Assembly (NCBI RefSeq): GCF_001517835.1
Contig: NZ_LOQG01000001.1
Span: 186,001-250,000 of the forward strand
From: Caviibacter abscessus
GTDB taxonomy: Bacteria; Fusobacteriota; Fusobacteriia; Fusobacteriales; Leptotrichiaceae
Direction: 5' to 3'
Length of the DNA stretch: 64,000 bases
Shown here: in pieces, positions 1-64,000 of the stretch
Numbering within the stretch: the stretch's first letter is position 1
Layout of the letters: each line of letters starts with the position of its first letter
Position numbers and translations under genes: made by a program
The notes under the pieces: model-generated
The model's input: only the letters and a program-made list of their open reading frames with translations
Databases searched by the model: none
Told to the model about the DNA's origin: nothing

Positions 1-448
1 ATGATAATTCTCCGTTATTTACTGCTACTTCTTTTACTACACTTGAACTAAGATATAGATATTGTCTTGAAGCATTTAAAAATATTGTTTCAAATGATTT
101 TTTGCTAAGCATATCATTAATTAAATTAATTTGTACTTCATATTCATAATCAGATATTGCTCTCAATCCTCTTATTAATACGTCAATTTTTTCTTGTTCT
201 ATAAGTTCAACTAAAAGTCCATTAAAAGAAATAACTTTGATATTGTCTAAGCTATGTCCCATCTCAATTATGCTATTTTTAATCATTTCTATACGTTCAT
301 CAACAGTAAACCAATAATCTTTTTTATTTATATTATATAAAACTCCTATTACTAATTCATCTGTAAGATTTTTTGCTCTTGTTATTATATCTAAATGACC
401 TTTAGTTATAGGATCAAAACTACCCGCATAAATTGCTTTTTTTATCAT
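1..448 (-). CDS. coaD: Phosphopantetheine adenylyltransferase (3' end cut by window edge)
   Basis: CoaD transfers AMP from ATP to 4'-phosphopantetheine, the penultimate step of coenzyme A synthesis in the cytosol. Reading left from the ATG at 448 gives 149 codons before the window ends; the family is about 160 residues, so only a short C-terminus is missing. The nucleotidyltransferase motif GSFDPITKGH lies at residues 9-18 (T/HxGH at 15-18), RGLRAISDYEYE starts at 93 and the SSSVVKE motif is at 134-140. It follows rnc by two bases and appears to be the last gene of an acpP-rnc-coaD unit, placing CoA synthesis beside the carrier protein that needs the phosphopantetheine arm. Confidence 0.93.
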   Translation of the reverse strand, partial: MIKKAIYAGSFDPITKGHLDIITRAKNLTDELVIGVLYNINKKDYWFTVDERIEMIKNSIIEMGHSLDNIKVISFNGLLVELIEQEKIDVLIRGLRAISDYEYEVQINLINDMLSKKSFETIFLNASRQYLYLSSSVVKEVAVNNGELS

Positions 449-450
449 AA

Positions 451-1149
451 TTACTCCCAATTTTCAAGTGCATTCTTAGCAGCAGATTTTTCAGCTTCTT
501 TTTTGCTCTTAGCAATTCCTTCTCCCCTAATTTGACCATTTACAATGACATTAACTTTAAATATTTTGTCATGGTCTGGACCTGCTGTATCAACAAGTAT
601 ATATTCCGGTGTTATCTTATACTTTGATTGTACATATTCTTGTAAATCCGTTTTATAATCTCTTACACCTTCTATTTCATTTATATGTTCTATTTTATTT
701 TTTAATAAATTCAGTGCCACTTCTCTAGTTGTATAATAATCAGAGTCTTTAAATACTGCCCCAATTAACGCCTCAAAAGCATCTCCTAATATCGATTTTC
801 TATATTTACCGCCTGATGCTATTTCTCCATTACTAAAATATAAGTAATCTCCTAATCCTATTTCTGTTGAAATTGATGAAAAAACAGTTTCACTTATTAT
901 CTGACTTTTTAATTTAGATAGCTCTCCCTCATTAAATGTCTTATGTGTTTCTATAAGATATTCAGTAGTTATTAAATCTAAAACAGAGTCACCTAAAAAT
1001 TCTAATTTTTCATTATTTTTTATACCTAGATAAGAATGTTCATGTGCATATGAACTATGAGTTATAGCTTCTAATAAATATTTCTCATTTTTAAATTTAT
1101 AACCGATTTTCTCCATAAGGTTTAATAATCTAGCTCTCAAAGTTATCAC
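451..1149 (-). CDS. rnc: Ribonuclease III
   Basis: RNase III cleaves double-stranded RNA, including rRNA precursors. From the earliest start the protein has 232 residues. The nuclease signature NEKLEFLGDSVL lies at about 46-57, with acidic metal ligands E47, E50 and D54, and a second acidic motif GDAFEALIGA follows. A C-terminal dsRNA-binding domain covers about 163-228. The start is uncertain: the GTG at 1149 overlaps the acpP stop as GTGA, whereas the TTG at 1140 sits about nine bases after an AAGG ribosome site. Either would give translational coupling to acpP. The acpP-rnc order is common in bacteria. Confidence 0.93.
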   Translation of the reverse strand: MITLRARLLNLMEKIGYKFKNEKYLLEAITHSSYAHEHSYLGIKNNEKLEFLGDSVLDLITTEYLIETHKTFNEGELSKLKSQIISETVFSSISTEIGLGDYLYFSNGEIASGGKYRKSILGDAFEALIGAVFKDSDYYTTREVALNLLKNKIEHINEIEGVRDYKTDLQEYVQSKYKITPEYILVDTAGPDHDKIFKVNVIVNGQIRGEGIAKSKKEAEKSAAKNALENWE

Positions 1150-1376
1150 CCTTGTTTATGATTTTCAATATATGCCACTAAATCTTTTATTTTTTTTATT
1201 TTTTCAACATCTTTTGGATTTAATTCAACATCAAATTCATCTTGAAATGATGACATAAGTTCTGCAATATCTAAAGAATCTGCTCCCAAGTCTTCAACTA
1301 AAGAACTTTCCATAGTTATTTCATTCTCTTCAACGTCAAGTTGATCCATTATAATTTCTTTTATTTTTTCTATCAT
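1146..1376 (-). CDS. acpP: Acyl carrier protein
   Basis: The 76-residue acidic protein carries growing fatty acyl chains on a 4'-phosphopantetheine arm. The attachment serine is Ser34 in the GADSLD motif. The ATG at 1376 is preceded by GGGAGGAGAAAA, a very strong ribosome site; a longer in-frame reading would start at a TTG inside that site and is unlikely. The gene has its own promoter (TTGAAA/TATAAT) overlapped by a perfect inverted repeat, and its stop overlaps the start of rnc. No other fatty-acid synthesis genes are nearby, so acpP here is transcribed apart from a fab cluster. Confidence 0.95.
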   Translation of the reverse strand: MIEKIKEIIMDQLDVEENEITMESSLVEDLGADSLDIAELMSSFQDEFDVELNPKDVEKIKKIKDLVAYIENHKQG

Positions 1377-1399
1377 TTTTTCTCCTCCCAATTATATAG

Positions 1400-1429
1400 A
1401 TTATACTACATTTTATCCCATATTTTCAA
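1400..1429 (-). promoter_or_regulatory. Promoter of acpP-rnc-coaD
   Basis: On the minus strand a TTGAAA -35 element (1424-1429) and a consensus TATAAT -10 element (1400-1405) are separated by 18 bases, about 25 bases upstream of the acpP start. Confidence 0.7.
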
Positions 1430-1445
1430 GTATTTATAATACTTG
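1427..1445. promoter_or_regulatory. Perfect inverted repeat overlapping the acpP -35 element
   Basis: CAAGTATT-TAT-AATACTTG is a perfect 8-bp inverted repeat with a 3-bp centre. It overlaps the -35 box of the acpP promoter and is not followed by a T-tract on either strand, so it looks more like a protein operator than a terminator. A lipid-synthesis repressor is an inference only. Confidence 0.45.
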
Positions 1446-1460
1446 TGTACGAATATCTAA

Positions 1461-1495
1461 AAACAAAAAATGCCAATTAAAAAAATTTAATTGAC
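1461..1495 (-). terminator. Rho-independent terminator after ogg
   Basis: A 10-bp stem (left arm 1472-1481, right arm 1486-1495, one mismatch) with an AAAA loop is followed on the minus strand by a T-rich run (TTTTTTGTTT). It closes the uvrA-to-ogg gene run before the acpP promoter. Confidence 0.75.
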
Positions 1496-1512
1496 ACTTT
1501 CTTTATATGTTT

Positions 1513-2166
1513 TTATTTAAATATATATCCAACTTGTCTATACCATAATACTAAATCAAGTCTATCCATTGTAATTTTAGAATATTTTGAATATTCTCTC
1601 ATTTTATCTTCAATTTCTATATATTTTTTATATGTTAATGTTTTAGGAATTTCATCTATAACATGTAAATCTTTAAGCACTCTTAATATATGTCTATCTA
1701 AAATTGCAATATCTTCTCCCATACCTAAATTTCTAAGTACATGACTTGCTTCTTTAAGACCCATACCATTTATGTTTTTAATTATCCATTCCCTTATTTT
1801 TTTTACATCTCCATTACTCATTAAAACTTTTTTAGGATTTAGCTCTCCATTTACAGTCATTAACTCTCTTAACATTATTAGTCTTTTTGCTTTAGTATTT
1901 TTAAATCTTATTGCATTTAAATAATCTACTATATCTTCATATTGCCCGTTATAAAGTAAACCATTTTCATCTAAAGTTTGAATTATCTCCCATGATTTAA
2001 GAGCTTTAGACTGAGGCGTTAATATGCAAAATGCAACTTCACAAAAAAACTTCTTATTGTCATAATTAAATGCCGCTTTATACTCTCTTATCTTCTGATC
2101 GACATCTTCTTTTATACTTTCATTTATTTCTAAAATTTTCTCATGTAAATCTTTGTTAATTTCCAT
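1513..2166 (-). CDS. ogg: N-glycosylase/DNA lyase, Ogg2-type (8-oxoguanine repair)
   Basis: This bifunctional base-excision enzyme removes 8-oxoguanine and nicks the abasic strand. The 217-residue protein has the helix-hairpin-helix GPD core with INGMGLKEASH at about 132-142 and AILDRHILR at about 154-162. Lys138 is the expected Schiff-base nucleophile and Asp157 the activating aspartate. Its short length and sequence pattern fit the Ogg2 group first described in archaea rather than bacterial MutM. It lies 17 bases after ftsH at the end of the gene run and just before a terminator. Confidence in the family is high; substrate preference is inferred. Confidence 0.85.
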   Translation of the reverse strand: MEINKDLHEKILEINESIKEDVDQKIREYKAAFNYDNKKFFCEVAFCILTPQSKALKSWEIIQTLDENGLLYNGQYEDIVDYLNAIRFKNTKAKRLIMLRELMTVNGELNPKKVLMSNGDVKKIREWIIKNINGMGLKEASHVLRNLGMGEDIAILDRHILRVLKDLHVIDEIPKTLTYKKYIEIEDKMREYSKYSKITMDRLDLVLWYRQVGYIFK

Positions 2167-2183
2167 AAACTCTCCATATGATA

Positions 2184-4190
2184 CTAATAATATTTTGCTA
2201 TTTCTTCATCACTCATATTTAAAACTTCTTGATGAGTATGACCTGCAACTATTGCTCTTATTTCTGCACCTGTTACAGTCTCTCTTTCTAATAAAAGACT
2301 TGCTACTTCATCTAATTCTTTTTTATGTTCACTTAATAATTTTACAGTTTTATCATATAAATCTTTTAAAAGTTCTCTTACTCTTCTATCAATTTCACGC
2401 ATTGTTTCATCACTGTTTGAAGATACAAAAGCATATTCTTCCTGTCTACTTTGTTCAAGATTTATAGGTCCTAATTCAGTATCTAAGCCATAACTTTGAA
2501 CGAATAATTTAGCATAATATGTCGCTTTTTGAATATCTGAATATGCTCCAGTTCCTATATCTGACATTCCCAAATATTCTCCAACTCTACCACCAAATGC
2601 TACCATTATATCCGCAAGTATCATCTTACTTCTCTTATTTAAAGTTTCTTCTGGTAATGTCATTGTGTAACCACCTGCATTACCTCTTGGGATTATTGTA
2701 ACTTTATGTACTTTATCAGTATCAGGTATTAAACTTGCTACTAAAGCATGCCCACCTTCATGATAAGCTAACATTTTTTTGTCTTCAGCTGTAATAATTT
2801 TACTTTTTTGACCTAAGCCAAGTCCTAATTTATCAACAGCTTCATCTAAATCTGCCATTTTTAAAACATCTCTTTGATCTCTTGCAGCAAGTATTGCCGC
2901 TTCATTTAAGATATTTTCTAAATCTGCTCCAACAAATCCCGGTGTAATTTTTGCAATATCTTCTAATCTTACATCATCTGCTAATTTTTTATTTCTTGCA
3001 TGTATTTTTAATATGTCAATTCTTCCTTTTAAATCAGGTGCTGCAACTGAAATTCTTCTATCAAATCTTCCTGATCTTAAAAGTGCAGAATCTAATATAT
3101 CATCTCTATTAGTTGCTGCTATTACTATTATTTGTGAATCTGTTTCAAATCCATCCATTTCAACAAGCAATTGATTTAAGGTTTGTTCTCTTTCATCATT
3201 ACCGCCTGAACGACCAACACTTCTTTTTCTACCTATAGCATCAATTTCATCAATAAATATTATAGCCGGTTTTTCTTTTTTTGCTTCTTCAAATAAGTCT
3301 CTTACTCTTGAAGCCCCAACCCCTACATACATTTCAACAAATTCAGAACCTGAAATATTGAAAAATGATGCTCCTGACTCTCCTGCAACAGCTTTTGCAA
3401 GTAGTGTTTTACCTGTTCCCGGTTCTCCTAATAAAAGTACACCCTTTGGAACTCTAGCTCCAGCTTTTAAGAATTTACTTGCATCTTTTAAAAATTCTAC
3501 AACTTCTCTTAACTCTTCTTTAGCTTCATCAACTCCAGCAACATCATCAAAAGTAACAATCGGTTTTTCTTTAATCTTACTTTTTGTTTTACCAAAAGTA
3601 AATGGATTAACTCCTCCTGCTCCTCCACCACCTATCATTCTTCTTGATAAGAATATAAACATACCAAGTAAGATAAGTAATGGTGCTAAACTAAATATAA
3701 GGTTAAAAAATGATTGTTTTAATGCTGTACTTTGTGATGATAATTTTATATCCTGATTACTATTTATTGTTTCAATTAAATATTTATCTTCACCAATTCT
3801 ATTAGTAATTTTTTTTGTATAATAAACCTTGTTGTCTTTTTTAGCTTCTCCATATATATTTTCGTCTTTTTCATATACTTCAGCTATATCTCCGGTTTTA
3901 AGCTTTGATATAAATGCAGTATATGTTACTTCTTGATTAATTTTACCTACCATATCACGTTTTGAAAAATAGTAAACCATGAAAATTAATGCAATTATGA
4001 TAACAAAAAATATAGGACTGCCCATTTTATTAAATGGCATTTTTGAATTTTGATTTCGTATTTCTTCTATTCTTTTTTTAAATAATTCATCATCATCTAT
4101 TTCATCTTTTTTATCTTCTTTTTCTTGTTGTTTTTCCTCTTGTTGTGTCTCTTCTTGTTCTTTTTTATCATCTTCGTTATTTTCTAACAT
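2184..4190 (-). CDS. ftsH: ATP-dependent zinc metalloprotease FtsH
   Basis: FtsH is a membrane-anchored hexameric AAA+ protease that degrades misfolded membrane proteins and short-lived regulators. The 668-residue protein has an unusually charged, Glu/Gln/Lys-rich cytoplasmic N-terminus (about 1-50), a membrane segment at about 57-75, an extracytoplasmic domain, and a second membrane segment at about 161-182. Walker A is GEPGTGKT at 255-262, Walker B FIDEID at about 312-317, and the zinc site HEGGH at 477-481. Its start overlaps the tilS stop by seven bases; the tilS-ftsH order is conserved in many bacteria. Confidence 0.97.
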   Translation of the reverse strand: MLENNEDDKKEQEETQQEEKQQEKEDKKDEIDDDELFKKRIEEIRNQNSKMPFNKMGSPIFFVIIIALIFMVYYFSKRDMVGKINQEVTYTAFISKLKTGDIAEVYEKDENIYGEAKKDNKVYYTKKITNRIGEDKYLIETINSNQDIKLSSQSTALKQSFFNLIFSLAPLLILLGMFIFLSRRMIGGGGAGGVNPFTFGKTKSKIKEKPIVTFDDVAGVDEAKEELREVVEFLKDASKFLKAGARVPKGVLLLGEPGTGKTLLAKAVAGESGASFFNISGSEFVEMYVGVGASRVRDLFEEAKKEKPAIIFIDEIDAIGRKRSVGRSGGNDEREQTLNQLLVEMDGFETDSQIIVIAATNRDDILDSALLRSGRFDRRISVAAPDLKGRIDILKIHARNKKLADDVRLEDIAKITPGFVGADLENILNEAAILAARDQRDVLKMADLDEAVDKLGLGLGQKSKIITAEDKKMLAYHEGGHALVASLIPDTDKVHKVTIIPRGNAGGYTMTLPEETLNKRSKMILADIMVAFGGRVGEYLGMSDIGTGAYSDIQKATYYAKLFVQSYGLDTELGPINLEQSRQEEYAFVSSNSDETMREIDRRVRELLKDLYDKTVKLLSEHKKELDEVASLLLERETVTGAEIRAIVAGHTHQEVLNMSDEEIAKYY

Positions 4191-5353
4191 TTATGCCCCT
4201 TTCTTTCAATAGAAACATATAGTTTATTATCTTCTAATTCATTAATATTTTTAATTTCTTTTACAAAATCTGATGATTTAATATCTGCAAGGAGCAAAAT
4301 ATTATTATTTTCATCAGTTATAACAGGTATTTTATCTCTATCATAACGCTCAATTTTTTTTGAAATCAAAATATCTTTTATTTTCTTTGAATTTATCTTA
4401 TCTCCATTTGTTCTATTTCTTATTATTAGTTTTGAAACGTTTTCTACATTATATATTTTATACTCTTTTTTTTCAAGTTTATTTTTTATAGTCACTCCGT
4501 TTGCAAAGCTAATATTATACTCGTAAATATTAAAATTTTCGTTTAAATTTATAGTATTATAAAAGAAATAAGAAAAATCACTATTTTTTAATTCTTTTAT
4601 TCCTTTAAAATTATATCCATTATACCAAATATACTTTTCGTTTAATCTTATACTTGTTCCTGATTTTAAAAGTGTTGACTTAATTTCATCAACTTTATTC
4701 TTATTAATATTTATATTATTTCTTTTTAATTCAGTAATAATATATCTATTTTTTTCATCATCTTCATTTACAAGCTTTATTAAATTTGCAATATTATTTA
4801 TAGCATTTGAATTTATCTCTTTTAAAATAGGTATAATTTTATTTCTTATAATATTTCTTGAATATATATTCTGCTCATTTGTATAATCTCTTAAATACTT
4901 TATATTATTTTTATCAAGATATTCTAATATATATTCTTTTTGAATATCAATTATAGGTCTAATTATATTTCCTCGTTTTTTAGGTATTCCTTTAAGACCT
5001 TCTATTCCTGTTCCTCTAGCCAGTCTAAATAATATTGTTTCAACATTATCATTCATATTATGACCTGTAGCAATATAATCGCAGCCAAATTGGACCCTTG
5101 CTTTTTCAAGTTCAATATATCGTTTTTCTCTTGCTATATTTTCACTAAAATTTGATATATTTATACTTTTAATAACAAATGGAACTTTTTCATCATTACA
5201 AAATTTGGTTACAAATTCTATATCATTGTTCACATCTTCCCTTAAATTATGATTAACATAACAAATATATAAAATATGCCCCATTTTCTTTAAATGATAA
5301 TATAGATAAACAGAGTCGGGTCCACCAGAAAATGCAATTAATATTTTTTTCAT
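4184..5353 (-). CDS. tilS: tRNA(Ile)-lysidine synthase
   Basis: TilS converts the wobble cytidine of the CAU-anticodon tRNA-Ile to lysidine so that it reads AUA codons, which are heavily used in such AT-rich DNA. The 389-residue protein opens with the PP-loop ATP-binding motif SGGPDS at about 9-14, and has the GHNMNDNVET motif near residue 100. The C-terminal region is diverged. The ATG follows AGGAGATAT, a good ribosome site. It lies between the SpoIID-like lipoprotein and ftsH in a closely spaced minus-strand operon. Confidence 0.93.
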   Translation of the reverse strand: MKKILIAFSGGPDSVYLYYHLKKMGHILYICYVNHNLREDVNNDIEFVTKFCNDEKVPFVIKSINISNFSENIAREKRYIELEKARVQFGCDYIATGHNMNDNVETILFRLARGTGIEGLKGIPKKRGNIIRPIIDIQKEYILEYLDKNNIKYLRDYTNEQNIYSRNIIRNKIIPILKEINSNAINNIANLIKLVNEDDEKNRYIITELKRNNININKNKVDEIKSTLLKSGTSIRLNEKYIWYNGYNFKGIKELKNSDFSYFFYNTINLNENFNIYEYNISFANGVTIKNKLEKKEYKIYNVENVSKLIIRNRTNGDKINSKKIKDILISKKIERYDRDKIPVITDENNNILLLADIKSSDFVKEIKNINELEDNKLYVSIERKGHKC

Positions 5354-5360
5354 ATATCTC

Positions 5361-6215
5361 CTAATATATTTTTTTTAATTCAACTCCAGTGTAATAGTGC
5401 TTAAGTATTTTATCGTAAGTATAGTTATAAAACTTAGCTAAATATTTAGCACCATGTTGTGACATTCCTACCCCATGTCCATATCCTACTCCTTGAAAAT
5501 ACACACTACCATTTTCAACATGCATATTAAAGTTTGCACTTTTTAACTTTGAATTTCCTAGTAAACGTCTAAATTTTGCAACTTTTATTGGAGTTTCATT
5601 ATTTATTATTACTTCTTCTACACTAATTTCATCTTCAAATTTAGCTTTAATTTCTGATACTTGTATATTTAAAATCTTAGATAAGTCCGATAATTTTATC
5701 GAGTACTCCCAAAATCTATCTGTAGTATAATCCTCAACAGATTGTAAATATTCAACTTCATTTCCATAAACTTGTTTTGCAGATTTAGTTTTTACTCCAC
5801 TGCTTGAATGATATAGTGCATCAATAGGTTTATTATTATATACAATAATTATACCTCTCGTATCATTTACCGCATCTTCTATTTTTTTATCTACATTATC
5901 TATTTTTCTATAAACTTGTGAATAAGTATCGTTATACACATCAAAATCTTTATTTACATTTCTTAAGATATTTTTCAGTGCATAAGTTCTTGCAGCTATA
6001 GCTTGTGCTTTTAAGGCTTCAATAGGAAAACTTTTCCCCATTTCAAAAGTTACAACTGAATAAAGATACTTTTCAAGCGTAATTTTTGTTATTTCATTTG
6101 TTTTACTGTCTTTTACTCTTATAACTTGTTCATTATTTAAATCAATTTTTGATTTATTTGTATTTATTGAAGTACAACTAATTACAAATACCAATAAAAA
6201 TATTAATTTTTTCAT
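5361..6215 (-). CDS. SpoIID/LytB-domain lipoprotein
   Basis: The 284-residue protein has a short hydrophobic signal ending in a lipobox-like VISC, so it is probably a lipoprotein. The SpoIID domain is clear from the PIEALKAQAIAARTYAL motif and the C-terminal YGHGVGMSQHGAKYLAK motif. SpoIID-family proteins act on peptidoglycan glycan strands or enhance amidases. Outside spore formers the family is linked to cell-wall remodelling. It overlaps mltG as TAATG, pairing two glycan-strand proteins. No sporulation gene is visible here, so a growth or division role is inferred. Confidence 0.85.
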   Translation of the reverse strand: MKKLIFLLVFVISCTSINTNKSKIDLNNEQVIRVKDSKTNEITKITLEKYLYSVVTFEMGKSFPIEALKAQAIAARTYALKNILRNVNKDFDVYNDTYSQVYRKIDNVDKKIEDAVNDTRGIIIVYNNKPIDALYHSSSGVKTKSAKQVYGNEVEYLQSVEDYTTDRFWEYSIKLSDLSKILNIQVSEIKAKFEDEISVEEVIINNETPIKVAKFRRLLGNSKLKSANFNMHVENGSVYFQGVGYGHGVGMSQHGAKYLAKFYNYTYDKILKHYYTGVELKKIY

Positions 6216-7162
6216 TATTTTAAATGTCCGCTTTCTTTTCTTTGTCTTAAATGTTCTGTGTGTGTTTTTGAATAATAAGTCTTATTATTATACATAAAAA
6301 AATATAAATATGAAGTGTCTGTATGATTCATAGTTTTTATAATTGTATCATAACTTGGATTGCTTATAGGTGTAGGTGTAAGCCCTTTATGTTTATATGA
6401 ATTATACTTAGACTTTGAAGATAATAAATCCTTTTTATATGCTCTTCTTTCAAGTTCATATCTTAATGTGGCATCTGATTGTAAAGGCATATTAATTTTA
6501 AGTCTATTTTTAAATATACCTGCAATTATAGGTTTATCTTCTTCTTTTTCTGTTTCTCTTTCAACTATAGATGCTAAAATTAAGTTATTATAAAATTCAT
6601 TTTTATTAGGATAATCTGCCGGCGGAAATTTTTGTAAAAAAGTTTCAAGTATTTTATCAAGTATTTCTTTAGGTCTACTATCTTGGTTGAAAAAATATGT
6701 TTCCGGATAAAGATATCCTTCAAAGTTATCAGAATGAGGATAATAGAAAGTATATTCTTTCATTTCAGACAACATTTCTTCTTTTGTTGCTAAACCTAAG
6801 GCTTCTATTCTTGCCAACACTTGATTTGAAGTAAATCCTTCAGGTATTGTTAAAGATATTTCATCTCTTTTTGAAGAAATAATCATAGAAATTATTTCAT
6901 ATTTAGTAATTTTAGGTTTTAAAATATATTTACCACTTTTTATTTTCTTATCATTTTGCGTTAATTTAAAAAATACTTTGTCTGCTAATGAATAATTAAT
7001 ATTAAGCATACTATATATTTTTCTAAAGTTGTATTTTTTTTCTACTACTAACTCTTTATTATCCGTCTTGTATGATTTATAAAATATATCGTAATACATA
7101 TACATAGATGACAGTATGAAAATTGCGAATATAAAAAACAAAACATTAAATATTTTCTTCAT
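6215..7162 (-). CDS. mltG: Endolytic peptidoglycan transglycosylase MltG (YceG-like)
   Basis: MltG cleaves nascent peptidoglycan strands in the periplasm and sets glycan length. The 315-residue protein has one N-terminal membrane anchor (about 5-25), a LysM-like region, then the YceG fold with LTIPEGFTSNQVLARIE, LYPETYFF, ASIVERETEKEEDKPIIAG (carrying the catalytic glutamate) and LTPTPISNPS. The length is normal for the family. It overlaps the membrane protein upstream by 17 bases and the SpoIID-like gene downstream, so translation is probably coupled. Confidence 0.92.
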   Translation of the reverse strand: MKKIFNVLFFIFAIFILSSMYMYYDIFYKSYKTDNKELVVEKKYNFRKIYSMLNINYSLADKVFFKLTQNDKKIKSGKYILKPKITKYEIISMIISSKRDEISLTIPEGFTSNQVLARIEALGLATKEEMLSEMKEYTFYYPHSDNFEGYLYPETYFFNQDSRPKEILDKILETFLQKFPPADYPNKNEFYNNLILASIVERETEKEEDKPIIAGIFKNRLKINMPLQSDATLRYELERRAYKKDLLSSKSKYNSYKHKGLTPTPISNPSYDTIIKTMNHTDTSYLYFFMYNNKTYYSKTHTEHLRQRKESGHLK

Positions 7163-8261
7163 TTATTTCCTTCCTTTTTTCATTAATTAAATACTTAAAA
7201 AATCCATACTCTATTTCTTTTGTAAATACAATTCTAATTATAGTCATAATTATAGGTCCATATAAAAATCCAAGAACTCCAAATATTCTATATCCACTAT
7301 ACATTGCAACTAATGTTAAAAGTGGGTGTATTCCTGCATTTTTGCTTAATAATTTAGGCTCGCTATATTGTCTAACCAAAGTAATAATTGCATATAATAC
7401 AAGTAAGCTTACACCTAAAATATATTCTTTTTGTAAAATAGATATAAGAGCCCAAGGACCTAAAACAGTTCCAGTTCCAAGTATAGGTAAAGCATCAATT
7501 AATGCTATTGCAATGGCTATTATAAGTACATAGCTTATTTTATTTGTATATAAATTTATTATATTAAGTCCTATAATTAATTCAAAAAAACATAATGTTA
7601 TTAATACTAATTGTGTTTTAAGATACATAAATATCATAGTTAAAACATTTTCTTTTATTTTGAAAAACATTTCAATCCAAGTAACAGGCATTTGCTTTTC
7701 AAAAAAATCTACTATTTCTTTTTTATCACTTGAAATTACAAAAGATGATAATACTGTTATTATTGTATATACAGTTAAAGTCGGTAACTTTTTTACTAAA
7801 CTTATACTTGAATTTAGTATTATCAAAGCGTAATTTGAAATATAATTAACCAATTTAACTATAGTACTATTTACATAATCAATTGTGTACTTTGGTAAAA
7901 ATGATATATATGAATTAATTTCTTTTGATAAATCATTAATTGCTTGTATAAGTGATTGAGAATTTTGTGCTAATTCATTTCCAAATCTAACAACTTCTAC
8001 CGTTATATTAAATAATACAATAAAAACTATTAAAAAGATTATCATATAAAATAAAGTTAAAGTTATAACTTTAGCAATTGCGTTTTTTATTTTCAGTATT
8101 GAACTAAGATATCCTGCAATTGGGTTTGTAACACTTACAATAGCTGTTGCTATTACAAAAGGTAGTAAAAACACCAATAGTTTGAATGTAATTAAAAGTA
8201 ATATTAATACCGATATCACATAAATAAGCGGCGTTAATCTTTTAATGTCAAACCCTTTCAT
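7146..8261 (-). CDS. AI-2E family transporter (PerM/YtvI-like membrane protein)
   Basis: The 371-residue protein has seven to eight hydrophobic segments and the family C-terminal block around GIHPLLTLVAMYSGY and FLYGPI, typical of the AI-2E exporter/permease family. Members have been tied to autoinducer-2 export, ion transport and, as YtvI, to sporulating Bacillus; the substrate here cannot be told from sequence. The ATG follows AAGGAGGAAAGATAA and overlaps the uvrA stop by four bases. It is one of four cell-envelope genes between the repair gene uvrA and tilS-ftsH. Confidence 0.85.
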   Translation of the reverse strand: MKGFDIKRLTPLIYVISVLILLLITFKLLVFLLPFVIATAIVSVTNPIAGYLSSILKIKNAIAKVITLTLFYMIIFLIVFIVLFNITVEVVRFGNELAQNSQSLIQAINDLSKEINSYISFLPKYTIDYVNSTIVKLVNYISNYALIILNSSISLVKKLPTLTVYTIITVLSSFVISSDKKEIVDFFEKQMPVTWIEMFFKIKENVLTMIFMYLKTQLVLITLCFFELIIGLNIINLYTNKISYVLIIAIAIALIDALPILGTGTVLGPWALISILQKEYILGVSLLVLYAIITLVRQYSEPKLLSKNAGIHPLLTLVAMYSGYRIFGVLGFLYGPIIMTIIRIVFTKEIEYGFFKYLINEKRKEINEENI

Positions 8262-11095
8262 TTATCTTTCCTCCTTAAAATTTTGCTCAAAAATTTTCCT
8301 GTATAAGATTTCTTATTTTTACATATCTTTTCAGGTTCTCCATGTGCTATGACTTGTCCGCCATTTTGTCCACCCTCAGGACCTATATCAATAATATAGT
8401 CTGCTGATTTTATTACATCTAAATTGTGTTCTATTACAATTACTGAATTATTATTCTCAACTAATCTGTTAAGAACTATTAATAATTTTCTAATGTCTTC
8501 AAAATGTAGTCCCGTAGTTGGCTCGTCTAATATATATATTGTATCTCCATTACTTGTTTTTGAAAGTTCACTTGATAGTTTTATTCTCTGTGCTTCTCCC
8601 CCTGATAAAGTAGTTGCACTTTGACCAAGTGAAATATAATCCATACCAACATCTATTAAAGTACTTAATTTTCTATTAAGTGATGGAATATTTGTAAAAA
8701 ATTCATACGCTTCTCTTACTGTCATATTTAAAACTTCGTCAATATTTTTTCCTTTATATTTTACTTCTAAAGTTTCATTATTGTATCTTCTACCCTTACA
8801 TATTTCACATTCTACATATACGTCAGGTAAAAAATTCATTTCAATTTTAACTATACCTGCCCCCGAACAAGCTTCACATCTTCCACCTTTTACATTAAAA
8901 GAAAACCTTCCTTTATCATATCCACGTATTTTTGCGTCGTTTGTTTTTGAAAATAAATCTCTTATATCATCAAAAATCTTTGTATATGTCGCAGTATTTG
9001 ACCTAGGTGTTCTTCCTATTGGACTTTGATCAATATTAATAACTTTTTTTGCGTTTTCAATACCACTTATGCTTTTATATGGTAGCGGATATAGTTTTGA
9101 ACCGTTTAGTTCATTGCTTAATATTGGATATAAAGTTTGATTTATAAGAGTACTCTTTCCACTTCCAGATACTCCTGTAGCAACAGTAAATACTCCAAGT
9201 GGTATATCAACATCAACGTTTTTTAAATTATTACCCGTACATGATTTTAATTTTAAAAACTTTGTTGCTTTTCTTCTTTTCTTTGGTATTTCTATGTTAA
9301 GTTTACCACTTAAATATTTTCCAGTTATTGAATTTTCATTTTTCATAACTTCATTAGGACTACCTTGTGCGACTATATTTCCTCCGCAAATCCCAGCACC
9401 AGGACCTATATCAATTAAATAATCACACTCTCTCATAGTATCTTCATCATGCTCTACTATTATTAGAGTGTTTCCTATATTTTTTAAATCTTTTAAAGTT
9501 GATAATAATTTTTCATTATCTCTTTGGTGAAGTCCTATACTTGGTTCATCTAAAACATAAATAACACCTGTAAGTTTACTTCCTATTTGAGTTGCAAGTC
9601 TTATTCTTTGACTTTCTCCTCCTGATAAAGTTCTAGTATTTCTTGATAAACTTAAATAGTCAAGACCTACATTAACCATAAAACTAAGTCTTTCTCTTAT
9701 TTCTTTTAATATTTCTTGAGCTATTTTCTTTTCCTTATCTGTAAGTTCCAAATTTTCAAAAAATATAAGAGCATCAGATATACTTAATTTAGTCACATCA
9801 ATAATAGACTTTTCATTTATTTTAATATTTAAAACTACATCTTTTAATCTATCACCATGACACTCACTACAAGTTTTTTCAATCATATACTTGTTTTCAA
9901 GCTCTTCTTTTATACTTTCGCTAAATGACTCTTTGTATCTTCTATTTGCAAGAGATATAATACCATCAAATGTTTTATATCCATCATAATTATATTCTTT
10001 AGTGTTTATAGTAAATCTAAATTTTTTGTCAGTTCCATAAAACAAAATTTGCTTTTGATTTTCAGAAAGTTGTGAAAAGCTTAAATTCTCATCAATATCA
10101 TGAGCTTTTAAAAAATCCGTAAACATTTTATAAGTCCATGAAGTTTTTGAGCTTCCTCCGCAAACAAAAACTCCTCCATTATTTAACGGTAAATTTTTAT
10201 CAATTACTATCTTATTTTCATCAATTACTAATGCTGAGCCAAGTCCATTACATTTCTCACAAGCACCATAAGGTGCATTAAATGAAAATAATCTTGGTAC
10301 AATTTCAGGAAAAGCTATATCTTCATGATTTTCACATACAAAATTCTCATTATATTTTAATCTAGTTTTATTAAGTTCAACTTCAATGCTACCTTGTGAA
10401 AGCTTTATACCTTGTTCTATACTTTCTGTGATTCTTGTTAATATTTCCTGTTCTTCATCTTTTCTAATTATTATTCTATCAACAATAACATAAATATTAT
10501 GTCGTTTATTTTTATCAATTTCTATTTCATCATCAAGATCAAATACAGTACCATCTACAGCTACTCTTTGAAATCCTTGTTTTTGTAATGAAATAAACAG
10601 ATTTTTAAAAGTTCCTTTTTTATCTTTTACTACAGGTGATAATATGATTAATTTATCTTTTTCATTACATTTTGCATATACTTCTTCTATAATTTCTTGT
10701 ATTGATTTTTTACTAACTATTTTATTACATAAAGGACAATGTGCTATACCTATATGACCCCACAATAATCTCATATAATCATATATTTCTGTCATTGTTC
10801 CAACAGTTGATCTTGGATTTTTTGAAACACTTTTTTGTTCTATTGATATTGCTGGTGATAAACCTTCAATACTATCTAATTCAGGTTTTTTCATTTGTGA
10901 AATAAATTGTCTTGCATATGCTGATAAGCTTTCAACATATCTTCTTTGTCCTTCTGAATAAATTGTATCAAAAGCTATTGAAGATTTTCCACTACCCGAT
11001 ACACCTGTTATAACAACCATTTTACCTTTAGGAATATCTAAGTTAATATTTTTTAAATTGTGTTCTCTAGCTCCTTTTATTCTAATAAAATCCAT
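8258..11095 (-). CDS. uvrA: Excinuclease ABC subunit A
   Basis: UvrA finds bulky DNA lesions and loads UvrB in nucleotide excision repair. The 945-residue protein has the full family layout: Walker A GVSGSGKSS near residue 33, two CxxC pairs of an insertion zinc module (CPLC, then CEKC region), ABC signature SGGESQRIRLA, a second Walker A GVSGSGKST, the second zinc module (CEAC and CEIC), and signature SGGEAQRIKLS. It is the first gene of a run reaching ogg. A TATAAT-like -10 sequence lies just upstream of the start. uvrB is in a separate operon at 20.6-22.5 kb. Confidence 0.97.
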   Translation of the reverse strand: MDFIRIKGAREHNLKNINLDIPKGKMVVITGVSGSGKSSIAFDTIYSEGQRRYVESLSAYARQFISQMKKPELDSIEGLSPAISIEQKSVSKNPRSTVGTMTEIYDYMRLLWGHIGIAHCPLCNKIVSKKSIQEIIEEVYAKCNEKDKLIILSPVVKDKKGTFKNLFISLQKQGFQRVAVDGTVFDLDDEIEIDKNKRHNIYVIVDRIIIRKDEEQEILTRITESIEQGIKLSQGSIEVELNKTRLKYNENFVCENHEDIAFPEIVPRLFSFNAPYGACEKCNGLGSALVIDENKIVIDKNLPLNNGGVFVCGGSSKTSWTYKMFTDFLKAHDIDENLSFSQLSENQKQILFYGTDKKFRFTINTKEYNYDGYKTFDGIISLANRRYKESFSESIKEELENKYMIEKTCSECHGDRLKDVVLNIKINEKSIIDVTKLSISDALIFFENLELTDKEKKIAQEILKEIRERLSFMVNVGLDYLSLSRNTRTLSGGESQRIRLATQIGSKLTGVIYVLDEPSIGLHQRDNEKLLSTLKDLKNIGNTLIIVEHDEDTMRECDYLIDIGPGAGICGGNIVAQGSPNEVMKNENSITGKYLSGKLNIEIPKKRRKATKFLKLKSCTGNNLKNVDVDIPLGVFTVATGVSGSGKSTLINQTLYPILSNELNGSKLYPLPYKSISGIENAKKVINIDQSPIGRTPRSNTATYTKIFDDIRDLFSKTNDAKIRGYDKGRFSFNVKGGRCEACSGAGIVKIEMNFLPDVYVECEICKGRRYNNETLEVKYKGKNIDEVLNMTVREAYEFFTNIPSLNRKLSTLIDVGMDYISLGQSATTLSGGEAQRIKLSSELSKTSNGDTIYILDEPTTGLHFEDIRKLLIVLNRLVENNNSVIVIEHNLDVIKSADYIIDIGPEGGQNGGQVIAHGEPEKICKNKKSYTGKFLSKILRRKDK

Positions 11096-11154
11096 TTTAC
11101 ACCTCGCTTATTATTATATCATGAATAGGTAAAAATTAACATAAAAATAAGTTA

Positions 11155-11188
11155 AATTTAAAAGGGACCAAACCATTGATTTGATCCC
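11155..11188 (-). terminator. Terminator after the msrAB-ccdA-tlpA operon
   Basis: A 9-bp stem (11164-11172 with 11180-11188) is followed on the minus strand by TTTTAAATTTAA. One position pairs as U-G only when read from the minus strand, which fixes the orientation. Confidence 0.75.
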
Positions 11189-11232
11189 GTAATAACAATT
11201 ATATTTTATAGAGAGATTGAAATTTAACTAAT

Positions 11233-11709
11233 TTATTTTGCTCTTTCCTTGATGTGTTTTTTTATAATCTCACTTGAGATAGGTCCTGGAGCTGAAAATT
11301 TAATTTCCCCATTTTTATTAAGGAAAACATTTGTAGGATATGCTCTAACTCCTGCTTTTCTTATTAATTCTCCACTTTCATCAAGATAGACAGGTATATC
11401 ACCATATTGTGATAAACTTTTCCACCATTTTAAAAACTCTTTTGTTGTTTGTTCATTTATATGTCCTGGTGAAACTACTGTTATTACATTAAAATCTTTA
11501 TTTTTTTCTCTTACTAATTGTTGTGTATGCGGTAAAGTCGCAAGACATATAGGACACCAAGATGCCCACATTTTTATATATGTTGGTTTTCCTCTAAATT
11601 GACTTAATTTTACCTCTTTTCCATTAATATCTTTTAAATTTACATCAATTCCTGCTGCTACTGAAAATATAGATGCTAAAGACATTACTGCTGCTGCTAA
11701 TTTTTTCAT
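11233..11709 (-). CDS. TlpA/ResA-like thiol-disulfide thioredoxin, exported
   Basis: The 158-residue protein has a cleavable signal peptide (about 1-20) and a thioredoxin fold with the redox motif WCPIC near residues 51-55 and the cis-proline region RAYPTN. It should pass electrons from CcdA to a periplasmic client. The client is probably MsrAB, encoded two genes upstream, whose resolving disulfide must be re-reduced after each cycle. It overlaps ccdA by four bases and ends the operon before a terminator. A cytochrome c maturation role is less likely because no such genes are nearby. Confidence 0.88.
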   Translation of the reverse strand: MKKLAAAVMSLASIFSVAAGIDVNLKDINGKEVKLSQFRGKPTYIKMWASWCPICLATLPHTQQLVREKNKDFNVITVVSPGHINEQTTKEFLKWWKSLSQYGDIPVYLDESGELIRKAGVRAYPTNVFLNKNGEIKFSAPGPISSEIIKKHIKERAK

Positions 11710-12389
11710 TTTATTCCTCCTAAACTTATTCCATTAAAGTATGTCACTATTGCTTCAAATTTATCAAAGAATAACAAAATACCTAAAATTATAATTAAAT
11801 ATCCACTTATTTTCTTTATAGTTTCTAAATTATTCTTAATAAATCCTAATTTATTGTTTATATATTTATAAAATACTGTAAAGATTAAAAATGGTGTTGC
11901 AAATCCAAGAACAAAGAATGCCATTAATATTGCTCCAAATCCTTGTGAAGCTGAATCAACTGTTAATGATAATATTGTTGCAAGTATTGGTCCTACACAA
12001 GGCGTCCAACCTAAGCTAAAAGTTAACCCTAAAACAAATGACTCTACAGCACTACTTTTAAATTGTTTTTTTACTTCTACCGTTTTTGTTTCTTTAAGTT
12101 TGCTAAAATTTAGTATATCAGCTTGATGTAATCCAAGTAATATTACAATTATTGCTGATACTTTTTTTACAGTAGGATTTACCAAAAATTGTCCTATAAA
12201 CCCAAAACTAAATCCTAAAAGTATAAATGTTATTGATAATCCCAATATAAATAAGAATGTATTTAATATTTTCTTACCATCTTTTCCTAATATTGATAAA
12301 TAAACCGGTAATATTGGAAATATACAAGGTGATAAGAAAGTAATAATCCCTCCTATATATGCCGACCATAAATAAATATTTTCACTCAT
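11706..12389 (-). CDS. ccdA: CcdA-family transmembrane electron-transfer protein
   Basis: CcdA/DsbD-beta proteins carry electrons across the inner membrane from cytoplasmic thioredoxin to periplasmic thiol carriers. The 227-residue protein has six hydrophobic segments with the two expected redox cysteines, in FLSPCIFPILPVYL near residue 22 and in LGWTPCVGPILA near residue 131. It lies six bases after msrAB and overlaps the TlpA-like gene, so the three products form a complete repair chain: CcdA to TlpA-like protein to MsrAB. Confidence 0.92.
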   Translation of the reverse strand: MSENIYLWSAYIGGIITFLSPCIFPILPVYLSILGKDGKKILNTFLFILGLSITFILLGFSFGFIGQFLVNPTVKKVSAIIVILLGLHQADILNFSKLKETKTVEVKKQFKSSAVESFVLGLTFSLGWTPCVGPILATILSLTVDSASQGFGAILMAFFVLGFATPFLIFTVFYKYINNKLGFIKNNLETIKKISGYLIIILGILLFFDKFEAIVTYFNGISLGGIK

Positions 12390-12395
12390 TTTGAA

Positions 12396-13448
12396 CTAAT
12401 TCCCTTCCACTAAATGTCTTAAATATCCGTATCCTGCTTTTTCCATTTCATCAAGAGGTATAAATTTAATTGCTGCACTATTTATACAATATCTTAATCC
12501 TCCACGATCTGCCGGACCATCTTTAAATACATGTCCTAAATGAGAATCCGCACTACGGCTTCTTAATTCTGTTCTATGCATATTAAATGAAAAATCATCT
12601 TTATATGTCACAACATAGTCTACAATAGGTTTTGTAAAACTTGGCCATCCGCAACCTGAATCAAATTTATCTGCTGAAGAAAATAAAGGTTCTCCACTTG
12701 CAATGTCAACATATATACCAGGTCTATGGTTGTCCCAATATTCATTAGAAAATGCATATTCTGTATTACCGTTTTGTGTAACTTCTATTTGTTCTTTTGT
12801 TAATCCTTTTAAATTTTTTGGATATCTATCTTTATCAATTATTACCTGACCTGCTTTACTTAGATCAATATGACAATATCCATTTGGATTTTTCTTTAAA
12901 TAATCTTGATGATACTCTTCAGCCACAATAAAATTATTTAATTTTAAATTTTCAACTACTACTTTTGCATCAAATTTCTTTTGTAAATTATTAAGTGCTT
13001 TTGTAATTACTTCTCTATCTTCATCATTTACATAATAAATTCCTGTTCTATACTGTGTTCCTACATCATTTCCTTGTTTATTTACACTAGTTGGATTTAT
13101 TATAGTAAAATATTGTTGTAATAATGTTTCAAGATCTGTTTTACTTGCATCATAAGTAACTTCAACAGTTTCAGCATGTCCTGTTTGTGAGATATAATTG
13201 TAACTTGTATCTTTCGTTTTTCCATTTGCATAACCTGAAATGGCATTTACTACTCCTGGTGTTCTTTCAAAAAACTCTTCTACTCCCCAAAAACAACCTC
13301 CTGCTAAATAAATTTTTCTGTAGTTTTTAGGATTTGTTTTCTTATCTTTTACAATCATTGTTTTTTTACTAGTTGTTTGCATCTTTTTATATGCAAATCC
13401 TGTTATAGCTGTAAGTGCTACTACCGCTAAAACAAACATTTTTTTCAT
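12396..13448 (-). CDS. msrAB: Exported fused methionine sulfoxide reductase MsrA-MsrB
   Basis: This bifunctional enzyme repairs both S- and R-epimers of oxidised methionine in envelope proteins. From the ATG at 13448 it has 350 residues. A signal sequence or membrane anchor covers about 1-20. The MsrA domain holds the catalytic cysteine in GGCFWG (about Cys52), and the MsrB domain has CGWPSF, the HLGHVF block and the catalytic cysteine in RYCINS (about Cys321). I chose 13448 because GGGAGGATTTACTT precedes it and the signal peptide then begins at once; a longer reading adds 13 residues with no ribosome site. The promoter and three direct repeats lie just upstream. Confidence 0.94.
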
Positions 13449-13477
13449 AAGTAAATCCTCCCTGCTTGATTTAATAA

Positions 13478-13506
13478 AGTTTAACATAGGAATTTTTAAA
13501 AATCAA
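13478..13506 (-). promoter_or_regulatory. Probable msrAB promoter
   Basis: On the minus strand TTGATT (13501-13506) and TAAACT (13478-13483) are 17 bases apart, about 30 bases upstream of the start codon. The -10 element matches consensus at four of six positions, as expected for an activator-dependent promoter. Confidence 0.5.
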
Positions 13507-13517
13507 TAGATTTTGAC

Positions 13518-13548
13518 AATTCTAAGATAATTCTAAGGCAATTCTAAG
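13518..13548. promoter_or_regulatory. Three 11-bp-period direct repeats upstream of msrAB
   Basis: AATTCTAAG occurs at 13518-13526, 13529-13537 and 13540-13548, exactly 11 bp apart. The block begins 11 bp upstream of the -35 box, the usual placement for tandem binding of an OmpR-type response regulator. In Fusobacterium nucleatum msrAB is known to be controlled by the ModRS two-component system; the connection to these repeats is inferred. Confidence 0.6.
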
Positions 13549-13644
13549 GATTGTATTTATTGACTTTGACATAACTTTTATTTTTAAACTCACTAAATAG
13601 CCGCTTATAGCTTCAAATAAAAATTATATGAAAATAAAAATATT

Positions 13645-13681
13645 CAAAGAAAAAAATGTATAGCCTAAAAACTATACATTT
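13645..13681 (-). terminator. Terminator overlapping the end of cutC
   Basis: A perfect 10-bp stem (13654-13663 with 13672-13681) has the cutC stop codon in its loop and is followed on the minus strand by a run of T. Confidence 0.8.
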
Positions 13682-14339
13682 TATCTATTTTATCTAATAT
13701 TTTTTCATCTACTTTTAAATAATAACCGAATAATTTTGAATCTACTCTTTTTGAAAATGTACCGTGGATATTATACCCATTAAATAAATTAATATTTTCT
13801 ATATTTATTCCGGAACCTATCAAAATTTCACATTTTGTATTTAACCTTTTTATATTCTCAAAACCTAAAACTGCATCTACTTCATGACCACTTGTAAGTA
13901 TTCTATCAACACCTAATTTATCTAGTAATTCTATTGATTTTTTATAGTCTTTAACTATATCTATAGCTCTATGAAATACAAACTCTTTATTATTTTCCCT
14001 ACACAAGTTTATAATTTTTTTAGTTTTTTCTACATCTATTGTTAAATCTTCATTCAATGCACCAAAAGCTAATCCATCACAATAATTAATAATATTTTTT
14101 GCACTTTCTAGCATAATTTCAAATTCATTATCTGTATATATGAAATTACCTGAACGTATTCTTATCATTGATATTATCTTCTTATTACTAACTTTTCTTG
14201 CATTTTTCAATAAATTTATATCTGGTGTAAGTCCTCCTACTTCAATTGCACTGTTAAGCTCTATTCTAGATATACATTCATACTTATTTACAAGTATTAT
14301 ATCGTCAATATTTTGTAAACATATTTCTATTTTCTTCAT
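13665..14339 (-). CDS. cutC: CutC family protein (copper homeostasis / TIM-barrel)
   Basis: The 224-residue protein matches the CutC TIM-barrel family: IEICLQN at the N-terminus, SAIEVGGLTPD, MIRIRSGNFIYTDNE, FHRAIDIVKD and ILTSGHE. The family was tied to copper tolerance, but its biochemical role is still unclear. The gene stands between the msrAB promoter region and the outer-membrane protein gene, on the same strand. Its C-terminus runs into its own terminator, so the locus is compact. The family is secure; the copper role is inherited from the family name only. Confidence 0.88.
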   Translation of the reverse strand: MKKIEICLQNIDDIILVNKYECISRIELNSAIEVGGLTPDINLLKNARKVSNKKIISMIRIRSGNFIYTDNEFEIMLESAKNIINYCDGLAFGALNEDLTIDVEKTKKIINLCRENNKEFVFHRAIDIVKDYKKSIELLDKLGVDRILTSGHEVDAVLGFENIKRLNTKCEILIGSGINIENINLFNGYNIHGTFSKRVDSKLFGYYLKVDEKILDKIDKMYSF

Positions 14340-14399
14340 ATCATTTGCCTTTTTATTTTAATATATCATATCAATTATGCTAAAATCAATTTTTCACAT

Positions 14400-15238
14400 T
14401 TATTTTTTTATTCGTAATGTCTTTTCTTTAGCTCTTACAGGTACTTTAACAATTTTTTCTACTACCTTTTCTACACATTTTGGATAATCTTGAATTTGTG
14501 GTTTATTAAAATCATTTGTATCCAATATTAACCCTAATCTTACACCAAGCTTGTGATGAAAATAATGTGATGTATAATATGTATAAGATGTTATACTAAT
14601 ACTAGTATCATACGAATCCGATAAATTAGCAGGGGTGGCAAACGATGTTGTAGATGTAGATATAGTATATTTTTTCATTCTAGAAAAATACTTTCCATCA
14701 TATAAAACCTCTGCTAAGAAATATTTATAATCCAGCCCAAATCCTAAACCGTAGTAAACACCACTAGTATTTTTAAATCTATTTTGAATGTATGGTTGCC
14801 TTCCATAATCATATACTTCTCTTGAAATAGCATATCCTACTCTTCCGAATGTATAAAGATTTAATCCACTGTTATGTTTATAGAAATTGTATTTTAATGT
14901 TGCATAAATAGGTATCATAGTTACTGAATAATCATTAGTATTATTCTTCAAATTTCTATATTTTACTGTTGTTTCTCCAAAGTTATATTCAATACCTGCA
15001 CCTAATTTTAGCTTTCTATCTAAAAAGTGGATTGGATAAATTTCAGCACCTATTACAAAACCTCTACTATATGGAACATCTACTACATCTGGATCTTTAT
15101 GCATTATTTTTTTCTTTCAGATTTTACATTTGTACTATTTCTAAAAAAATCATATCCAACCTTTATATTAGCCTCAAAATCGTACGACATCGCACTAATA
15201 CTGGCTAAAGTCATAATTCCTAAAATAATTTTTCTCAT
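14400..15238 (-). pseudogene. Outer-membrane beta-barrel protein, frameshifted at an A7 tract
   Basis: From the ATG at 15238 the reading frame encodes a signal peptide (MRKIILGIMTLASISAMSYD) and the start of a mature protein, then stops after about 45 codons. The rest continues one base out of phase from an ATG at 15104 for 234 residues. It shows alternating-hydrophobicity strands rich in Tyr, Phe and Gly (for example LYTFGRVGYAI and GVYYGLGFGLDYKYF) and ends with a Lys/Val-rich tail. The join is a run of seven A on the coding strand (15107-15113); an eighth A would restore one protein of about 280 residues. It could be a sequencing error, a decayed gene, or phase variation by slippage. Only the internal ATG at 15104 would be called as a gene by simple ORF calling, and that product would lack its signal peptide. 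Confidence 0.75.
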
Positions 15239-15334
15239 TTTTTTCTACCATCTAAAAACTCACGTATGATAGTATCACATCTTTTTCAATAAAATCAAGA
15301 AAATTCTTGTAAAATCAAGGGTGATTTTACTTGC

Positions 15335-15373
15335 AATAAAATAAAGCTCTAGAATTTAAGACTCTAGAGCTTT
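15335..15373 (-). terminator. Terminator after the CPBP protease gene
   Basis: A perfect 11-bp stem, AAAGCTCTAGA (15343-15353) with its complement at 15363-15373, has a 9-base loop. It lies just downstream of the CPBP gene; the minus-strand T-tract is short, while the plus side also has TTTTATTT. Confidence 0.7.
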
Positions 15374-15376
15374 TAT

Positions 15377-16036
15377 TTAAAATGCCGATATAATCGTAAA
15401 AAATATGTCATGAGAAAGTAGAATTAGGACAGGTATTCTTGTAAAAAAAGTTTTAAAACTTTCTTTTTCATGCTTAAATCTATCTAATATATTAATATTT
15501 TTTATTATATCTTTATATTTTATTGTAATTATAAGTGATAAGACGAAAAGTGCATATTGATAATATGTACTGTATGATGCATTTATATTTGCTAATTGTG
15601 AGTTTATTTCAACATTAAGATTATTCATTATATGAAGTAAAACTGCAATTTTAAATGAATATTTATACGCAACATATCCAATAATTGTACTTGCAATAGC
15701 TATTACAAAAACTTGATATATATTTTGATGTGTTGTTCCAAAGAATATTGAAGATGTTATAACGGCAAAAAATGGACCATATTTTTCCAATTTTCTTAGT
15801 AAAAAACCTCTGTATAGCATTTCTTCAAATATAGATCCTATTATTACTGTATAAACCACAAGTGATATACTTGTTGAAGCATCAGAATACAACGAAGTAT
15901 CTTCAATTAATTTAAAATAATGAAATATTGGTTCCAAAATATTTGATAAAACTAAGGTAACTACACAACACAATGCAAAAAAGAATGCAATTTCATAAAT
16001 ACTAATGCTTTTTCTTTCTTCACTAATATTTTTCAC
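15377..16036 (-). CDS. CPBP family intramembrane metalloprotease
   Basis: The 219-residue protein has about six hydrophobic segments and the CAAX-protease/bacteriocin-processing motifs: EEMLYRGFLLRKL near residue 70 (paired glutamates and arginine) and FFGTTHQNIYQ near residue 98 (histidine). In bacteria such proteins may process or give immunity to peptides, or act in envelope stress. A 51-residue membrane protein gene lies immediately upstream, with the decayed MFS and acetyltransferase genes beyond it. The third conserved region (HIMNN) is present, so the enzyme looks intact. The substrate is unknown. Confidence 0.85.
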   Translation of the reverse strand: MKNISEERKSISIYEIAFFFALCCVVTLVLSNILEPIFHYFKLIEDTSLYSDASTSISLVVYTVIIGSIFEEMLYRGFLLRKLEKYGPFFAVITSSIFFGTTHQNIYQVFVIAIASTIIGYVAYKYSFKIAVLLHIMNNLNVEINSQLANINASYSTYYQYALFVLSLIITIKYKDIIKNINILDRFKHEKESFKTFFTRIPVLILLSHDIFFTIISAF

Positions 16037-16050
16037 GTATTGTTTTATTC

Positions 16051-16206
16051 CTATATTAAAATGGGAATTATTAATCCTATTATAGTTGCTATTATTCCAA
16101 CTAATACATCATTTTTTAATACATTTTCCATATACATAGGAATAACTGTAAGTAATATACCTTGAATAAACATAATTACCCCTATTATAGTCATTTCTCT
16201 TTTCAT
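16051..16206 (-). CDS. Small two-segment membrane protein (51 aa)
   Basis: ATG at 16206 preceded by AAAGGAAAAAA opens a 51-codon frame ending TAG at 16051-16053. The product has two hydrophobic segments (about 5-24 and 34-51) separated by a short polar turn with KND. It is co-directional with the CPBP protease just downstream and the interrupted MFS gene upstream. I recognise no family. A good ribosome site and tight fit between neighbours support a real gene. Confidence 0.55.
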   Translation of the reverse strand: MKREMTIIGVIMFIQGILLTVIPMYMENVLKNDVLVGIIATIIGLIIPILI

Positions 16207-16230
16207 TTTTTTCCTTTCATAATAGTATTC

Positions 16231-17475
16231 TTAATCCTCATATTTTTTGTCCAATCTATTAACCAAAGCCAGATAAGTTATAACAAAAACAAATAATAAT
16301 ATTTCTGAAAACCAAAGACCAAAAATATTTGCACTAGTTAAAACTATAAAAATTTGTACTGGTATTGTAACTGCTAATAAGGTATTGATTGCTCCACTTG
16401 AAACACCTAGACTATCATAATCTTGATTTTCCATTAAATATAGACTAAATTGGGGAGATAAAATTCCTTCAAATCCAAATAGGATAAAAATAAAAATTAA
16501 TAAAATATATATATTTGAATTAGTAAATAAAAGAAAAGAAATCATACCTAAGATAATTAACATAAAATTGAGAGACTTAAATATTGAAAATGATTTAAAG
16601 TATCTAGTTGAAGCCCAATTTCCTACAATTATACCAATAACTGATATACCTCCCAATAAACTAATAATCGTTTCATATGGTAACTGACTCAATATTTTAG
16701 GATTATTAATATATACATACATGAAAGATAGTAAACAAGCTACTAAAGAATTTGATAGCGACACTGGAAGAAGCACTTTCATTATCTTTTTATTCTTTAA
16801 AAGCCTTAATATACTTCTAAAAATCTTAATATCATTATTATTTTCATTATCTTGATTTAAATTTTTCTCATACTCTAAAATTTTAAATCTTAAATCTGAA
16901 AAAATATGTATCATCATTAAACCGGCAACTAAAAATGTTATACTGTTTAAAATTGAAAATGTAATAAAATTTGAACCCAAAAGCAATAATATAATCCCAC
17001 CAAATACTTTAGCACCAAAAGAGAAAATATAGTATGTAATATTAGAAAAAGAAAAACTTTCCTCCATATCCTCTTCTGGAATAATTGAATAGATTATAGG
17101 AAATCTTAAGTTATCTGAATAAGAGCCTATTAAATCTGATAAGATATTTAATATAGATATGATAATAATTGTTGTAATACCATTATAAATGTATAAAACT
17201 ATTGCAACTAAAACATAAATAATAAATCTCAACAAATTAGAAACTATATCAGCAAAAGCTTTATTTTTAGTTCTATCAACTAAATATCCCGTATAAACTG
17301 AAAAAAATGGAGGTAATGTTTCTGAAACTGTTACTATAGATATAGCCATAATATTATTTTATAGTTTATTAGCATACGCAATTAATGCTAAATAAAAAAT
17401 TGAGTCACCTATTAAAGATAAACAATCTGATATAGTTATTAATCTATAGATTTTATTCCTTAAAAATACGTTCAC
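16231..17475 (-). pseudogene. MFS transporter interrupted by an in-frame stop
   Basis: The frame opens at GTG 17475, overlapping the acetyltransferase stop as GTGA. It encodes about 38 residues typical of an MFS N-terminus (SDCLSLIGDSIFYLALIAY), meets TAA at 17359-17361, then continues in the same frame without another break to 16231 (372 residues from an ATG at 17349). The later part has about ten membrane segments and the loop-2 motif GYLVDRTKNK, and resembles DHA3-type drug exporters. A single GAA-to-TAA change would explain the stop. Restart at 17349 would give a protein missing its first membrane helix, so function is doubtful. Confidence 0.75.
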
Positions 17476-18112
17476 TTCTTACCCCTATCAAGATAATATT
17501 GTTTTGAAAAATTAACACATTCCTTTAATCTGAAACAACTAATCTCAGCTTCATTAACTTTTATGGGTTTAATGGATAAATAATCGTAAAATAACTTTTG
17601 AATTTCTAGATAATCATCATAGATATCAACCTCAATATTTTTAAATTCTACCCATTTATCTATTTCATTATGTTTCATTTTACTTTTTTCTATAATTGTT
17701 TCTCTTCCAAGAAAATTTTCTGCTAAATGAATTGATGTATTGGTTTCAAAATCTGTTCCTATCATTAAAATTTTAGCATTTAAATCATACATTTTAGACA
17801 AAGGAGAATGCAAACCAAACGGATAATTTCAAACCAATCTGAAGGTACTGGAGGATATTGCCAAGAAGCCGGATCTGAAATATCAACTGTTTGAGATGGA
17901 ACAACTATAGTTCCCTCTGGACCAATTATACTAATTAAAGCTTCATATATAGCCTCGCTCCCTCCAACAACATAGCCTAAAGATGAAATTGATGAATGTA
18001 CCATTAATACATCGCCTTTTTCAACCCCTACATTTAAAAATATTTTTTTTAGATCACATATTGTGATTGGTTTTAAACCTTTTTTTTCGGTCTTTGTCAA
18101 GTATTCATACAT
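17472..18112 (-). pseudogene. AAC(3)-family aminoglycoside N-acetyltransferase, internally deleted
   Basis: The first part (ATG 18112, with ribosome site AGAGGAAATAATT) matches the antibiotic N-acetyltransferase N-terminus: GVEKGDVLMVHSSISSLGYV, GTIVVPSQT and WQYPPVPSDWFEIIR. It then runs out of frame. The C-terminal part resumes in another frame as FGLHSPLSKMYDLNAKILMIG and NTSIHLAE, ending at 17472. About 50 residues of the normal middle section are missing between the two parts, so this is a real deletion, not a sequencing slip. Such enzymes acetylate aminoglycosides or related amines. Its end overlaps the broken MFS gene, so the pair was probably one operon. Confidence 0.8.
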
Positions 18113-18130
18113 AATTATTTCCTCTATTTC

Positions 18131-18829
18131 TTATTTAATAAACCCTTTTTGCTTGGCTATACTTATTAATTTAGGTTGTATTTCAGGATATGTTAAATTT
18201 TTAGGTAAGTTTTTCAAAAAAACTATTTTTTCTATTTCACTGTGTAATTCTTTTTCAAATAATTTTACATCTGCAAAATATAGCATACCAAAAGTTTCAA
18301 CACCTTTTACAGTAACTGAATAAATAGATATAGGAGTAATTGTATATTTTATTGCTCCTGTTTCTTCATATAATTCACGTTTTGCAGTAGTCAGAATATC
18401 TTCACCAAATTCTCTATGTCCACCTGGAATTTCTAATGTATCTCTTTTTTTGTGCTTACAAAATACAAATTCATCATTAAATTTTGTAATAATCACTGCA
18501 AACTTTAACAAACTATCTTCAACATTATCATAAAAATTTACTTTTAGCATTTCCCATTCAAGCATTCCACCTAATACATTATAGGCATCATAACCTTTTT
18601 TATTTAAGTACTTTGTTGCTATCTTACTTCTTCTTCCACTTCTGCATATGACATATACTTTCTTATTTTTATCTCCACAAAAACTTTCTATTTTATCTAA
18701 TGGAATATTTTTAGAACCTTTTATATGTCCTTCCTTATATTCTTCCTCTTTTCGTACATCTATTAAAACCATATCTTCTTTTAGTTGTTCTATTTTTATA
18801 CTTGGTACTGGTTTCAAAAAATCAAACAT
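18131..18829 (-). CDS. Rhodanese-Nudix hydrolase fusion
   Basis: The 232-residue protein has an N-terminal rhodanese domain (about 10-95) with LIDVRKEEEYKEGHI and an active-site loop CRSGRRS, then a Nudix domain with GGHREFGEDILTTAKRELYEETGA (about 136-159), a full match to the Nudix box. The rhodanese part can carry a persulfide cysteine. The Nudix part resembles YtkD/MutT enzymes that hydrolyse nucleoside triphosphates. The ATG follows AGAGGACAGCT. The gene lies 10 bases from a dCMP deaminase, suggesting a link to nucleotide pools. The fusion is unusual and its combined role is unknown. Confidence 0.85.
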   Translation of the reverse strand: MFDFLKPVPSIKIEQLKEDMVLIDVRKEEEYKEGHIKGSKNIPLDKIESFCGDKNKKVYVICRSGRRSKIATKYLNKKGYDAYNVLGGMLEWEMLKVNFYDNVEDSLLKFAVIITKFNDEFVFCKHKKRDTLEIPGGHREFGEDILTTAKRELYEETGAIKYTITPISIYSVTVKGVETFGMLYFADVKLFEKELHSEIEKIVFLKNLPKNLTYPEIQPKLISIAKQKGFIK

Positions 18830-18838
18830 AGCTGTCCT

Positions 18839-19321
18839 CTAATCTCCAAAAGTTATTTTAATTTCATTTTTTTCATCAATATATTTAACAATTTTTATAT
18901 CAGCATTTTCCATTATTCTTGTAGAAGCTTTTAATAATTCATGATGCTTATGTTTATCTGAGTAGTAAACTACTTTTTTTATTCCTGATTGTGTTATGGC
19001 TTTTGCACATTCATTGCAAGGATAATGAGTTACATATATTGTACTATTTTCTAAATCTTTAATACTATTTAATATTGCATTAAGCTCTGCATGAACTACA
19101 TAAGGATGTTTTGTATCTAATACTTCTCCTACTTTTGTCCAAGGCATAATATCATCACTGCTTCCTCTTGGAAACCCGTTATATCCTATACCTATAATCT
19201 TGTTATTTTTTACTATGCAAGCTCCTACTTGAGTTACAGGATCTTTACTTCTTTGTGCAGACAAAAATGCTATACCCATAAAGTATTGTTCCCAACTTAT
19301 GTAATCTTCTCTTTTTGACAC
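18839..19321 (-). CDS. dCMP deaminase (ComEB-like)
   Basis: The 160-residue protein deaminates dCMP to dUMP, feeding thymidylate synthesis. The zinc-binding signature is complete: HAELNAI (histidine and catalytic glutamate) near residue 78 and PCNECAK (two cysteines) near residue 100. QVGACIV and GYNGFPRG match the family. The start is GTG at 19321, preceded by GCGAGGTGAAATAAC. It lies between xseA and the rhodanese-Nudix gene on the same strand, forming with uvrB and xseA a DNA repair/nucleotide block. Confidence 0.92.
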   Translation of the reverse strand: MSKREDYISWEQYFMGIAFLSAQRSKDPVTQVGACIVKNNKIIGIGYNGFPRGSSDDIMPWTKVGEVLDTKHPYVVHAELNAILNSIKDLENSTIYVTHYPCNECAKAITQSGIKKVVYYSDKHKHHELLKASTRIMENADIKIVKYIDEKNEIKITFGD

Positions 19322-19322
19322 G

Positions 19323-20579
19323 TTATTTCACCTCGCTTGATACTTTACCATTTTTATAAACAGTTTCTAACTTCATACCTTTTTTTAGTGTTACATCTTT
19401 TATTAATTTATTATTCACAAGTGTTATACTAAAACCTCTATCATATAATTCATTCAAATTATATTTCTCAAGCTTATTTTTCAAACTTTCAATTTTGATT
19501 TTCTTATTTTCCAATTTATTTAAAATAATACTGTCAAGATTTTTCTTTATACTTTCAATTCTTTTAATTTTTTCATCATAGTTTAATTTTAATTTCATGA
19601 TTTCTTCTAGTCTTATAGTATATTTATCAATTAATTGATAGTTACTTAAAATCCTATTTGTATAAAATTCTTTAAAATAATAGTTATTTTTCAAATTATC
19701 TACTTCTTTTATTTGAAGTTTTAATTTTTGCATCAAATCAACATTTAATTTTCTTTTCATTTCTATAATCATTTTAAGAATTTCTTTTTTTTCAGGTACA
19801 ACAAGCTGTGCTGCTTGAGTTGGTGTTGCTGCTCTTAAATCTGCTGCAAAGTCAGATAATAAGACATCTACCTCATGTCCTACAGCAGAAATTATTGGAA
19901 GCTTAGATTCATATATAGCTTCTATAACTTCACGCTCATTAAATGCCCATAAATCTTCTATGCTTCCACCACCACGACCTACTATTATTAAATCAAGGTC
20001 TAAATTTTTATTATTTAAAACTCTTATTCCCTCAGCTATTGATAAACCTGCACCTTCTCCTTGCACTTTCGCTGAATATACATATATATCAACATTATTA
20101 TTTCTAATTTGTGTTGTATCTATAATATCATGTATTGCAGCACCTGTATGAGCTGTTACCACACCTATTTTTTTTGGATACTTGGGTATTTGCTTTTTTA
20201 TTTCTTTATCAAAATATCCTTTGGCAAGATATTCTAGTTTCAATTCTTCAAGCTTTTTATATAGTTCCCCAATATTTGAAATTTTTTCAACTTTACTACA
20301 AACAATTTGAAGTGTTGCATTGACATTATATACATTTATTTTCCCATAAACTTTAACATGATCTCCCTCTTTTAAGTTTCTTGGGATATCATTTACTATA
20401 TAGTTAAAACCCGCACATTTAATATTATTTTTTTCATCTTTTAATGTAAAATACATGTGCCTTTGTTGATACGTAATATTTGATACTTCTCCTTCAACAC
20501 AAAAAGCTTTAAGCATCACTACACTTTCAAGATATTCTTTTATAATATTATTTATTTCTCCAACTGTATAGGTTTTCAC
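19323..20579 (-). CDS. xseA: Exodeoxyribonuclease VII large subunit
   Basis: The large subunit of the single-strand exonuclease that trims DNA in repair and recombination. The 418-residue protein begins with the OB-fold (VEGEVSNITYQQRHMYFTLKDE), followed by the catalytic core with GVVTAHTGAAIHDI, IIVGRGGGSIEDLWAFNE and SAVGHEVDVLLSDFAADLRAATPTQA split over about residues 135-260, and a long coiled-coil C-terminus. The start is a GTG sharing its G with the uvrB stop (TAGTG). The small subunit xseB is not adjacent and must be elsewhere. Confidence 0.95.
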   Translation of the reverse strand: MKTYTVGEINNIIKEYLESVVMLKAFCVEGEVSNITYQQRHMYFTLKDEKNNIKCAGFNYIVNDIPRNLKEGDHVKVYGKINVYNVNATLQIVCSKVEKISNIGELYKKLEELKLEYLAKGYFDKEIKKQIPKYPKKIGVVTAHTGAAIHDIIDTTQIRNNNVDIYVYSAKVQGEGAGLSIAEGIRVLNNKNLDLDLIIVGRGGGSIEDLWAFNEREVIEAIYESKLPIISAVGHEVDVLLSDFAADLRAATPTQAAQLVVPEKKEILKMIIEMKRKLNVDLMQKLKLQIKEVDNLKNNYYFKEFYTNRILSNYQLIDKYTIRLEEIMKLKLNYDEKIKRIESIKKNLDSIILNKLENKKIKIESLKNKLEKYNLNELYDRGFSITLVNNKLIKDVTLKKGMKLETVYKNGKVSSEVK

Positions 20580-22549
20580 TACATAACCTCCATAAGAATT
20601 TTATTTAATTGCGATATTTTATTTCTTATTTCAATTGCTTTTTCAAAATTAAGCTCTTTTGAATATTTTTTCATTTCTTTTTCTAATTTGGATATTTGTT
20701 TTTCTATATCTTTTATATTTTTAAATTCAACTGTATTTTCAGTAACAGTCTCTTGTTCATCATATTCTACAAGTGAATCAACAGAGCTATTAGTAACAGT
20801 TTTAGGATTAATATTATTTGCTATATTATAGTCATTTTGTATTTTTCTTCTTCTGTCAACTTCTGTTATCGCTTCTTTCATAGATTTTGTTATTGTATCT
20901 GCATAAAGTATAACTCTACCTTCAACATTTCTAGATGCTCTACCCATAGTTTGTATAAGTGATCTTCTTGATCTTAAAAATCCTTCTTTATCTGCTTCAA
21001 GTATTGCAACTAATGCTACTTCCGGTAAATCTAAACCTTCTCTAAGTAAGTTAATACCTATAAGTACATCATACTCTTTTGTTCTTAAGCCTTTTATTAT
21101 TTCAACTCTTTCAATTGTATCAATATCAGAGTGCATGTATCTTACTTTAATTCCTAATTCTAAATAATAGTCAGTTAATTCCTCTGCCATTTTCTTAGTT
21201 AAAGTTGTTATTAAAACTCTTTGATTTTTTTCAACTTCCTTTTTTATTTCTTCTAGTAAATCATCAACTTGATATTTTGTTTTTCTGATTTCTATACTTG
21301 GTTCAATAAGTCCTGTAGGTCTTATTAATTGTTCCACTATTTCATCTTTAGAATTTGTAAGCTCGTAATCACTTGGTGTAGCTGAAACATATACAACTTG
21401 ATTAATTTTAGCGAAAAACTCTTCTAGTCTAAGCGGTCTATTATCAAAGGCACTTGGTAGTCTAAAACCATTTTCAATTAACATGTTTTTTCTTGAATGA
21501 TCCCCGTTATACATACCACCTATTTGTGGAACTGTTATATGAGACTCATCAATAAATACAATAAAATCATCAGGAAAATAGTCAATTAAAGTATCAGGAG
21601 TTTCACCTTGCTTTTTATCAGCAAGATATCTTGAATAATTTTCAATTCCTTTACAATAACCTATTTCTCTTATCATTTCCATATCATATTCTGTTCTTTG
21701 TTTTATTCTTTGTGCTTCTAATAATTTATTATTTTTTTCAAAAAAATCTACTCTTTCTTTAAGTTCTTCCTTTATTTTCATAAACATATTATGATTATCA
21801 ACTGTTGATAAATAATGAGTTGCAGGCATTATTGCAAGTCTTTTTAAATTTTTAATCTTTTTACCTGTTAAAGGATTTATCTCGTACATATACTCTAAAT
21901 CTTCATCAAAAAATGTAAATCTGTATGCACTATCTTGATATGGAGGCAGTAAATCAATAATATCTCCTTTTATTCTAAAAGAAGCTCTTTCAAGTACCAT
22001 ATCATTTCTATTATATCTAAGTTCAATAAGTCTTTTAATTAATTTTTTTCTAGAAATTCCTACTTTTTTATCAATTGGAATAACATTATCATTATATGCT
22101 TTTTTTGAACCTAAACCATAAATTGCTGAAACAGACGCTACAATAATTACATCTCTCCTTGTTAAAAGAGCTGCCGTAGCAGCGTGTCTTAATTTATCTA
22201 TTTCTTCATTTATTGATGAGTCTTTCTCAATATATGTATCAGTTTGTGGAATATATGCTTCCGGTTGATAATAATCATAATATGATACAAAATATTCAAC
22301 TGCATTTTCAGGAAAAAATTTTTTATACTCATTATATAATTGAGCTGCTAATGTTTTATTGGGTGCTAAAATAAGAGCAGGTCTATTTAATCTATTTATT
22401 ACATTAGCAATAGTAAATGTCTTTCCTGAACCTGTAACTCCTAAAAGAATTTGCTCATATATTCCATTTTCTAAATTAGTTACAAGTTTTTCTATTGCTT
22501 GTGGTTGATCACCCGTAGGTTTAAATTTTGAGTATAATTTAAAATCCAT
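20579..22549 (-). CDS. uvrB: Excinuclease ABC subunit B
   Basis: UvrB receives damaged DNA from UvrA, verifies the lesion with its helicase motor and recruits UvrC. The 656-residue protein has Walker A GVTGSGKT near residue 38, the beta-hairpin region YYDYYQPEAYIPQTDTYIEK spread over about 95-115, DESH, and helicase motif VI MGRASRN. A C-terminal UvrC-binding helix pair (EKEMKKYSKELNFEKAIEIR) ends the protein. It is followed directly by xseA and preceded by a secreted GHL10 protein gene two bases away. Confidence 0.97.
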   Translation of the reverse strand: MDFKLYSKFKPTGDQPQAIEKLVTNLENGIYEQILLGVTGSGKTFTIANVINRLNRPALILAPNKTLAAQLYNEYKKFFPENAVEYFVSYYDYYQPEAYIPQTDTYIEKDSSINEEIDKLRHAATAALLTRRDVIIVASVSAIYGLGSKKAYNDNVIPIDKKVGISRKKLIKRLIELRYNRNDMVLERASFRIKGDIIDLLPPYQDSAYRFTFFDEDLEYMYEINPLTGKKIKNLKRLAIMPATHYLSTVDNHNMFMKIKEELKERVDFFEKNNKLLEAQRIKQRTEYDMEMIREIGYCKGIENYSRYLADKKQGETPDTLIDYFPDDFIVFIDESHITVPQIGGMYNGDHSRKNMLIENGFRLPSAFDNRPLRLEEFFAKINQVVYVSATPSDYELTNSKDEIVEQLIRPTGLIEPSIEIRKTKYQVDDLLEEIKKEVEKNQRVLITTLTKKMAEELTDYYLELGIKVRYMHSDIDTIERVEIIKGLRTKEYDVLIGINLLREGLDLPEVALVAILEADKEGFLRSRRSLIQTMGRASRNVEGRVILYADTITKSMKEAITEVDRRRKIQNDYNIANNINPKTVTNSSVDSLVEYDEQETVTENTVEFKNIKDIEKQISKLEKEMKKYSKELNFEKAIEIRNKISQLNKILMEVM

Positions 22550-22550
22550 A

Positions 22551-23837
22551 TTAATTCATCTCATCAATTATCCATTTATTGTTTAAAAGTGTATCATATC
22601 TAAATAATATGTAACCTTTTACAGCAGAATTTTGATTTCTTATATTTTTATGTTCTCTCACTTCGCCTTTAGGCCATTCATTTACTTTATATACTCCCTC
22701 TCCAACATATAATGGGGTATTAGTTCTTTTTGATACACTACTCCACCAATTAACAAGTTTTTCATAACCTGCTTTTGGATGGTCAATATGCCAATATATT
22801 TGAGGTGCAATATAGTCAATCCAACCTTCACTCATCCATTTAACGCTGTCAGCATATAAATCATCGTATGCTTGTAATCCATTTGTATTTGAACCGCTAT
22901 AATCTGTACTTTGGTTTCTCCAAATACCAAATGGACTTATTCCAAATGAAATACTTGGTTTTAATTTATGAATTGATGTAGATAAATTTTTTATTAAATC
23001 ATTTACATTATTTCTTCTAAAATCTCCAAGTGTATTAAATGAACTTCCATTTTCTTGATATTCTCTAATATCAAAATCAGGGATTTTCTTAGCTCCATTA
23101 GGATATGGATAGAAATAATCATCTAAATGAACACCATCTATGTTATAGTTTTTAACTATTTCTTCTATATTATTATATAAATATTTTACAACTTCAGGTT
23201 TTCCAGGATTTAAATATAGTTTACCATCATATTCAAATACCCAATCAGGATGTTGATTTGCTACATTTTTAGAAGACAATTTACTACGATCTGTTGTCAT
23301 AGCAACTCTATATGGATTTATCCATGCATGTAATTCAATATTATTTTCATGTGCTTTTTGTATAAAATATGCTAGAGGATCATAACCAGGATATTGATTT
23401 TCTATACCAGTTAAATACATAGACCAAGGTAAATTTTTTGAATTATAAAACGCATCATTTGTAGGTTTAACTTGTAAAAAGATAGCATTTAATCCCCAAT
23501 TTTTAACATTTTCAACTAATTTATCAATTTCTCTTTTTTGAACCTCAGGATTATATCCTTTATTCTTTGGGAAATCTAAATTAAATACAGTTGAAACCCA
23601 AACACCTTTTAAATTAGTATTTACTTTTCTTTTACTTCTGTCAAAAACTTGTTTTGATAATTGTTCATTAGATAATATATCTTCATTACTCTTATTTCCT
23701 AATTCTGTGTCTTTACCCGGTTTTTTTTCAATTTTTTCAGTTTTTTGCTCTCCCATAACTTGTTTATAATCTTTAGAAACATATGAACATGATACTAAAA
23801 ATGCTGCTAATCCTAAAGAAATTACTATTTTTTTCAT
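22551..23837 (-). CDS. GHL10/DUF187 lipoprotein (putative glycoside hydrolase)
   Basis: The 428-residue protein starts with a lipoprotein signal whose lipobox ends FLVSCS (Cys about 17), then a charged linker, then a TIM-barrel of the GHL10 group: KGVWVSTVFNLDFPKN, FLQVKPTNDAFYNSKNLPWS, LHAWINPYRV, YNIDGVHLDDYFYP and SFGISPFGIW. Related proteins include YngK and Fusobacterial surface lipoproteins; the natural substrate, likely a cell-wall or surface glycan, is not established. It lies two bases from uvrB and from a methyltransferase gene, so it is transcribed with repair genes without an obvious functional link. Confidence 0.85.
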   Translation of the reverse strand: MKKIVISLGLAAFLVSCSYVSKDYKQVMGEQKTEKIEKKPGKDTELGNKSNEDILSNEQLSKQVFDRSKRKVNTNLKGVWVSTVFNLDFPKNKGYNPEVQKREIDKLVENVKNWGLNAIFLQVKPTNDAFYNSKNLPWSMYLTGIENQYPGYDPLAYFIQKAHENNIELHAWINPYRVAMTTDRSKLSSKNVANQHPDWVFEYDGKLYLNPGKPEVVKYLYNNIEEIVKNYNIDGVHLDDYFYPYPNGAKKIPDFDIREYQENGSSFNTLGDFRRNNVNDLIKNLSTSIHKLKPSISFGISPFGIWRNQSTDYSGSNTNGLQAYDDLYADSVKWMSEGWIDYIAPQIYWHIDHPKAGYEKLVNWWSSVSKRTNTPLYVGEGVYKVNEWPKGEVREHKNIRNQNSAVKGYILFRYDTLLNNKWIIDEMN

Positions 23838-23838
23838 A

Positions 23839-24450
23839 TTATATTCCTTTCTTTGTAACTATGCCTACTCCATCACCGAAAGGTAAGAAGACAAAGTCAT
23901 AATTTTCATTTAAATAATTAATAAATTCTTTTAATTTATTAATTATTGTTTTGTACCTTTTATTATATTCACTTTCACATATATATCCTCTAAATGCTAT
24001 ATTATCAATGAATATCATACCACCATCGTTAAGTCTTTCATATGATAAATTAAAAAATTCCATATTATGACTTTTTGAAGCATCAATAAAAATAAAGTCA
24101 AATTTTTTTGAAAGTTTAGGCAATATATTTAGTGCATCTCCAAGATAAATATCAGCATTTAGCCCTTCTAAATTTTTCTTTGCCATATTATATCTATCTT
24201 CATCAATTTCAATAGTTGTCAAATGTAAATTTTTAGCTAAATATTTACCAGAATAACCAATTGCACTTCCTATTTCAAGACAAGTTTTATACTTATTGTG
24301 TTTAATTAAAAATAACATAAAGTTAAGTACCTCTTCTGTTACTATAGGAACTTTATTATCAATACCATATTTTTTTACTTCTAATATATCTTTATCTTCT
24401 TTAAATAAACTTCTTGCATAAGCCGTTACTTTCTCAAAATTTTCTATCAT
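23839..24450 (-). CDS. O-methyltransferase, TrmR-like (tRNA 5-hydroxyuridine methylation)
   Basis: The 203-residue class I SAM methyltransferase has the SAM motif LEIGSAIGYSGKYLA near 58-72, acidic TIEIDEDRY, and metal-binding FIDASKSHN and FIDNIAFRG. Catechol O-methyltransferase-like proteins of this size in low-GC bacteria include TrmR (formerly YrrM), which makes 5-methoxyuridine at tRNA position 34. Substrate assignment is by family resemblance and so only likely. It is the first gene of the run leading to the GHL10 lipoprotein, uvrB and xseA. Confidence 0.75.
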   Translation of the reverse strand: MIENFEKVTAYARSLFKEDKDILEVKKYGIDNKVPIVTEEVLNFMLFLIKHNKYKTCLEIGSAIGYSGKYLAKNLHLTTIEIDEDRYNMAKKNLEGLNADIYLGDALNILPKLSKKFDFIFIDASKSHNMEFFNLSYERLNDGGMIFIDNIAFRGYICESEYNKRYKTIINKLKEFINYLNENYDFVFLPFGDGVGIVTKKGI

Positions 24451-24512
24451 TACAGACTCCTTTATGGTAAGTATAACACAAAATAATAAAAAATTGTATT
24501 TATTTTTACATC

Positions 24513-24559
24513 AAAAAAAGCCAATAAAATAGTGGTATTTTTCACTAAATTAAAGGCTT
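24513..24559 (-). terminator. Terminator after the GT4 glycosyltransferase gene
   Basis: AAGCC..GGCTT arms enclose an inner TAGTG/CACTA stem (24531-24544 region) and are followed on the minus strand by seven T. It separates the glycosyltransferases from the TrmR-like gene. Confidence 0.7.
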
Positions 24560-24568
24560 AAAATATAT

Positions 24569-25699
24569 TTAATTATTTTTATTTACTAAATTTTCAAATA
24601 TCTCAAATAATTTTTTCGCAGAATTTTCTATATCATATTCTTTTGCAAACTCAATATATTTTTTACTAAATTCTTCTTTTTCTTCAGGATGTTCTATCCA
24701 ATAATCAATTTTATCTCTAAGACTATCTGAATCATTTGCTTTAAATAAATTATTCTCACTTAATGCATATTGTTTAGTTGAAGATAAATAACTATTTGAT
24801 ATTAAAGGAACTAAACCACTTGCAAATGCTTCCATACATGACATTCCTTCAACTTCAACATTAGCACAGTGTATGTATAAATCAGAATATGAGATTGTTT
24901 TTCTTAATTGCTCTTGAGACATAAATTCAAGTATAGCTTTATTAGGTAAACTTTCGCTTAATTTTCTATATTTATTTTCAAGTGGACCTTTACCTGCTAA
25001 TATTAATTGTATTTTATCAGCATATTTTGATTTTTTTATTGCCTCAAATAAAAGTATTTGATTTTTTTCAACAGAATAACGACCTACACTTATTATTACA
25101 AATTTATCTTTAAATTGAGTTGGTTTTTCACTACGAGGTACAATTGAATCTTTATGTATACCATTAGAAATAACATGTAAATTTGAATTATACTTGTATC
25201 TTATAAGTCTTTCTTTAACTGCTTCTGTTGGACATTGAATATCACTACAATATTCATATACAAAATGTTTAAATGCCCAAGTTATTAAAACATTAGCTGG
25301 CCTAAGCCACCCTAATCCTACTGAATATGTCATATTTTCAGCATATAAATGAAATGTTCCCATACAAGGTTTATTCATCTTTTTAGCAACTCTTGCAGTA
25401 TATGAACATAAATAAAACGGATCTTCAAGATGGATTATATCTGCCCATTCTACAGCTTCATATACAACGTCTTTTTTTACTTTAGCAAAAGAAAATCCTT
25501 GTTTTTTAATTATTGAATTAAAAATTGGCACTATAAGTTCAGGTAGTGGATAATCAGGAGTTCCCTTTGAACTACCTGCTAAAATTCTTATTTCATTTTC
25601 TTTTCCCATTTTTTTAAATTGCTCAACAAAACGTTGCGTAGATATACTCATACCATTGCTTTTGGAAAAGTATTCATTCATAACTATTAGTATTTTCAT
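24569..25699 (-). CDS. Glycosyltransferase family 4 (probable glycolipid synthesis)
   Basis: The 376-residue GT-B enzyme has an N-terminal acceptor domain (NGMSISTQRFVEQFKKMG) and a C-terminal donor domain with VISNGIHKDSIVPR, ISVGRYSVEKNQ and the EX7E motif in EGMSCMEAFASG. It resembles GT4 enzymes that add glucose or galactose to diacylglycerol lipids. It lies 92 bases from a GT28 enzyme of the diglucosyl/monogalactosyl-diacylglycerol type, so the pair may build membrane glycolipids in sequence. Sugar and acceptor are not visible from the sequence. Confidence 0.8.
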   Translation of the reverse strand: MKILIVMNEYFSKSNGMSISTQRFVEQFKKMGKENEIRILAGSSKGTPDYPLPELIVPIFNSIIKKQGFSFAKVKKDVVYEAVEWADIIHLEDPFYLCSYTARVAKKMNKPCMGTFHLYAENMTYSVGLGWLRPANVLITWAFKHFVYEYCSDIQCPTEAVKERLIRYKYNSNLHVISNGIHKDSIVPRSEKPTQFKDKFVIISVGRYSVEKNQILLFEAIKKSKYADKIQLILAGKGPLENKYRKLSESLPNKAILEFMSQEQLRKTISYSDLYIHCANVEVEGMSCMEAFASGLVPLISNSYLSSTKQYALSENNLFKANDSDSLRDKIDYWIEHPEEKEEFSKKYIEFAKEYDIENSAKKLFEIFENLVNKNN

Positions 25700-25790
25700 A
25701 GATTACCTTCTTCAATTTGATTTAAATAATCCATATTATATCATAGTTTTCATAATTCTTTAATATCTTTTTACTTTTTATCCACATTAT

Positions 25791-26882
25791 TTAGTTATTT
25801 TTCAAATTATGTACTAAATCAACAATCTTTTCAACTGAGTAACTTTCAGATAATTTTCTCATATTATCAACTATTTCGTTATATAATTCCTTATTTTCCA
25901 ATAACATTTTTACATATTTAGGTAAATCATCAATATCATTAATACTAATAGCCATTTTTTCTTCAACTAAAAATGCTGTATTTTCTTCTTCTTGTCCTGG
26001 TATAGAAAACGGAATAATCATAGGTATTTGCTTATTAATAGCTTCTGTTGAAGTAAGACCACCAGGTTTTGTGATAATAAGTTTTGACTTGTCCATAAGC
26101 TCATCAATGTTATTAACAAAACCTTTAATTTCAGTTTTACCTGATATAATTTTATCTTTAAATTTTTTTACAAGTTTTCCTCTAAGTTCTGTATTATTTC
26201 CACAAATTATTGTTATTTTTACATTTAAATCAGAATTTAATAATACGTCAACAGAATCTTCCATCTTTTTAAGACCCATTGAACCACCCATTAAAAGTAT
26301 ATTAAACGTTTCTGTTTCACTTTTATTTACAGTTTTAAATTCATCTCTAATAGGTATTCCATATACAAATATTTTATCACTACTTACGCCACATTTTATT
26401 AAATTTTCTTTAGTATACTCACTACCTGTAATATATGCAGTAACTCCCTTATCAACATAAATATAGTGTGCTTTAAAATCAGTAACTATTTGAACAAACG
26501 GTATTGTAATATTCTCTTCTTCAAATATTTTCATTATTAAAGGTACACTCATAGGATGTGTTGAGACAATAACTGCTGGATTATCTTCGAGAATTTTTTT
26601 CTTAACTCTATCTTTTACTTTAAAAAATAGATTTTTCATAAATATATCATTTATTAATTTTCTATTTGATATGTTATAAATAAAGCCATATGTATTTGGA
26701 AATTTATTAGCGAACGTATCATAACTCTTTGTAACAAATTCATTTGCTCTTTTAGATGTATCCATAAAAAAATCAAAAATTTCTATTTCGTCATTGCCCA
26801 ATTTTAAAAATTCATTCGCTATATTTCTTGCTGCTTGATTATGTCCTGCACCTGTAGAAGCAGTTAAAATCATTATCTTCAT
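25791..26882 (-). CDS. Diacylglycerol glycosyltransferase (MGDG synthase / UgtP type, GT28)
   Basis: The 363-residue protein begins MILTASTGAGHNQAARN, the hallmark of monogalactosyldiacylglycerol synthase and UgtP-type processive glucosyltransferases. The C-terminal donor domain contains LLMGGSMGLKK, ITKPGGLTSTEAI and PIPGQEEENT-like sequence IPFSIPGQEEENT. It should transfer sugars to diacylglycerol at the inner membrane. The ATG follows GAAAGGGGAGATTT. It is transcribed away from the tRNA cluster that begins about 100 bases to its right. Confidence 0.85.
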   Translation of the reverse strand: MKIMILTASTGAGHNQAARNIANEFLKLGNDEIEIFDFFMDTSKRANEFVTKSYDTFANKFPNTYGFIYNISNRKLINDIFMKNLFFKVKDRVKKKILEDNPAVIVSTHPMSVPLIMKIFEEENITIPFVQIVTDFKAHYIYVDKGVTAYITGSEYTKENLIKCGVSSDKIFVYGIPIRDEFKTVNKSETETFNILLMGGSMGLKKMEDSVDVLLNSDLNVKITIICGNNTELRGKLVKKFKDKIISGKTEIKGFVNNIDELMDKSKLIITKPGGLTSTEAINKQIPMIIPFSIPGQEEENTAFLVEEKMAISINDIDDLPKYVKMLLENKELYNEIVDNMRKLSESYSVEKIVDLVHNLKNN

Positions 26883-26938
26883 AAATCTCCCCTTTCATAT
26901 AAATGATATAATAAAAAAAAAATAAATTCAATAAGTTA

Positions 26939-26967
26939 TTGACAAATTTTATTTAATACTGTATTAT
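26939..26967 (+). promoter_or_regulatory. Promoter of the Val-Asp-Phe tRNA cluster
   Basis: Consensus TTGACA (26939-26944), a 17-base spacer and TATTAT (26962-26967) end 11 bases before tRNA-Val. Confidence 0.85.
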
Positions 26968-26978
26968 TCCTTCTGTTA

Positions 26979-27054
26979 GGTCGCATAGCTCAGTTGGGAG
27001 AGCACCTGCCTTACAAGCAGGGGGTCACTGGTTCGAGCCCAGTTGTGACCACCA
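26979..27054 (+). tRNA. tRNA-Val (anticodon TAC)
   Basis: A 76-base cloverleaf with encoded CCA; the anticodon arm is CCTGC-CTTACAA-GCAGG and the T loop reads GGTTCGAGCCC. First gene of a three-tRNA cluster. Confidence 0.97.
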
Positions 27055-27061
27055 TTTTTTT

Positions 27062-27138
27062 GGAGGTGTAGCTCAGTTGGTTAGAGTGCTTGCCTGTCAC
27101 GCAAGATGTCGCGAGTTCGAGTCTCGTCACTTCCGCCA
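27062..27138 (+). tRNA. tRNA-Asp (anticodon GTC)
   Basis: A 77-base cloverleaf with encoded CCA; the anticodon arm is CTTGC-CTGTCAC-GCAAG. Seven bases after tRNA-Val. Confidence 0.97.
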
Positions 27139-27139
27139 A

Positions 27140-27215
27140 CCCCAGATAGCTCAGTCGGTAGAGCAAAGGACTGAAAATCCTTGTGTCCGTGGTTCGATTC
27201 CGCGTCTGGGGACCA
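27140..27215 (+). tRNA. tRNA-Phe (anticodon GAA)
   Basis: A 76-base cloverleaf with encoded CCA; the anticodon arm is AAGGA-CTGAAAA-TCCTT. The acceptor stem begins CCCCAGA and pairs with TCTGGGG. One base after tRNA-Asp. Confidence 0.96.
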
Positions 27216-27244
27216 TTTTAAAGAATATATTTTGAAATTAATAA

Positions 27245-27276
27245 AAACAGGGTTAAGCCCTGTTTATTTATTTTTG
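27245..27276 (+). terminator. Terminator of the tRNA cluster
   Basis: Perfect 8-bp stem AAACAGGG (27245-27252) with CCCTGTTT (27258-27265), loop TTAAG, followed by ATTTATTTTT. Confidence 0.85.
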
Positions 27277-27351
27277 TGAACTTTCACGTTTTTTTAATAA
27301 TAATTAATCAAAAATTATATATGTTTAATTTTGTCATTTTCACATTTAATA

Positions 27352-27380
27352 TTGATTTTAGTTAAGTGAAGTGATATAAT
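27352..27380 (+). promoter_or_regulatory. Promoter upstream of a 59-codon membrane protein gene
   Basis: TTGATT (27352-27357) and TATAAT (27375-27380) are separated by 17 bases, about 28 bases before the start codon. Confidence 0.7.
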
Positions 27381-27408
27381 TAAAATAAAAAAAGGAAAAT
27401 TAAACATT

Positions 27409-27588
27409 ATGAATAAAAATAAAAATTTTATACTTTTATTTGTGATTTTTTTATTAAGTTATTTATTGCATCCTGTTGGGTGGTTATTTATTCTACTTTC
27501 ATTTTTATTTCCACCTTTTATAATTTTTAATTTAATCATGGCATTAGTATTCGCTTCGTCACTTTGTAATGAAAATAATGATAAATAA
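27409..27588 (+). CDS. Small membrane protein (59 aa)
   Basis: ATG at 27409, preceded by AAAGGAAAATTAAACATT, opens a 59-codon frame. The product has a lysine/asparagine-rich N-terminus and two hydrophobic segments (about 7-22 and 25-50), the second containing FLFPPFIIFN, and ends with an acidic/polar tail. It has its own good promoter and a possible terminator. I recognise no family; phage-shock-like or toxin-like small membrane proteins are possible but unsupported. Confidence 0.6.
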   Translation: MNKNKNFILLFVIFLLSYLLHPVGWLFILLSFLFPPFIIFNLIMALVFASSLCNENNDK

Positions 27589-27602
27589 TATATATGTATA
27601 TT

Positions 27603-27632
27603 GGGATTTGTTTACGGACACTCCCTTTTTTT
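27603..27632 (+). terminator. Possible terminator with a mobile-element-like core
   Basis: GGGA (27603-27606) and TCCC (27622-27625) can pair with an inner TGT/ACA, followed by seven T. The loop side carries TACGGACACT, a 10-mer also present in the oriT-like hairpin at 49986-50005. From here to 27837 I see only AT-rich spacer and the ribosome site of the next frame. Confidence 0.4.
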
Positions 27633-27837
27633 ATTTAATTTTTTTCTAAATTCATATTCTAAATATTCAGATAATTCTTAACCTTAATAATAACTGAAAG
27701 GGTATCTATTTCAAAATTTTAATTTATTCACAACAATTAAATTTTATACAAATTTCAACAAATTTTATTAAAATTCTGGACTTTTTCCTAAAAAAACAGT
27801 GAAATAAATTACAAAATGTAAATAAAGGAGGAATTTT

Positions 27838-28398
27838 ATGAATAATTTTTTTCTTTTATCCCTAAAAAGTATATCTAATGAATTTCAAATTGATTTTTAT
27901 AAAAATAATTTACAAAAATTTAATCCTGACAATTTTAGAATTAAAGGAATATTTGGGAGAAATGGAATAGGTAAAACTAGTATAATAAAGTCAATTGAAA
28001 CTATTAAAAACATTGTTCTTTGTTTTAATTATTTACAAGAAACAGAGAATATTGTTATGTTAAGCAAATTAATTAACAATGTCACTAAAGAAATGTATGT
28101 TGAATTAGAATTTTTAGAAAATATTCATAACAAAATTAACGTATATACCCATTGTATTAAATTAATTATTAAAAATGATAATGATGTTATCACTTCAGAA
28201 GAAAAAATTTACATGAAAACAAAAAAGATACAAAAAAAAATTGAAATATTAAATGGTAAAATTTTATGCAATAATTTTTATAATATGGATTTTTTCTATC
28301 AGTATTTTTTTTATTTTTTTCATAAAATAGATAGCTCTCTATTCTTTTCAAATTGTATTTTATGTGTTTTTATGTTAGTATCTTTCATAGATATTTAA
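27838..28398 (+). pseudogene. Truncated AAA-family ATPase (N-terminal fragment)
   Basis: The 186-codon frame follows a perfect AAAGGAGGAATTTT ribosome site. Residues about 1-150 match the start of RecF/AbiL-like AAA ATPases, with the P-loop GRNGIGKTSII near residue 41. After about residue 145 the sequence turns into Phe/Tyr/Ile-rich residues with no domain character, and the expected Walker B and ABC-type signature are absent. Full proteins of this kind are about 400 residues and often serve in anti-phage systems. I take it as the 5' remnant of such a gene; no partner gene remains. Confidence 0.6.
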
Positions 28399-28420
28399 CT
28401 AAAAAAAGGAGAATTAAAAA

Positions 28421-29128
28421 ATGAAAAATATATTCACATTAAATGAACTTTTGTGGCTTATATATATAATAGTTAATTATACATTTATATTAATCGCATA
28501 TAAAAAATGGGGAAAAGTCGGTATATTAATTTTTATCCCCCTATCAATAGTTGTTGCTAATATACAAGTAAATAAACTTATGACTATATTTGGTGTAGTT
28601 ACAACCATGGGAAATATAGCATATGGTGGAATATTTTTAATTGAAGATATCTTATCTGAAAATTATGGTAAACAATATGCGAAAAAAGTAATTACAATTG
28701 GATTTGCAACTATGATATTTATGACAATAATAATGAGTATTGCAATACACGTTAATGTTGCTCCTGAAGATACAGCTCAACCACATTTGGTTGCATTATT
28801 TGCACCACTTTATAGACTTACATTCGCTTCTCTTACTGCTTATGGTTGCTCTTCATTAGTTGATATTTACGCATACCAAGCAATAAGAAGCTTATGGCCA
28901 AGCTTTAAAAATATATGGATAAGAAACAATTTAAGTACAATACTTAGTCAAATAGTTGATAATGTTATTTTTACCCTTGTAGCTTTTGCTGGTATATATG
29001 ATTTTAAAATATTAATTAGTATTATGTTTTCAACTTACTTTTTAAAAGTTATTATTTCTACTTTAGATACTCCATTTGTATATATTGCAGCTTGGTGGAA
29101 AAAAGAAGGGAAAATTGAAGAATTTTAA
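28421..29128 (+). CDS. Queuosine-precursor transporter (YhhQ/VUT family)
   Basis: The 235-residue protein has about six membrane segments and the conserved VUT/COG1738 blocks: GNIAYGGIFLIEDILSENYG near 65-85, YAKKVI, ASLTAYGCSSLVDIYAYQ and ILSQIVDNVIFTLVAF. YhhQ in E. coli imports preQ0 and preQ1 for tRNA queuosine synthesis. The ATG follows AAAGGAGAATTAAAAA. The next gene, a radical-SAM-like protein, starts where this one ends (TAATG), so the two are translationally linked and probably act in one salvage route. Confidence 0.88.
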   Translation: MKNIFTLNELLWLIYIIVNYTFILIAYKKWGKVGILIFIPLSIVVANIQVNKLMTIFGVVTTMGNIAYGGIFLIEDILSENYGKQYAKKVITIGFATMIFMTIIMSIAIHVNVAPEDTAQPHLVALFAPLYRLTFASLTAYGCSSLVDIYAYQAIRSLWPSFKNIWIRNNLSTILSQIVDNVIFTLVAFAGIYDFKILISIMFSTYFLKVIISTLDTPFVYIAAWWKKEGKIEEF

Positions 29129-29832
29129 TGAATAGATATAGTAAAATAACTGATTATGTTAATAAAAGAGAAATTGTATTATTAAAAAGTCTTCCCTGTG
29201 ATTATGGGAAATGTGCTTTTTGCAACTATATTTTAGATAATTCTACTGATGAAAATGAAATAAACAATGTAAATATGGAAATTCTTAAAAACATAACCGG
29301 TGAATTTGGAGTATTAGAAGTTATTAATTCAGCTTCTGTATTTGAATTACCTATTTCTACTTTAGAAGAAATAAGACGTATAGTATATGAAAAAAATATT
29401 AAAATACTCTACTTTGAAGCATACTTTGGTTATGTTAAAAGACTTGATGAAATAAGAAACTTTTTTTCAGATATTGAAATTCGTTTTATTATAGGAATTG
29501 AAACTTTTGATAATAAATATAGAATAAAGACTTTAAAGAAAAATTTTTACTTAACAGATAAAATTTTTGAAAAAGTAAAACAAGAATATTATACTGTTCT
29601 ACTTTTAATTTGTACACAAGGGCAAACAAAAGAACAAATTCTAAATGATATAAATACAGGTTTACAAAATTTTAATATAACTACTATTAGTGTTTTTATA
29701 GACAACGGAACTAGTATAAAAAGAGATGAAAATCTTGTTAAATGGTTCATAAAAGAAATTTATCCAACAATAAAAAATAATGAAAAACTTGAAATATTAA
29801 TAGATAATAAAGATTTCGGTGTTTATTCATAA
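29128..29832 (+). CDS. Radical-SAM-like protein, candidate queuine salvage lyase (QueL-like)
   Basis: The 234-residue protein has three cysteines near residues 24-32 in LPCDYGKCAFCNY, a CX4CX2C spacing that departs from the usual radical-SAM CX3CX2C. Downstream blocks (ILYFEAYFGYVKRLDEI, RFIIGIETFDNKYRIKTLKK) fit a partial TIM barrel with a GIETFD motif seen in radical-SAM enzymes. It overlaps the queuosine-precursor transporter gene. In Clostridioides difficile a radical-SAM subgroup converts queuine to preQ1, so a similar role is a reasonable inference. No tgt or queuosine hydrolase gene is near. It could be another radical-SAM family. Confidence 0.6.
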   Translation: MNRYSKITDYVNKREIVLLKSLPCDYGKCAFCNYILDNSTDENEINNVNMEILKNITGEFGVLEVINSASVFELPISTLEEIRRIVYEKNIKILYFEAYFGYVKRLDEIRNFFSDIEIRFIIGIETFDNKYRIKTLKKNFYLTDKIFEKVKQEYYTVLLLICTQGQTKEQILNDINTGLQNFNITTISVFIDNGTSIKRDENLVKWFIKEIYPTIKNNEKLEILIDNKDFGVYS

Positions 29833-29850
29833 TTTAGGAAAGGGCTATGT

Positions 29851-30621
29851 ATGAAAAAATTAGTATCTTGGAATGTAAATGGCTTTCGTGCTGTACTTAC
29901 AAAAGGATTTATGGAATTTTTAAAAAAGGAAAATCCGGATATTATTGGCTTACAAGAAATAAAACTTCAAGACGGTCAAATTGATTTTCCATTAGAAAAT
30001 TATTATACTTATTGGAATTATGCACAAAAAAAAGGATATTCAGGAACAGCTGTTTTTACAAAAGAAAAACCAATTAATGTTACTTATGGAATTGGAATAG
30101 AAGAACATGACACAGAAGGTAGAGTAATTACGCTTGAATACCCTACTTATTATTTCATAACCGTATATACTCCAAATTCAAAAACTGAACTTGAAAGACT
30201 TGATTATAGAATGATATGGGAAGATGAGTTTAGAAATTATTTAAATAAGCTTAATGAAAATAAACCAGTTATTGTTTGTGGAGATTTAAATGTAGCACAT
30301 AAGGAAATTGATTTAAAAAATCCAAAAACAAATACCAGAAGTGCTGGATTTACTATTGAAGAAAGAACAAAATTTACAAAACTTCTTGAAAATGGATATA
30401 CAGATACATTCCGATACTTTTATCCAGATAAAGAACAAATTTATTCTTGGTGGTCTTACAGAATGAGAGCAAGAGAAAAAAATACAGGCTGGAGAATTGA
30501 TTACTTCATAACTTCTAATAGTCTTAATTCTAATTTAATTGATGCTAAAATACTAACTGATGTTATGGGATCTGATCATTGTCCTGTTGAACTTATAATA
30601 AGTCTTGACAATTTATCATAA
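29851..30621 (+). CDS. xth: Exodeoxyribonuclease III (AP endonuclease)
   Basis: The 256-residue enzyme cuts abasic sites and removes blocked 3' ends in base-excision repair. The family motifs are complete: SWNVNGFRA, IGLQEIKLQ (metal-binding glutamate), TVYTPNS, GDLNVAH, RIDYFI and the catalytic GSDHCPVEL. The ATG follows AGGAAAGGGCTATGT. It is the likely downstream partner of Ogg2 and of the uracil-DNA glycosylases in this window. A tRNA promoter overlaps its last codons. Confidence 0.95.
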   Translation: MKKLVSWNVNGFRAVLTKGFMEFLKKENPDIIGLQEIKLQDGQIDFPLENYYTYWNYAQKKGYSGTAVFTKEKPINVTYGIGIEEHDTEGRVITLEYPTYYFITVYTPNSKTELERLDYRMIWEDEFRNYLNKLNENKPVIVCGDLNVAHKEIDLKNPKTNTRSAGFTIEERTKFTKLLENGYTDTFRYFYPDKEQIYSWWSYRMRAREKNTGWRIDYFITSNSLNSNLIDAKILTDVMGSDHCPVELIISLDNLS

Positions 30622-30633
30622 ATTTAATAAAAT
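30605..30633 (+). promoter_or_regulatory. Promoter of tRNA-Leu
   Basis: TTGACA (30605-30610), a 17-base spacer and TAAAAT (30628-30633) overlap the end of xth and lie 23 bases before tRNA-Leu. Confidence 0.75.
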
Positions 30634-30656
30634 TATATTACATAAATAAACAAGGT

Positions 30657-30740
30657 GCCTGGGTGGCGAAATGGTATACGCATCAGACTCAAAATCTGAC
30701 GGAGAAATCCATAAGGGTTCGAGTCCCTTCCTAGGCACCA
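30657..30740 (+). tRNA. tRNA-Leu (anticodon CAA)
   Basis: An 84-base class II tRNA with a long variable arm and encoded CCA; the anticodon arm is TCAGA-CTCAAAA-TCTGA and the acceptor GCCTGGG pairs with CCTAGGC. A protein-coding gene follows 26 bases later. Confidence 0.95.
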
Positions 30741-30766
30741 TTTTGTATATTATAAAGGAGAATAAA

Positions 30767-31561
30767 ATGTTATCACTTGAATTAACAGAAAAAGAACTAG
30801 AACAAGCTAATTATAACCCTGAAGCAATAAAAAATATACTTGTTTCAAGAGCTATATATAATGAAAGCTATAATTATGAATTTACTGAAGAACAACTTGA
30901 AGAAATTAAATATATAGAACAAAATGAGGCAGTTAGACTTTACATGAGAAAAACTGTTGAACCAAGATTACTTGTTACAGAAACAACAATAATTGATAAA
31001 TATAATGAAAATAAAAGCTACTTTGAATCACAAAACATATCTTTTTCTAAAGCTCATGACATTATAAAAAATCAACTTACACAAGAAATTAATTTTGGAT
31101 TAGAACAAGATTTAGTATACAATTTGGTCCACAACATGGAAGAAAGTGTTACTTTATCTAAACAAGACTTAGTATTTACTAAGGGAAATCCCGATTTAAT
31201 AAAATCTATTCTATTACAAAATCTATTAAAACAAGAAGCAATAAAAAATACTTTTTTTGAGGATAATGCTGATGAACTTGAAACAATAAAAAAAGAAATA
31301 AGACTTAAATATTACGCAGATATACTTTGTAGTAAAGATGTTAAAATAACAGAGGAAGAAGTTAGCAAATATTATGTAGATCATACTAAAGATTTTGAAA
31401 ATATGGATATTCAATATGCTTATTCTCAAATATCAACTTTCTTATTTCAAACAAAAGTAAATGAAAATATGAGCAAATATATAAAAGAAATAACTGATAA
31501 ATATGAAATTGATAAAAAGATTGAAAAATATAAAAAAGATGATGGAGCTGTTATTAACTAA
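30767..31561 (+). CDS. SurA-N-like protein without a PPIase domain
   Basis: The start is ATG 30767, preceded by AAAGGAGAATAAA; a longer reading runs back through tRNA-Leu and is not credible. The 264-residue protein has no signal peptide. It contains two similar alpha-helical units, each with an ITEEEVSKYY / VTETTIIDKYNE-type segment followed by a region like the SurA/PrsA N-terminal chaperone domain, but no parvulin isomerase domain. It may be a cytosolic chaperone, with trigger-factor-like use conceivable. It overlaps the trmB start by one base. The family call is tentative. Confidence 0.5.
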   Translation: MLSLELTEKELEQANYNPEAIKNILVSRAIYNESYNYEFTEEQLEEIKYIEQNEAVRLYMRKTVEPRLLVTETTIIDKYNENKSYFESQNISFSKAHDIIKNQLTQEINFGLEQDLVYNLVHNMEESVTLSKQDLVFTKGNPDLIKSILLQNLLKQEAIKNTFFEDNADELETIKKEIRLKYYADILCSKDVKITEEEVSKYYVDHTKDFENMDIQYAYSQISTFLFQTKVNENMSKYIKEITDKYEIDKKIEKYKKDDGAVIN

Positions 31562-32262
31562 TGATTAATTATAATGGGCAGGAACTTTGGACTTACTTTT
31601 TTAATAAGCCAAAAAGATATTACAATAAATATATGTTTGAAATGGTTGAATACCCAAATTATTTAATATTTTCAGGTGAAGAAATTAAAAATCTAAAAGG
31701 CAATTGGAATAATGTTTTCCAAAATGAAAATGGTATTTATCTTGAAATAGGATCAGGTAGCGGTAATTTCACTATTGAAATGGCTACTAAACATAAAGAC
31801 AAAAATTTTATTGGTGATGAACTAAGGCTTAAAAGACTTGTCTATTCTGCTAAAAAATCAGAAAAACGTGATTTAAAAAATATTAAATTTATAAGATATG
31901 ATGCTACTCATTTAAATGAATTTATAGCTCATGATGAACTTTCCGGTCTTTTTATAAACTTCCCTGATCCTTGGGAAGGTGAAGAACATAAAAGAATATT
32001 GTCAGAAAGCTTACTTAATACTTTAAGACCTCTGCTAAAAGACAATTCAAAAATATATTTTAAAACAGATCATCTAGATTACTATAACTCTGTCTTAGAG
32101 TTAATAAAAAAAACTGATAATTACAAAGTAATTTATCACACTGACGATTTACATAACACTGACTACAAACCAGAAAACATTAGAACTGAGTTTGAAAATT
32201 TATTTATTAATAAATTAAAAATAAGTATTAAATATATTGAAATTTTAAAATGTAAGGAATAG
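31561..32262 (+). CDS. trmB: tRNA (guanine-N7-)-methyltransferase
   Basis: TrmB makes m7G46 in the variable loop of tRNAs. The 233-residue protein has the SAM-binding LEIGSGSGNFTIEMA near 61-75, ELRLKRLV, and the diagnostic NFPDPWEGEEHKRIL block near 143-157 with the catalytic aspartate. A C-terminal helix pair is normal. It begins on the last base of the SurA-like gene and ends two bases before the propeller-UDG gene, so the three form one unit. Confidence 0.93.
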   Translation: MINYNGQELWTYFFNKPKRYYNKYMFEMVEYPNYLIFSGEEIKNLKGNWNNVFQNENGIYLEIGSGSGNFTIEMATKHKDKNFIGDELRLKRLVYSAKKSEKRDLKNIKFIRYDATHLNEFIAHDELSGLFINFPDPWEGEEHKRILSESLLNTLRPLLKDNSKIYFKTDHLDYYNSVLELIKKTDNYKVIYHTDDLHNTDYKPENIRTEFENLFINKLKISIKYIEILKCKE

Positions 32263-32264
32263 TA

Positions 32265-33881
32265 ATGGAACTGATACTTAAAGAAAAAATAAATTTAGAC
32301 AATAAAATTAAAGATTTTACGCTAAATCCATTAAATAATACTCTTATCACTATTGGTAAAGGTCTAACTTTCTTTAAGAAAAATTTTTCTAAAGATAAAC
32401 AAATTATAAAAAACATAAATAATTGTGAAACAATTAAGTATATAAAAGAAGAAAGTCAACTTTTTACTTCTTCTTCTTTTTATATTATAAGCAGTAATAA
32501 TTATATATACAAATGCGATAGTTCAAGTAAAAAAGTTCTTGATTGTATATTTAAACCGAATTTTAACATTGAATCAATTAATGTTACAAATAAAGGTAAA
32601 ATAATATATATTAGCAATAATCACCTTTATTCATACGACAGTTTTAGCAAAAAAGAAATAAAAACATATATTGGTGATGAAAGAGCCAGCTTATCTATAT
32701 TTATAATCAATGAAAATATCATTGTAAAAAGCAGAGAATTTGGTAAAAATGACAATATTATAAAAATATTTTACAGCAAAAATTTATCAGAAATATTTTC
32801 AATTCATTCTGAAAATAATCATACCTTTGTAAAACTAATAGGAACAAGATATTTTGGAGCAACTGCTAACGGTCTTATTGAAATTTGGGACGCAATATCA
32901 AATGAACTTATAGATGCAAAGAAAATTTGTGATTCACGTATTACATATATTGAAAATGATGACGAATGGTTTTATTTTGGAACATCACGTGGAGAATTAA
33001 TCGTAACAAATGACAAATTAAAAGTTGTTAAAACTATTAATTGGATAAAAAGTGAAATTAGAAAAATTTACTATTTTGATGATACTCTTTATGTTTTATG
33101 CGAAAATAATCAAATACTTATTTTTTCATTATTTGATGAAGATAATATTACAATAATAAATGATTTTATGAAAAAATATAAAATACACGAAGATTATAGA
33201 GAATTTTTTAATATAAATAGAGTTACTGAAATTGAAAACTTTATAAAAAAACTTGAAACTTCAAATGCAACAATTTATACACCTAGTAAAAAAAATATAT
33301 TTAGAGCTTTAAATACTCCTATTTCAAATAAAAAAGTTTGTATATTAGGAAAAGAACCATATAATAATTATCCTGCTATTGCAACAGGATTAGCTCTTGA
33401 AATAAAAGAAAAATCATGGTCAGAAAAAAACATGAATACTTCTGTTAAAAATATATTAAAATTAATATACTATTCATATAAGAATAAATTTAAAGAATTA
33501 GAAGACATAAAAACAGATATAAACAAAGGTAAATTTAAAATTTTGCCTCCAGATAAACTTTTTAAATCGTGGGAAAAACAAGGTGTGTTACTTTTAAATG
33601 CTACTCTAACCGTATTAGTTAATAATACAGGTTCTCACAAAAAGTTTTGGTCATCATTTACAAATGATTTATTAGAATATATCAGTACGAAAAACATGAA
33701 TATTATATATCTACTATGGGGTAAAGATGTAAAACCATTTGAAAAACATATATTAAATGGTGAAACAATATTCCATAATCACCCTGTTAGTGCGGGAAAT
33801 ATTGAAAATCCAAATGATTTTTTCAATGGATTATCGTTTATTAAAACAAAACATATAATAAATTGGTTAGGAGGAGAATAA
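32265..33881 (+). CDS. Beta-propeller / uracil-DNA-glycosylase-like fusion with altered motifs
   Basis: The 538-residue protein has two parts. Residues about 1-300 are a series of beta-rich repeats with WD40/PQQ-like character (for example ATANGLIEIWDAI and FYFGTSRGELIVTND). Residues about 325-538 align with uracil-DNA glycosylase: GKEPYNNYP near 362 replaces the canonical GQDPYH, GVLLLNATLTV near 440 keeps the substrate-binding Asn, GSHKKFWSSFT, LLWGKDVKPFEKHI, and NHPVSAGN near 505 replaces HPSPLSA. So the catalytic Asp is Glu, the following His is Asn, and the leucine-loop motif is shortened, while His506 remains. A canonical ung is also present (46990-47664). The protein may be a DNA-binding relative or a glycosylase of altered activity. 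Confidence 0.75.
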   Translation: MELILKEKINLDNKIKDFTLNPLNNTLITIGKGLTFFKKNFSKDKQIIKNINNCETIKYIKEESQLFTSSSFYIISSNNYIYKCDSSSKKVLDCIFKPNFNIESINVTNKGKIIYISNNHLYSYDSFSKKEIKTYIGDERASLSIFIINENIIVKSREFGKNDNIIKIFYSKNLSEIFSIHSENNHTFVKLIGTRYFGATANGLIEIWDAISNELIDAKKICDSRITYIENDDEWFYFGTSRGELIVTNDKLKVVKTINWIKSEIRKIYYFDDTLYVLCENNQILIFSLFDEDNITIINDFMKKYKIHEDYREFFNINRVTEIENFIKKLETSNATIYTPSKKNIFRALNTPISNKKVCILGKEPYNNYPAIATGLALEIKEKSWSEKNMNTSVKNILKLIYYSYKNKFKELEDIKTDINKGKFKILPPDKLFKSWEKQGVLLLNATLTVLVNNTGSHKKFWSSFTNDLLEYISTKNMNIIYLLWGKDVKPFEKHILNGETIFHNHPVSAGNIENPNDFFNGLSFIKTKHIINWLGGE

Positions 33882-33884
33882 TAT

Positions 33885-35345
33885 ATGAGTAAAATTATTT
33901 TAGAAGGTTTAACTTTTGATGATGTTTTATTAATACCACAAGCATCTGATGTATTACCGCATAAAGTTTGTTTAAAAACAAATTTGACAAAAAATTTACA
34001 ACTTAACATTCCTATTTTAAGTGCAGCTATGGATACTGTTACTGAATCGCAACTTGCTATTGCTATAGCAAGAGAAGGTGGTATTGGATTTATTCACAAA
34101 AATATGACTATTGAAAGACAAGCAGAAGAGGTATCAAAAGTTAAGCGTTCAGAAAGTGGAATGATCACAAATCCAATAACACTTGGAGTTGAAGCTACTT
34201 TAAATGACGCTCATAAACTTATGAGTAAATACAAAATATCAGGATTACCCATAATTGATGATGAAATGAATTTACTTGGAATTATTACTAATCGTGATTT
34301 AAAATATCGTGAAAATTTAGATGAACTTGCAGTTAATGTTATGACTAAAGAAAATTTAATAACTGCAAAAATAGGTACTACTTTTGAACAGGCAAAAGAG
34401 ATATTACTTAAACATAGAATTGAAAAATTACCAATAGTTGAAAATGGTAAATTAAAAGGATTAATAACTATAAAAGATATTGATAATGTATTAAATTATC
34501 CTAATGCATGTAAAGACAGTAAAGGTAGACTTCGTGTTGGAGCTGCTGTAGGTATAGGAACCGATACAATAGAAAGAGTTAGAGCTTTAGTTGAAGCTGG
34601 TGTCGACATTGTTACTGTAGACTCTGCTCATGCCCATTCTAAAGGAGTTATTGATAAAGTTAAAGAATTAAGAGCTACTTTCCCAAACTTAGATTTAATA
34701 GGTGGAAATATTGTTACTAAAGAAGCTGCCAAAGACTTAATTGACGCTGGTGTTAATGCAGTTAAAGTTGGGATTGGACCTGGTTCAATTTGTACTACTC
34801 GTGTTATTGCAGGTGTTGGTGTTCCACAAATTACTGCCATAATGGAAGTTTATGAATATTGTAAAGATAAAAATGTTTGTGTAATTGCAGATGGAGGAAT
34901 TAAATTATCTGGAGATATAGTTAAAGCCATTGCTGCCGGCGCTGATTGTGTAATGCTTGGTGGATTACTTGCAGGTACACAAGAAGCTCCTGGAGAAGAA
35001 ATAATTTATAACGGAAGAACATTTAAAACATATGCAGGTATGGGGTCTATTTCAGCAATGAAACGTGGAAGTAAAGACAGATATTTCCAACTTGAATCTG
35101 CTACTGATAAATTAGTACCTGAAGGTATTGAATCAATGGTTCCATATAAAGGAAAAATAAAAGATACTTTATTCCAACTATGTGGAGGTCTTCGTTCAGG
35201 AATGGGGTACTGTGGTGCACATTCAATAAATGAATTAAAAGAGAGTAGAAAATTTGTAAGAATAACAAATGCTGGACTTAAAGAAAGTCACCCACATGAT
35301 GTAATTATTACAAAGGAAGCTCCAAATTACACTTCAATAAAATAG
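33885..35345 (+). CDS. guaB: Inosine-5'-monophosphate dehydrogenase
   Basis: GuaB oxidises IMP to XMP, committing purines to guanine nucleotides. The 486-residue protein has the full family layout: N-terminal barrel strand ([10 protein letters not shown]), two CBS domains (about 93-200), the NAD site, and the catalytic loop [18 protein letters not shown] near 298 with the active-site cysteine. [10 protein letters not shown] and the YAGMGS flap follow. It starts three bases after the propeller-UDG gene and ends where ligA begins. Confidence 0.96.
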
Positions 35346-35347
35346 TG

Positions 35348-37357
35348 ATGAAAATGAATAAAGATTATGAAAATTATCTAAATTTAAAAAAAGAAATTGA
35401 AAAATATAATTATCATTATTATGAAAAAAATGAAAGTTTAATTTCAGATAAACAATTTGATGATTTATTAAAAAAATTAGTTGAAATTGAAAAATTGCAT
35501 CCTGAATATATTGATGAATCCTCTCCTACTGAACATGTGGGTGGATACGTTAATGAAAAATTTTCAAAAGTTAAGCATAATGCAGCTATGTTAAGTTTAG
35601 CTAATACATATAACATAAATGATATAAAAGATTTTAATAATAGGATTCAAAAGTTATTAAATTCTAATAATAAAATAGAATATGTTCTTGAGTTAAAGCT
35701 TGATGGAATAAGTATAAGTATAATTTATGAAAATGGTATACTTGTTAGAGCTGTAACACGTGGTGATGGTATTTATGGAGAAGATGTTACAGAAAATGTA
35801 ATGCAAATAAAAAATATCCCTCACAAACTAAATAAAAATATAAATATTGAAGTACGTGGTGAAATTGTATTTCCTATTTCTAAATTTAATAAATTAAATG
35901 AATTAAGAGAAATAAATGGAGAACCTGTTTTTGCAAATCCTAGAAATGCTGCTTCAGGTACTATAAGACAGCTTGATATGAATGTTGTAAAAGAAAGAGA
36001 TTTAGATTGTTATTTATACTATGTTGTAAATTCTCAGGATTTTGGTATTAAAACTCATATGGAGAGCATTAATTTATTAAAAGACTTAGGATTTAATACA
36101 ACTGGTGTATTTGAAATATATAATGATTTCTCTGATATTGAACATGCAATTGAAATTTGGAATACAAAAAGAAAAAAATTGGATTATGAAACAGATGGTT
36201 TAGTTTTAAAAATAAATGATATTACTTTATATGAAAAATTAGGTTATACTGCTAAGAGTCCAAGATGGGCTATTGCATATAAATTTAAACCTGATCAAGC
36301 GATTACCAAAATAATTTCTATTGATTATCAAGTTGGTAGAACAGGCGTAGTTACTCCTGTTGCGAATTTTGAACCTGCAAATTTATCAGGTTCAGTTGTA
36401 AAACGTGCTTCTTTACACAATTTTGATGAAATTTATAAAAAAGATATAAGAATTTTTGATACTGTGGTTGTTGAAAAAGCTGCTGAAATTATACCTCAAG
36501 TAATAAATGTTTTATTTGAAAAAAGAACAGGTATAGAAAAAAGAATTGAAAAACCCAAATTATGTCCAAGTTGTGGATATGAATTACATTCATTTGAAAA
36601 CATAATAGCATTAAAATGTATAAATCCTTATTGTCCTGAACAATTAACACGACTTATTGAATATTTTGTTTCAAGAGATTGTATGAATATAAAAGGTCTT
36701 GGAACAAAAATAATAAGAAAACTTATTGATTTAGGGTTAATAACTAATATCCTTGATTTATATAATTTAAAAAATCTTAAAGATGAATTAATACAAATTG
36801 ATAAAATGGGCGAAAAAAATGTTGAAAATTTACTTAACAGCATTGAAAAAAGTATAAATAATTCTTTTGATAAAGTAATTTATTCTTTAGGAATTAATTA
36901 TGTTGGAAAAACTACTGCTTCTTTAATATGCGATAGATACCAAAATATTGATGATTTAATAGACGCTGATGTCAAAGCTTTATCTCAAATAAAAGGTGTT
37001 GGAGAAAAAGTTGCAAATTCTGTATACTCATATTTTAGAAATGCAAATTCAATTAGAATAATTAATGGACTTAAAGAAATTGGTTTTAATCTAAAAAATG
37101 TCAAACAAGAAAAACTGTTTAACAATAATATATCAGGTAAATCTTTCTTAGCAACTGGTACATTTACTAATTTTAAAAGGGAAGATATAAAAGAAATTAT
37201 AAATAAGTATAACGGTGTATACTTAAGTGCTGTTTCAAAAAATTTAGACTACTTAATTGCTGGAGAAAAAGCAGGTTCTAAACTTGAAAAAGCCACTAAC
37301 TTAGGTATAAAAATTTTAACAGAAGATGAATTTTTAATATTATTAGGAAAAAATTAA
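35348..37357 (+). CDS. ligA: NAD-dependent DNA ligase
   Basis: LigA seals nicks in replication and repair using NAD. The ~669-residue protein has the adenylation motif KLDGIS (Lys about 115), the OB-fold, the four-cysteine zinc finger (CPSCGYE and CINPYCPEQ), helix-hairpin-helix repeats and a C-terminal BRCT domain. The first ATG (35348) lies just after the guaB stop, with no clear ribosome site; a GTG at 35345 and an ATG at 35354 are alternatives. It overlaps the next gene as TAATG. Confidence 0.95.
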   Translation: MKMNKDYENYLNLKKEIEKYNYHYYEKNESLISDKQFDDLLKKLVEIEKLHPEYIDESSPTEHVGGYVNEKFSKVKHNAAMLSLANTYNINDIKDFNNRIQKLLNSNNKIEYVLELKLDGISISIIYENGILVRAVTRGDGIYGEDVTENVMQIKNIPHKLNKNINIEVRGEIVFPISKFNKLNELREINGEPVFANPRNAASGTIRQLDMNVVKERDLDCYLYYVVNSQDFGIKTHMESINLLKDLGFNTTGVFEIYNDFSDIEHAIEIWNTKRKKLDYETDGLVLKINDITLYEKLGYTAKSPRWAIAYKFKPDQAITKIISIDYQVGRTGVVTPVANFEPANLSGSVVKRASLHNFDEIYKKDIRIFDTVVVEKAAEIIPQVINVLFEKRTGIEKRIEKPKLCPSCGYELHSFENIIALKCINPYCPEQLTRLIEYFVSRDCMNIKGLGTKIIRKLIDLGLITNILDLYNLKNLKDELIQIDKMGEKNVENLLNSIEKSINNSFDKVIYSLGINYVGKTTASLICDRYQNIDDLIDADVKALSQIKGVGEKVANSVYSYFRNANSIRIINGLKEIGFNLKNVKQEKLFNNNISGKSFLATGTFTNFKREDIKEIINKYNGVYLSAVSKNLDYLIAGEKAGSKLEKATNLGIKILTEDEFLILLGKN

Positions 37358-38040
37358 TGATTTATAAATTAGAAACTTTTGGAATGCTACATATATTTTT
37401 AATGTTATATTCTGTCATTTTGTTTATAACATTTACACAAATTCCAAAATTATTATCAAAAAAACATTTAAACACATACACAATATTATTTGGTATATTT
37501 TTACTTATACTAAAAATTTTGGATTCTTATGTAGTTTATAAATATGAAAATTATGGACTGCTTAGTATATTGCCACTACATTTGTGCAATATATCTTTAA
37601 TAATTGGTGCTATATTTCTTATAACTAAAAATGAGATTTTGTTTAATATTCTTTACTTTTTCTCGTTTGGAGCAATACTTGCAATAATATTTCCTGATTA
37701 CACTACATTTAATTGCTGGTATTATCCATTAATATATATGTCAACACATACTTTTGAATATGTAATACTTATATATAGTATACTCTATCTTAACGTATCT
37801 ATTACACAAAAAGGATATAATATTACAAAATTATTTATGTTTGCACTAATATTAATAAATACATTTATAAATCATAAATTTAACACTAATTTTATGTTTT
37901 TAAATGACTATGCTGTACCATTTTTAAAATTTATAAAGCCTTTAGTACTTTATAAAATATTAATTATATTAACATATTTTATCATATATAGAATTATGTA
38001 TAACCACGCTATAAAAAAACAAGGAGAACAAAAAATATGA
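37357..38040 (+). CDS. YwaF/TIGR02206-like integral membrane protein
   Basis: The 227-residue protein has about seven hydrophobic segments and matches the YwaF pattern: LLSILPLHLCNISLIIGAIF near 70, FGAILAIIFPDYTTFNCWYYP, STHTFEYVILIY and NHKFNTNFMFLN. Members have no proven role. It overlaps ligA at its start and asnA at its end (ATGA), so it is translated as part of the guaB-ligA-asnA series. A multidrug or ion role cannot be inferred. Confidence 0.7.
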   Translation: MIYKLETFGMLHIFLMLYSVILFITFTQIPKLLSKKHLNTYTILFGIFLLILKILDSYVVYKYENYGLLSILPLHLCNISLIIGAIFLITKNEILFNILYFFSFGAILAIIFPDYTTFNCWYYPLIYMSTHTFEYVILIYSILYLNVSITQKGYNITKLFMFALILINTFINHKFNTNFMFLNDYAVPFLKFIKPLVLYKILIILTYFIIYRIMYNHAIKKQGEQKI

Positions 38041-39041
38041 ACATAAAAATACAAAAAAAATATGAACCAATATTCAATATACTTGATATGGAAATAGCAA
38101 TAAAACAAATTAAAGATTTCTTTGAAGTTGAACTTGCAAAAGCTTTAAATTTAACTAGAATATCAGCACCTTTATTTGTACGTTTAGATTCAGGTTTAAA
38201 TGATACATTAAATGGGATTGAAAGACCTGTTAGCTTTGATATGAAAGAAGAACCTAATCAAACTATTGAAATTGTTCACTCTCTTGCAAAATGGAAAAGA
38301 TATGCACTTAAAAGATATGGATTTAAGGAAGGTTTCGGCTTATATACAGACATGAATGCTATAAGAAGAGATGAAGACTTAGATAATATTCATTCTATAT
38401 ATGTAGACCAATGGGATTGGGAATTTATTATTAATAATAGCAACAGAAATATTGAATTTTTAAAAGAAGTTGTAAAAAAAATATATTCAGTTCTTTTAAA
38501 AACTGAAGAAATGTTAAAAGAAAAATACCCTACTAAATATACTCCATTTTTAGCAAAAGAAATACATTTTATTACTTCACAAGAGTTAGAAGATATGTAT
38601 CCAACTTTAACAACTAAAGAACGTGAAAAAGAAATTACTAAAAAATATGGTGCCGTATTTCTTATGCAAATAGGAGATATTTTAAATTCAGGTCAAAAAC
38701 ATGATGGTCGTGCTCCTGATTATGATGATTGGAAATTAAATGGAGATATATTAGTATACAATGAAATACTTGATATCGCTTTTGAAATTTCTTCAATGGG
38801 TATAAGAGTTGATAAAACTTCATTAAAAAGTCAACTTGATTTATGTAATATAAAAAACTATACTAACTTTCATAAAATGCTTTTAAATGATGAGTTACCT
38901 CTTACAATAGGTGGCGGTATAGGTCAATCAAGATTATGTATGTTATTTTTAAAAACTGCTCATATAGGAGAGGTGCAAGCTTCATTATGGACTGCTGAAA
39001 TTGAAAAAGATTGTGAAAAATTAGGTATTAATTTATTATAA
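38037..39041 (+). CDS. asnA: Aspartate-ammonia ligase (asparagine synthetase A)
   Basis: AsnA makes asparagine from aspartate, ammonia and ATP. The 334-residue protein has the class II synthetase-like fold: SAPLFVRLDSGLNDTLNG, SLAKWKRYALKRYGF, YTDMNAIRRDEDLDNIHSIYVDQWDWE split over about 100-127, and the motif-3 region GGGIGQSRLCMLFL near 298. The length is normal. It ends the plus-strand series before a strong terminator. Confidence 0.95.
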   Translation: MNIKIQKKYEPIFNILDMEIAIKQIKDFFEVELAKALNLTRISAPLFVRLDSGLNDTLNGIERPVSFDMKEEPNQTIEIVHSLAKWKRYALKRYGFKEGFGLYTDMNAIRRDEDLDNIHSIYVDQWDWEFIINNSNRNIEFLKEVVKKIYSVLLKTEEMLKEKYPTKYTPFLAKEIHFITSQELEDMYPTLTTKEREKEITKKYGAVFLMQIGDILNSGQKHDGRAPDYDDWKLNGDILVYNEILDIAFEISSMGIRVDKTSLKSQLDLCNIKNYTNFHKMLLNDELPLTIGGGIGQSRLCMLFLKTAHIGEVQASLWTAEIEKDCEKLGINLL

Positions 39042-39050
39042 AAAATAAAG

Positions 39051-39090
39051 ATAATGTATAAATTAAATTTGTTTATACATTATTTTTTTA
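39051..39090 (+). terminator. Terminator after asnA
   Basis: A perfect 12-bp AT-rich stem (39051-39062 with 39072-39083) with a 9-base loop, followed by seven T. Confidence 0.85.
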
Positions 39091-39132
39091 TTAAAATGAA
39101 AAGCCTAAGCTAGTTATAAACTAAATTAGGCT
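39086..39132 (-). terminator. Terminator after ulaG-ulaE-ulaF
   Basis: AGCCTAA (39102-39108) pairs with TTAGGCT (39126-39132), with an inner CTAG/TTAG extension. TTTTCATTTTAATAAA follows on the minus strand. It faces the asnA terminator. Confidence 0.7.
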
Positions 39133-39167
39133 CTTACAAAAATTATATTTTAATTTTTATCATCTTT

Positions 39168-39857
39168 TCAATCATTACCATAGTAAGCATCTTTACCGTG
39201 TTTTCTGAAATAATGTTTATCTTGTATTATTTTAGGTGCTTCACAAACATCTTTATTTAACAATTCTGTTAAAAGTGCCATTTTTGCTACTTCTTCTAAT
39301 ACAACTGCATTATATACAGCTTTTTTGGCATTTTCTCCCCATGCAAATGATCCATGATTTCTACATAAAATTGCAGGTGTTGCAACATAATCTAAATCTT
39401 TAAAAGTTTCTATTATAACTTTACCTGTATTTTTTTCATATCCACTATCTATTTCTTCTTTTGTAAGATTTCTACTGCAAGGAACACTTCCATATATGCT
39501 GTCAGCATGAGTTGTCCCGTAACAAGGAATATCTCTACCTGCTTGTGCAAAACTTGTAGCCCAAGTTGAGTGAGTATGAACTATTGCTCCTATATTTTCA
39601 AAGGCCTTATATAATTCTAAATGTGTTGGTGTGTCTGATGATGGTTTATATTTTCCTTCGACTGCATTTCCATTAAGATCAACTACTACCATATCTTCAT
39701 ATGTCAGTTTTTCATATTCAACGCCACTTGGTTTAATTACAAAAAGACCTTTTTCTCTATCTATTTCACTAACATTTCCCCAAGTAAATTTTACTAAATT
39801 ATATTTAGGTAAATCCATATTAGCTTTGTATACTCTTTTTTTTAGTTCTTCTAACAT
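39168..39857 (-). CDS. ulaF: L-ribulose-5-phosphate 4-epimerase
   Basis: UlaF interconverts L-ribulose 5-phosphate and D-xylulose 5-phosphate, the last step that passes ascorbate carbon to the pentose phosphate pathway. The 229-residue protein has the class II aldolase-like fold with KPSGVEYEKL, SDTPTHLELY, and the zinc histidines in VHTHSTWATSFAQ (near residue 95) and RNHGSFAWG. AraD and SgbE are close relatives; the ulaG-ulaE context decides for UlaF. It overlaps ulaE by seven bases. Confidence 0.92.
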   Translation of the reverse strand: MLEELKKRVYKANMDLPKYNLVKFTWGNVSEIDREKGLFVIKPSGVEYEKLTYEDMVVVDLNGNAVEGKYKPSSDTPTHLELYKAFENIGAIVHTHSTWATSFAQAGRDIPCYGTTHADSIYGSVPCSRNLTKEEIDSGYEKNTGKVIIETFKDLDYVATPAILCRNHGSFAWGENAKKAVYNAVVLEEVAKMALLTELLNKDVCEAPKIIQDKHYFRKHGKDAYYGND

Positions 39858-40708
39858 TTAGTTTCACCCTCTATTTCATCTAGCATTTTTCTAAATGTTT
39901 TAACGGCAAATTTTAAATCAACTGTAAAATCTTCTGCCCCTGTATACCATAATTCAGTCACATATCTTCTAACACCTAAATTCCATAGAGCTGTCAGACA
40001 TTCTTTAAAATTAACATGCCCTGTTAAAAATGGAATTTCTCTATAATGCCCCGGTATACTTTCTTTTATATGTGCTGCAACTGTTAAAGATTCTCCTTCG
40101 TTTATATCATCTAATACATCATGACCATATATTAATGATGAATTTTTAATATTTCCAAGGTCAGGATATATTTTTAAAAATGGAGAATTTATTTTATTTA
40201 CAATTATTTTTGCTTTTTTCACTGTATCCATAAAATCAGTTTCCATAGTTTCAAAAGCAAGTATAATTCCGTATTTTGATGCAATTTCTACAGCCTTTTT
40301 TAAATTATGTATAAAAAGTTTTTTTGTTTCTTCGTTCCCCTTTTCATAATATACATCATAACCTGCTAACTGTATTATTCTAACACCTAAAGAATCTGCT
40401 AATTTAATTGCTTTAGTTATAATCTCCATACTTTTTAATCTTGTATTTTTATCTAATGAACCCATTGGATATTTTCTTTGCCCTGATAAGCAAAGACTTC
40501 TTATAGGAAAATCCACTCTTTTCATCGCAAATACTAATTCATCAACAGTTTTTTTATCCCAATCTAATCTTGATAATTTTTCTTCTGTTTCATCTACACT
40601 TAATTCTAAAAAATCATATCCTAATTCTTTTGCATATTTAAGTTTTTCTTCAATTGTAAGGCTATTTGGCATAGCTTTTTCATAAACACCTAAAACATAA
40701 TTTCTCAT
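39851..40708 (-). CDS. ulaE: L-ribulose-5-phosphate (L-xylulose-5-phosphate) 3-epimerase
   Basis: UlaE converts L-xylulose 5-phosphate to L-ribulose 5-phosphate. From ATG 40708 (ribosome site AAGGCGATTGAA) it has 285 residues; a longer reading would run into ulaG and lacks a ribosome site. The TIM-barrel shows GVYEKAMPNSLTIEEKL, DFLELSVDETEEKLSRLDW, SGQRKYPMGS, FETMETDFMDTVKK and PDLGN with the metal ligands of the family. It lies between ulaG and ulaF, giving a full catabolic set. Confidence 0.93.
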   Translation of the reverse strand: MRNYVLGVYEKAMPNSLTIEEKLKYAKELGYDFLELSVDETEEKLSRLDWDKKTVDELVFAMKRVDFPIRSLCLSGQRKYPMGSLDKNTRLKSMEIITKAIKLADSLGVRIIQLAGYDVYYEKGNEETKKLFIHNLKKAVEIASKYGIILAFETMETDFMDTVKKAKIIVNKINSPFLKIYPDLGNIKNSSLIYGHDVLDDINEGESLTVAAHIKESIPGHYREIPFLTGHVNFKECLTALWNLGVRRYVTELWYTGAEDFTVDLKFAVKTFRKMLDEIEGETKC

Positions 40709-40718
40709 TTCAATCGCC

Positions 40719-41780
40719 TTATAATATTTGAATAAATGGTAAATCAGGTTCGATTTCAAAAGCATCTTCAAATCCACGAGGATACATATATTCCATATCA
40801 TCTTTATTATCAGGGAATATGAATTTACCTCCAGGTTGCCAAATATATGGTTTGAATGTATATTTCATTCTATTTTTTCTCATATTCCATAATACTTGTA
40901 TTTCTTTAGGATCAGCCATGAAATTAGTCCATATATCATGATGAATTGGTATAACTACTTGAGTATCTAAACTTTCAGCTACTCTTAAAACATCTGAAGC
41001 TGTTAATTTGTCTGTCATTCCTCTAGGATTTTCACCATATCCTACTAAAGCTACATCAATTTTATGATCTCTTGCATGTTTAACATAATAATTTGAGTAA
41101 TGTGAATCCCCTGCATGGTAAATATTTCCACCAGATGTCTTAACTAAGTAATTTACCGCCATATCATTCATATCAGGAGGCATATGACCTTTTAAAACTA
41201 CATCATCTTCAACTGTTAATAACATAGTTCTATCAAAAGATTCTAACATAACTATTTCCATGTCTTTTATTTTAACAACATCTCCTGGTCTTACAGTTAC
41301 AATTCTATCCTCAGGAACTCCCCACTTTCTCCATAGTTGTGCACAAGTTTTTGGACCTATAAATTTTGCTTCAGGGCAATTTTGAGTAATTGCTGCTGCG
41401 ACATTAACATCTATATGATCACTATGACTATGTGTTGCAAGAATAGCATCTATTTTAGTTATTTTAAAAGGATCTATTAAACAAGGTGTATTTCTTAAAT
41501 TAGGTTGTAATTTAACACACCCTACTGCTCTTTGATGTTGGTGTTTTTCTTTCATGAATTTATTTGTTTTTGTTCTTTTTCCTGTTGACAACCATAAGTC
41601 AATACAAATATTTGCATCGCCTTCTGTTTTAATCCAAGTTCCCATATTTCCAAGCCACCACATGGCAACTTTATTTTTTTCAACTATTTCTTCATCTATT
41701 TCTTCATTAATCCAAGTTCCCCATTCTGGGAATGTATTTAGTATCCAACTTTCTCTAGTTATCTCATTTACTTTTGACAA
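40719..41780 (-). CDS. ulaG: L-ascorbate-6-phosphate lactonase
   Basis: UlaG opens the lactone of L-ascorbate 6-phosphate after PTS uptake. The 353-residue protein is a metallo-beta-lactamase-fold hydrolase with the metal-binding [10 protein letters not shown] near residues 117-126 and [12 protein letters not shown]. The start is TTG at 41780: the N-terminus [20 protein letters not shown] matches E. coli UlaG from its first residues, and AAGGAAGTGATTTAA is a strong ribosome site. It leads a ulaG-ulaE-ulaF unit with a terminator at its end. Confidence 0.94.
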
Positions 41781-41807
41781 TTAAATCACTTCCTTAAAAT
41801 TAAATTA

Positions 41808-41841
41808 GAACGGTTAAAAAATTTATTATTATTTACTTACA
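41808..41841. promoter_or_regulatory. Motif upstream of ulaG, shared with the ulaC promoter region
   Basis: GAACGGTT at 41808-41815 is followed by AAAAAATTTATT and TTTACTTACA through 41841. The same elements occur upstream of ulaC (46894-46933), suggesting a common regulator site for both ascorbate units. A TATAAT lies just beyond on the minus strand. Confidence 0.45.
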
Positions 41842-41937
41842 TTATTATTATATTTTAAAATTAGGATATTTAAAGTTCAATATGGTTATATGCGTATGTT
41901 CATATTTAAACCAAAATATACTATATACCTTGTTTTA

Positions 41938-41974
41938 TAATAAAAAAGACTTATATTTAAAATATATAAGTCTT
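41938..41974 (-). terminator. Terminator after the ascorbate PTS/regulator operon
   Basis: A perfect 11-bp stem (41946-41956 with 41964-41974) with a 7-base loop, followed on the minus strand by TTTTTTATT. Confidence 0.85.
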
Positions 41975-41983
41975 GTGATTTTT

Positions 41984-43459
41984 TTATAATATATTTTCAG
42001 TTATTTTTAATATATTTGTAAATATATCAATTAAATTTTCATTACTTAATAAGTAATCAACGTATACTACGCCATTTTTATACTTAATATCATCTTCTGT
42101 AGATATTATTAAATCAATATTATCCGTATTGTATTTAGAAAATTTTGATTTATCAATAATATCAATAATTTGTATATTTGAAAAAAGTTTTTCTAAATTT
42201 GATACTAATAATTTTTTTATAATATTACCTTCATTTGTTATTATAAGTATATTAATTTTTTTTACTATATTTACTACTCTTGCAAGATTTAAGCTAATTA
42301 TAGAAATATCATCATCATTAAAATCTAAATTATTAGTTTTCGATATTTTTTTTACAATATCAAATACACTTTTGTATTCTTTTTTTACTTTATCTACATT
42401 TATATCTTGTGATATTATATTGTATTTTCTTCTAAATCCCATTACTTTTAAATAAGTTACCAGATCATTTGATATTTGTATTTTATCATTTATTTTAAAT
42501 TTTGTTTCATTTTCAAAATTACTAATTAACATGTTTGCAATTTCTCTTAGCTTTTCATAATCTTTACTATCATTATGCGAATCAGTAATTTTACCAGTAC
42601 ATAAAACAATTAAAGTAAATAGCATTATAATCTTATCGTTATATTCTAAATTAAAATCTCTACTAAAAGTATATAAAGTATCTTTTAATATTTTATATTC
42701 AAGTCTTTCCTTTAAAACCATTAACTCTTTTTCTATATCTTTATTTTTTATTCTAACTGCAAACAAATATAAATAAGGAAAAGAAAAAATAAAATGTTCA
42801 GTTTCTTTTACACTTACTTTTTTCCCTAATTTTTCTTGCAAAATATAAAACTCATTTATCAGTGATTCAATAAATTCATCAGAAAAAACAATGCTTGTAT
42901 TTTTATAAAGATTTTGAATAAAATCAAAATATTTATAATTTTTTAATTCAGAAATTTTTTTTAAAATTGTATATATATATTGTATTTGAATTAATTCAGG
43001 TCCTACTATTCTATAGCCACCTTTATTAGCTGAACTTATTTTAATTTTATTATTAAATTTTTTTAATTTGGATTTTATGTAATTAATATCTGACAATATA
43101 GAATTTTTGCTAACCATAAATGTATTAACCAAGAAATCTAAAGTCTGTTTTTTTGGATTTGTTGCAATTAATAAAGTTATAGCTAACTCTCTTTCTAATT
43201 TACTTAATATATATTCTTTGTCCAGTATTAAATTTCTTAAAATTTCGCTTTGCTTATTATTTATAACTATTCCATTTTTTTTATCATTTACTATAATCTC
43301 AATATTTAATTTTGATAATTCAATATTAATTTTTTCTAAATTATAATAAACAATTCTTCTGCTTTTTCCAATTTTTTTTGCAAGTTCAGTTACAGTTTGC
43401 TCTTTTTGAGAAATTAATAAAAGATTTATTAAGTCATAAAGTGCCTTATCAATATACAT
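41984..43459 (-). CDS. PRD-containing BglG/MtlR-type transcriptional regulator
   Basis: The 491-residue protein has an N-terminal winged helix (QTVTELAKKIGKSRRIVYYNLEKIN, about 18-43), a second HTH, two PRD modules (about 180-390), and a C-terminal EIIB-like fold (INILIITNEG) that lacks the phosphorylated cysteine. Such proteins activate sugar operons when phosphorylated by PTS components. It is the last gene of the ulaC-ulaA-ulaB-propeller unit, so it most likely controls ascorbate genes. The missing EIIB cysteine suggests regulation through the PRDs only. Confidence 0.82.
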   Translation of the reverse strand: MYIDKALYDLINLLLISQKEQTVTELAKKIGKSRRIVYYNLEKINIELSKLNIEIIVNDKKNGIVINNKQSEILRNLILDKEYILSKLERELAITLLIATNPKKQTLDFLVNTFMVSKNSILSDINYIKSKLKKFNNKIKISSANKGGYRIVGPELIQIQYIYTILKKISELKNYKYFDFIQNLYKNTSIVFSDEFIESLINEFYILQEKLGKKVSVKETEHFIFSFPYLYLFAVRIKNKDIEKELMVLKERLEYKILKDTLYTFSRDFNLEYNDKIIMLFTLIVLCTGKITDSHNDSKDYEKLREIANMLISNFENETKFKINDKIQISNDLVTYLKVMGFRRKYNIISQDINVDKVKKEYKSVFDIVKKISKTNNLDFNDDDISIISLNLARVVNIVKKINILIITNEGNIIKKLLVSNLEKLFSNIQIIDIIDKSKFSKYNTDNIDLIISTEDDIKYKNGVVYVDYLLSNENLIDIFTNILKITENIL

Positions 43460-43477
43460 TTTTCTCCTATTCTTTTA

Positions 43478-44521
43478 TCATTCAACTATGTATAGGGCAA
43501 TTTCATCAATTTCCCTATTTGCAGCTATTATGTATTCTTTATTATCTTTAACAAAATAATTTACATTTGCAGCTCCCACGTTTTCATCAATTACATTGTA
43601 AACATAATCACCATTTTCGTAATGTAAAATAAAAGTTTTCATTTCTGATCTTCTATTACCGATTACTACTACATTTTTACCTTTAATTTGCCCACCCCAT
43701 ATTGCATGTAAAAATTCAATATCTTCAGGAAACTCTTTATGCAATACATATTTACCGTTTATTTTCTTATATACTCTTAATTTATGACCATGAAATGGTG
43801 AAAATGCAACTAATTCTTTTTGACCGTCACCATCTAAATCTATTAATGTTGCATCACTTGCTGCGTCATTTACTAAACAATCAACTTTCCATTTTTCACC
43901 TTTTCTTGCAGGTGGAGTATATAAATATATTCCATTATCACATGAAATTATACCTTTTTCAATACCATCTTCTACTATTTTATAATATCCGTGATTTTTC
44001 AACATATTTTCTTGTATAATTTCACAATCTTTTTCAGTAATTACAGGACTATTTTCTAAATCTTCTGGCAACTCTGTAAAATATGTCTTCCCCGGACTTC
44101 TCCAATCATCTTTATATTCATGAGCTGATTTTAAAGCACAAACTAAAAAGTACTTTGTTCCATCTAATCCTTTTAACACATCAAATCTATGTGCAAAAGG
44201 TACATCAGCAATTACTCTAACTTTAAAATTATAATTTTCATCTCCACTTACATATACTACTTTTGCTTGAGTTGAATCATTTGGAGAATAAAATTGTTGT
44301 GTTGCAAGAAAGCTTCCATTAGTATTTTCTAATGGAACTATACTCATAGTTCCTCCAGGACCGTCCCATATTGTAGCTTTTCTTTCAAAATTATGATTAT
44401 ATATATAGCATTGATCTTGTTTTTCAGCTGCTACGACTATATGATGTTCGTTATTGTACGTTATATTTGCAATGCAATAACATTTTGTTAAATGGTCTAA
44501 TACTTGTTTTGTTATCTTCAT
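43478..44521 (-). CDS. Cytoplasmic FG-GAP-like beta-propeller protein in the ascorbate operon
   Basis: From ATG 44521 (ribosome site GAAAGGAATTTAT) the protein has 347 residues, no signal peptide and no membrane segment. It consists of beta-rich repeats; one carries the calcium-type loop DLDGDGQKELVAFSP near residue 227. Aromatic and charged blocks such as HAIWGGQIKGKNVVVIGNRR resemble FG-GAP/VCBS blades. It lies between ulaB and the PRD regulator. No known ascorbate enzyme has this shape; it could bind a sugar acid, act as a lactonase-like enzyme, or modulate the regulator. Confidence 0.7.
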   Translation of the reverse strand: MKITKQVLDHLTKCYCIANITYNNEHHIVVAAEKQDQCYIYNHNFERKATIWDGPGGTMSIVPLENTNGSFLATQQFYSPNDSTQAKVVYVSGDENYNFKVRVIADVPFAHRFDVLKGLDGTKYFLVCALKSAHEYKDDWRSPGKTYFTELPEDLENSPVITEKDCEIIQENMLKNHGYYKIVEDGIEKGIISCDNGIYLYTPPARKGEKWKVDCLVNDAASDATLIDLDGDGQKELVAFSPFHGHKLRVYKKINGKYVLHKEFPEDIEFLHAIWGGQIKGKNVVVIGNRRSEMKTFILHYENGDYVYNVIDENVGAANVNYFVKDNKEYIIAANREIDEIALYIVE

Positions 44522-44575
44522 ATAAATTCCTTTCAATATTAATTTATTAAAGGCAGGTAATACCTGCCTTTAATA

Positions 44576-44866
44576 TTATGAAATAATTCCTGCTTCTTTT
44601 AATTTTTCTTCCATTTCTTTATCAGATATTGGGTTTTTAAGTCCTATTACTTTTTTACCTGCTTCAACTGCTTGGTTAAATTCCTTTATAAATGCCAAAG
44701 GACATAATGTCACATCATACATTTTAGCTTGTCCCTTACCTTCTGATAAAGAACAGTGATGTATTTTAGTACATTGTATATTGTTTCTTTTTATTACTTT
44801 TTCTGCTGTTAGTTTCATCATTAAGCTTGTTCCTGCACCATTTGCACATGCTACTAAAAATGTCAT
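44576..44866 (-). CDS. ulaB: Ascorbate PTS EIIB component
   Basis: The 96-residue cytosolic EIIB passes phosphate from EIIA to the incoming ascorbate. The phosphorylated cysteine is in ACANGAGTSLMMK (Cys about 7). Its length and loop fit the SgaB/UlaB group. It follows ulaA by 12 bases and precedes the beta-propeller gene. Confidence 0.92.
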   Translation of the reverse strand: MTFLVACANGAGTSLMMKLTAEKVIKRNNIQCTKIHHCSLSEGKGQAKMYDVTLCPLAFIKEFNQAVEAGKKVIGLKNPISDKEMEEKLKEAGIIS

Positions 44867-44878
44867 ACCTTATCCCCC

Positions 44879-46363
44879 TTATTGTATATTATTTCTATTT
44901 TTATATTCTTCATAATCTTCAGTTATTAAAAAATAATTTTCTTTGTCTTTTAAATATTGTAATTGTGGTATAAGAACTAATATTATAACTATTATACCAA
45001 CACCTAAATAGCTTAAATATTTCATTATAACTGTAAATACAGGCCATACTACTGCCCAGTCCCACATTCCAAGATATCCTCCATATGCTGCCATTCCAAC
45101 AAAACTTGCAATAAATGCAGAACCAAATACTTGACATATACCTGAAATAAATGGAAATATTAATGTTGCTTTTAATCCACCTTTACTATTTGCATGTACT
45201 CCAATTGTTGCATTATCAAAGAATACAGGAACGAATCCTGCAACAACTAATACTGGACTCTTAAGTAATATCAATGCTACTATTGCTATAAATTGTCCTA
45301 ATGCTCCTGCTAAAAATCCTAAAGTTATTGCATTTGGAGACCCAAAATTATATGAAATAGCACAATCTACTCCTGGAACTGCACCAGGTAATAATTTATC
45401 TGATATTCCTTTAAACGATTGTGTTAATTCCGCTATAAATGTTCTAACACCAAGTTGTAATATTGCAAGATAAACTGCAAAATGTAAACAAGTTTCTATA
45501 ATATAGAATAAGAAATTAGCATTTGGTTTCATAAATTTAGCTTCTACTAAGAAAGGTTTCCCTAATGCTGCAAGTATTCCACCAAAGAAAATTAACATTA
45601 ATATCCCTGTTGAAACCATATTATCGTTAAATATAGACATAAATCCAGGTAAATTTATATCTTCTATTTTTTTACTTGAAGTTCTTCCAGCTTTTTTATC
45701 AGCTTTAGCCATTTTATCTGCAAGATAAGTAAATAATGCTACTCCAAACATTTGTTGATGAGCTATTGTAAATCCTGCACCATCTGTAAGTTCTTGAGAA
45801 TATTTTACTAATAAATTTGAACCAACAGCCCAATATAAACCTAAAAGTACAGCCATAATTACCATAATTTTAACATCATTTGTTATTAAACCTGGTAATG
45901 CAAACAATATTAACCAATATGCTGTTGCTGCTTGTTGTAACTGTACATGCCCTGTTGTAAACACTGCTCTTAATTTAGTATATTTTGAAAATCTAACTAA
46001 TAATAAATTAGTGATAAATGCAATTGCTAGAAGTAATACTACACCTGAAAATCCTTTTCCAAATACTTCTTGAACCCCATTTTCAACCGCATTTTGACCA
46101 AAATAAGGATCGATAACCATAGCATCTAATTGAAATCTTTGTTTTAGTCCTACTAAAATAGGTCTAAAGTTTTTTACCAGTCCACCTGAACCAACTGATA
46201 AAATAAAATATCCAATTATTGCTTTTAAAGTTCCACCTAAAGTTTCATACCAAGATTTCTTTAATAAAAGATATCCTATTAAAACCATAAATCCAATAAA
46301 GAATGCAGGTTTTGTCAAAATATTTGAATAAAAAAATGTCCAAACAATTGATAAAATATTCAT
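44879..46363 (-). CDS. ulaA: Ascorbate PTS EIIC permease
   Basis: UlaA is the membrane channel that imports L-ascorbate as it is phosphorylated. The 494-residue protein has about eleven membrane segments and family blocks KAIIGYFILSVGSGGLV, GHVQLQQAATAYWL, ELTDGAGFTIAHQQMFGV and GVDCAISYNFGSPNAITLGF. Length and order are typical. It sits between ulaC and ulaB, so all three PTS parts are co-expressed. Confidence 0.94.
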   Translation of the reverse strand: MNILSIVWTFFYSNILTKPAFFIGFMVLIGYLLLKKSWYETLGGTLKAIIGYFILSVGSGGLVKNFRPILVGLKQRFQLDAMVIDPYFGQNAVENGVQEVFGKGFSGVVLLLAIAFITNLLLVRFSKYTKLRAVFTTGHVQLQQAATAYWLILFALPGLITNDVKIMVIMAVLLGLYWAVGSNLLVKYSQELTDGAGFTIAHQQMFGVALFTYLADKMAKADKKAGRTSSKKIEDINLPGFMSIFNDNMVSTGILMLIFFGGILAALGKPFLVEAKFMKPNANFLFYIIETCLHFAVYLAILQLGVRTFIAELTQSFKGISDKLLPGAVPGVDCAISYNFGSPNAITLGFLAGALGQFIAIVALILLKSPVLVVAGFVPVFFDNATIGVHANSKGGLKATLIFPFISGICQVFGSAFIASFVGMAAYGGYLGMWDWAVVWPVFTVIMKYLSYLGVGIIVIILVLIPQLQYLKDKENYFLITEDYEEYKNRNNIQ

Positions 46364-46371
46364 ATTTCCTC

Positions 46372-46818
46372 CTATATATTATATTTCTCAAATAATTTTT
46401 TTAAATCTTCTATATTTTTTACAGTAAATAATTCTTCTTTCAATTTATCATTAACTAATACTTCCATTAATTTTTGAATATTTTCAATATGAATTTCTGG
46501 ATCTTTTGAAGCTAACGTGAAAAATAAAGTAGCTTCATTTTCATCGTCAAAATTTACTGCTTTTTCAAATTTTGTAAATGCTATTTCTGTTTTAAATACA
46601 TTTGCACCTTGTTGAGTTGAATGTGGCATTGCAATTCCTGGTTCTATTACTATATATGGTCCATATTCTTTGACACATTTTATCAACTCTTTACTGTATT
46701 CAGAGCTTACAGCTCCATTTTTTTCTAATGATTCACAACTTTTTATTATAGCGTCTTCCCAATCTTTTGCACTTTCATAAAAGCTATAATATTTTTTTTC
46801 AATTATATCTCTTAACAT
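46372..46818 (-). CDS. ulaC: Ascorbate PTS EIIA component
   Basis: EIIA of the mannitol/fructose type, accepting phosphate from HPr on the histidine in PGIAMPHSTQQGANVF (His about 65). From ATG 46818, preceded by ATAGGAGTGTAT, it has 148 residues. A longer reading would add 16 residues with no ribosome site. It is the first gene of the PTS unit; the upstream region has TATAAT (minus strand) and the shared ascorbate motif. Confidence 0.9.
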   Translation of the reverse strand: MLRDIIEKKYYSFYESAKDWEDAIIKSCESLEKNGAVSSEYSKELIKCVKEYGPYIVIEPGIAMPHSTQQGANVFKTEIAFTKFEKAVNFDDENEATLFFTLASKDPEIHIENIQKLMEVLVNDKLKEELFTVKNIEDLKKLFEKYNI

Positions 46819-46893
46819 ATACACTCCTATACTTAAGATAATAAAAAAAGGTTTATACACATACACATCAAAAAACTGACGCCTTATATTATA

Positions 46894-46933
46894 AACCGTT
46901 CCAAATTAAATATTGTAAGTAAATAAATTTTTT
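46894..46933. promoter_or_regulatory. Motif upstream of ulaC, shared with ulaG
   Basis: On the minus strand AAAAAATTTATTTACTTACA (46914-46933) and GGAACGGTT (around 46894-46902) run into TATAAT. The same two elements, in a different order, occur at 41808-41841 before ulaG. Confidence 0.45.
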
Positions 46934-46989
46934 ATACTAAAGTCTACCTTATTTTTTTATTTTGTCAATATGCTTTACGTAAAAAAATT

Positions 46990-47664
46990 TTATATATTTT
47001 CAATTTGCCAATTAATTGGCTCTTTACCTAATTTTATCAAAATTTCATTTATTTTTTTAAAATGATTACAACCAAAAAATCCACGACTAGCAGATAATGG
47101 ACTTGGATGTGGAGCTTCAAGTATAAAATGTTTAGGATTTGTTATTAACATTTTTTTATTTCTTGCATTTGCACCCCATAAAACAAATATTACTGGCTCA
47201 TTTCTATCATTTAAGTAAGAAATTATACTGTCTGTAAATATTTCCCATCCTCTGTTTTTATGTGAATTTGCCTCGTGTGCTCTTACGGTAAGTGCCGTAT
47301 TAAGTAACAATATTCCTTGATTAGCCCATGAAATTAAATAACCATTATTTGGAATATAGCAACCCAACTCCTGGTTTAATTCTTTATACATATTAAGTAA
47401 TGATGGTGGTATTGCAACATTAGGTTTTACTGAAAATGCCAGTCCATGTGCCTGATTATCATCATGGTATGGATCTTGACCTAAAATAACTACTTTTGTA
47501 TCTTTATAAGTTGTTAATTTTAAAGCATTAAAAATATCATTCATATGTGGAAATATCTTATAATTTGAATATTCTTTTTTTAGAAACTCTCTTAGAGTTA
47601 AATAATATTTTTTTGGAAATTCATCTTTTAATATATCGTCCCAATCGTTATTTAGTTTAACCAT
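46990..47664 (-). CDS. ung: Uracil-DNA glycosylase (family 1)
   Basis: Ung removes uracil from DNA. The 224-residue protein has all canonical motifs: GQDPYHDD near residue 61 with the catalytic aspartate, [23 protein letters not shown] and [10 protein letters not shown] with the catalytic histidine. It stands alone between the ascorbate operon and the element region. It is the standard counterpart of the altered UDG-like domain encoded at 32265-33881. Confidence 0.96.
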
Positions 47665-47711
47665 CTTACCTCCTTAAAGTTAATATTAATTTATAAAATT
47701 ATACCATAATA

Positions 47712-47742
47712 CATAAAAAAAACACACTAATTTTTAGTGTGC
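47712..47742 (-). terminator. Hairpin with T-tract upstream of ung
   Basis: A perfect 8-bp stem (47723-47730 with 47734-47741), loop TTT, is followed on the minus strand by eight T. It is read leftward and lies between the ABC fragment and ung. The stretch 47743-47862 holds no supported gene. Confidence 0.7.
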
Positions 47743-47862
47743 TTAGTTTGAATTGAAAAACATGATTATTTATATATTTACTACATTGTAAGTATAACAT
47801 TCGTTCCTTAGAATTTCCTTATAATTACATTATAATTTTATTAGTTTATGTATGTCATATCT

Positions 47863-47906
47863 AAAAAAATCGTCATCTGCTTATATAGCTCGTAACGATT
47901 TTTTAT
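47863..47906 (-). terminator. Probable terminator after the chimeric ABC ATPase
   Basis: AAAATCGT (47866-47873) pairs with ACGATTTT (47895-47902) around a 21-base loop, with T-rich flanks. Confidence 0.55.
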
Positions 47907-47919
47907 TTATTATTCTATT

Positions 47920-48540
47920 TTACACGTATTTTGTTATTTCAATAATTTCATAAAATTTAGATTTTAGACTTTCATCTAAATGATGTGTTATCATTATTAC
48001 TGTTTTATTATTATTTTTTAGTATGATATCTTCAATTATACCTCTATTTTCAAAATCTATATTTGCAGTTGCTTCGTCTAATATTAATAATCTTTTATCT
48101 GATAATAATAATTTTGCTATATTTATTCTCTGTTTTTGACCTGTTGATATATTTGTTTCATCTAATTCTTTTTCTTTGTCTATATCACTAAGTTTTAGTG
48201 TATCTATTATTTCATCAATATTTTTATCATCTATTGATCCATATAAATTTATATTTTCTTTTATATTAGTTAAAAATACTATATTGTCAGAGTTTACATA
48301 TGATATATTTGAAAATATACTTTCTTTTGATATTTCTTTTATGTCTATGTCATTTATTAGTATTTGTCCTTCATAATTTTCAATATATCCAAGTAATAAA
48401 TTTACTAAAGTACTTTTTCCGCTACCCGAAGTTCCACAAACCAAAGCTATCTGACCTGACTTAATTTTTATGTTTATATTTTGAATGGAGTATTTTTTTT
48501 GTTCTGCATATCTAAATGATACATTTTTAAATTCGATCAT
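47920..48540 (-). CDS. Chimeric ABC ATPase fragment
   Basis: The 206-residue frame encodes a nucleotide-binding domain. Residues about 1-45 (MIEFKNVSFRYAEQKKYSIQ to the Walker A GTSGSGKST) look like an ECF transporter ATPase, in keeping with the ECF T and S remnants upstream. After the Walker A the protein resembles the C-terminal domain of an ABC exporter (ENINLYGS, signature NISTGQKQRIN, Walker B LLILDEATANID) and codon use is again native AT-rich. A recombination or deletion between two Walker A sequences would explain it. Normal ECF ATPases are about 280 or 500 residues. Function is doubtful. Confidence 0.65.
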   Translation of the reverse strand: MIEFKNVSFRYAEQKKYSIQNINIKIKSGQIALVCGTSGSGKSTLVNLLLGYIENYEGQILINDIDIKEISKESIFSNISYVNSDNIVFLTNIKENINLYGSIDDKNIDEIIDTLKLSDIDKEKELDETNISTGQKQRINIAKLLLSDKRLLILDEATANIDFENRGIIEDIILKNNNKTVIMITHHLDESLKSKFYEIIEITKYV

Positions 48541-48613
48541 ACTTCGCTCCTAAAAAAAATAAAAACAACCCAACATAAGCTCGCAAGTAAAAGCAGAAAA
48601 TAATCTATTTTTT

Positions 48614-49265
48614 TTAGTCCGATTTTGCAAATATTAGTTCTTTTAATCGGAGCTCCAACCCTCTTGTCAAAGCTGATGCAGATAATTCCTCGCCAATTTT
48701 TGTTACAGATATTAGCAAAGGAACTAATCTATACTCAATCATTTCTATTGGACTCTTCCTTATTGTTACACCTTTTATTTTCATGGCATTTTGTATAGAA
48801 ATATATTCTTCTTTTACTGTTGGAAAAAATCTAAATACTACCGAAAACGGAATAATGATTTTATATGACACTTTAAGTTTTTCCATAGCTGCGATAAATT
48901 CACTAACAGAAGTGGTACTGATTAAATAGTAACCCATAATAAATCCCGGCCAATATATTTGTATATATTCCTACTGTTGCTAATACCAAAAAACTCAAAA
49001 ATCCTGTCGTATAAGGTAAAACAACAAAATTTAATGCAAATATAATCAAATACAATATCAAAAATCTTATAGCTGCTTTACCTTTTTTAGAAATAAATAG
49101 TGCAATAAAGGGCAGAACCATTAAAAGATGCCGCAAATAAAACATAGCACCATGACTGCTTCCAGTAGCCATGATGCTCGTTACAGTTACCATAAGAAAA
49201 ATTTTTGTGCGTGGATCTACTGTAATATATGATGGTTTATATCTAACTACTGTTTCCTCCATCAT
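48614..49265 (-). pseudogene. ECF transporter T component (EcfT/CbiQ-like), frameshifted
   Basis: The first 105 codons from 49265 encode the N-terminal half (PSYITVDPRTKIFLMV, LMVLPFIALF), then the frame shifts near 48945. The second part reads GFIMGYYLISTTSVSEFIAAM, FFPTVKEEYISIQNAMKIKG (the coupling helix region) and ELSASALTRGLELR. The two halves join naturally if one base is removed at ATTGGCCGGG. EcfT is the membrane coupling subunit for vitamin or metal uptake. It overlaps the S-component remnant at TAATGATG, as in a normal ECF operon. Broken, so not functional as read. Confidence 0.75.
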
Positions 49266-49759
49266 TACACTATTCCTGCTTTTTTAAGATGCTTTTTTAG
49301 AATACTCTTTCCTAATAGCGAACCTAAAAACAAATAATAAACAGCACAGGAATAATCCAATATGGCGTATACATACGCAACGATTCTGCATATACTTTAC
49401 CATACGCTATATCCAATAGAAATATATTTCCATTGTTCATATTTACCTTTTTTTATTATCAAATCTCCTAAAAATCCAAAGATAATCCCAAAAGCGAGGA
49501 CAACTATGCCACCACCCATTAGCATATAAAGAAGACCTAATAATATTCCTGTTATTGAAATTACACCAAACTTCTTGACCTTAACTATATAGAATATGCT
49601 TGGTATACCACAAACTAATGGGCATAAAAAAACTAATAGTAAATTAAATATTGGAATATACCCTAACATTGAAACAGCAAATTCAATCATAAAATACACT
49701 ACTGTAAAAATTCCAATATTAATCAAGTCCTTTGCTTCAAGTTTATTTTGTTTTTCCAT
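49265..49759 (-). pseudogene. MptD-like ECF transporter S component, degraded
   Basis: From ATG 49759 (ribosome site GAGGTGAGATAT) 120 codons read KQNKLEAKDLINIGIFTVVY, IPIFNLLLVFLCPLVCGIPS and GGGIVVLAFGIIFGFLGDLI, typical of the MptD family of small substrate-binding membrane proteins. A TAA interrupts after YSVW (about 49397). Beyond it the expected AYGKVYAESLRMYTP segment is in another frame, and the C-terminal FLGSLLGKSILKKHLKKAGIV returns in the first frame, ending TAA at 49265-49267. About 30 family residues are missing. The gene has lost bases in more than one place. Confidence 0.7.
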
Positions 49760-49862
49760 ATATCTCACCTCATCCATATAATATTGTTAGCTAATACTAA
49801 TTTTAATTATGATAGCATTTATCATTTTTCCTTTCCACCCCAAAAAGCCCTATATCGCTCTA

Positions 49863-50081
49863 AATGGTTTGTTTTTTATAAAACAAACCATTCCTAAAAG
49901 ATTTATAAAAGCTACTACTTATGATATAATTATAATAATAATTTGCTTAATGCTTGCTACAAATCATTCTTTTGTAGCAAGCACAGTAAGTGTACGGACA
50001 CTTACGAAAAAATTGATGAAGCAGCCCTCTGGGATCTGCTTCTTTTTTTATCAATTTTTAACTTGTTAGGGTGTACCCTAA
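49863..50081. other. Cluster of inverted repeats, candidate oriT region
   Basis: Four perfect inverted repeats precede mobC: a 13-bp pair at 49863-49875/49880-49892, a 12-bp pair at 49952-49963/49971-49982, GTAAGTGT-ACGG-ACACTTAC at 49986-50005, and TTAGGGT-GT-ACCCTAA at 50066-50081. A terminator lies between the last two. Dense hairpins directly before mobC and the relaxase gene are typical of a transfer origin. The nick site is not identified. Confidence 0.55.
50018..50049 (+). terminator. Hairpin and T-tract ahead of mobC
   Basis: GAAGCAG (50018-50024) pairs with CTGCTTC (50036-50042), followed by seven T. It ends 65 bases before mobC and may act as an attenuator or end a leader transcript. 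Confidence 0.65.
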
Positions 50082-50114
50082 GACCCCGAAATAAATTCAA
50101 AGGAGGATTTACCT

Positions 50115-50465
50115 ATGGCAAATAGAATACGAAATGAAAGACTTGAAATTAAATTAACCGAAGAAGAAAAGGCTCTTTTTGAGGAGAAAAGAAAACTTGC
50201 TAAATGCAGAAATATGAGCCATTTCATTCGCAAGTGCGTTTTAGAAAAGGAAATTTATCAAGTAGATTTGGAACCGTTCAGAGATTTACAAGGCTTGCTT
50301 TCCAACGCTACAAGCAACATCAATCAGATTGCAAAGCGTTTAAATTCCACCGGCATAATCTATAAAGACGATATAAACGATATGAAAAAGCAGATTGAAT
50401 ATTTCTCAAAAGAACTGTGGCAGATACATTCTCTACTTCTTAACAGAACTTCCGGAGGTGATTAA
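50115..50465 (+). CDS. mobC: MobC-like relaxosome protein
   Basis: The 116-residue protein has an N-terminal ribbon-helix-helix (RIRNERLEIKLTEEEKALF) and the MobC C-terminal region SHFIRKCVLEKEIYQVDLE and LLSNATSNINQIAKRLNSTG. It helps the relaxase open DNA at oriT. The ATG follows AAAGGAGGATTTACCT. It starts six bases before the relaxase gene and directly after the inverted-repeat cluster, as in Firmicutes mobilizable elements. Confidence 0.85.
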   Translation: MANRIRNERLEIKLTEEEKALFEEKRKLAKCRNMSHFIRKCVLEKEIYQVDLEPFRDLQGLLSNATSNINQIAKRLNSTGIIYKDDINDMKKQIEYFSKELWQIHSLLLNRTSGGD

Positions 50466-50470
50466 ATTTT

Positions 50471-51802
50471 ATGGCTATCACAAAAATACATCCTATAAAA
50501 TCAACCCTTAATCTTGCCATTTCATATATTGTTAATGGAGAAAAAACAGATGAGCAAATCTTAGTAAGCACTCATAAATGTCATCAGGAAACTGCTCATA
50601 CTCAATTTTTAAGAGCACGAAATGATGCCGGAACAAACGGAACTGTCCTTGCAAGACATCTTATTCAATCCTTTTTACCGGGAGAAGCAACTCCGGAAAT
50701 GGCACATCAAATCGGTCTTGAACTTTGTAAAAAGATATTAAAAGACGAGTACGAATATGTCTTGTCTACCCACATAGATAAAGGGCATATCCACAACCAT
50801 ATCATCTTCAATAATGTAAATATGGTAACGGGTAAATGCTACCAATCCAACAAGAAAAGCTACCACCAAATCAGGTATCAAAGCGATAAGCTATGCAAGG
50901 ATAATAACCTTTCTGTGATTGATGAATTCTACGAGAGCTATAAGAGAAAGTACAAAACAAATGGTAAGTCATGGTATGAAAATGAGCAATCTAAGAAAGG
51001 TACTTCTTGGAAAAGCAGGCTTCAATTTGACATTGATCGTTTGATAAAACAGTCTAATGATTGGGAACAATTTCTAAATAAGATGGCGGAACTTGGTTAT
51101 GAAATAAATCATGGAAAAAATATAGCCTTTAAGCCAAAAGATAAGCAGAGATTTACAAGGGCTAAGACGATTGGTGAGGATTATACCGAAGAAAGACTAA
51201 AAGAGCGTATTACAGAAAATCAAAATATCAAAGCCTCACCTGTCAAAAAGCGAATCGGAAATGTCATCAATATGAATACCAATGCCAAAGTGAAAGAGAG
51301 CAAAGGCTATGAATATTGGGCAACAAAACATAACTTAAATACAATGGCTGAGTCAATTGTTTTCATCAGAGAACATGGCATTAACTCCATTAAACAACTT
51401 GATGAATACATCAGGAAAAGTGCTGAAGAAAGACAAGCCTTACAAGATAAAATCAAAGAAATTGATAAGGACATGCAGCTACTTTCTGATACTATGGAAC
51501 AAGTTCATACTGTTAAAAAAAATCGAGCCTACTACAAAGAATATAAAGCAAATCCTTCTGATAAGGCATTTTTTGAGGAGCATAAGGCTGAAATCACACG
51601 CTACGAAATGGATCTTTCAAAACTAAAAAAATCCTATTCAAAGCTGCCAAATTCAAAGGATATTTTAGATAAACTTGATAAATTGCAAGAAAAAAAGAAT
51701 ACCCTTATGCAAAAGTATTCTTCTACCAAATCTACTATGGACGAGCTTTATCAAATACGAAAGAACTATGGAATTTACATGGGTAAGGAGATGGAAAGAT
51801 AG
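50471..51802 (+). CDS. Relaxase/mobilization nuclease (MobA/VirD2 type)
   Basis: The relaxase nicks oriT and stays joined to the transferred strand. The 443-residue protein begins MAITKIHPIKSTLNLAISYI, has the HUH metal motif HIDKGHIHNHIIFN near residues 95-108, a tyrosine-rich N-terminus, and a coiled-coil C-terminus (about 320-440). Family length ranges from 400 to 600, so it is full or nearly full. GGAGGTGATTAAATTTT precedes the ATG. The stop codon lies in the loop of its terminator. It looks intact although the element around it is not. Confidence 0.88.
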   Translation: MAITKIHPIKSTLNLAISYIVNGEKTDEQILVSTHKCHQETAHTQFLRARNDAGTNGTVLARHLIQSFLPGEATPEMAHQIGLELCKKILKDEYEYVLSTHIDKGHIHNHIIFNNVNMVTGKCYQSNKKSYHQIRYQSDKLCKDNNLSVIDEFYESYKRKYKTNGKSWYENEQSKKGTSWKSRLQFDIDRLIKQSNDWEQFLNKMAELGYEINHGKNIAFKPKDKQRFTRAKTIGEDYTEERLKERITENQNIKASPVKKRIGNVINMNTNAKVKESKGYEYWATKHNLNTMAESIVFIREHGINSIKQLDEYIRKSAEERQALQDKIKEIDKDMQLLSDTMEQVHTVKKNRAYYKEYKANPSDKAFFEEHKAEITRYEMDLSKLKKSYSKLPNSKDILDKLDKLQEKKNTLMQKYSSTKSTMDELYQIRKNYGIYMGKEMER

Positions 51803-51820
51803 CCATCTCCTTATTATTTT
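51787..51820 (+). terminator. Terminator overlapping the relaxase stop codon
   Basis: Perfect 8-bp stem GGAGATGG (51787-51794) with CCATCTCC (51803-51810), with the TAG stop in the loop region and TTATTATTTTT after. Confidence 0.8.
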
Positions 51821-51996
51821 TAATGTTTTTCTAATGTAGCTCCATTTAACCAGCTCCTCAGAGATGCATATCTACTACTATCGCCTTGATCTATAACCCA
51901 AAACTCATAAGTATTTTTACCACTTATCTTTTCATATTCTATGTATGGATAAAGCCCTAAATATTCGAGACCTTTAAATGTACCAGTTTCTTCCAT
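51820..51996 (-). CDS. Small element protein (58 aa), hypothetical
   Basis: ATG 51996 overlaps the repA stop as TAATG and opens a 58-codon frame ending at 51820. The product is soluble and mixed in charge, with GLEYLGLYPYIEYEKI and YEFWVIDQGDSSRYASL. I recognise no domain. Tight overlap with repA and element-like codon use support a real gene carried by the element. Confidence 0.6.
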   Translation of the reverse strand: MEETGTFKGLEYLGLYPYIEYEKISGKNTYEFWVIDQGDSSRYASLRSWLNGATLEKH

Positions 51997-52766
51997 TATA
52001 GATGCTCTCCTTTGTTATATTCCTCCCATGTAGGGATATTGGATGTTTTCTTACTTCCCTGATCTTTATAAAACCAAGAAAGGATTGTTGCTTTATGGTC
52101 TTTATATGTCTTTCCGGTACTTTGAAGATAGGTTGATAATCTCTCAATGTAGTTATCAAGCTCTCCTGCCATTTTGATTTGTAATTCACCTATATCTTCG
52201 TTCTTTAAAAAGACATTTTGAAATGTTCCAAGTCCGTTTTCACCAAAACTATATTTTCTCTTACTATATTTACTCTTATTATTCTCTATATAGTTAGAGT
52301 CAACATTTTGAACTTCCTGAAGTTCATTTTCTTTACTTCTGAGGTTAAAATCTTTTACTTCTGAAGTTAAGTTTTTTGACTTCAAGAGGTCATTTTCTTT
52401 TACCGCTAATATGCTCATAAAATCTTTGACATATATGACATTCGGCTTACCAAGTCCAAGCCTTACTCTTTCAATCAGTCCTATCCCTTTTTTGCTGTCT
52501 AACTCGTCTAATGTTTTTATGGCAGTAGGCTTTGAAATATTTCTTCTTTTCATAATTTCCTCAACTGTGAAATAGATAAATACTCTACCTTCCTTGTCTA
52601 TCCAGTTATTCTTAAATGACATTCCTGTTCGTTTCAAAAGCATGGAATAAAGGATAATTGCTTCAGCAGACAGTCCCCTAAATTCTTCTCCGTCTACCAA
52701 TATTTCAGGCACTTTCAGAAAGTTAAATCGCTCTGCTTCACGATTATAGAAATAGTCAAAGTCCAT
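51996..52766 (-). CDS. Replication initiator protein A, N-terminal family (RepA_N)
   Basis: The 256-residue protein begins MDFDYFYNREAERFNFLKVP and has a winged-helix region with FRGLSAEAIILYSMLLKRTG, GRVFIYFTVEEIMKRRNIS and KPTAIKTLDEL, the RepA_N pattern found in theta plasmids and in Firmicutes conjugative elements. GGAGGTGATTCTGT before the ATG is a near-perfect ribosome site. It probably served autonomous replication of the excised circle. Its C-terminal region ends with SNIPTWEEYNKGEHL. Confidence 0.85.
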   Translation of the reverse strand: MDFDYFYNREAERFNFLKVPEILVDGEEFRGLSAEAIILYSMLLKRTGMSFKNNWIDKEGRVFIYFTVEEIMKRRNISKPTAIKTLDELDSKKGIGLIERVRLGLGKPNVIYVKDFMSILAVKENDLLKSKNLTSEVKDFNLRSKENELQEVQNVDSNYIENNKSKYSKRKYSFGENGLGTFQNVFLKNEDIGELQIKMAGELDNYIERLSTYLQSTGKTYKDHKATILSWFYKDQGSKKTSNIPTWEEYNKGEHL

Positions 52767-52794
52767 ACAGAATCACCTCCCTCCTTAAAAATTT

Positions 52795-52829
52795 GCAAAG
52801 AAAAAGACGATAGTTTTTTCTCTATCGCC
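52795..52829 (-). terminator. Terminator after the CD1845-like gene
   Basis: GACGATAG (52806-52813) pairs with CTATCGCC (52822-52829), and a TTTTTCTTTGC run follows on the minus strand. Confidence 0.7.
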
Positions 52830-52855
52830 TTTGGTAACCATTTTTATGAAATTTT

Positions 52856-53140
52856 TTAGATTGATTTTATTGCTTCATTGATACCTTGTAAAAAAGCTAT
52901 AACTGCTGCTCCAACCATCGGTATTCCGTATGGACTAACTAAGAATCCAATAATCAATGCTTCTATTCCGATGGTAACTTCTTTTTGCAGAAAAGATGCA
53001 ATTGCTCCAAATATGCAAAACATCATCAGCAAATATAGTAGGGCTGTTCCGATACCAAGTAGAAATGTCAGAAATGCTGTGAGGATACTTAACACCAAGC
53101 TGATTGGAAACAAGATTATTTTTACTATCCACCTAATCAT
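52856..53140 (-). CDS. CD1845-like small membrane protein
   Basis: The 94-residue protein has three hydrophobic segments and closely matches a small membrane protein common in Clostridium/Firmicutes conjugative elements (MIRWIVKIILFPISLVLSI, GIGTALLYLLMMF, FLVSPYGIPMVGAAVIAFL). Its function is unknown; a link to the transfer apparatus is possible since it is found with transfer genes. It lies 90 bases upstream of repA on the same strand and three bases after the remnant frame. Confidence 0.75.
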   Translation of the reverse strand: MIRWIVKIILFPISLVLSILTAFLTFLLGIGTALLYLLMMFCIFGAIASFLQKEVTIGIEALIIGFLVSPYGIPMVGAAVIAFLQGINEAIKSI

Positions 53141-53143
53141 TTC

Positions 53144-53332
53144 TTATTCCTCACTTCCCAATTCATTCCTTGTGTCTCCACACACCATATCAATGCAAAC
53201 ATTCACATCAATATAATTTTTTAGGACTTTTTTTCGTCCACCTTCGCCATCTTCTACAAATACATAATGCTTGTAAAACTGCTTAAAATGCAGGATTTTC
53301 ACGATTTCACTCTTTGTATCAACGCTATGCAC
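53144..53332 (-). pseudogene. Frame crossing the element-rlmD junction (element gene remnant)
   Basis: The 62-codon frame starts inside the 3' end of rlmD in another phase and continues into the element, ending with a strongly charged stretch (VFVEDGEGGRKKVLKNYIDV and DMVCGDTRNELGSEE). Only the part left of about 53300 has element-like composition. I read it as the 3' end of an element gene whose beginning was lost when the element joined rlmD. No family is recognised. Confidence 0.45.
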
Positions 53333-54672
53333 TCCACATGTGTCGTATAACTAAACATGTCTACACATGCAGCCTTTATAAGTTTATAATTTTGTTTTTT
53401 AAACGTTTTTAAATCTTCTACTAATGTTTTGGGATTACAAGAAACATATATAATATAATTCACACCATATTCTGTTAGCTTATTTATAGTTTTTTCACCA
53501 ACTCCAGCTCTTGGAGGATCTAATATTAAAATATCAGGTCTATCTTCTATTTCATTTAATTTTTCAAAAACATCTCCTGCTATAAATTTAGCATTACTTA
53601 TTTTATTTTTCTTCGTATTTTCATTTGCTTTTTCTACTGCTTCTTCAATAAGCTCAATACCATATACCATTTTTGAATGCTTAGATACTATTTGACCAAT
53701 CGTTCCAGTTCCAGAAAACAGATCATATACTACATTTTTACCATCATTAACTTCACTTAAATATTCAGTAACTTTTGAATAAAGTTTTTCTACTGCAAAT
53801 GAATTTGTTTGGAAAAATGAATACGGACTAATATTAAAACTTAGGTCAAATAATTTTTCTTCTATATCTCTTCTACCATATAGTATCTTTTCTTTTTCAG
53901 ACTCAACACTGTCAGACAAATTATCATTTATAGTATGTAGTATACCAACAATTTTTTTATCTAATTTTAAATTAAGTAGTTTATCTTTATACCTTTTTAT
54001 CAAATTATCATCATCATTTTGTGAACTTGTTACTAGGTTTATAAGCAACTCTTTTGTTTTTTCACCTTTTCTAATTATTAAATTTCTAAGATAACCTTTG
54101 TGTAATGTTCTGTGATAAAAATCAATTTTTTCAATTTGAAAAAAAGTATTTGTCGCAATTAATATTGATTTAAAATCTTCATCAATTAACTTACAATCAC
54201 AAACATCTACTATATCATGAAAACTATTTTTCTTATGTAGTCCAAGAACTGTAGGTCCATTTAAAAATTCATTTCCAAAGCTATATTCCATCTTATTTCT
54301 ATAACCTGTTTCTTTTGGATTTCTAACAGGTTTTTCAAATATAAAATCATCTCCAATATTATCTGATATCATTTTCTTTATATGATTTGATTTTATTTCA
54401 AGCTGTTCATCATAATTATAATATTGAAAAGAACACCCTCCGCAACTGTTAAAAACATTGCAAAAGGGCGTTGTATCTGAACTTATTATTTGTATATCTC
54501 TTACTTCAACTTTATTATTCTTTATTCTACCGATTCTACCTCTAACTTTTTGTCCTTTTTTTAAATTTATATTGCAATAATACTTTCTATCATCATTAGG
54601 TAAATATCCATAAAATTTAGCAGGATAATCAACGCCTTGAATATATAATTCTACTATATCACCTTTTTTCAA
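53299..54672 (-). CDS. rlmD: 23S rRNA (uracil-C5)-methyltransferase RlmD/RumA-type
   Basis: The enzyme makes 5-methyluridine in 23S rRNA. The 457-residue protein has a TRAM domain (about 1-60), the iron-sulfur motif CNVFNSCGGCSFQ near 71-83, SAM-binding YDLFSGTGTIGQI, LDPPRAGVGEKTI and the catalytic cysteine in IIYVSCNPKTL. The last dozen codons, from HVECIALIQ onward, use GAG, TGC, GCG and TTG, unlike the rest of the gene. This suggests that the element supplied the 3' end on integration while keeping the protein intact. TrmA-family relatives cannot be fully excluded. Confidence 0.88.
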   Translation of the reverse strand: MKKGDIVELYIQGVDYPAKFYGYLPNDDRKYYCNINLKKGQKVRGRIGRIKNNKVEVRDIQIISSDTTPFCNVFNSCGGCSFQYYNYDEQLEIKSNHIKKMISDNIGDDFIFEKPVRNPKETGYRNKMEYSFGNEFLNGPTVLGLHKKNSFHDIVDVCDCKLIDEDFKSILIATNTFFQIEKIDFYHRTLHKGYLRNLIIRKGEKTKELLINLVTSSQNDDDNLIKRYKDKLLNLKLDKKIVGILHTINDNLSDSVESEKEKILYGRRDIEEKLFDLSFNISPYSFFQTNSFAVEKLYSKVTEYLSEVNDGKNVVYDLFSGTGTIGQIVSKHSKMVYGIELIEEAVEKANENTKKNKISNAKFIAGDVFEKLNEIEDRPDILILDPPRAGVGEKTINKLTEYGVNYIIYVSCNPKTLVEDLKTFKKQNYKLIKAACVDMFSYTTHVECIALIQRVKS

Positions 54673-55829
54673 TTTTTAAGCTCCTTTAAGGCTTTTTCTA
54701 TTCTTTTTAATGCCTGTTCTAGATCAGGTATATCTTTTGTTATAGAAAATCTTAAATATTTATCTACCATAAAACATAATCCTGGAACTACACCTACATG
54801 TGTATTTTCAACTATATAATTTGCAAAATCAAGTGAATTCATATTTGATAACTTACCATAACCTGCAAAAATATAAAATGCTCCTTCAGGTTTAATTACA
54901 TCAAATCCTAATTTTTCAAGACCATTTACAAAATATTCTATTCTTTTTTTATTTTCAGAAATTATATCTTCTCTAGTAGGGTAATCTTGTAGTGCTTTTA
55001 TTGCACCATATTGACCTATAGTACATACTCCTGTTGTTGTATACTGCGATAATTTTGTAAAATCAGAAATTAGTACTTCTGATGCTAACATATATCCAAC
55101 TCTATAACCTGTCATTGAATGTGATTTAGAAAATCCATTTATAACAATTATTTTATCTTTTAAATCTTTATATCTTGCAAATGAATTATACTTTTCAAAA
55201 GCTATTGCACCATATATTTCATCACTTAAAACATATATATTATTTTCTCTAATAACTTGTGCTATTTTATCCATTTCTTCAAGTTCAAGAACAGATCCTG
55301 AAGGATTATTAGGATAAGTTAATATTAATGCCTTTGTCTTTGGCGTAATTGCAGCTTTTAACATTTCTGCTGTTAATTTATAATTATTTTTGCTTGTATC
55401 AATGTAAACTTCTTTTCCTTTTTGCATTTTTATATTAGGGGCATATCCAGGATAAGTAGGAGTTGGCATTAATACTTCGTCACCTTCTTGAACAAAATAT
55501 CTTATAAAAGTTGATAATCCTTCTGTAGAGCCAACCGTTATAAGACAATTTTCTATCTTATAATCTGATTCAAACTGTTCATTATAATATTTAACAATTT
55601 CTTTTTTTAATTCAGGCATTCCTCCAGTTTGGGTATAACCTATTTTATCATTTAATATTCTATCACTCATTTCTTTTTTTATTGATTCAGGTAAATCTTG
55701 AGCAGGTTCTCCTATTGTTAAGTCTATACCATCTGAGTAATTTTTCATTTTTAACGCTATTTGTCTAATTAAAGATATTTCAATGTTTTTTACAATTCCA
55801 TTTCTATACATATTATCTATTTTCTCCAT
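54669..55829 (-). CDS. PLP-dependent class I/II aminotransferase
   Basis: The 386-residue fold-type I aminotransferase has GLTIGEPAQ-type N-terminal sequence (DLTIGEPAQDLPESIKKEM), TVGSTEGLSTFIRYF, TYPNNPSG near 173 (substrate pocket) and the PLP lysine in INGFSKSHSMTGYRVGY (about Lys 234). Such enzymes act on aspartate, aromatic or N-acetyl-diaminopimelate substrates; the sequence alone does not tell. It overlaps rlmD by four bases and the next aminotransferase by 17 bases. Confidence 0.85.
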   Translation of the reverse strand: MEKIDNMYRNGIVKNIEISLIRQIALKMKNYSDGIDLTIGEPAQDLPESIKKEMSDRILNDKIGYTQTGGMPELKKEIVKYYNEQFESDYKIENCLITVGSTEGLSTFIRYFVQEGDEVLMPTPTYPGYAPNIKMQKGKEVYIDTSKNNYKLTAEMLKAAITPKTKALILTYPNNPSGSVLELEEMDKIAQVIRENNIYVLSDEIYGAIAFEKYNSFARYKDLKDKIIVINGFSKSHSMTGYRVGYMLASEVLISDFTKLSQYTTTGVCTIGQYGAIKALQDYPTREDIISENKKRIEYFVNGLEKLGFDVIKPEGAFYIFAGYGKLSNMNSLDFANYIVENTHVGVVPGLCFMVDKYLRFSITKDIPDLEQALKRIEKALKELKN

Positions 55830-57018
55830 TATATTTTTTCAATGCTATTTTAAGTAATTCAATTCCATATTCAATTTGTTTTACATTATGAGAACAAAAT
55901 GAAAATCTTGCTTCTTGTATTCCGTAGTTATAATGTTCATTTGAATAAAAACCAGGACCTGGAGCAAACATAATTGTACTATTGTTATGTCTAAATTCAT
56001 TCAATAACCATAAAGTAAATTTCTCAACATCATCTACCGGAAGTTTAGCGATAATATAAAAGGCACTATCAGGTTTACAAGCTGTTACGCCTTCAATTTC
56101 CATTAATTTTTCATACATTGTATCTCTTCTTTTCATGTACTCTTCAACAACATCAGGAATATACAAATCAATCCCTTTTAATAAACTTGCACTTGCATAT
56201 TGTTCAATAGTTGATACTGATAATCTTGCTTGACATAATTTCATCATTTGTGCGATAAGTTCTTTATTTCTTGATGCTACAACACCAATTCTTGCTCCAC
56301 AAGCACTATAATGTTTTGAGATACTATCTACCATTATAACTTTGTCGTCTATGTCTGTCATATTAAGAAAAGATTTAAATTTTTGTCCACTGTAAATAAA
56401 TTGTTTATAAACTTCATCTGAAATTATGTATAAATTATTTTCAATTGCTATCTCTTTTATGATATTCATTTCTTCAGTGCTTAATACAACACCTGTTGGA
56501 TTACAAGGATTTGAAAATAAAATAGCTTTTGTTTTTGGATTTATTAATTTTTGTATTTCTTCTTTTTTTGGTAATCTGTACCCATCTTCTATTTTTGTAA
56601 CTATTGGTACTAATTTTGCATCAGCAGTTCTTAAAAAACTATCATAATTTGAATAATACGGTTCAGGAACTAAAACTTCATCACCTTTATTACAAATAGT
56701 AAGTATAGCAAATTGTAATGCTTCACTACCTCCATTTGTTACTAATATATTTTCTTTCCCTATATTCATATTAAATTTTTCATAAGATTTTTCAAATGCT
56801 TCCAATAATTCTAATAAACCTTGTGAATTTGTATATTTAACTATTTTTTCTTGATAAGAAAATACACCATTAAAAAACGAATCCGGAGTTTTTACGTCAG
56901 GTTGTCCTATATGAAAACCATAAACACTAACTCTCTCACTTTTTGCTTTATCAGCATAAGGAACAAGCTTTCTTATTGGTGAATATTGCATATTTTTTAT
57001 TCTATCAGAAAATTCCAT
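55813..57018 (-). CDS. PLP-dependent aminotransferase (aspartate-type)
   Basis: The 401-residue aminotransferase has FHIGQPDVKTPDSFF, VTNGGSEALQFAIL, LFSNPCNPTGVVLS near 170 and the PLP lysine in VDSISKHYSACGARIG (about Lys 237), with the substrate-carboxylate arginine in ARFSFCSHN. It resembles aspartate/alanine aminotransferases common in Fusobacteriota, which live on amino acids. It overlaps a second, clearly diverged aminotransferase, so the two may act on different amino acids. Substrates are not determined. Confidence 0.85.
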   Translation of the reverse strand: MEFSDRIKNMQYSPIRKLVPYADKAKSERVSVYGFHIGQPDVKTPDSFFNGVFSYQEKIVKYTNSQGLLELLEAFEKSYEKFNMNIGKENILVTNGGSEALQFAILTICNKGDEVLVPEPYYSNYDSFLRTADAKLVPIVTKIEDGYRLPKKEEIQKLINPKTKAILFSNPCNPTGVVLSTEEMNIIKEIAIENNLYIISDEVYKQFIYSGQKFKSFLNMTDIDDKVIMVDSISKHYSACGARIGVVASRNKELIAQMMKLCQARLSVSTIEQYASASLLKGIDLYIPDVVEEYMKRRDTMYEKLMEIEGVTACKPDSAFYIIAKLPVDDVEKFTLWLLNEFRHNNSTIMFAPGPGFYSNEHYNYGIQEARFSFCSHNVKQIEYGIELLKIALKKYNGENR

Positions 57019-57126
57019 ATTCTTACCTCATTATATTTTAATTTGCCATTTTATTTTATCACATATCAAGTAATATTTTCAATTATATAAATTATATTTG
57101 AAAGATTATTATTTATCACTTTTAGA

Positions 57127-57154
57127 ATAAAAAAGACACCTTAAAAGTGCCTTT
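57127..57154 (-). terminator. Terminator after the small membrane protein gene
   Basis: AAAGACAC (57132-57139) pairs with GTGCCTTT (57147-57154), one wobble read on the minus strand, followed by six T. Confidence 0.75.
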
Positions 57155-57170
57155 CATCATAGATATTATT

Positions 57171-57398
57171 TTATTTATTATTTTTATCCTGATTTTTTTC
57201 CTTTTGCTCCATACAAAATATTAATTTTTTTAAAACCCAACATTCTATGTTATAAATTAACACAATGCCAACTATTATTACTGTTAGAAAAAATATCTTA
57301 TGTTTTAAAAATATAACTATCAACCACACATACACTAAAAATGGTGCAATTTCAACAATTATTGTAAACAAAAAAAACATAACAAGCAATCCTAACAT
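57171..57398 (-). CDS. Small membrane protein (75 aa)
   Basis: From ATG 57398, preceded by GAAAGAAAG, the product has 75 residues with two hydrophobic segments (about 1-26 and 31-50) and a basic, hydrophilic tail ending QKEKNQDKNNK. A terminator follows directly. I recognise no family. It is separate from the aminotransferases by about 150 bases and its own terminator. Confidence 0.5.
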   Translation of the reverse strand: MLGLLVMFFLFTIIVEIAPFLVYVWLIVIFLKHKIFFLTVIIVGIVLIYNIECWVLKKLIFCMEQKEKNQDKNNK

Positions 57399-57525
57399 AT
57401 TAACACTTTCTTTCAAATTTATTGTATTTTAATCTTATGAATAAATATTAGTCTCTAGTAGTATTATTATACCTAGTTTAAAATAAAAAGTAAATGCAAC
57501 ATTTGAACTGACTCAAAATGTTAAA

Positions 57526-57567
57526 TAAAAAAATGTCCCTTCAAACTAGTTTTTGTTTTTTAGGTAC
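57526..57567 (-). terminator. Terminator after the TrmN6-like gene
   Basis: AAATGT-CCCT and AGGTACATTT arms enclose a large loop and are followed on the minus strand by seven T. Confidence 0.6.
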
Positions 57568-57570
57568 ATT

Positions 57571-58274
57571 TTAACTATATAAATCATTTATATATTTGCT
57601 CTTTTCATTATTTTCATCATATACATAAATGCTTTTTTCAACTATCAAATTATCTTTAACATTTTTAGCACAATCAAGTAAAACTATTTTTGCACTTGAA
57701 TCATTTTTTGTATAAACGAACTTTAAAACTTTTGGTGTCAAATTATATTTTTCTAAAAATTTAAAAACTTTAAAAAGCTTATCTGCACGAAATACTAAAT
57801 ATAAATGCCCATTATTTTTTAACATAAAAGAGCTAAGACTTATTACTTTTTCAATAGTAAGACTTTTCTCATTTCTAGCTATTTGTTTTTCTATGTTTTG
57901 TTTCATTTGATTTTCATTTTTTTCAAAATCAAAATATGGCGGATTTGAAACTATGATATCATATTCTTGATGTTTACCAACAGAAAAATTTTCCACATCA
58001 TCATTGAACATTTGTATATTCAAATTATTTTCTTTAACATTTTTAATGGCTAAATCATATGACCTTTTTAAAATTTCAACTCCATGTATATCAGTATTAG
58101 ATTTTTTTGACAATAACATAGATATTATTCCATTTCCTGAGCCTATATCTAAAATTTTTTACTTTTTCTATTTATTTTCACAAAATCTGCAATTAATAAT
58201 GAATCAATAGTTATCGCCTGTAAGTCTGTATCTTGATATATATTAAAATCTTTTATTTTAATATTAGTTATCAT
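57571..58274 (-). pseudogene. TrmN6-like tRNA1(Val) (adenine-N6)-methyltransferase, frameshifted at A6
   Basis: ATG 58274, preceded by GAGGAGAAAA, opens TNIKIKDFNIYQDTDLQAI and continues to NRKSKKF followed by TAG. One base out of phase the sequence continues ILDIGSGNGIISMLLSKKS (SAM-binding motif) through IIVSNPPYFD (catalytic NPPY) to 57571. A seventh A in the run at 58155-58160 (T6 on the plus strand) would restore one 234-residue enzyme. NPPY methyltransferases of this size include TrmN6 (YfiC). Simple ORF calling would give only 182 residues without the SAM motif. A real mutation and a homopolymer reading error are both possible. Confidence 0.75.
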
Positions 58275-58283
58275 TTTTCTCCT

Positions 58284-58308
58284 CAAAAAAAAGTACCTAT
58301 ATGGTACA
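58284..58308 (-). terminator. Terminator of the Ser-Ser-Arg tRNA cluster
   Basis: GTACC (58293-58297) pairs with GGTAC (58303-58307), followed on the minus strand by eight T. Confidence 0.8.
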
Positions 58309-58312
58309 GTTA

Positions 58313-58389
58313 TGGCGTGCTTCACAAGAGTCGAACTTGTAACCTTCTGATTCGTAGTCAGATGCTCTGATCCATTGAGCTAGAAGCAC
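58313..58389 (-). tRNA. tRNA-Arg (anticodon ACG)
   Basis: A 77-base cloverleaf on the minus strand with encoded CCA; the anticodon arm is TCTGA-CTACGAA-TCAGA. Confidence 0.96.
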
Positions 58390-58408
58390 ATATAGAATAT
58401 AAAAAAAA

Positions 58409-58500
58409 TGGCGGTGAAGGAGGGATTTGAACCCTCGGTCCAATATTACTTGGACACTCCCTTAGCAGGGGAGCATATTCGGCCACTCTAACACTTCACC
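58409..58500 (-). tRNA. tRNA-Ser (anticodon GCT)
   Basis: A 92-base class II tRNA on the minus strand with encoded CCA; the anticodon arm is CTCCC-CTGCTAA-GGGAG. Confidence 0.96.
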
Positions 58501-58502
58501 AC

Positions 58503-58592
58503 TGGCGGGCAGACTGGGATTCGAACCCAGACGGCTGTTACACCTTCGCCGGTTTTCAAGACCGGTTCCTTAGCCAGTTCGGACATCTGCCC
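58503..58592 (-). tRNA. tRNA-Ser (anticodon TGA)
   Basis: A 90-base class II tRNA on the minus strand with encoded CCA; the anticodon arm is CCGGT-CTTGAAA-ACCGG. First gene of the cluster. Confidence 0.96.
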
Positions 58593-58617
58593 ATTAATAC
58601 TTTTTTGATACCTTTTT

Positions 58618-58646
58618 AATATATCAATTTTTAAATAATTTGTCAA
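58618..58646 (-). promoter_or_regulatory. Promoter of the Ser-Ser-Arg tRNA cluster
   Basis: On the minus strand TTGACA (58641-58646), a 17-base spacer and TATATT (58618-58623) lie about 25 bases before tRNA-Ser(TGA). Confidence 0.85.
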
Positions 58647-58667
58647 GATAATAATTTTAAAAGATTT

Positions 58668-58708
58668 TGTAAAAAAACAAGGAATCTTATATTATAAAAT
58701 TCCTTGTT
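58668..58708 (-). terminator. Terminator of the beta-glucoside PTS operon
   Basis: Perfect 10-bp stem AACAAGGAAT (58676-58685) with ATTCCTTGTT (58699-58708), followed on the minus strand by seven T. Confidence 0.85.
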
Positions 58709-58714
58709 CATTAT

Positions 58715-60082
58715 TTATAATTTCTCTCCATTTGTTTCTATTACTTTTTTATACCAATAAAAGCTATCTTTTTTTATTCTTGAAAGATCCAATATATCGT
58801 CATTATTTCTATTTACATAAATAAAGCCGTATCTTTTTTCAAAACCTTGATGCGTTGATATTAAATCAATTGCAGACCATGGAGAATAACCTATAACTTC
58901 AACTCCATTTTGAATTGCTCTTTTCATACTATTAATATGTTTTCTAAGATAATCTACTCTATAATCATCATGAATGGTTCCATCTTCTTCTAACTTATCA
59001 TATGCACCTAATCCATTTTCTGTAATTAATATAGGAAGTGAATATCTACTATATACTTCATTTAAAGTTATTTCAAATCCAAGAGGATCAATTTGCCAAC
59101 CAAATTCTGTAAATTCTAAATATTTATTGGCAACTGCATTATAATATCCTTTTTCAGTTAAAACTGTATCAAGTTTAGATATATCATTTGTAGATTTAGA
59201 ATGTGATACACAATATGTATTATAATAATTAATTCCTATAAAATCTGGTTTAGCATTTTTTAAAATATTTATATCTTCTTCACTAACATTAAAAATATAT
59301 CCTTTATCCTTTATATATTTTGTAGCCATATGATTATATCTTCCAAATACAGCAGCATCTAAGTATAACCAATTTCTTAAAACATTTGCGTATTGTGCAG
59401 CTAAATTATCTTCTGGACTTGAAGTTTCAGGATAAACTACAGCAATATTAGGTGCTGGTCCTATTTTTGCATTTGGCAACATTTTATGACATAAATCCAT
59501 AACTTTTGCTTGTGCTAAAAGCATATGATGATTTTTTTGATAAAGTTTTTCATTACCTTTTGTTCCATCAATTAAATCTGAATGTATTATCATCATATTT
59601 TGTTCATTAATTGTAAGCCAATATTTTACTCTAGTTCCATATTTTTCAAATAATACTTTTGCAAAATCAACAAAATAATCTACAACTTGTCTATTTTCCC
59701 AGCCTCCATTTTTTTCCAGTTCATATGGTAAATCAAAATGATACATTGTAACTATAGGTTCTATTTCATTTTTTATAAGTTCATCAATTAAATCAGAATA
59801 AAATTCTACACCTTCTTTATTTATTTCACCAAAACCATTAGGAAATATTCTAGTCCAAGCAATAGAAAATCTATATGCTTTTAGTCCTAACTCCTTAAAT
59901 AACTTAATGTCTTCTTTATATTTATGATAATGATCTGAACATATTTTAAAATCTGGTGTTCCTGGTAATGGAATTTTAATATCTTGAATACTTAATCCTT
60001 TACCATACTTATCAGAAGCTCCTTCAACCTGATATGCACTTGTTGAAGCCGACCATAAAAAATCATCATTAAAACTACTCAT
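58715..60082 (-). CDS. 6-phospho-beta-glucosidase (GH1)
   Basis: This family 1 hydrolase splits phosphorylated beta-glucosides imported by the adjacent PTS. The 455-residue protein has FLWSASTSAYQVEGA at the N-terminus, the acid/base glutamate in LTINEQN (near 165) and the nucleophile in LITENGLG (near 357). The C-terminal GFEKRYGFIYVNR with its preceding serine fits the phosphate-binding site of phospho-glycosidases. The gene follows the EIIC gene by five bases. The exact sugar (cellobiose or similar) is inferred from the Lac/Cel-type PTS. Confidence 0.9.
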   Translation of the reverse strand: MSSFNDDFLWSASTSAYQVEGASDKYGKGLSIQDIKIPLPGTPDFKICSDHYHKYKEDIKLFKELGLKAYRFSIAWTRIFPNGFGEINKEGVEFYSDLIDELIKNEIEPIVTMYHFDLPYELEKNGGWENRQVVDYFVDFAKVLFEKYGTRVKYWLTINEQNMMIIHSDLIDGTKGNEKLYQKNHHMLLAQAKVMDLCHKMLPNAKIGPAPNIAVVYPETSSPEDNLAAQYANVLRNWLYLDAAVFGRYNHMATKYIKDKGYIFNVSEEDINILKNAKPDFIGINYYNTYCVSHSKSTNDISKLDTVLTEKGYYNAVANKYLEFTEFGWQIDPLGFEITLNEVYSRYSLPILITENGLGAYDKLEEDGTIHDDYRVDYLRKHINSMKRAIQNGVEVIGYSPWSAIDLISTHQGFEKRYGFIYVNRNNDDILDLSRIKKDSFYWYKKVIETNGEKL

Positions 60083-60087
60083 ACATC

Positions 60088-61371
60088 TTACCTCTTTTCC
60101 TGCTCTAATGCTTTCTTATCAAGATATATAACAAATGGATAATATATCGCTGTTGATATTGCTATTATTATAATCTGTAATATAGCTGTTCTAATTCCTC
60201 CACTTAATAACCCTGATAAAATAGGAGGTGTCGTCCATGGTGGATTTACTCCTCCAAACATCGGAACTAATCCACTTTTAATAGAAAGGTATGAAATTAA
60301 AGAAACTATCATAGGAGTACATACAAATGGTATAAAAAGTATAGGGTTAAACACAATTGGCGTTCCAAACATAACCGGTTCATTTATGTTAAAAATTGCA
60401 GGTACTATACTCAGTCTACCTATTTGCTTAAATTGTTGAGATCTTGCACTAAGTAACATAGCAATAACCATACCTATTGTAATTCCTGAACCTGTTACAG
60501 TTATTAATAAATAATGAAATTGATATGTTACTATTCTTCCACCATTTTCAGATGTTAGAACTAATCCTTTATTTATTATTTCTTGATTATTTGCAATAGC
60601 ACTTAACCAAATCCCAGTCATGATTCCACCTACAACATTGTTTCCATGTATTCCAAACCACCATAAAAACGATACAACGAACCCTATTATCATAACTCCA
60701 ATTAAAGAATCAGTCAAGTTTAAAAGTGGTGTTTGAACTAATTTATATATTATATCAACTAAATCTCCACTAGTTACTATATTTATAATTCCATAAACTA
60801 AAGCAAATATTGATAAAATTATAGCTCCAGGAATTAAAGCTGAAAATGAATTTGCAACTCCTTGAGGAACACTTTCAGGCATCTTAATTATCATTTTCTT
60901 TTTAATAAATAGACAATATAGATAAGATGACATAAGTGATACTATTATAGCCGCTATCATACCTCTTGCACCCAATGTATTCGCTAAAGATAATACTCCA
61001 GAAATTTTTTTATCATCTTGTATAATAAATTGATTTGATACTATCAAAAATGAAACAAGCGAAGTAATAACACAACCTATAGGCTCTATTTTTTCATTTT
61101 TGGCATAACTATAAGCAATAGTAATAGAACATACCAATGATAACATATTAAATGTTGAATTAAATACCTGATATAAGTATGGACTTATTCCCTTATCTGC
61201 AAGAAATATTTTTATAGGCTCATAAGGAAATTCAGCTAACAGCAAAAATATAGAACCTACAACAGTTATAGTTAATATTGCAGACATTCCCTCTCTTAAA
61301 GCAATTATTCCTTTTAAATTAGTAAATTTCATAACTATAGGAAGTAGCTTTGAATTAATGAAATTTTTCAT
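60088..61371 (-). CDS. PTS EIIC component, lactose/cellobiose family
   Basis: The 427-residue membrane permease has about ten hydrophobic segments and the family motif block INEPVMFGTPIVFNPILFIPF near 330, plus WWFGIHGNNVVGGIMTGIW and GGVNPPWTTPPI. It imports a beta-glucoside such as cellobiose as the phosphorylated form. EIIB, EIIA and the regulator lie upstream and the hydrolase downstream in one operon. Start and length are typical. Confidence 0.9.
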   Translation of the reverse strand: MKNFINSKLLPIVMKFTNLKGIIALREGMSAILTITVVGSIFLLLAEFPYEPIKIFLADKGISPYLYQVFNSTFNMLSLVCSITIAYSYAKNEKIEPIGCVITSLVSFLIVSNQFIIQDDKKISGVLSLANTLGARGMIAAIIVSLMSSYLYCLFIKKKMIIKMPESVPQGVANSFSALIPGAIILSIFALVYGIINIVTSGDLVDIIYKLVQTPLLNLTDSLIGVMIIGFVVSFLWWFGIHGNNVVGGIMTGIWLSAIANNQEIINKGLVLTSENGGRIVTYQFHYLLITVTGSGITIGMVIAMLLSARSQQFKQIGRLSIVPAIFNINEPVMFGTPIVFNPILFIPFVCTPMIVSLISYLSIKSGLVPMFGGVNPPWTTPPILSGLLSGGIRTAILQIIIIAISTAIYYPFVIYLDKKALEQEKR

Positions 61372-61384
61372 TTTATCCTCCTTT

Positions 61385-61690
61385 TTATTTAGAATATATT
61401 TTTATTGCATGATTTAATACATTAGCTCCATTCATCATTCCATAATCTATAATTGGAACAACATCTATAGCTTTTCCTTTTTCATCAGCTATTTTTTTTA
61501 AATCATTTAACATATATGTAATTTGTGGACCTAATAATATTACATCACAATCTTCTACTTCATTTATAAATACATCAGCAGAATATGCTGAAATTTCAGC
61601 ATCTATTCCATTTAATTTTGCAGCTTCTCTCATTTTATTTACTAATAACGATGTACTCATACCTGATGCACAAAATAATTTTATTTTCAT
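61385..61690 (-). CDS. PTS EIIB component, lactose/cellobiose family
   Basis: The 101-residue protein has the phosphorylated cysteine in LFCASGMSTSLLVNKM (Cys about 8) and the family block ILLGPQITYMLNDLKKIAD. It passes phosphate from EIIA to the sugar at EIIC. It overlaps the EIIA gene by four bases. Confidence 0.9.
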   Translation of the reverse strand: MKIKLFCASGMSTSLLVNKMREAAKLNGIDAEISAYSADVFINEVEDCDVILLGPQITYMLNDLKKIADEKGKAIDVVPIIDYGMMNGANVLNHAIKIYSK

Positions 61691-62019
61691 TTATTATCCT
61701 CCATATTTTTTATTTTCTTATATATATTCATTATTTCCAAAGCATTTTCTTTTGCCATAAGTGCCATTGATAAATGATCTTGTGCATGTATTATTAATAA
61801 ATTTATTTTTATTCCTTCATTTTCCAAATCTTGTGCTATTAATTTAGTTTGTATTTCGTGAGCTCCTATAAACGCTTCACTAGCTTTTACTATTTCTTCA
61901 TTTGCTTTTTCAAATTCATAATTTCTTGCAAAAGATATAACCGACATAGAATGAGATTTTGATTTTCCTGCTTCAATAATCAAATCCATTACAATTTCTA
62001 TCATTTTATCATCATTCAT
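61687..62019 (-). CDS. PTS EIIA component, lactose/cellobiose family
   Basis: The 110-residue helical protein has the phosphorylated histidine in LIIHAQDHLSMALMA (His about 79, family position) and the N-terminal MEIVMDLIIEAGKSKS-like helix. It accepts phosphate from HPr and may also signal to the PRD regulator encoded three bases upstream. The length is normal for LacF/CelC types. Confidence 0.9.
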   Translation of the reverse strand: MNDDKMIEIVMDLIIEAGKSKSHSMSVISFARNYEFEKANEEIVKASEAFIGAHEIQTKLIAQDLENEGIKINLLIIHAQDHLSMALMAKENALEIMNIYKKIKNMEDNK

Positions 62020-62022
62020 TTT

Positions 62023-63876
62023 TTAATCCTCCTTATCATTTATTACATCTAAAAAATTTTCAAAATTAGGTTTTTCAACAAGTTTTTCAATTTTAGCTTT
62101 ATTCTCAATTAAATTACCTATTTTCAAGTAAATTTCATCAATTTTGTTATCTAAATTATCTATACAAATTAATAAAACAATTTTCACAAAATTTTTATCC
62201 CATTTTATTGGATTTTTTAACACTCCTACACATATTTTCTTTAATCCGTGACCACTATCTAATGGATGAGTTAAAACAACACCGTTAAACATTTCCGTAT
62301 ATCCTAATTTTTCACGCATTAAAACAGAATTATATATATCAAACTTAACATTTGTATGTTTAACTATATTTTCAGACATAATTTTTAATACTTCATTTTT
62401 ATCAGGTTTTCCATTTAGAACAATAAATAAATTTTTATCAAATACACTATCTTCAAAATTTTTATATCCTTTTAAAAGATTTTCTATATATATTCTTTCG
62501 CTATTATCTAAAAAGCAATTTACCTTGTTTATTTTTACACCATAATCATTCTCTATATTAGTTATAGAAAAAACATAATCATATTTCTTTAAATTAATGT
62601 ATTCCAAGTTTCTAATACCACATGTATCTATATTATATATATATTCTCCAAATAATTTTTTATACATATATTTTAAGAACTTAGATGTTCCTCTTCCTGT
62701 AGGACAAACAATTAAAATATTATTTTGAGGGATTTTATTGTATTCTATACCCATTTCAAATATAACTGCTAAATACGCTATTTCATCATCAGAAATTATT
62801 TTATTAAATTTTTCATTTAAAATATTACCTGCGTATTTAGCTATACTGTATGAAAATGGCATATTCTTTTTTATATCTTCTAATAATGGATTTTTTGTTT
62901 TTATATTAAATTTTATTCTTATTATAAGAGGGTATAAATGAGAATATAAATTTTTATAAAGTTCCGTGTTATTCGCTATATTGGTATTAAACGTAATATC
63001 AATTTGGCTAAGCAATTTATTTATTAAATCATCTATTTCTTTTGAATTTAAAGTTTTAAAATCAAATGTTTCTTTAGCCATAAAATGTACAGTTAAATAT
63101 TTAAGTTCATTTTCAGTAATATTTATTTTTAAATTTAATCTCTCTAAAAGTTCAAATATATATTTTTTTACAATTTCTTTTTTTTCAAAATAATTTATTG
63201 AATAAAATATATTTTTTTCTATTTTTAAATCTAATTTCATTCTATTAATCCACACATAAATAGTTATCACTAAATAGAAAAATGATAAATCAGATAATGT
63301 TATATCTTCCATAAATACAAATCTTTTTGTAAATTCTAAAATTATTTTAAACTTTTCATCAGGTTCAACGAAAATATTTTCATTAAAATGATTACTATAA
63401 TAGTTTATTAAAAAACTTCTTATATCTGTTTCTCTACCAACTATTCTAATACCATGATAAGGTTTTGATACTAGTTTTAAATTATATTCACTAAGTTTTA
63501 CTTTTAGTTCCTTAATATCACTTGATATTGTACTTGGTGATGTATATATTTTTTCACAAATATCATCTAATTTTATCAACCTATTTTGGACTACAAGTAT
63601 CTCAAATAAAAACTTAATTCTATCTGATTTTGTTGTAGGTATTTTTTCTTTTTCATATAATAATTTATAAATATCATCTAAATTACCATCTATTCTATAG
63701 CCAACCCCTCTAACAGATATTAAATCACAGTCATTATTATTTAATATTTTTTTAAGTTCTTTTAATATATTTCTTGTAGTTTTATCTGACATATTTATTT
63801 TTTTTGATATTTCAAAAGAAGTGTGATTTTTTTTATCTTTTAAAATATCATAAATTTTAATGTATTTATCACGCAA
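62023..63876 (-). CDS. BglG-family PRD transcriptional activator (LicR-like)
   Basis: The 617-residue regulator has two winged helices (HTSFEISKKINMSDKTTRNIL and a second near 95), two PRD modules with conserved histidines (about 180-390), an EIIB-like domain with ILIVCPTGRGTSKFLKYM near 393 that keeps its cysteine, and a C-terminal EIIA-like domain with LTHPLDSGHG. LicR/ManR proteins of this design activate PTS operons according to sugar supply. The start is TTG at 63876 after GAGAGGAGTAGGTAAAG. It heads the operon it probably controls. Confidence 0.87.
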   Translation of the reverse strand: MRDKYIKIYDILKDKKNHTSFEISKKINMSDKTTRNILKELKKILNNNDCDLISVRGVGYRIDGNLDDIYKLLYEKEKIPTTKSDRIKFLFEILVVQNRLIKLDDICEKIYTSPSTISSDIKELKVKLSEYNLKLVSKPYHGIRIVGRETDIRSFLINYYSNHFNENIFVEPDEKFKIILEFTKRFVFMEDITLSDLSFFYLVITIYVWINRMKLDLKIEKNIFYSINYFEKKEIVKKYIFELLERLNLKINITENELKYLTVHFMAKETFDFKTLNSKEIDDLINKLLSQIDITFNTNIANNTELYKNLYSHLYPLIIRIKFNIKTKNPLLEDIKKNMPFSYSIAKYAGNILNEKFNKIISDDEIAYLAVIFEMGIEYNKIPQNNILIVCPTGRGTSKFLKYMYKKLFGEYIYNIDTCGIRNLEYINLKKYDYVFSITNIENDYGVKINKVNCFLDNSERIYIENLLKGYKNFEDSVFDKNLFIVLNGKPDKNEVLKIMSENIVKHTNVKFDIYNSVLMREKLGYTEMFNGVVLTHPLDSGHGLKKICVGVLKNPIKWDKNFVKIVLLICIDNLDNKIDEIYLKIGNLIENKAKIEKLVEKPNFENFLDVINDKED

Positions 63877-63959
63877 CTTTACCTACTCCTCTCTAATAAT
63901 CCTACCATGATTTATATAAATTTCCATTTGTAATTTTACCGTTAATATTACGGAAATTT

Positions 63960-63997
63960 TAGTAATATAAAAGAGGTTGTGTGAAAAACAACCTCTT
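63960..63997 (-). terminator. Terminator of a gene beyond the right edge
   Basis: A perfect 10-bp stem AAGAGGTTGT (63971-63980) with its complement at 63988-63997. On the minus strand TTTTATATTAC follows, so it probably ends a leftward gene outside the window. Confidence 0.6.
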
Positions 63998-64000
63998 AAA

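Follow-up and report, generated by a model that had tools for sequence, protein, structure and literature searches.

Ung is usually regarded as a near-universal repair enzyme. The locus considered here lies in a stretch of 64,000 nucleotides from Caviibacter abscessus (contig NZ_LOQG01000001.1, positions 186,001 to 250,000; hereafter the window). It raises the question of what an additional uracil-DNA glycosylase (UDG)-like domain with altered catalytic motifs, joined behind a beta-propeller in one protein, might be doing in an organism that already possesses a standard ung gene. A preceding sequence-only reading had described the propeller and the UDG-like domain as sharing one uninterrupted frame, and this description is borne out by a 538-residue open reading frame with no internal stop codons, whose two parts have WD40-like and UNG folds. 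The gene and the neighbours relevant to the argument are the following (window coordinates):

29851..30621, plus strand: exodeoxyribonuclease III / AP endonuclease gene, upstream neighbour (NCBIfam xth above cut-off)
31561..32262, plus strand: trmB, directly upstream of the fusion gene (Pfam Methyltransf_4; position kept in two related genera, g4 and g5)
32265..33881, plus strand: propeller-UDGL fusion gene, 538 aa (uninterrupted open frame; same architecture in 16 Leptotrichiaceae genomes)
33885..35345, plus strand: guaB, directly downstream of the fusion gene (Pfam IMPDH)
35345..37357, plus strand: ligA, NAD-dependent DNA ligase (name given by the sequence-only reading; g4 and g5 have orthologues of 64-66% identity with gene order kept)
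46990..47664, minus strand: canonical housekeeping ung, 224 aa, with GQDPYH, LLLN and HPSPLS (NCBIfam ung above cut-off; TIGR00628 270.8 bits, above cut-off)

The ATG of the fusion gene lies 2 bp after the trmB stop codon, and a Shine-Dalgarno-like GGAGGAG of guaB overlaps the 3' end of the fusion gene. Gene order around the fusion is the same in g4 and g5, except that guaB is missing at that position in g4, in agreement with the earlier proposal of a chromosomal, non-mobile gene between trmB and guaB-ligA. A mobile or phage origin was rejected: no propeller match was found in plasmid and viral collections, and phage proteins resemble the UDG half only weakly. A conserved operon with the repair genes exoA and ligA was also considered and rejected, as the arrangement is limited to close genera and other genomes carry the fusion in different neighbourhoods. 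Two further observations concern this region. A tRNA-Leu(CAA) gene (30657-30740) overlaps the start of an open reading frame called at 30671-31561, which encodes a PPIase-like protein and whose true start probably lies further downstream, near the Met of MLSLELTEKELEQ. At 29128-29832, a 234-residue protein with a Cys-rich CDYGKCAFC motif and no Pfam matches adjoins a queuosine precursor transporter and is possibly radical-SAM-like.

An assembly artefact confined to one genome, which the sequence-only reading had named as grounds for refutation, is ruled out. Among 60 relatives searched (each species represented by one genome, in several cases a MAG), the full fusion without stop codons was found in 16 genomes representing 9 of the 11 Leptotrichiaceae genera, with 43-54% identity to the window protein and the window itself (100%) counted among the 16. 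A search of the open-access literature, a scope outside which most subscription journals lie, returned nothing relevant on a UDG-propeller fusion or a D64E mutant. Within the fusion gene, the following features were delineated:

32265..33149, plus strand: N-terminal WD40-like beta-propeller, residues 1-295 (Pfam below cut-off; AlphaFold2; Foldseek)
33165..33878, plus strand: C-terminal UNG-fold domain of the UDGL clade, residues 301-538 (phmmer; AlphaFold2; Foldseek; tree)
33348..33365, plus strand: motif 1, GKEPYN, residues 362-367, with Glu364 in place of the catalytic Asp (alignments)
33396..33398, plus strand: Leu378, where E. coli UNG has the uracil-stacking Phe77 (alignments)
33588..33599, plus strand: LLLN, residues 442-445, with the uracil-recognising Asn123 of E. 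coli UNG kept as Asn445 (alignments)
33780..33800, plus strand: motif 3, HPVSAGN, residues 506-512, with His506 (E. coli UNG His187) kept and the consensus HPAICGN lost (alignments)

The two halves were searched separately, as the sequence-only reading had suggested. Residues 320-529 matched solved family-1 UNGs in phmmer with E 2e-16. Against the NCBIfam ung models the UDG half gave E 6e-27 and 94.9 bits, below the cut-off of 162, and against Pfam UDG the window copy gave 18.1 bits, below the cut-off of 24.3. When modelled alone with AlphaFold2, this half is predicted to adopt the UNG fold (pLDDT 90.7). Its listed Foldseek matches are UNG structures (TM 0.59-0.75, E ~1e-12 to 1e-10), which sustains the earlier domain assignment. 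The motifs GKEPYN and HPVSAGN, the retained LLLN and the motif-3 His all read as first reported. With respect to the family-1 signatures, GQDPYH is replaced by GKEPYN and only the His-Pro of HPSPLS is kept, while motif 1 does not match the GEAPG type of family 4 and UDGX, being of the GxDPY type instead. The roles of the UNG active-site residues are those given in PMC5387724. The canonical ung in the same window supports the earlier view that the fusion is not the housekeeping enzyme.

The propeller half matches Pfam WD40_like weakly (E 6e-7, 29.5 bits, below the cut-off of 40). AlphaFold2, with three full-length sequences as input, predicts a multi-bladed, probably seven-bladed, propeller fold of about 26 beta strands (mean pLDDT 85, pTM 0.54), and the top Foldseek matches are WD40 propellers (WDR5, COP1, RACK1 and others; E ~1e-11). 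Because of the pTM of 0.54, the placement of the two halves relative to each other is not predicted. Across 98 Fusobacteriota genomes, the full-length propeller is confined to Leptotrichiaceae, where it is present in every well-sampled genus, and only one partial, weak match was found elsewhere. Two genera, g3 and g11, have the propeller alone (~290 aa) without the UDG half; all of them have Ung, and a search 3' of the propeller-only genes found no UDG remnant. Since these genera retain the propeller alone, its function outlives the loss of the UDG half, and the modelled fold is consistent with what is most likely a cytosolic protein-binding adaptor or platform with a role of its own. In g3, a gene directly upstream of the propeller-only gene (L085 9061-9600, minus strand) encodes a protein of 177-179 aa; its N-terminus is signal-like, it has paralogues and no Pfam matches, and it was rejected as a general partner, because only g3 has this gene beside the propeller. 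Searches yielded no other partner for the propeller. In a single genome (G021:C1:1686414-1687276), the propeller-only gene is represented by two overlapping frames, which reflect either a frameshift or an error in the sequence.

The UDG half has close relatives in 32 genomes from 17 genera, and in some genomes of other families this half exists alone (245-249 aa). Distant relatives, annotated as uracil-DNA glycosylase, are carried on Firmicutes megaplasmids. In the tree, all Fusobacteriota members of this group, the UDGL clade, stand apart from the canonical Ungs, with uneven support in the deeper clades. As the fused sequences group together in one clade, with a standalone gene as sister (G033; support 0.96), a single fusion event at the base of Leptotrichiaceae would be the simplest account. 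Several standalone UDGL genes of Fusobacteriaceae (L069 4290-4718 and L065-L068) overlap or nearly touch an upstream NUDIX hydrolase gene, and the two may be co-translated.

Standalone and many fused members of the clade share the motifs G(M/K/Q)DPY, GLAFEV, LLLN and NHPAICG, and intact members score 28-38 bits against Pfam UDG, above the cut-off. These members retain the positions of E. coli UNG Asp64, Tyr66, Phe77, Asn123 and His187 and differ from UNG at Gln63, His67 and the PSPLS loop; the usual motifs G(M/K)DPY, GLAFEV, LLLN and HPAICG thus indicate that the uracil-pocket residues are retained. The alterations noted by the sequence-only reading are accordingly real, but part of them is the norm of the clade, namely Lys or Met for Gln63, the lack of His67 and an HPAICG-type motif 3. 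The Lys in the window motif 1 and the absence of HPSPLS are therefore clade traits. Compared with the UDGL consensus, the window copy shows Asp replaced by Glu, Phe by Leu, and AICG by VSAG.

The distribution of the two enzymes is close to mutually exclusive. With ligA as the species marker, a tree was built for 30 genomes that the authors selected at one or two per genus. Intact UDGL occurs without Ung in 12 of them and Ung without intact UDGL in 17; a single genome combines the two, and every genome has at least one. The association is supported by Fisher's test (1.5e-7) and by Pagel's test of correlated change (LR 31, p 3e-6; 6e-5 when G015, with Asn changed to Ser, is counted as not intact), although these p-values are post hoc, the exclusion having been spotted in the data before testing. 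The signal weakens within Leptotrichiaceae only, where Pagel's p is 0.025 (28 genomes), 0.004 without G023 and 0.067 with G015 likewise treated as not intact. Of the independent pairs on supported branches, four are concordant, none is discordant and one is a tie.

The deepest lineages of the ligA tree are UDGL-plus and Ung-minus, and no canonical Ung was found in the standalone-UDGL genomes by a phylum-wide search with the window Ung and a TIGR00628 check; among 25 genomes, TIGR00628 is above cut-off only in that of the window. Fused genomes of the Asp type are without canonical Ung, the exception being G013, in which an intact UDGL and Ung are both present. Genomes with a Glu-type fusion have Ung, except for G023, in which the Glu form is present and Ung was not found in an assembly that is 87% complete. 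G015 has no Ung, yet its UDGL carries Ser for the key Asn. The genome G090, with an intact standalone UDGL, contains a broken canonical ung (L141 1842-2277, minus strand), in which the N-terminal 100 codons are followed, after a gap of ~80 missing codons that include the Asn motif, by an HPSPLS tail in another frame. Since intact UDGL members stand where canonical Ung is missing, this pattern points to uracil removal. Multiple acquisitions of Ung were considered as the cause of the parallel decay; the tree suggests them, but an AU p of 0.068 does not reject one clade.

Most genomes, with or without Ung, also encode a divergent PF03167 protein of ~190 aa, and a few have a strong one; in a few other Fusobacteriota the strong matches may represent family 4. 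In Leptotrichiaceae, a ~185-aa UDG-superfamily protein of this kind is encoded beside a conserved ychF-like GTPase gene (L131 1480-2025, minus strand; L135 1423-1986, plus strand). In two Leptotrichiaceae copies, GEAPG and HPS motifs are not recognisable, which argues that this protein does not explain the exclusion between Ung and UDGL. The PF03167 matches of the window genome are Ung and the fusion only, the ~185-aa protein not being found there, and in G003 (99% complete) the fusion is the only match.

These observations make it probable that UDGL substitutes for Ung as an alternative uracil-DNA glycosylase, that the window copy is redundant and degenerating, and that the propeller is retained for a function of its own. 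From the conserved residues and from the replacement of Ung, we infer that intact UDGL performs uracil removal, and the UDG domain of the window protein has most likely decayed to a remnant with weak or no activity on a still-needed propeller. In such a scenario, an ancestral family-1-like UDGL would have done the job of Ung in many Fusobacteriota, and, at the base of Leptotrichiaceae, it would have been attached to the C-terminal end of a cytosolic WD40-like propeller. Where intact, it would be the sole Ung-type enzyme in the genome, flipping out and hydrolysing uracil as in UNG, with catalysis by the motif-1 Asp, the LLLN Asn and the motif-3 His. In the window copy, Glu for Asp and Leu for the pocket Phe would weaken catalysis, a loss that would be tolerable because Ung is present in the same cell. 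Several facts sit less easily with this explanation: G013 has both enzymes, G023 has the Glu form without a detected Ung, G015 lacks Ung and has Ser for the key Asn, and a divergent PF03167 protein is present in most genomes and a strong one in a few.

The manner in which the domain erodes is where another reading must be weighed, namely that in Glu lineages it still binds AP sites, or bases that are flipped or damaged, but makes no cut, while the propeller recruits partners or signals to them. Glu occupies the motif-1 Asp position in eight fused copies, including that of the window, at several scattered positions of the tree, and no Asp was lost to any other residue, a regularity that is not what simple decay predicts and that speaks for a non-cutting reader. 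The frame is open in all copies, both the LLLN Asn and the motif-3 His persist in the window copy, and strong purifying selection acts on the Glu pair G008/G016 (UDG-half dN/dS 0.11), again unlike simple decay. Across close fused pairs, dN/dS is 0.07-0.20 for the propeller and 0.11-0.26 for the UDG half, which indicates that neither half is a pseudogene, and the constraint that persists in some Glu lineages keeps the reader idea alive. Even so, erosion is faster at active-site positions than elsewhere: at near-invariant positions defined on the other 23 sequences, the Glu group shows losses at 50/184 active-site and 50/360 other cells (p 3e-4, the cells not being independent). AICG is lost in all eight Glu copies. 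Phe77 is replaced in five of them, by Leu in the window copy, G007 and G016, by Ile in G009 and by Ser in G006. In G006 the LLLN Asn and the motif-3 His are gone as well; the highest dN/dS, 0.26, belongs to the UDG half of G015 compared with this most decayed copy, while two genera have deleted the UDG domain entirely. Because the window-specific changes belong to lineages that also carry Ung, redundancy and decay is the simpler reading, and a non-cutting reader is regarded as unlikely. A composite view appears doubtful to us, in which the sole Ung-type enzyme of Streptobacillus and other Ung-lacking Leptotrichiaceae is targeted by the propeller and the domain of Ung-containing relatives such as the window organism, with an acid retained at the Asp position and always as Glu, reads damaged DNA without cutting it.

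The sequence-only reading had suggested a sensor or inhibitor, or a glycosylase for another base; neither is the first choice here, as intact UDGL members keep the uracil pocket where Ung is missing. A glycosylase acting on hypoxanthine, oxidised or phage-modified bases, perhaps in the manner of Brig1, could draw on motifs 1 and 3 being unlike those of UNG and on the precedent of Brig1, an antiviral DNA glycosylase showing that UDG-fold enzymes have switched base before (PMC11078745). It is nevertheless quite improbable, given that intact members keep the uracil-selective pocket of Tyr66, Phe77 and Asn123 and replace Ung phylogenetically; a defence role was likewise rejected, PADLOC giving no match and the neighbours being housekeeping genes and not a defence island. 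That only the propeller matters, the UDG half being a passenger that neither has nor ever had a role linked to it, would suit a propeller that is found in all well-sampled Leptotrichiaceae genera and stands alone in g3 and g11. This view has very little probability in our estimation, as Streptobacillus and other Ung-lacking genera keep the active site of the UDG half nearly invariant, with a dN/dS of 0.12-0.15 for this half within Streptobacillus.

If UDGL does replace Ung, a divergent relative of Ung appears to substitute for it across a phylum, with whichever copy is redundant decaying in parallel, and in one family this glycosylase and a propeller form a single protein, an arrangement not found described in the open-access literature. 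The prediction would then be that species possessing only the fused enzyme rely on it to repair uracil, and that the window copy has little or no activity. The label "Ung-lacking" may also be mistaken for some of the genomes that carry it.

In comparison with known systems, the window protein resembles Brig1 in having the UDG superfamily fold and in being an extra glycosylase besides Ung; however, Brig1 homologues are often located in defence islands, with no propeller mentioned (PMC11078745), whereas the window gene has no defence context. The propeller half is like the WD40 propellers WDR5, COP1 and RACK1 in predicted fold and strand count, but differs in its ~10% sequence identity to them, its Pfam score below cut-off, its restriction to one family and its bacterial origin. 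With family 1 UNG (Ung, TIGR00628), the window domain shares the fold, the motif order, the LLLN Asn and the motif-3 His, and it is 30-40% identical to Ungs from its own phylum. It differs in reading GKEPYN where Ung has GQDPYH and HPVSAGN where Ung has HPSPLSA, in having Leu for Phe77 and an insertion that separates motifs 1 and 2 further, in scoring below the family cut-offs and in carrying the propeller in front. Standalone UDGL proteins (Ilyobacter polytropus WP_013388740.1; megaplasmids of Aneurinibacillus, Virgibacillus and Alkaliphilus) fall in the same tree clade as the window domain at 36-48% identity and have the insertion in common with it, the Fusobacteriota members showing an NHPAICG-type motif 3; unlike the window gene, they have no propeller, and their catalytic Asp and pocket Phe are intact.
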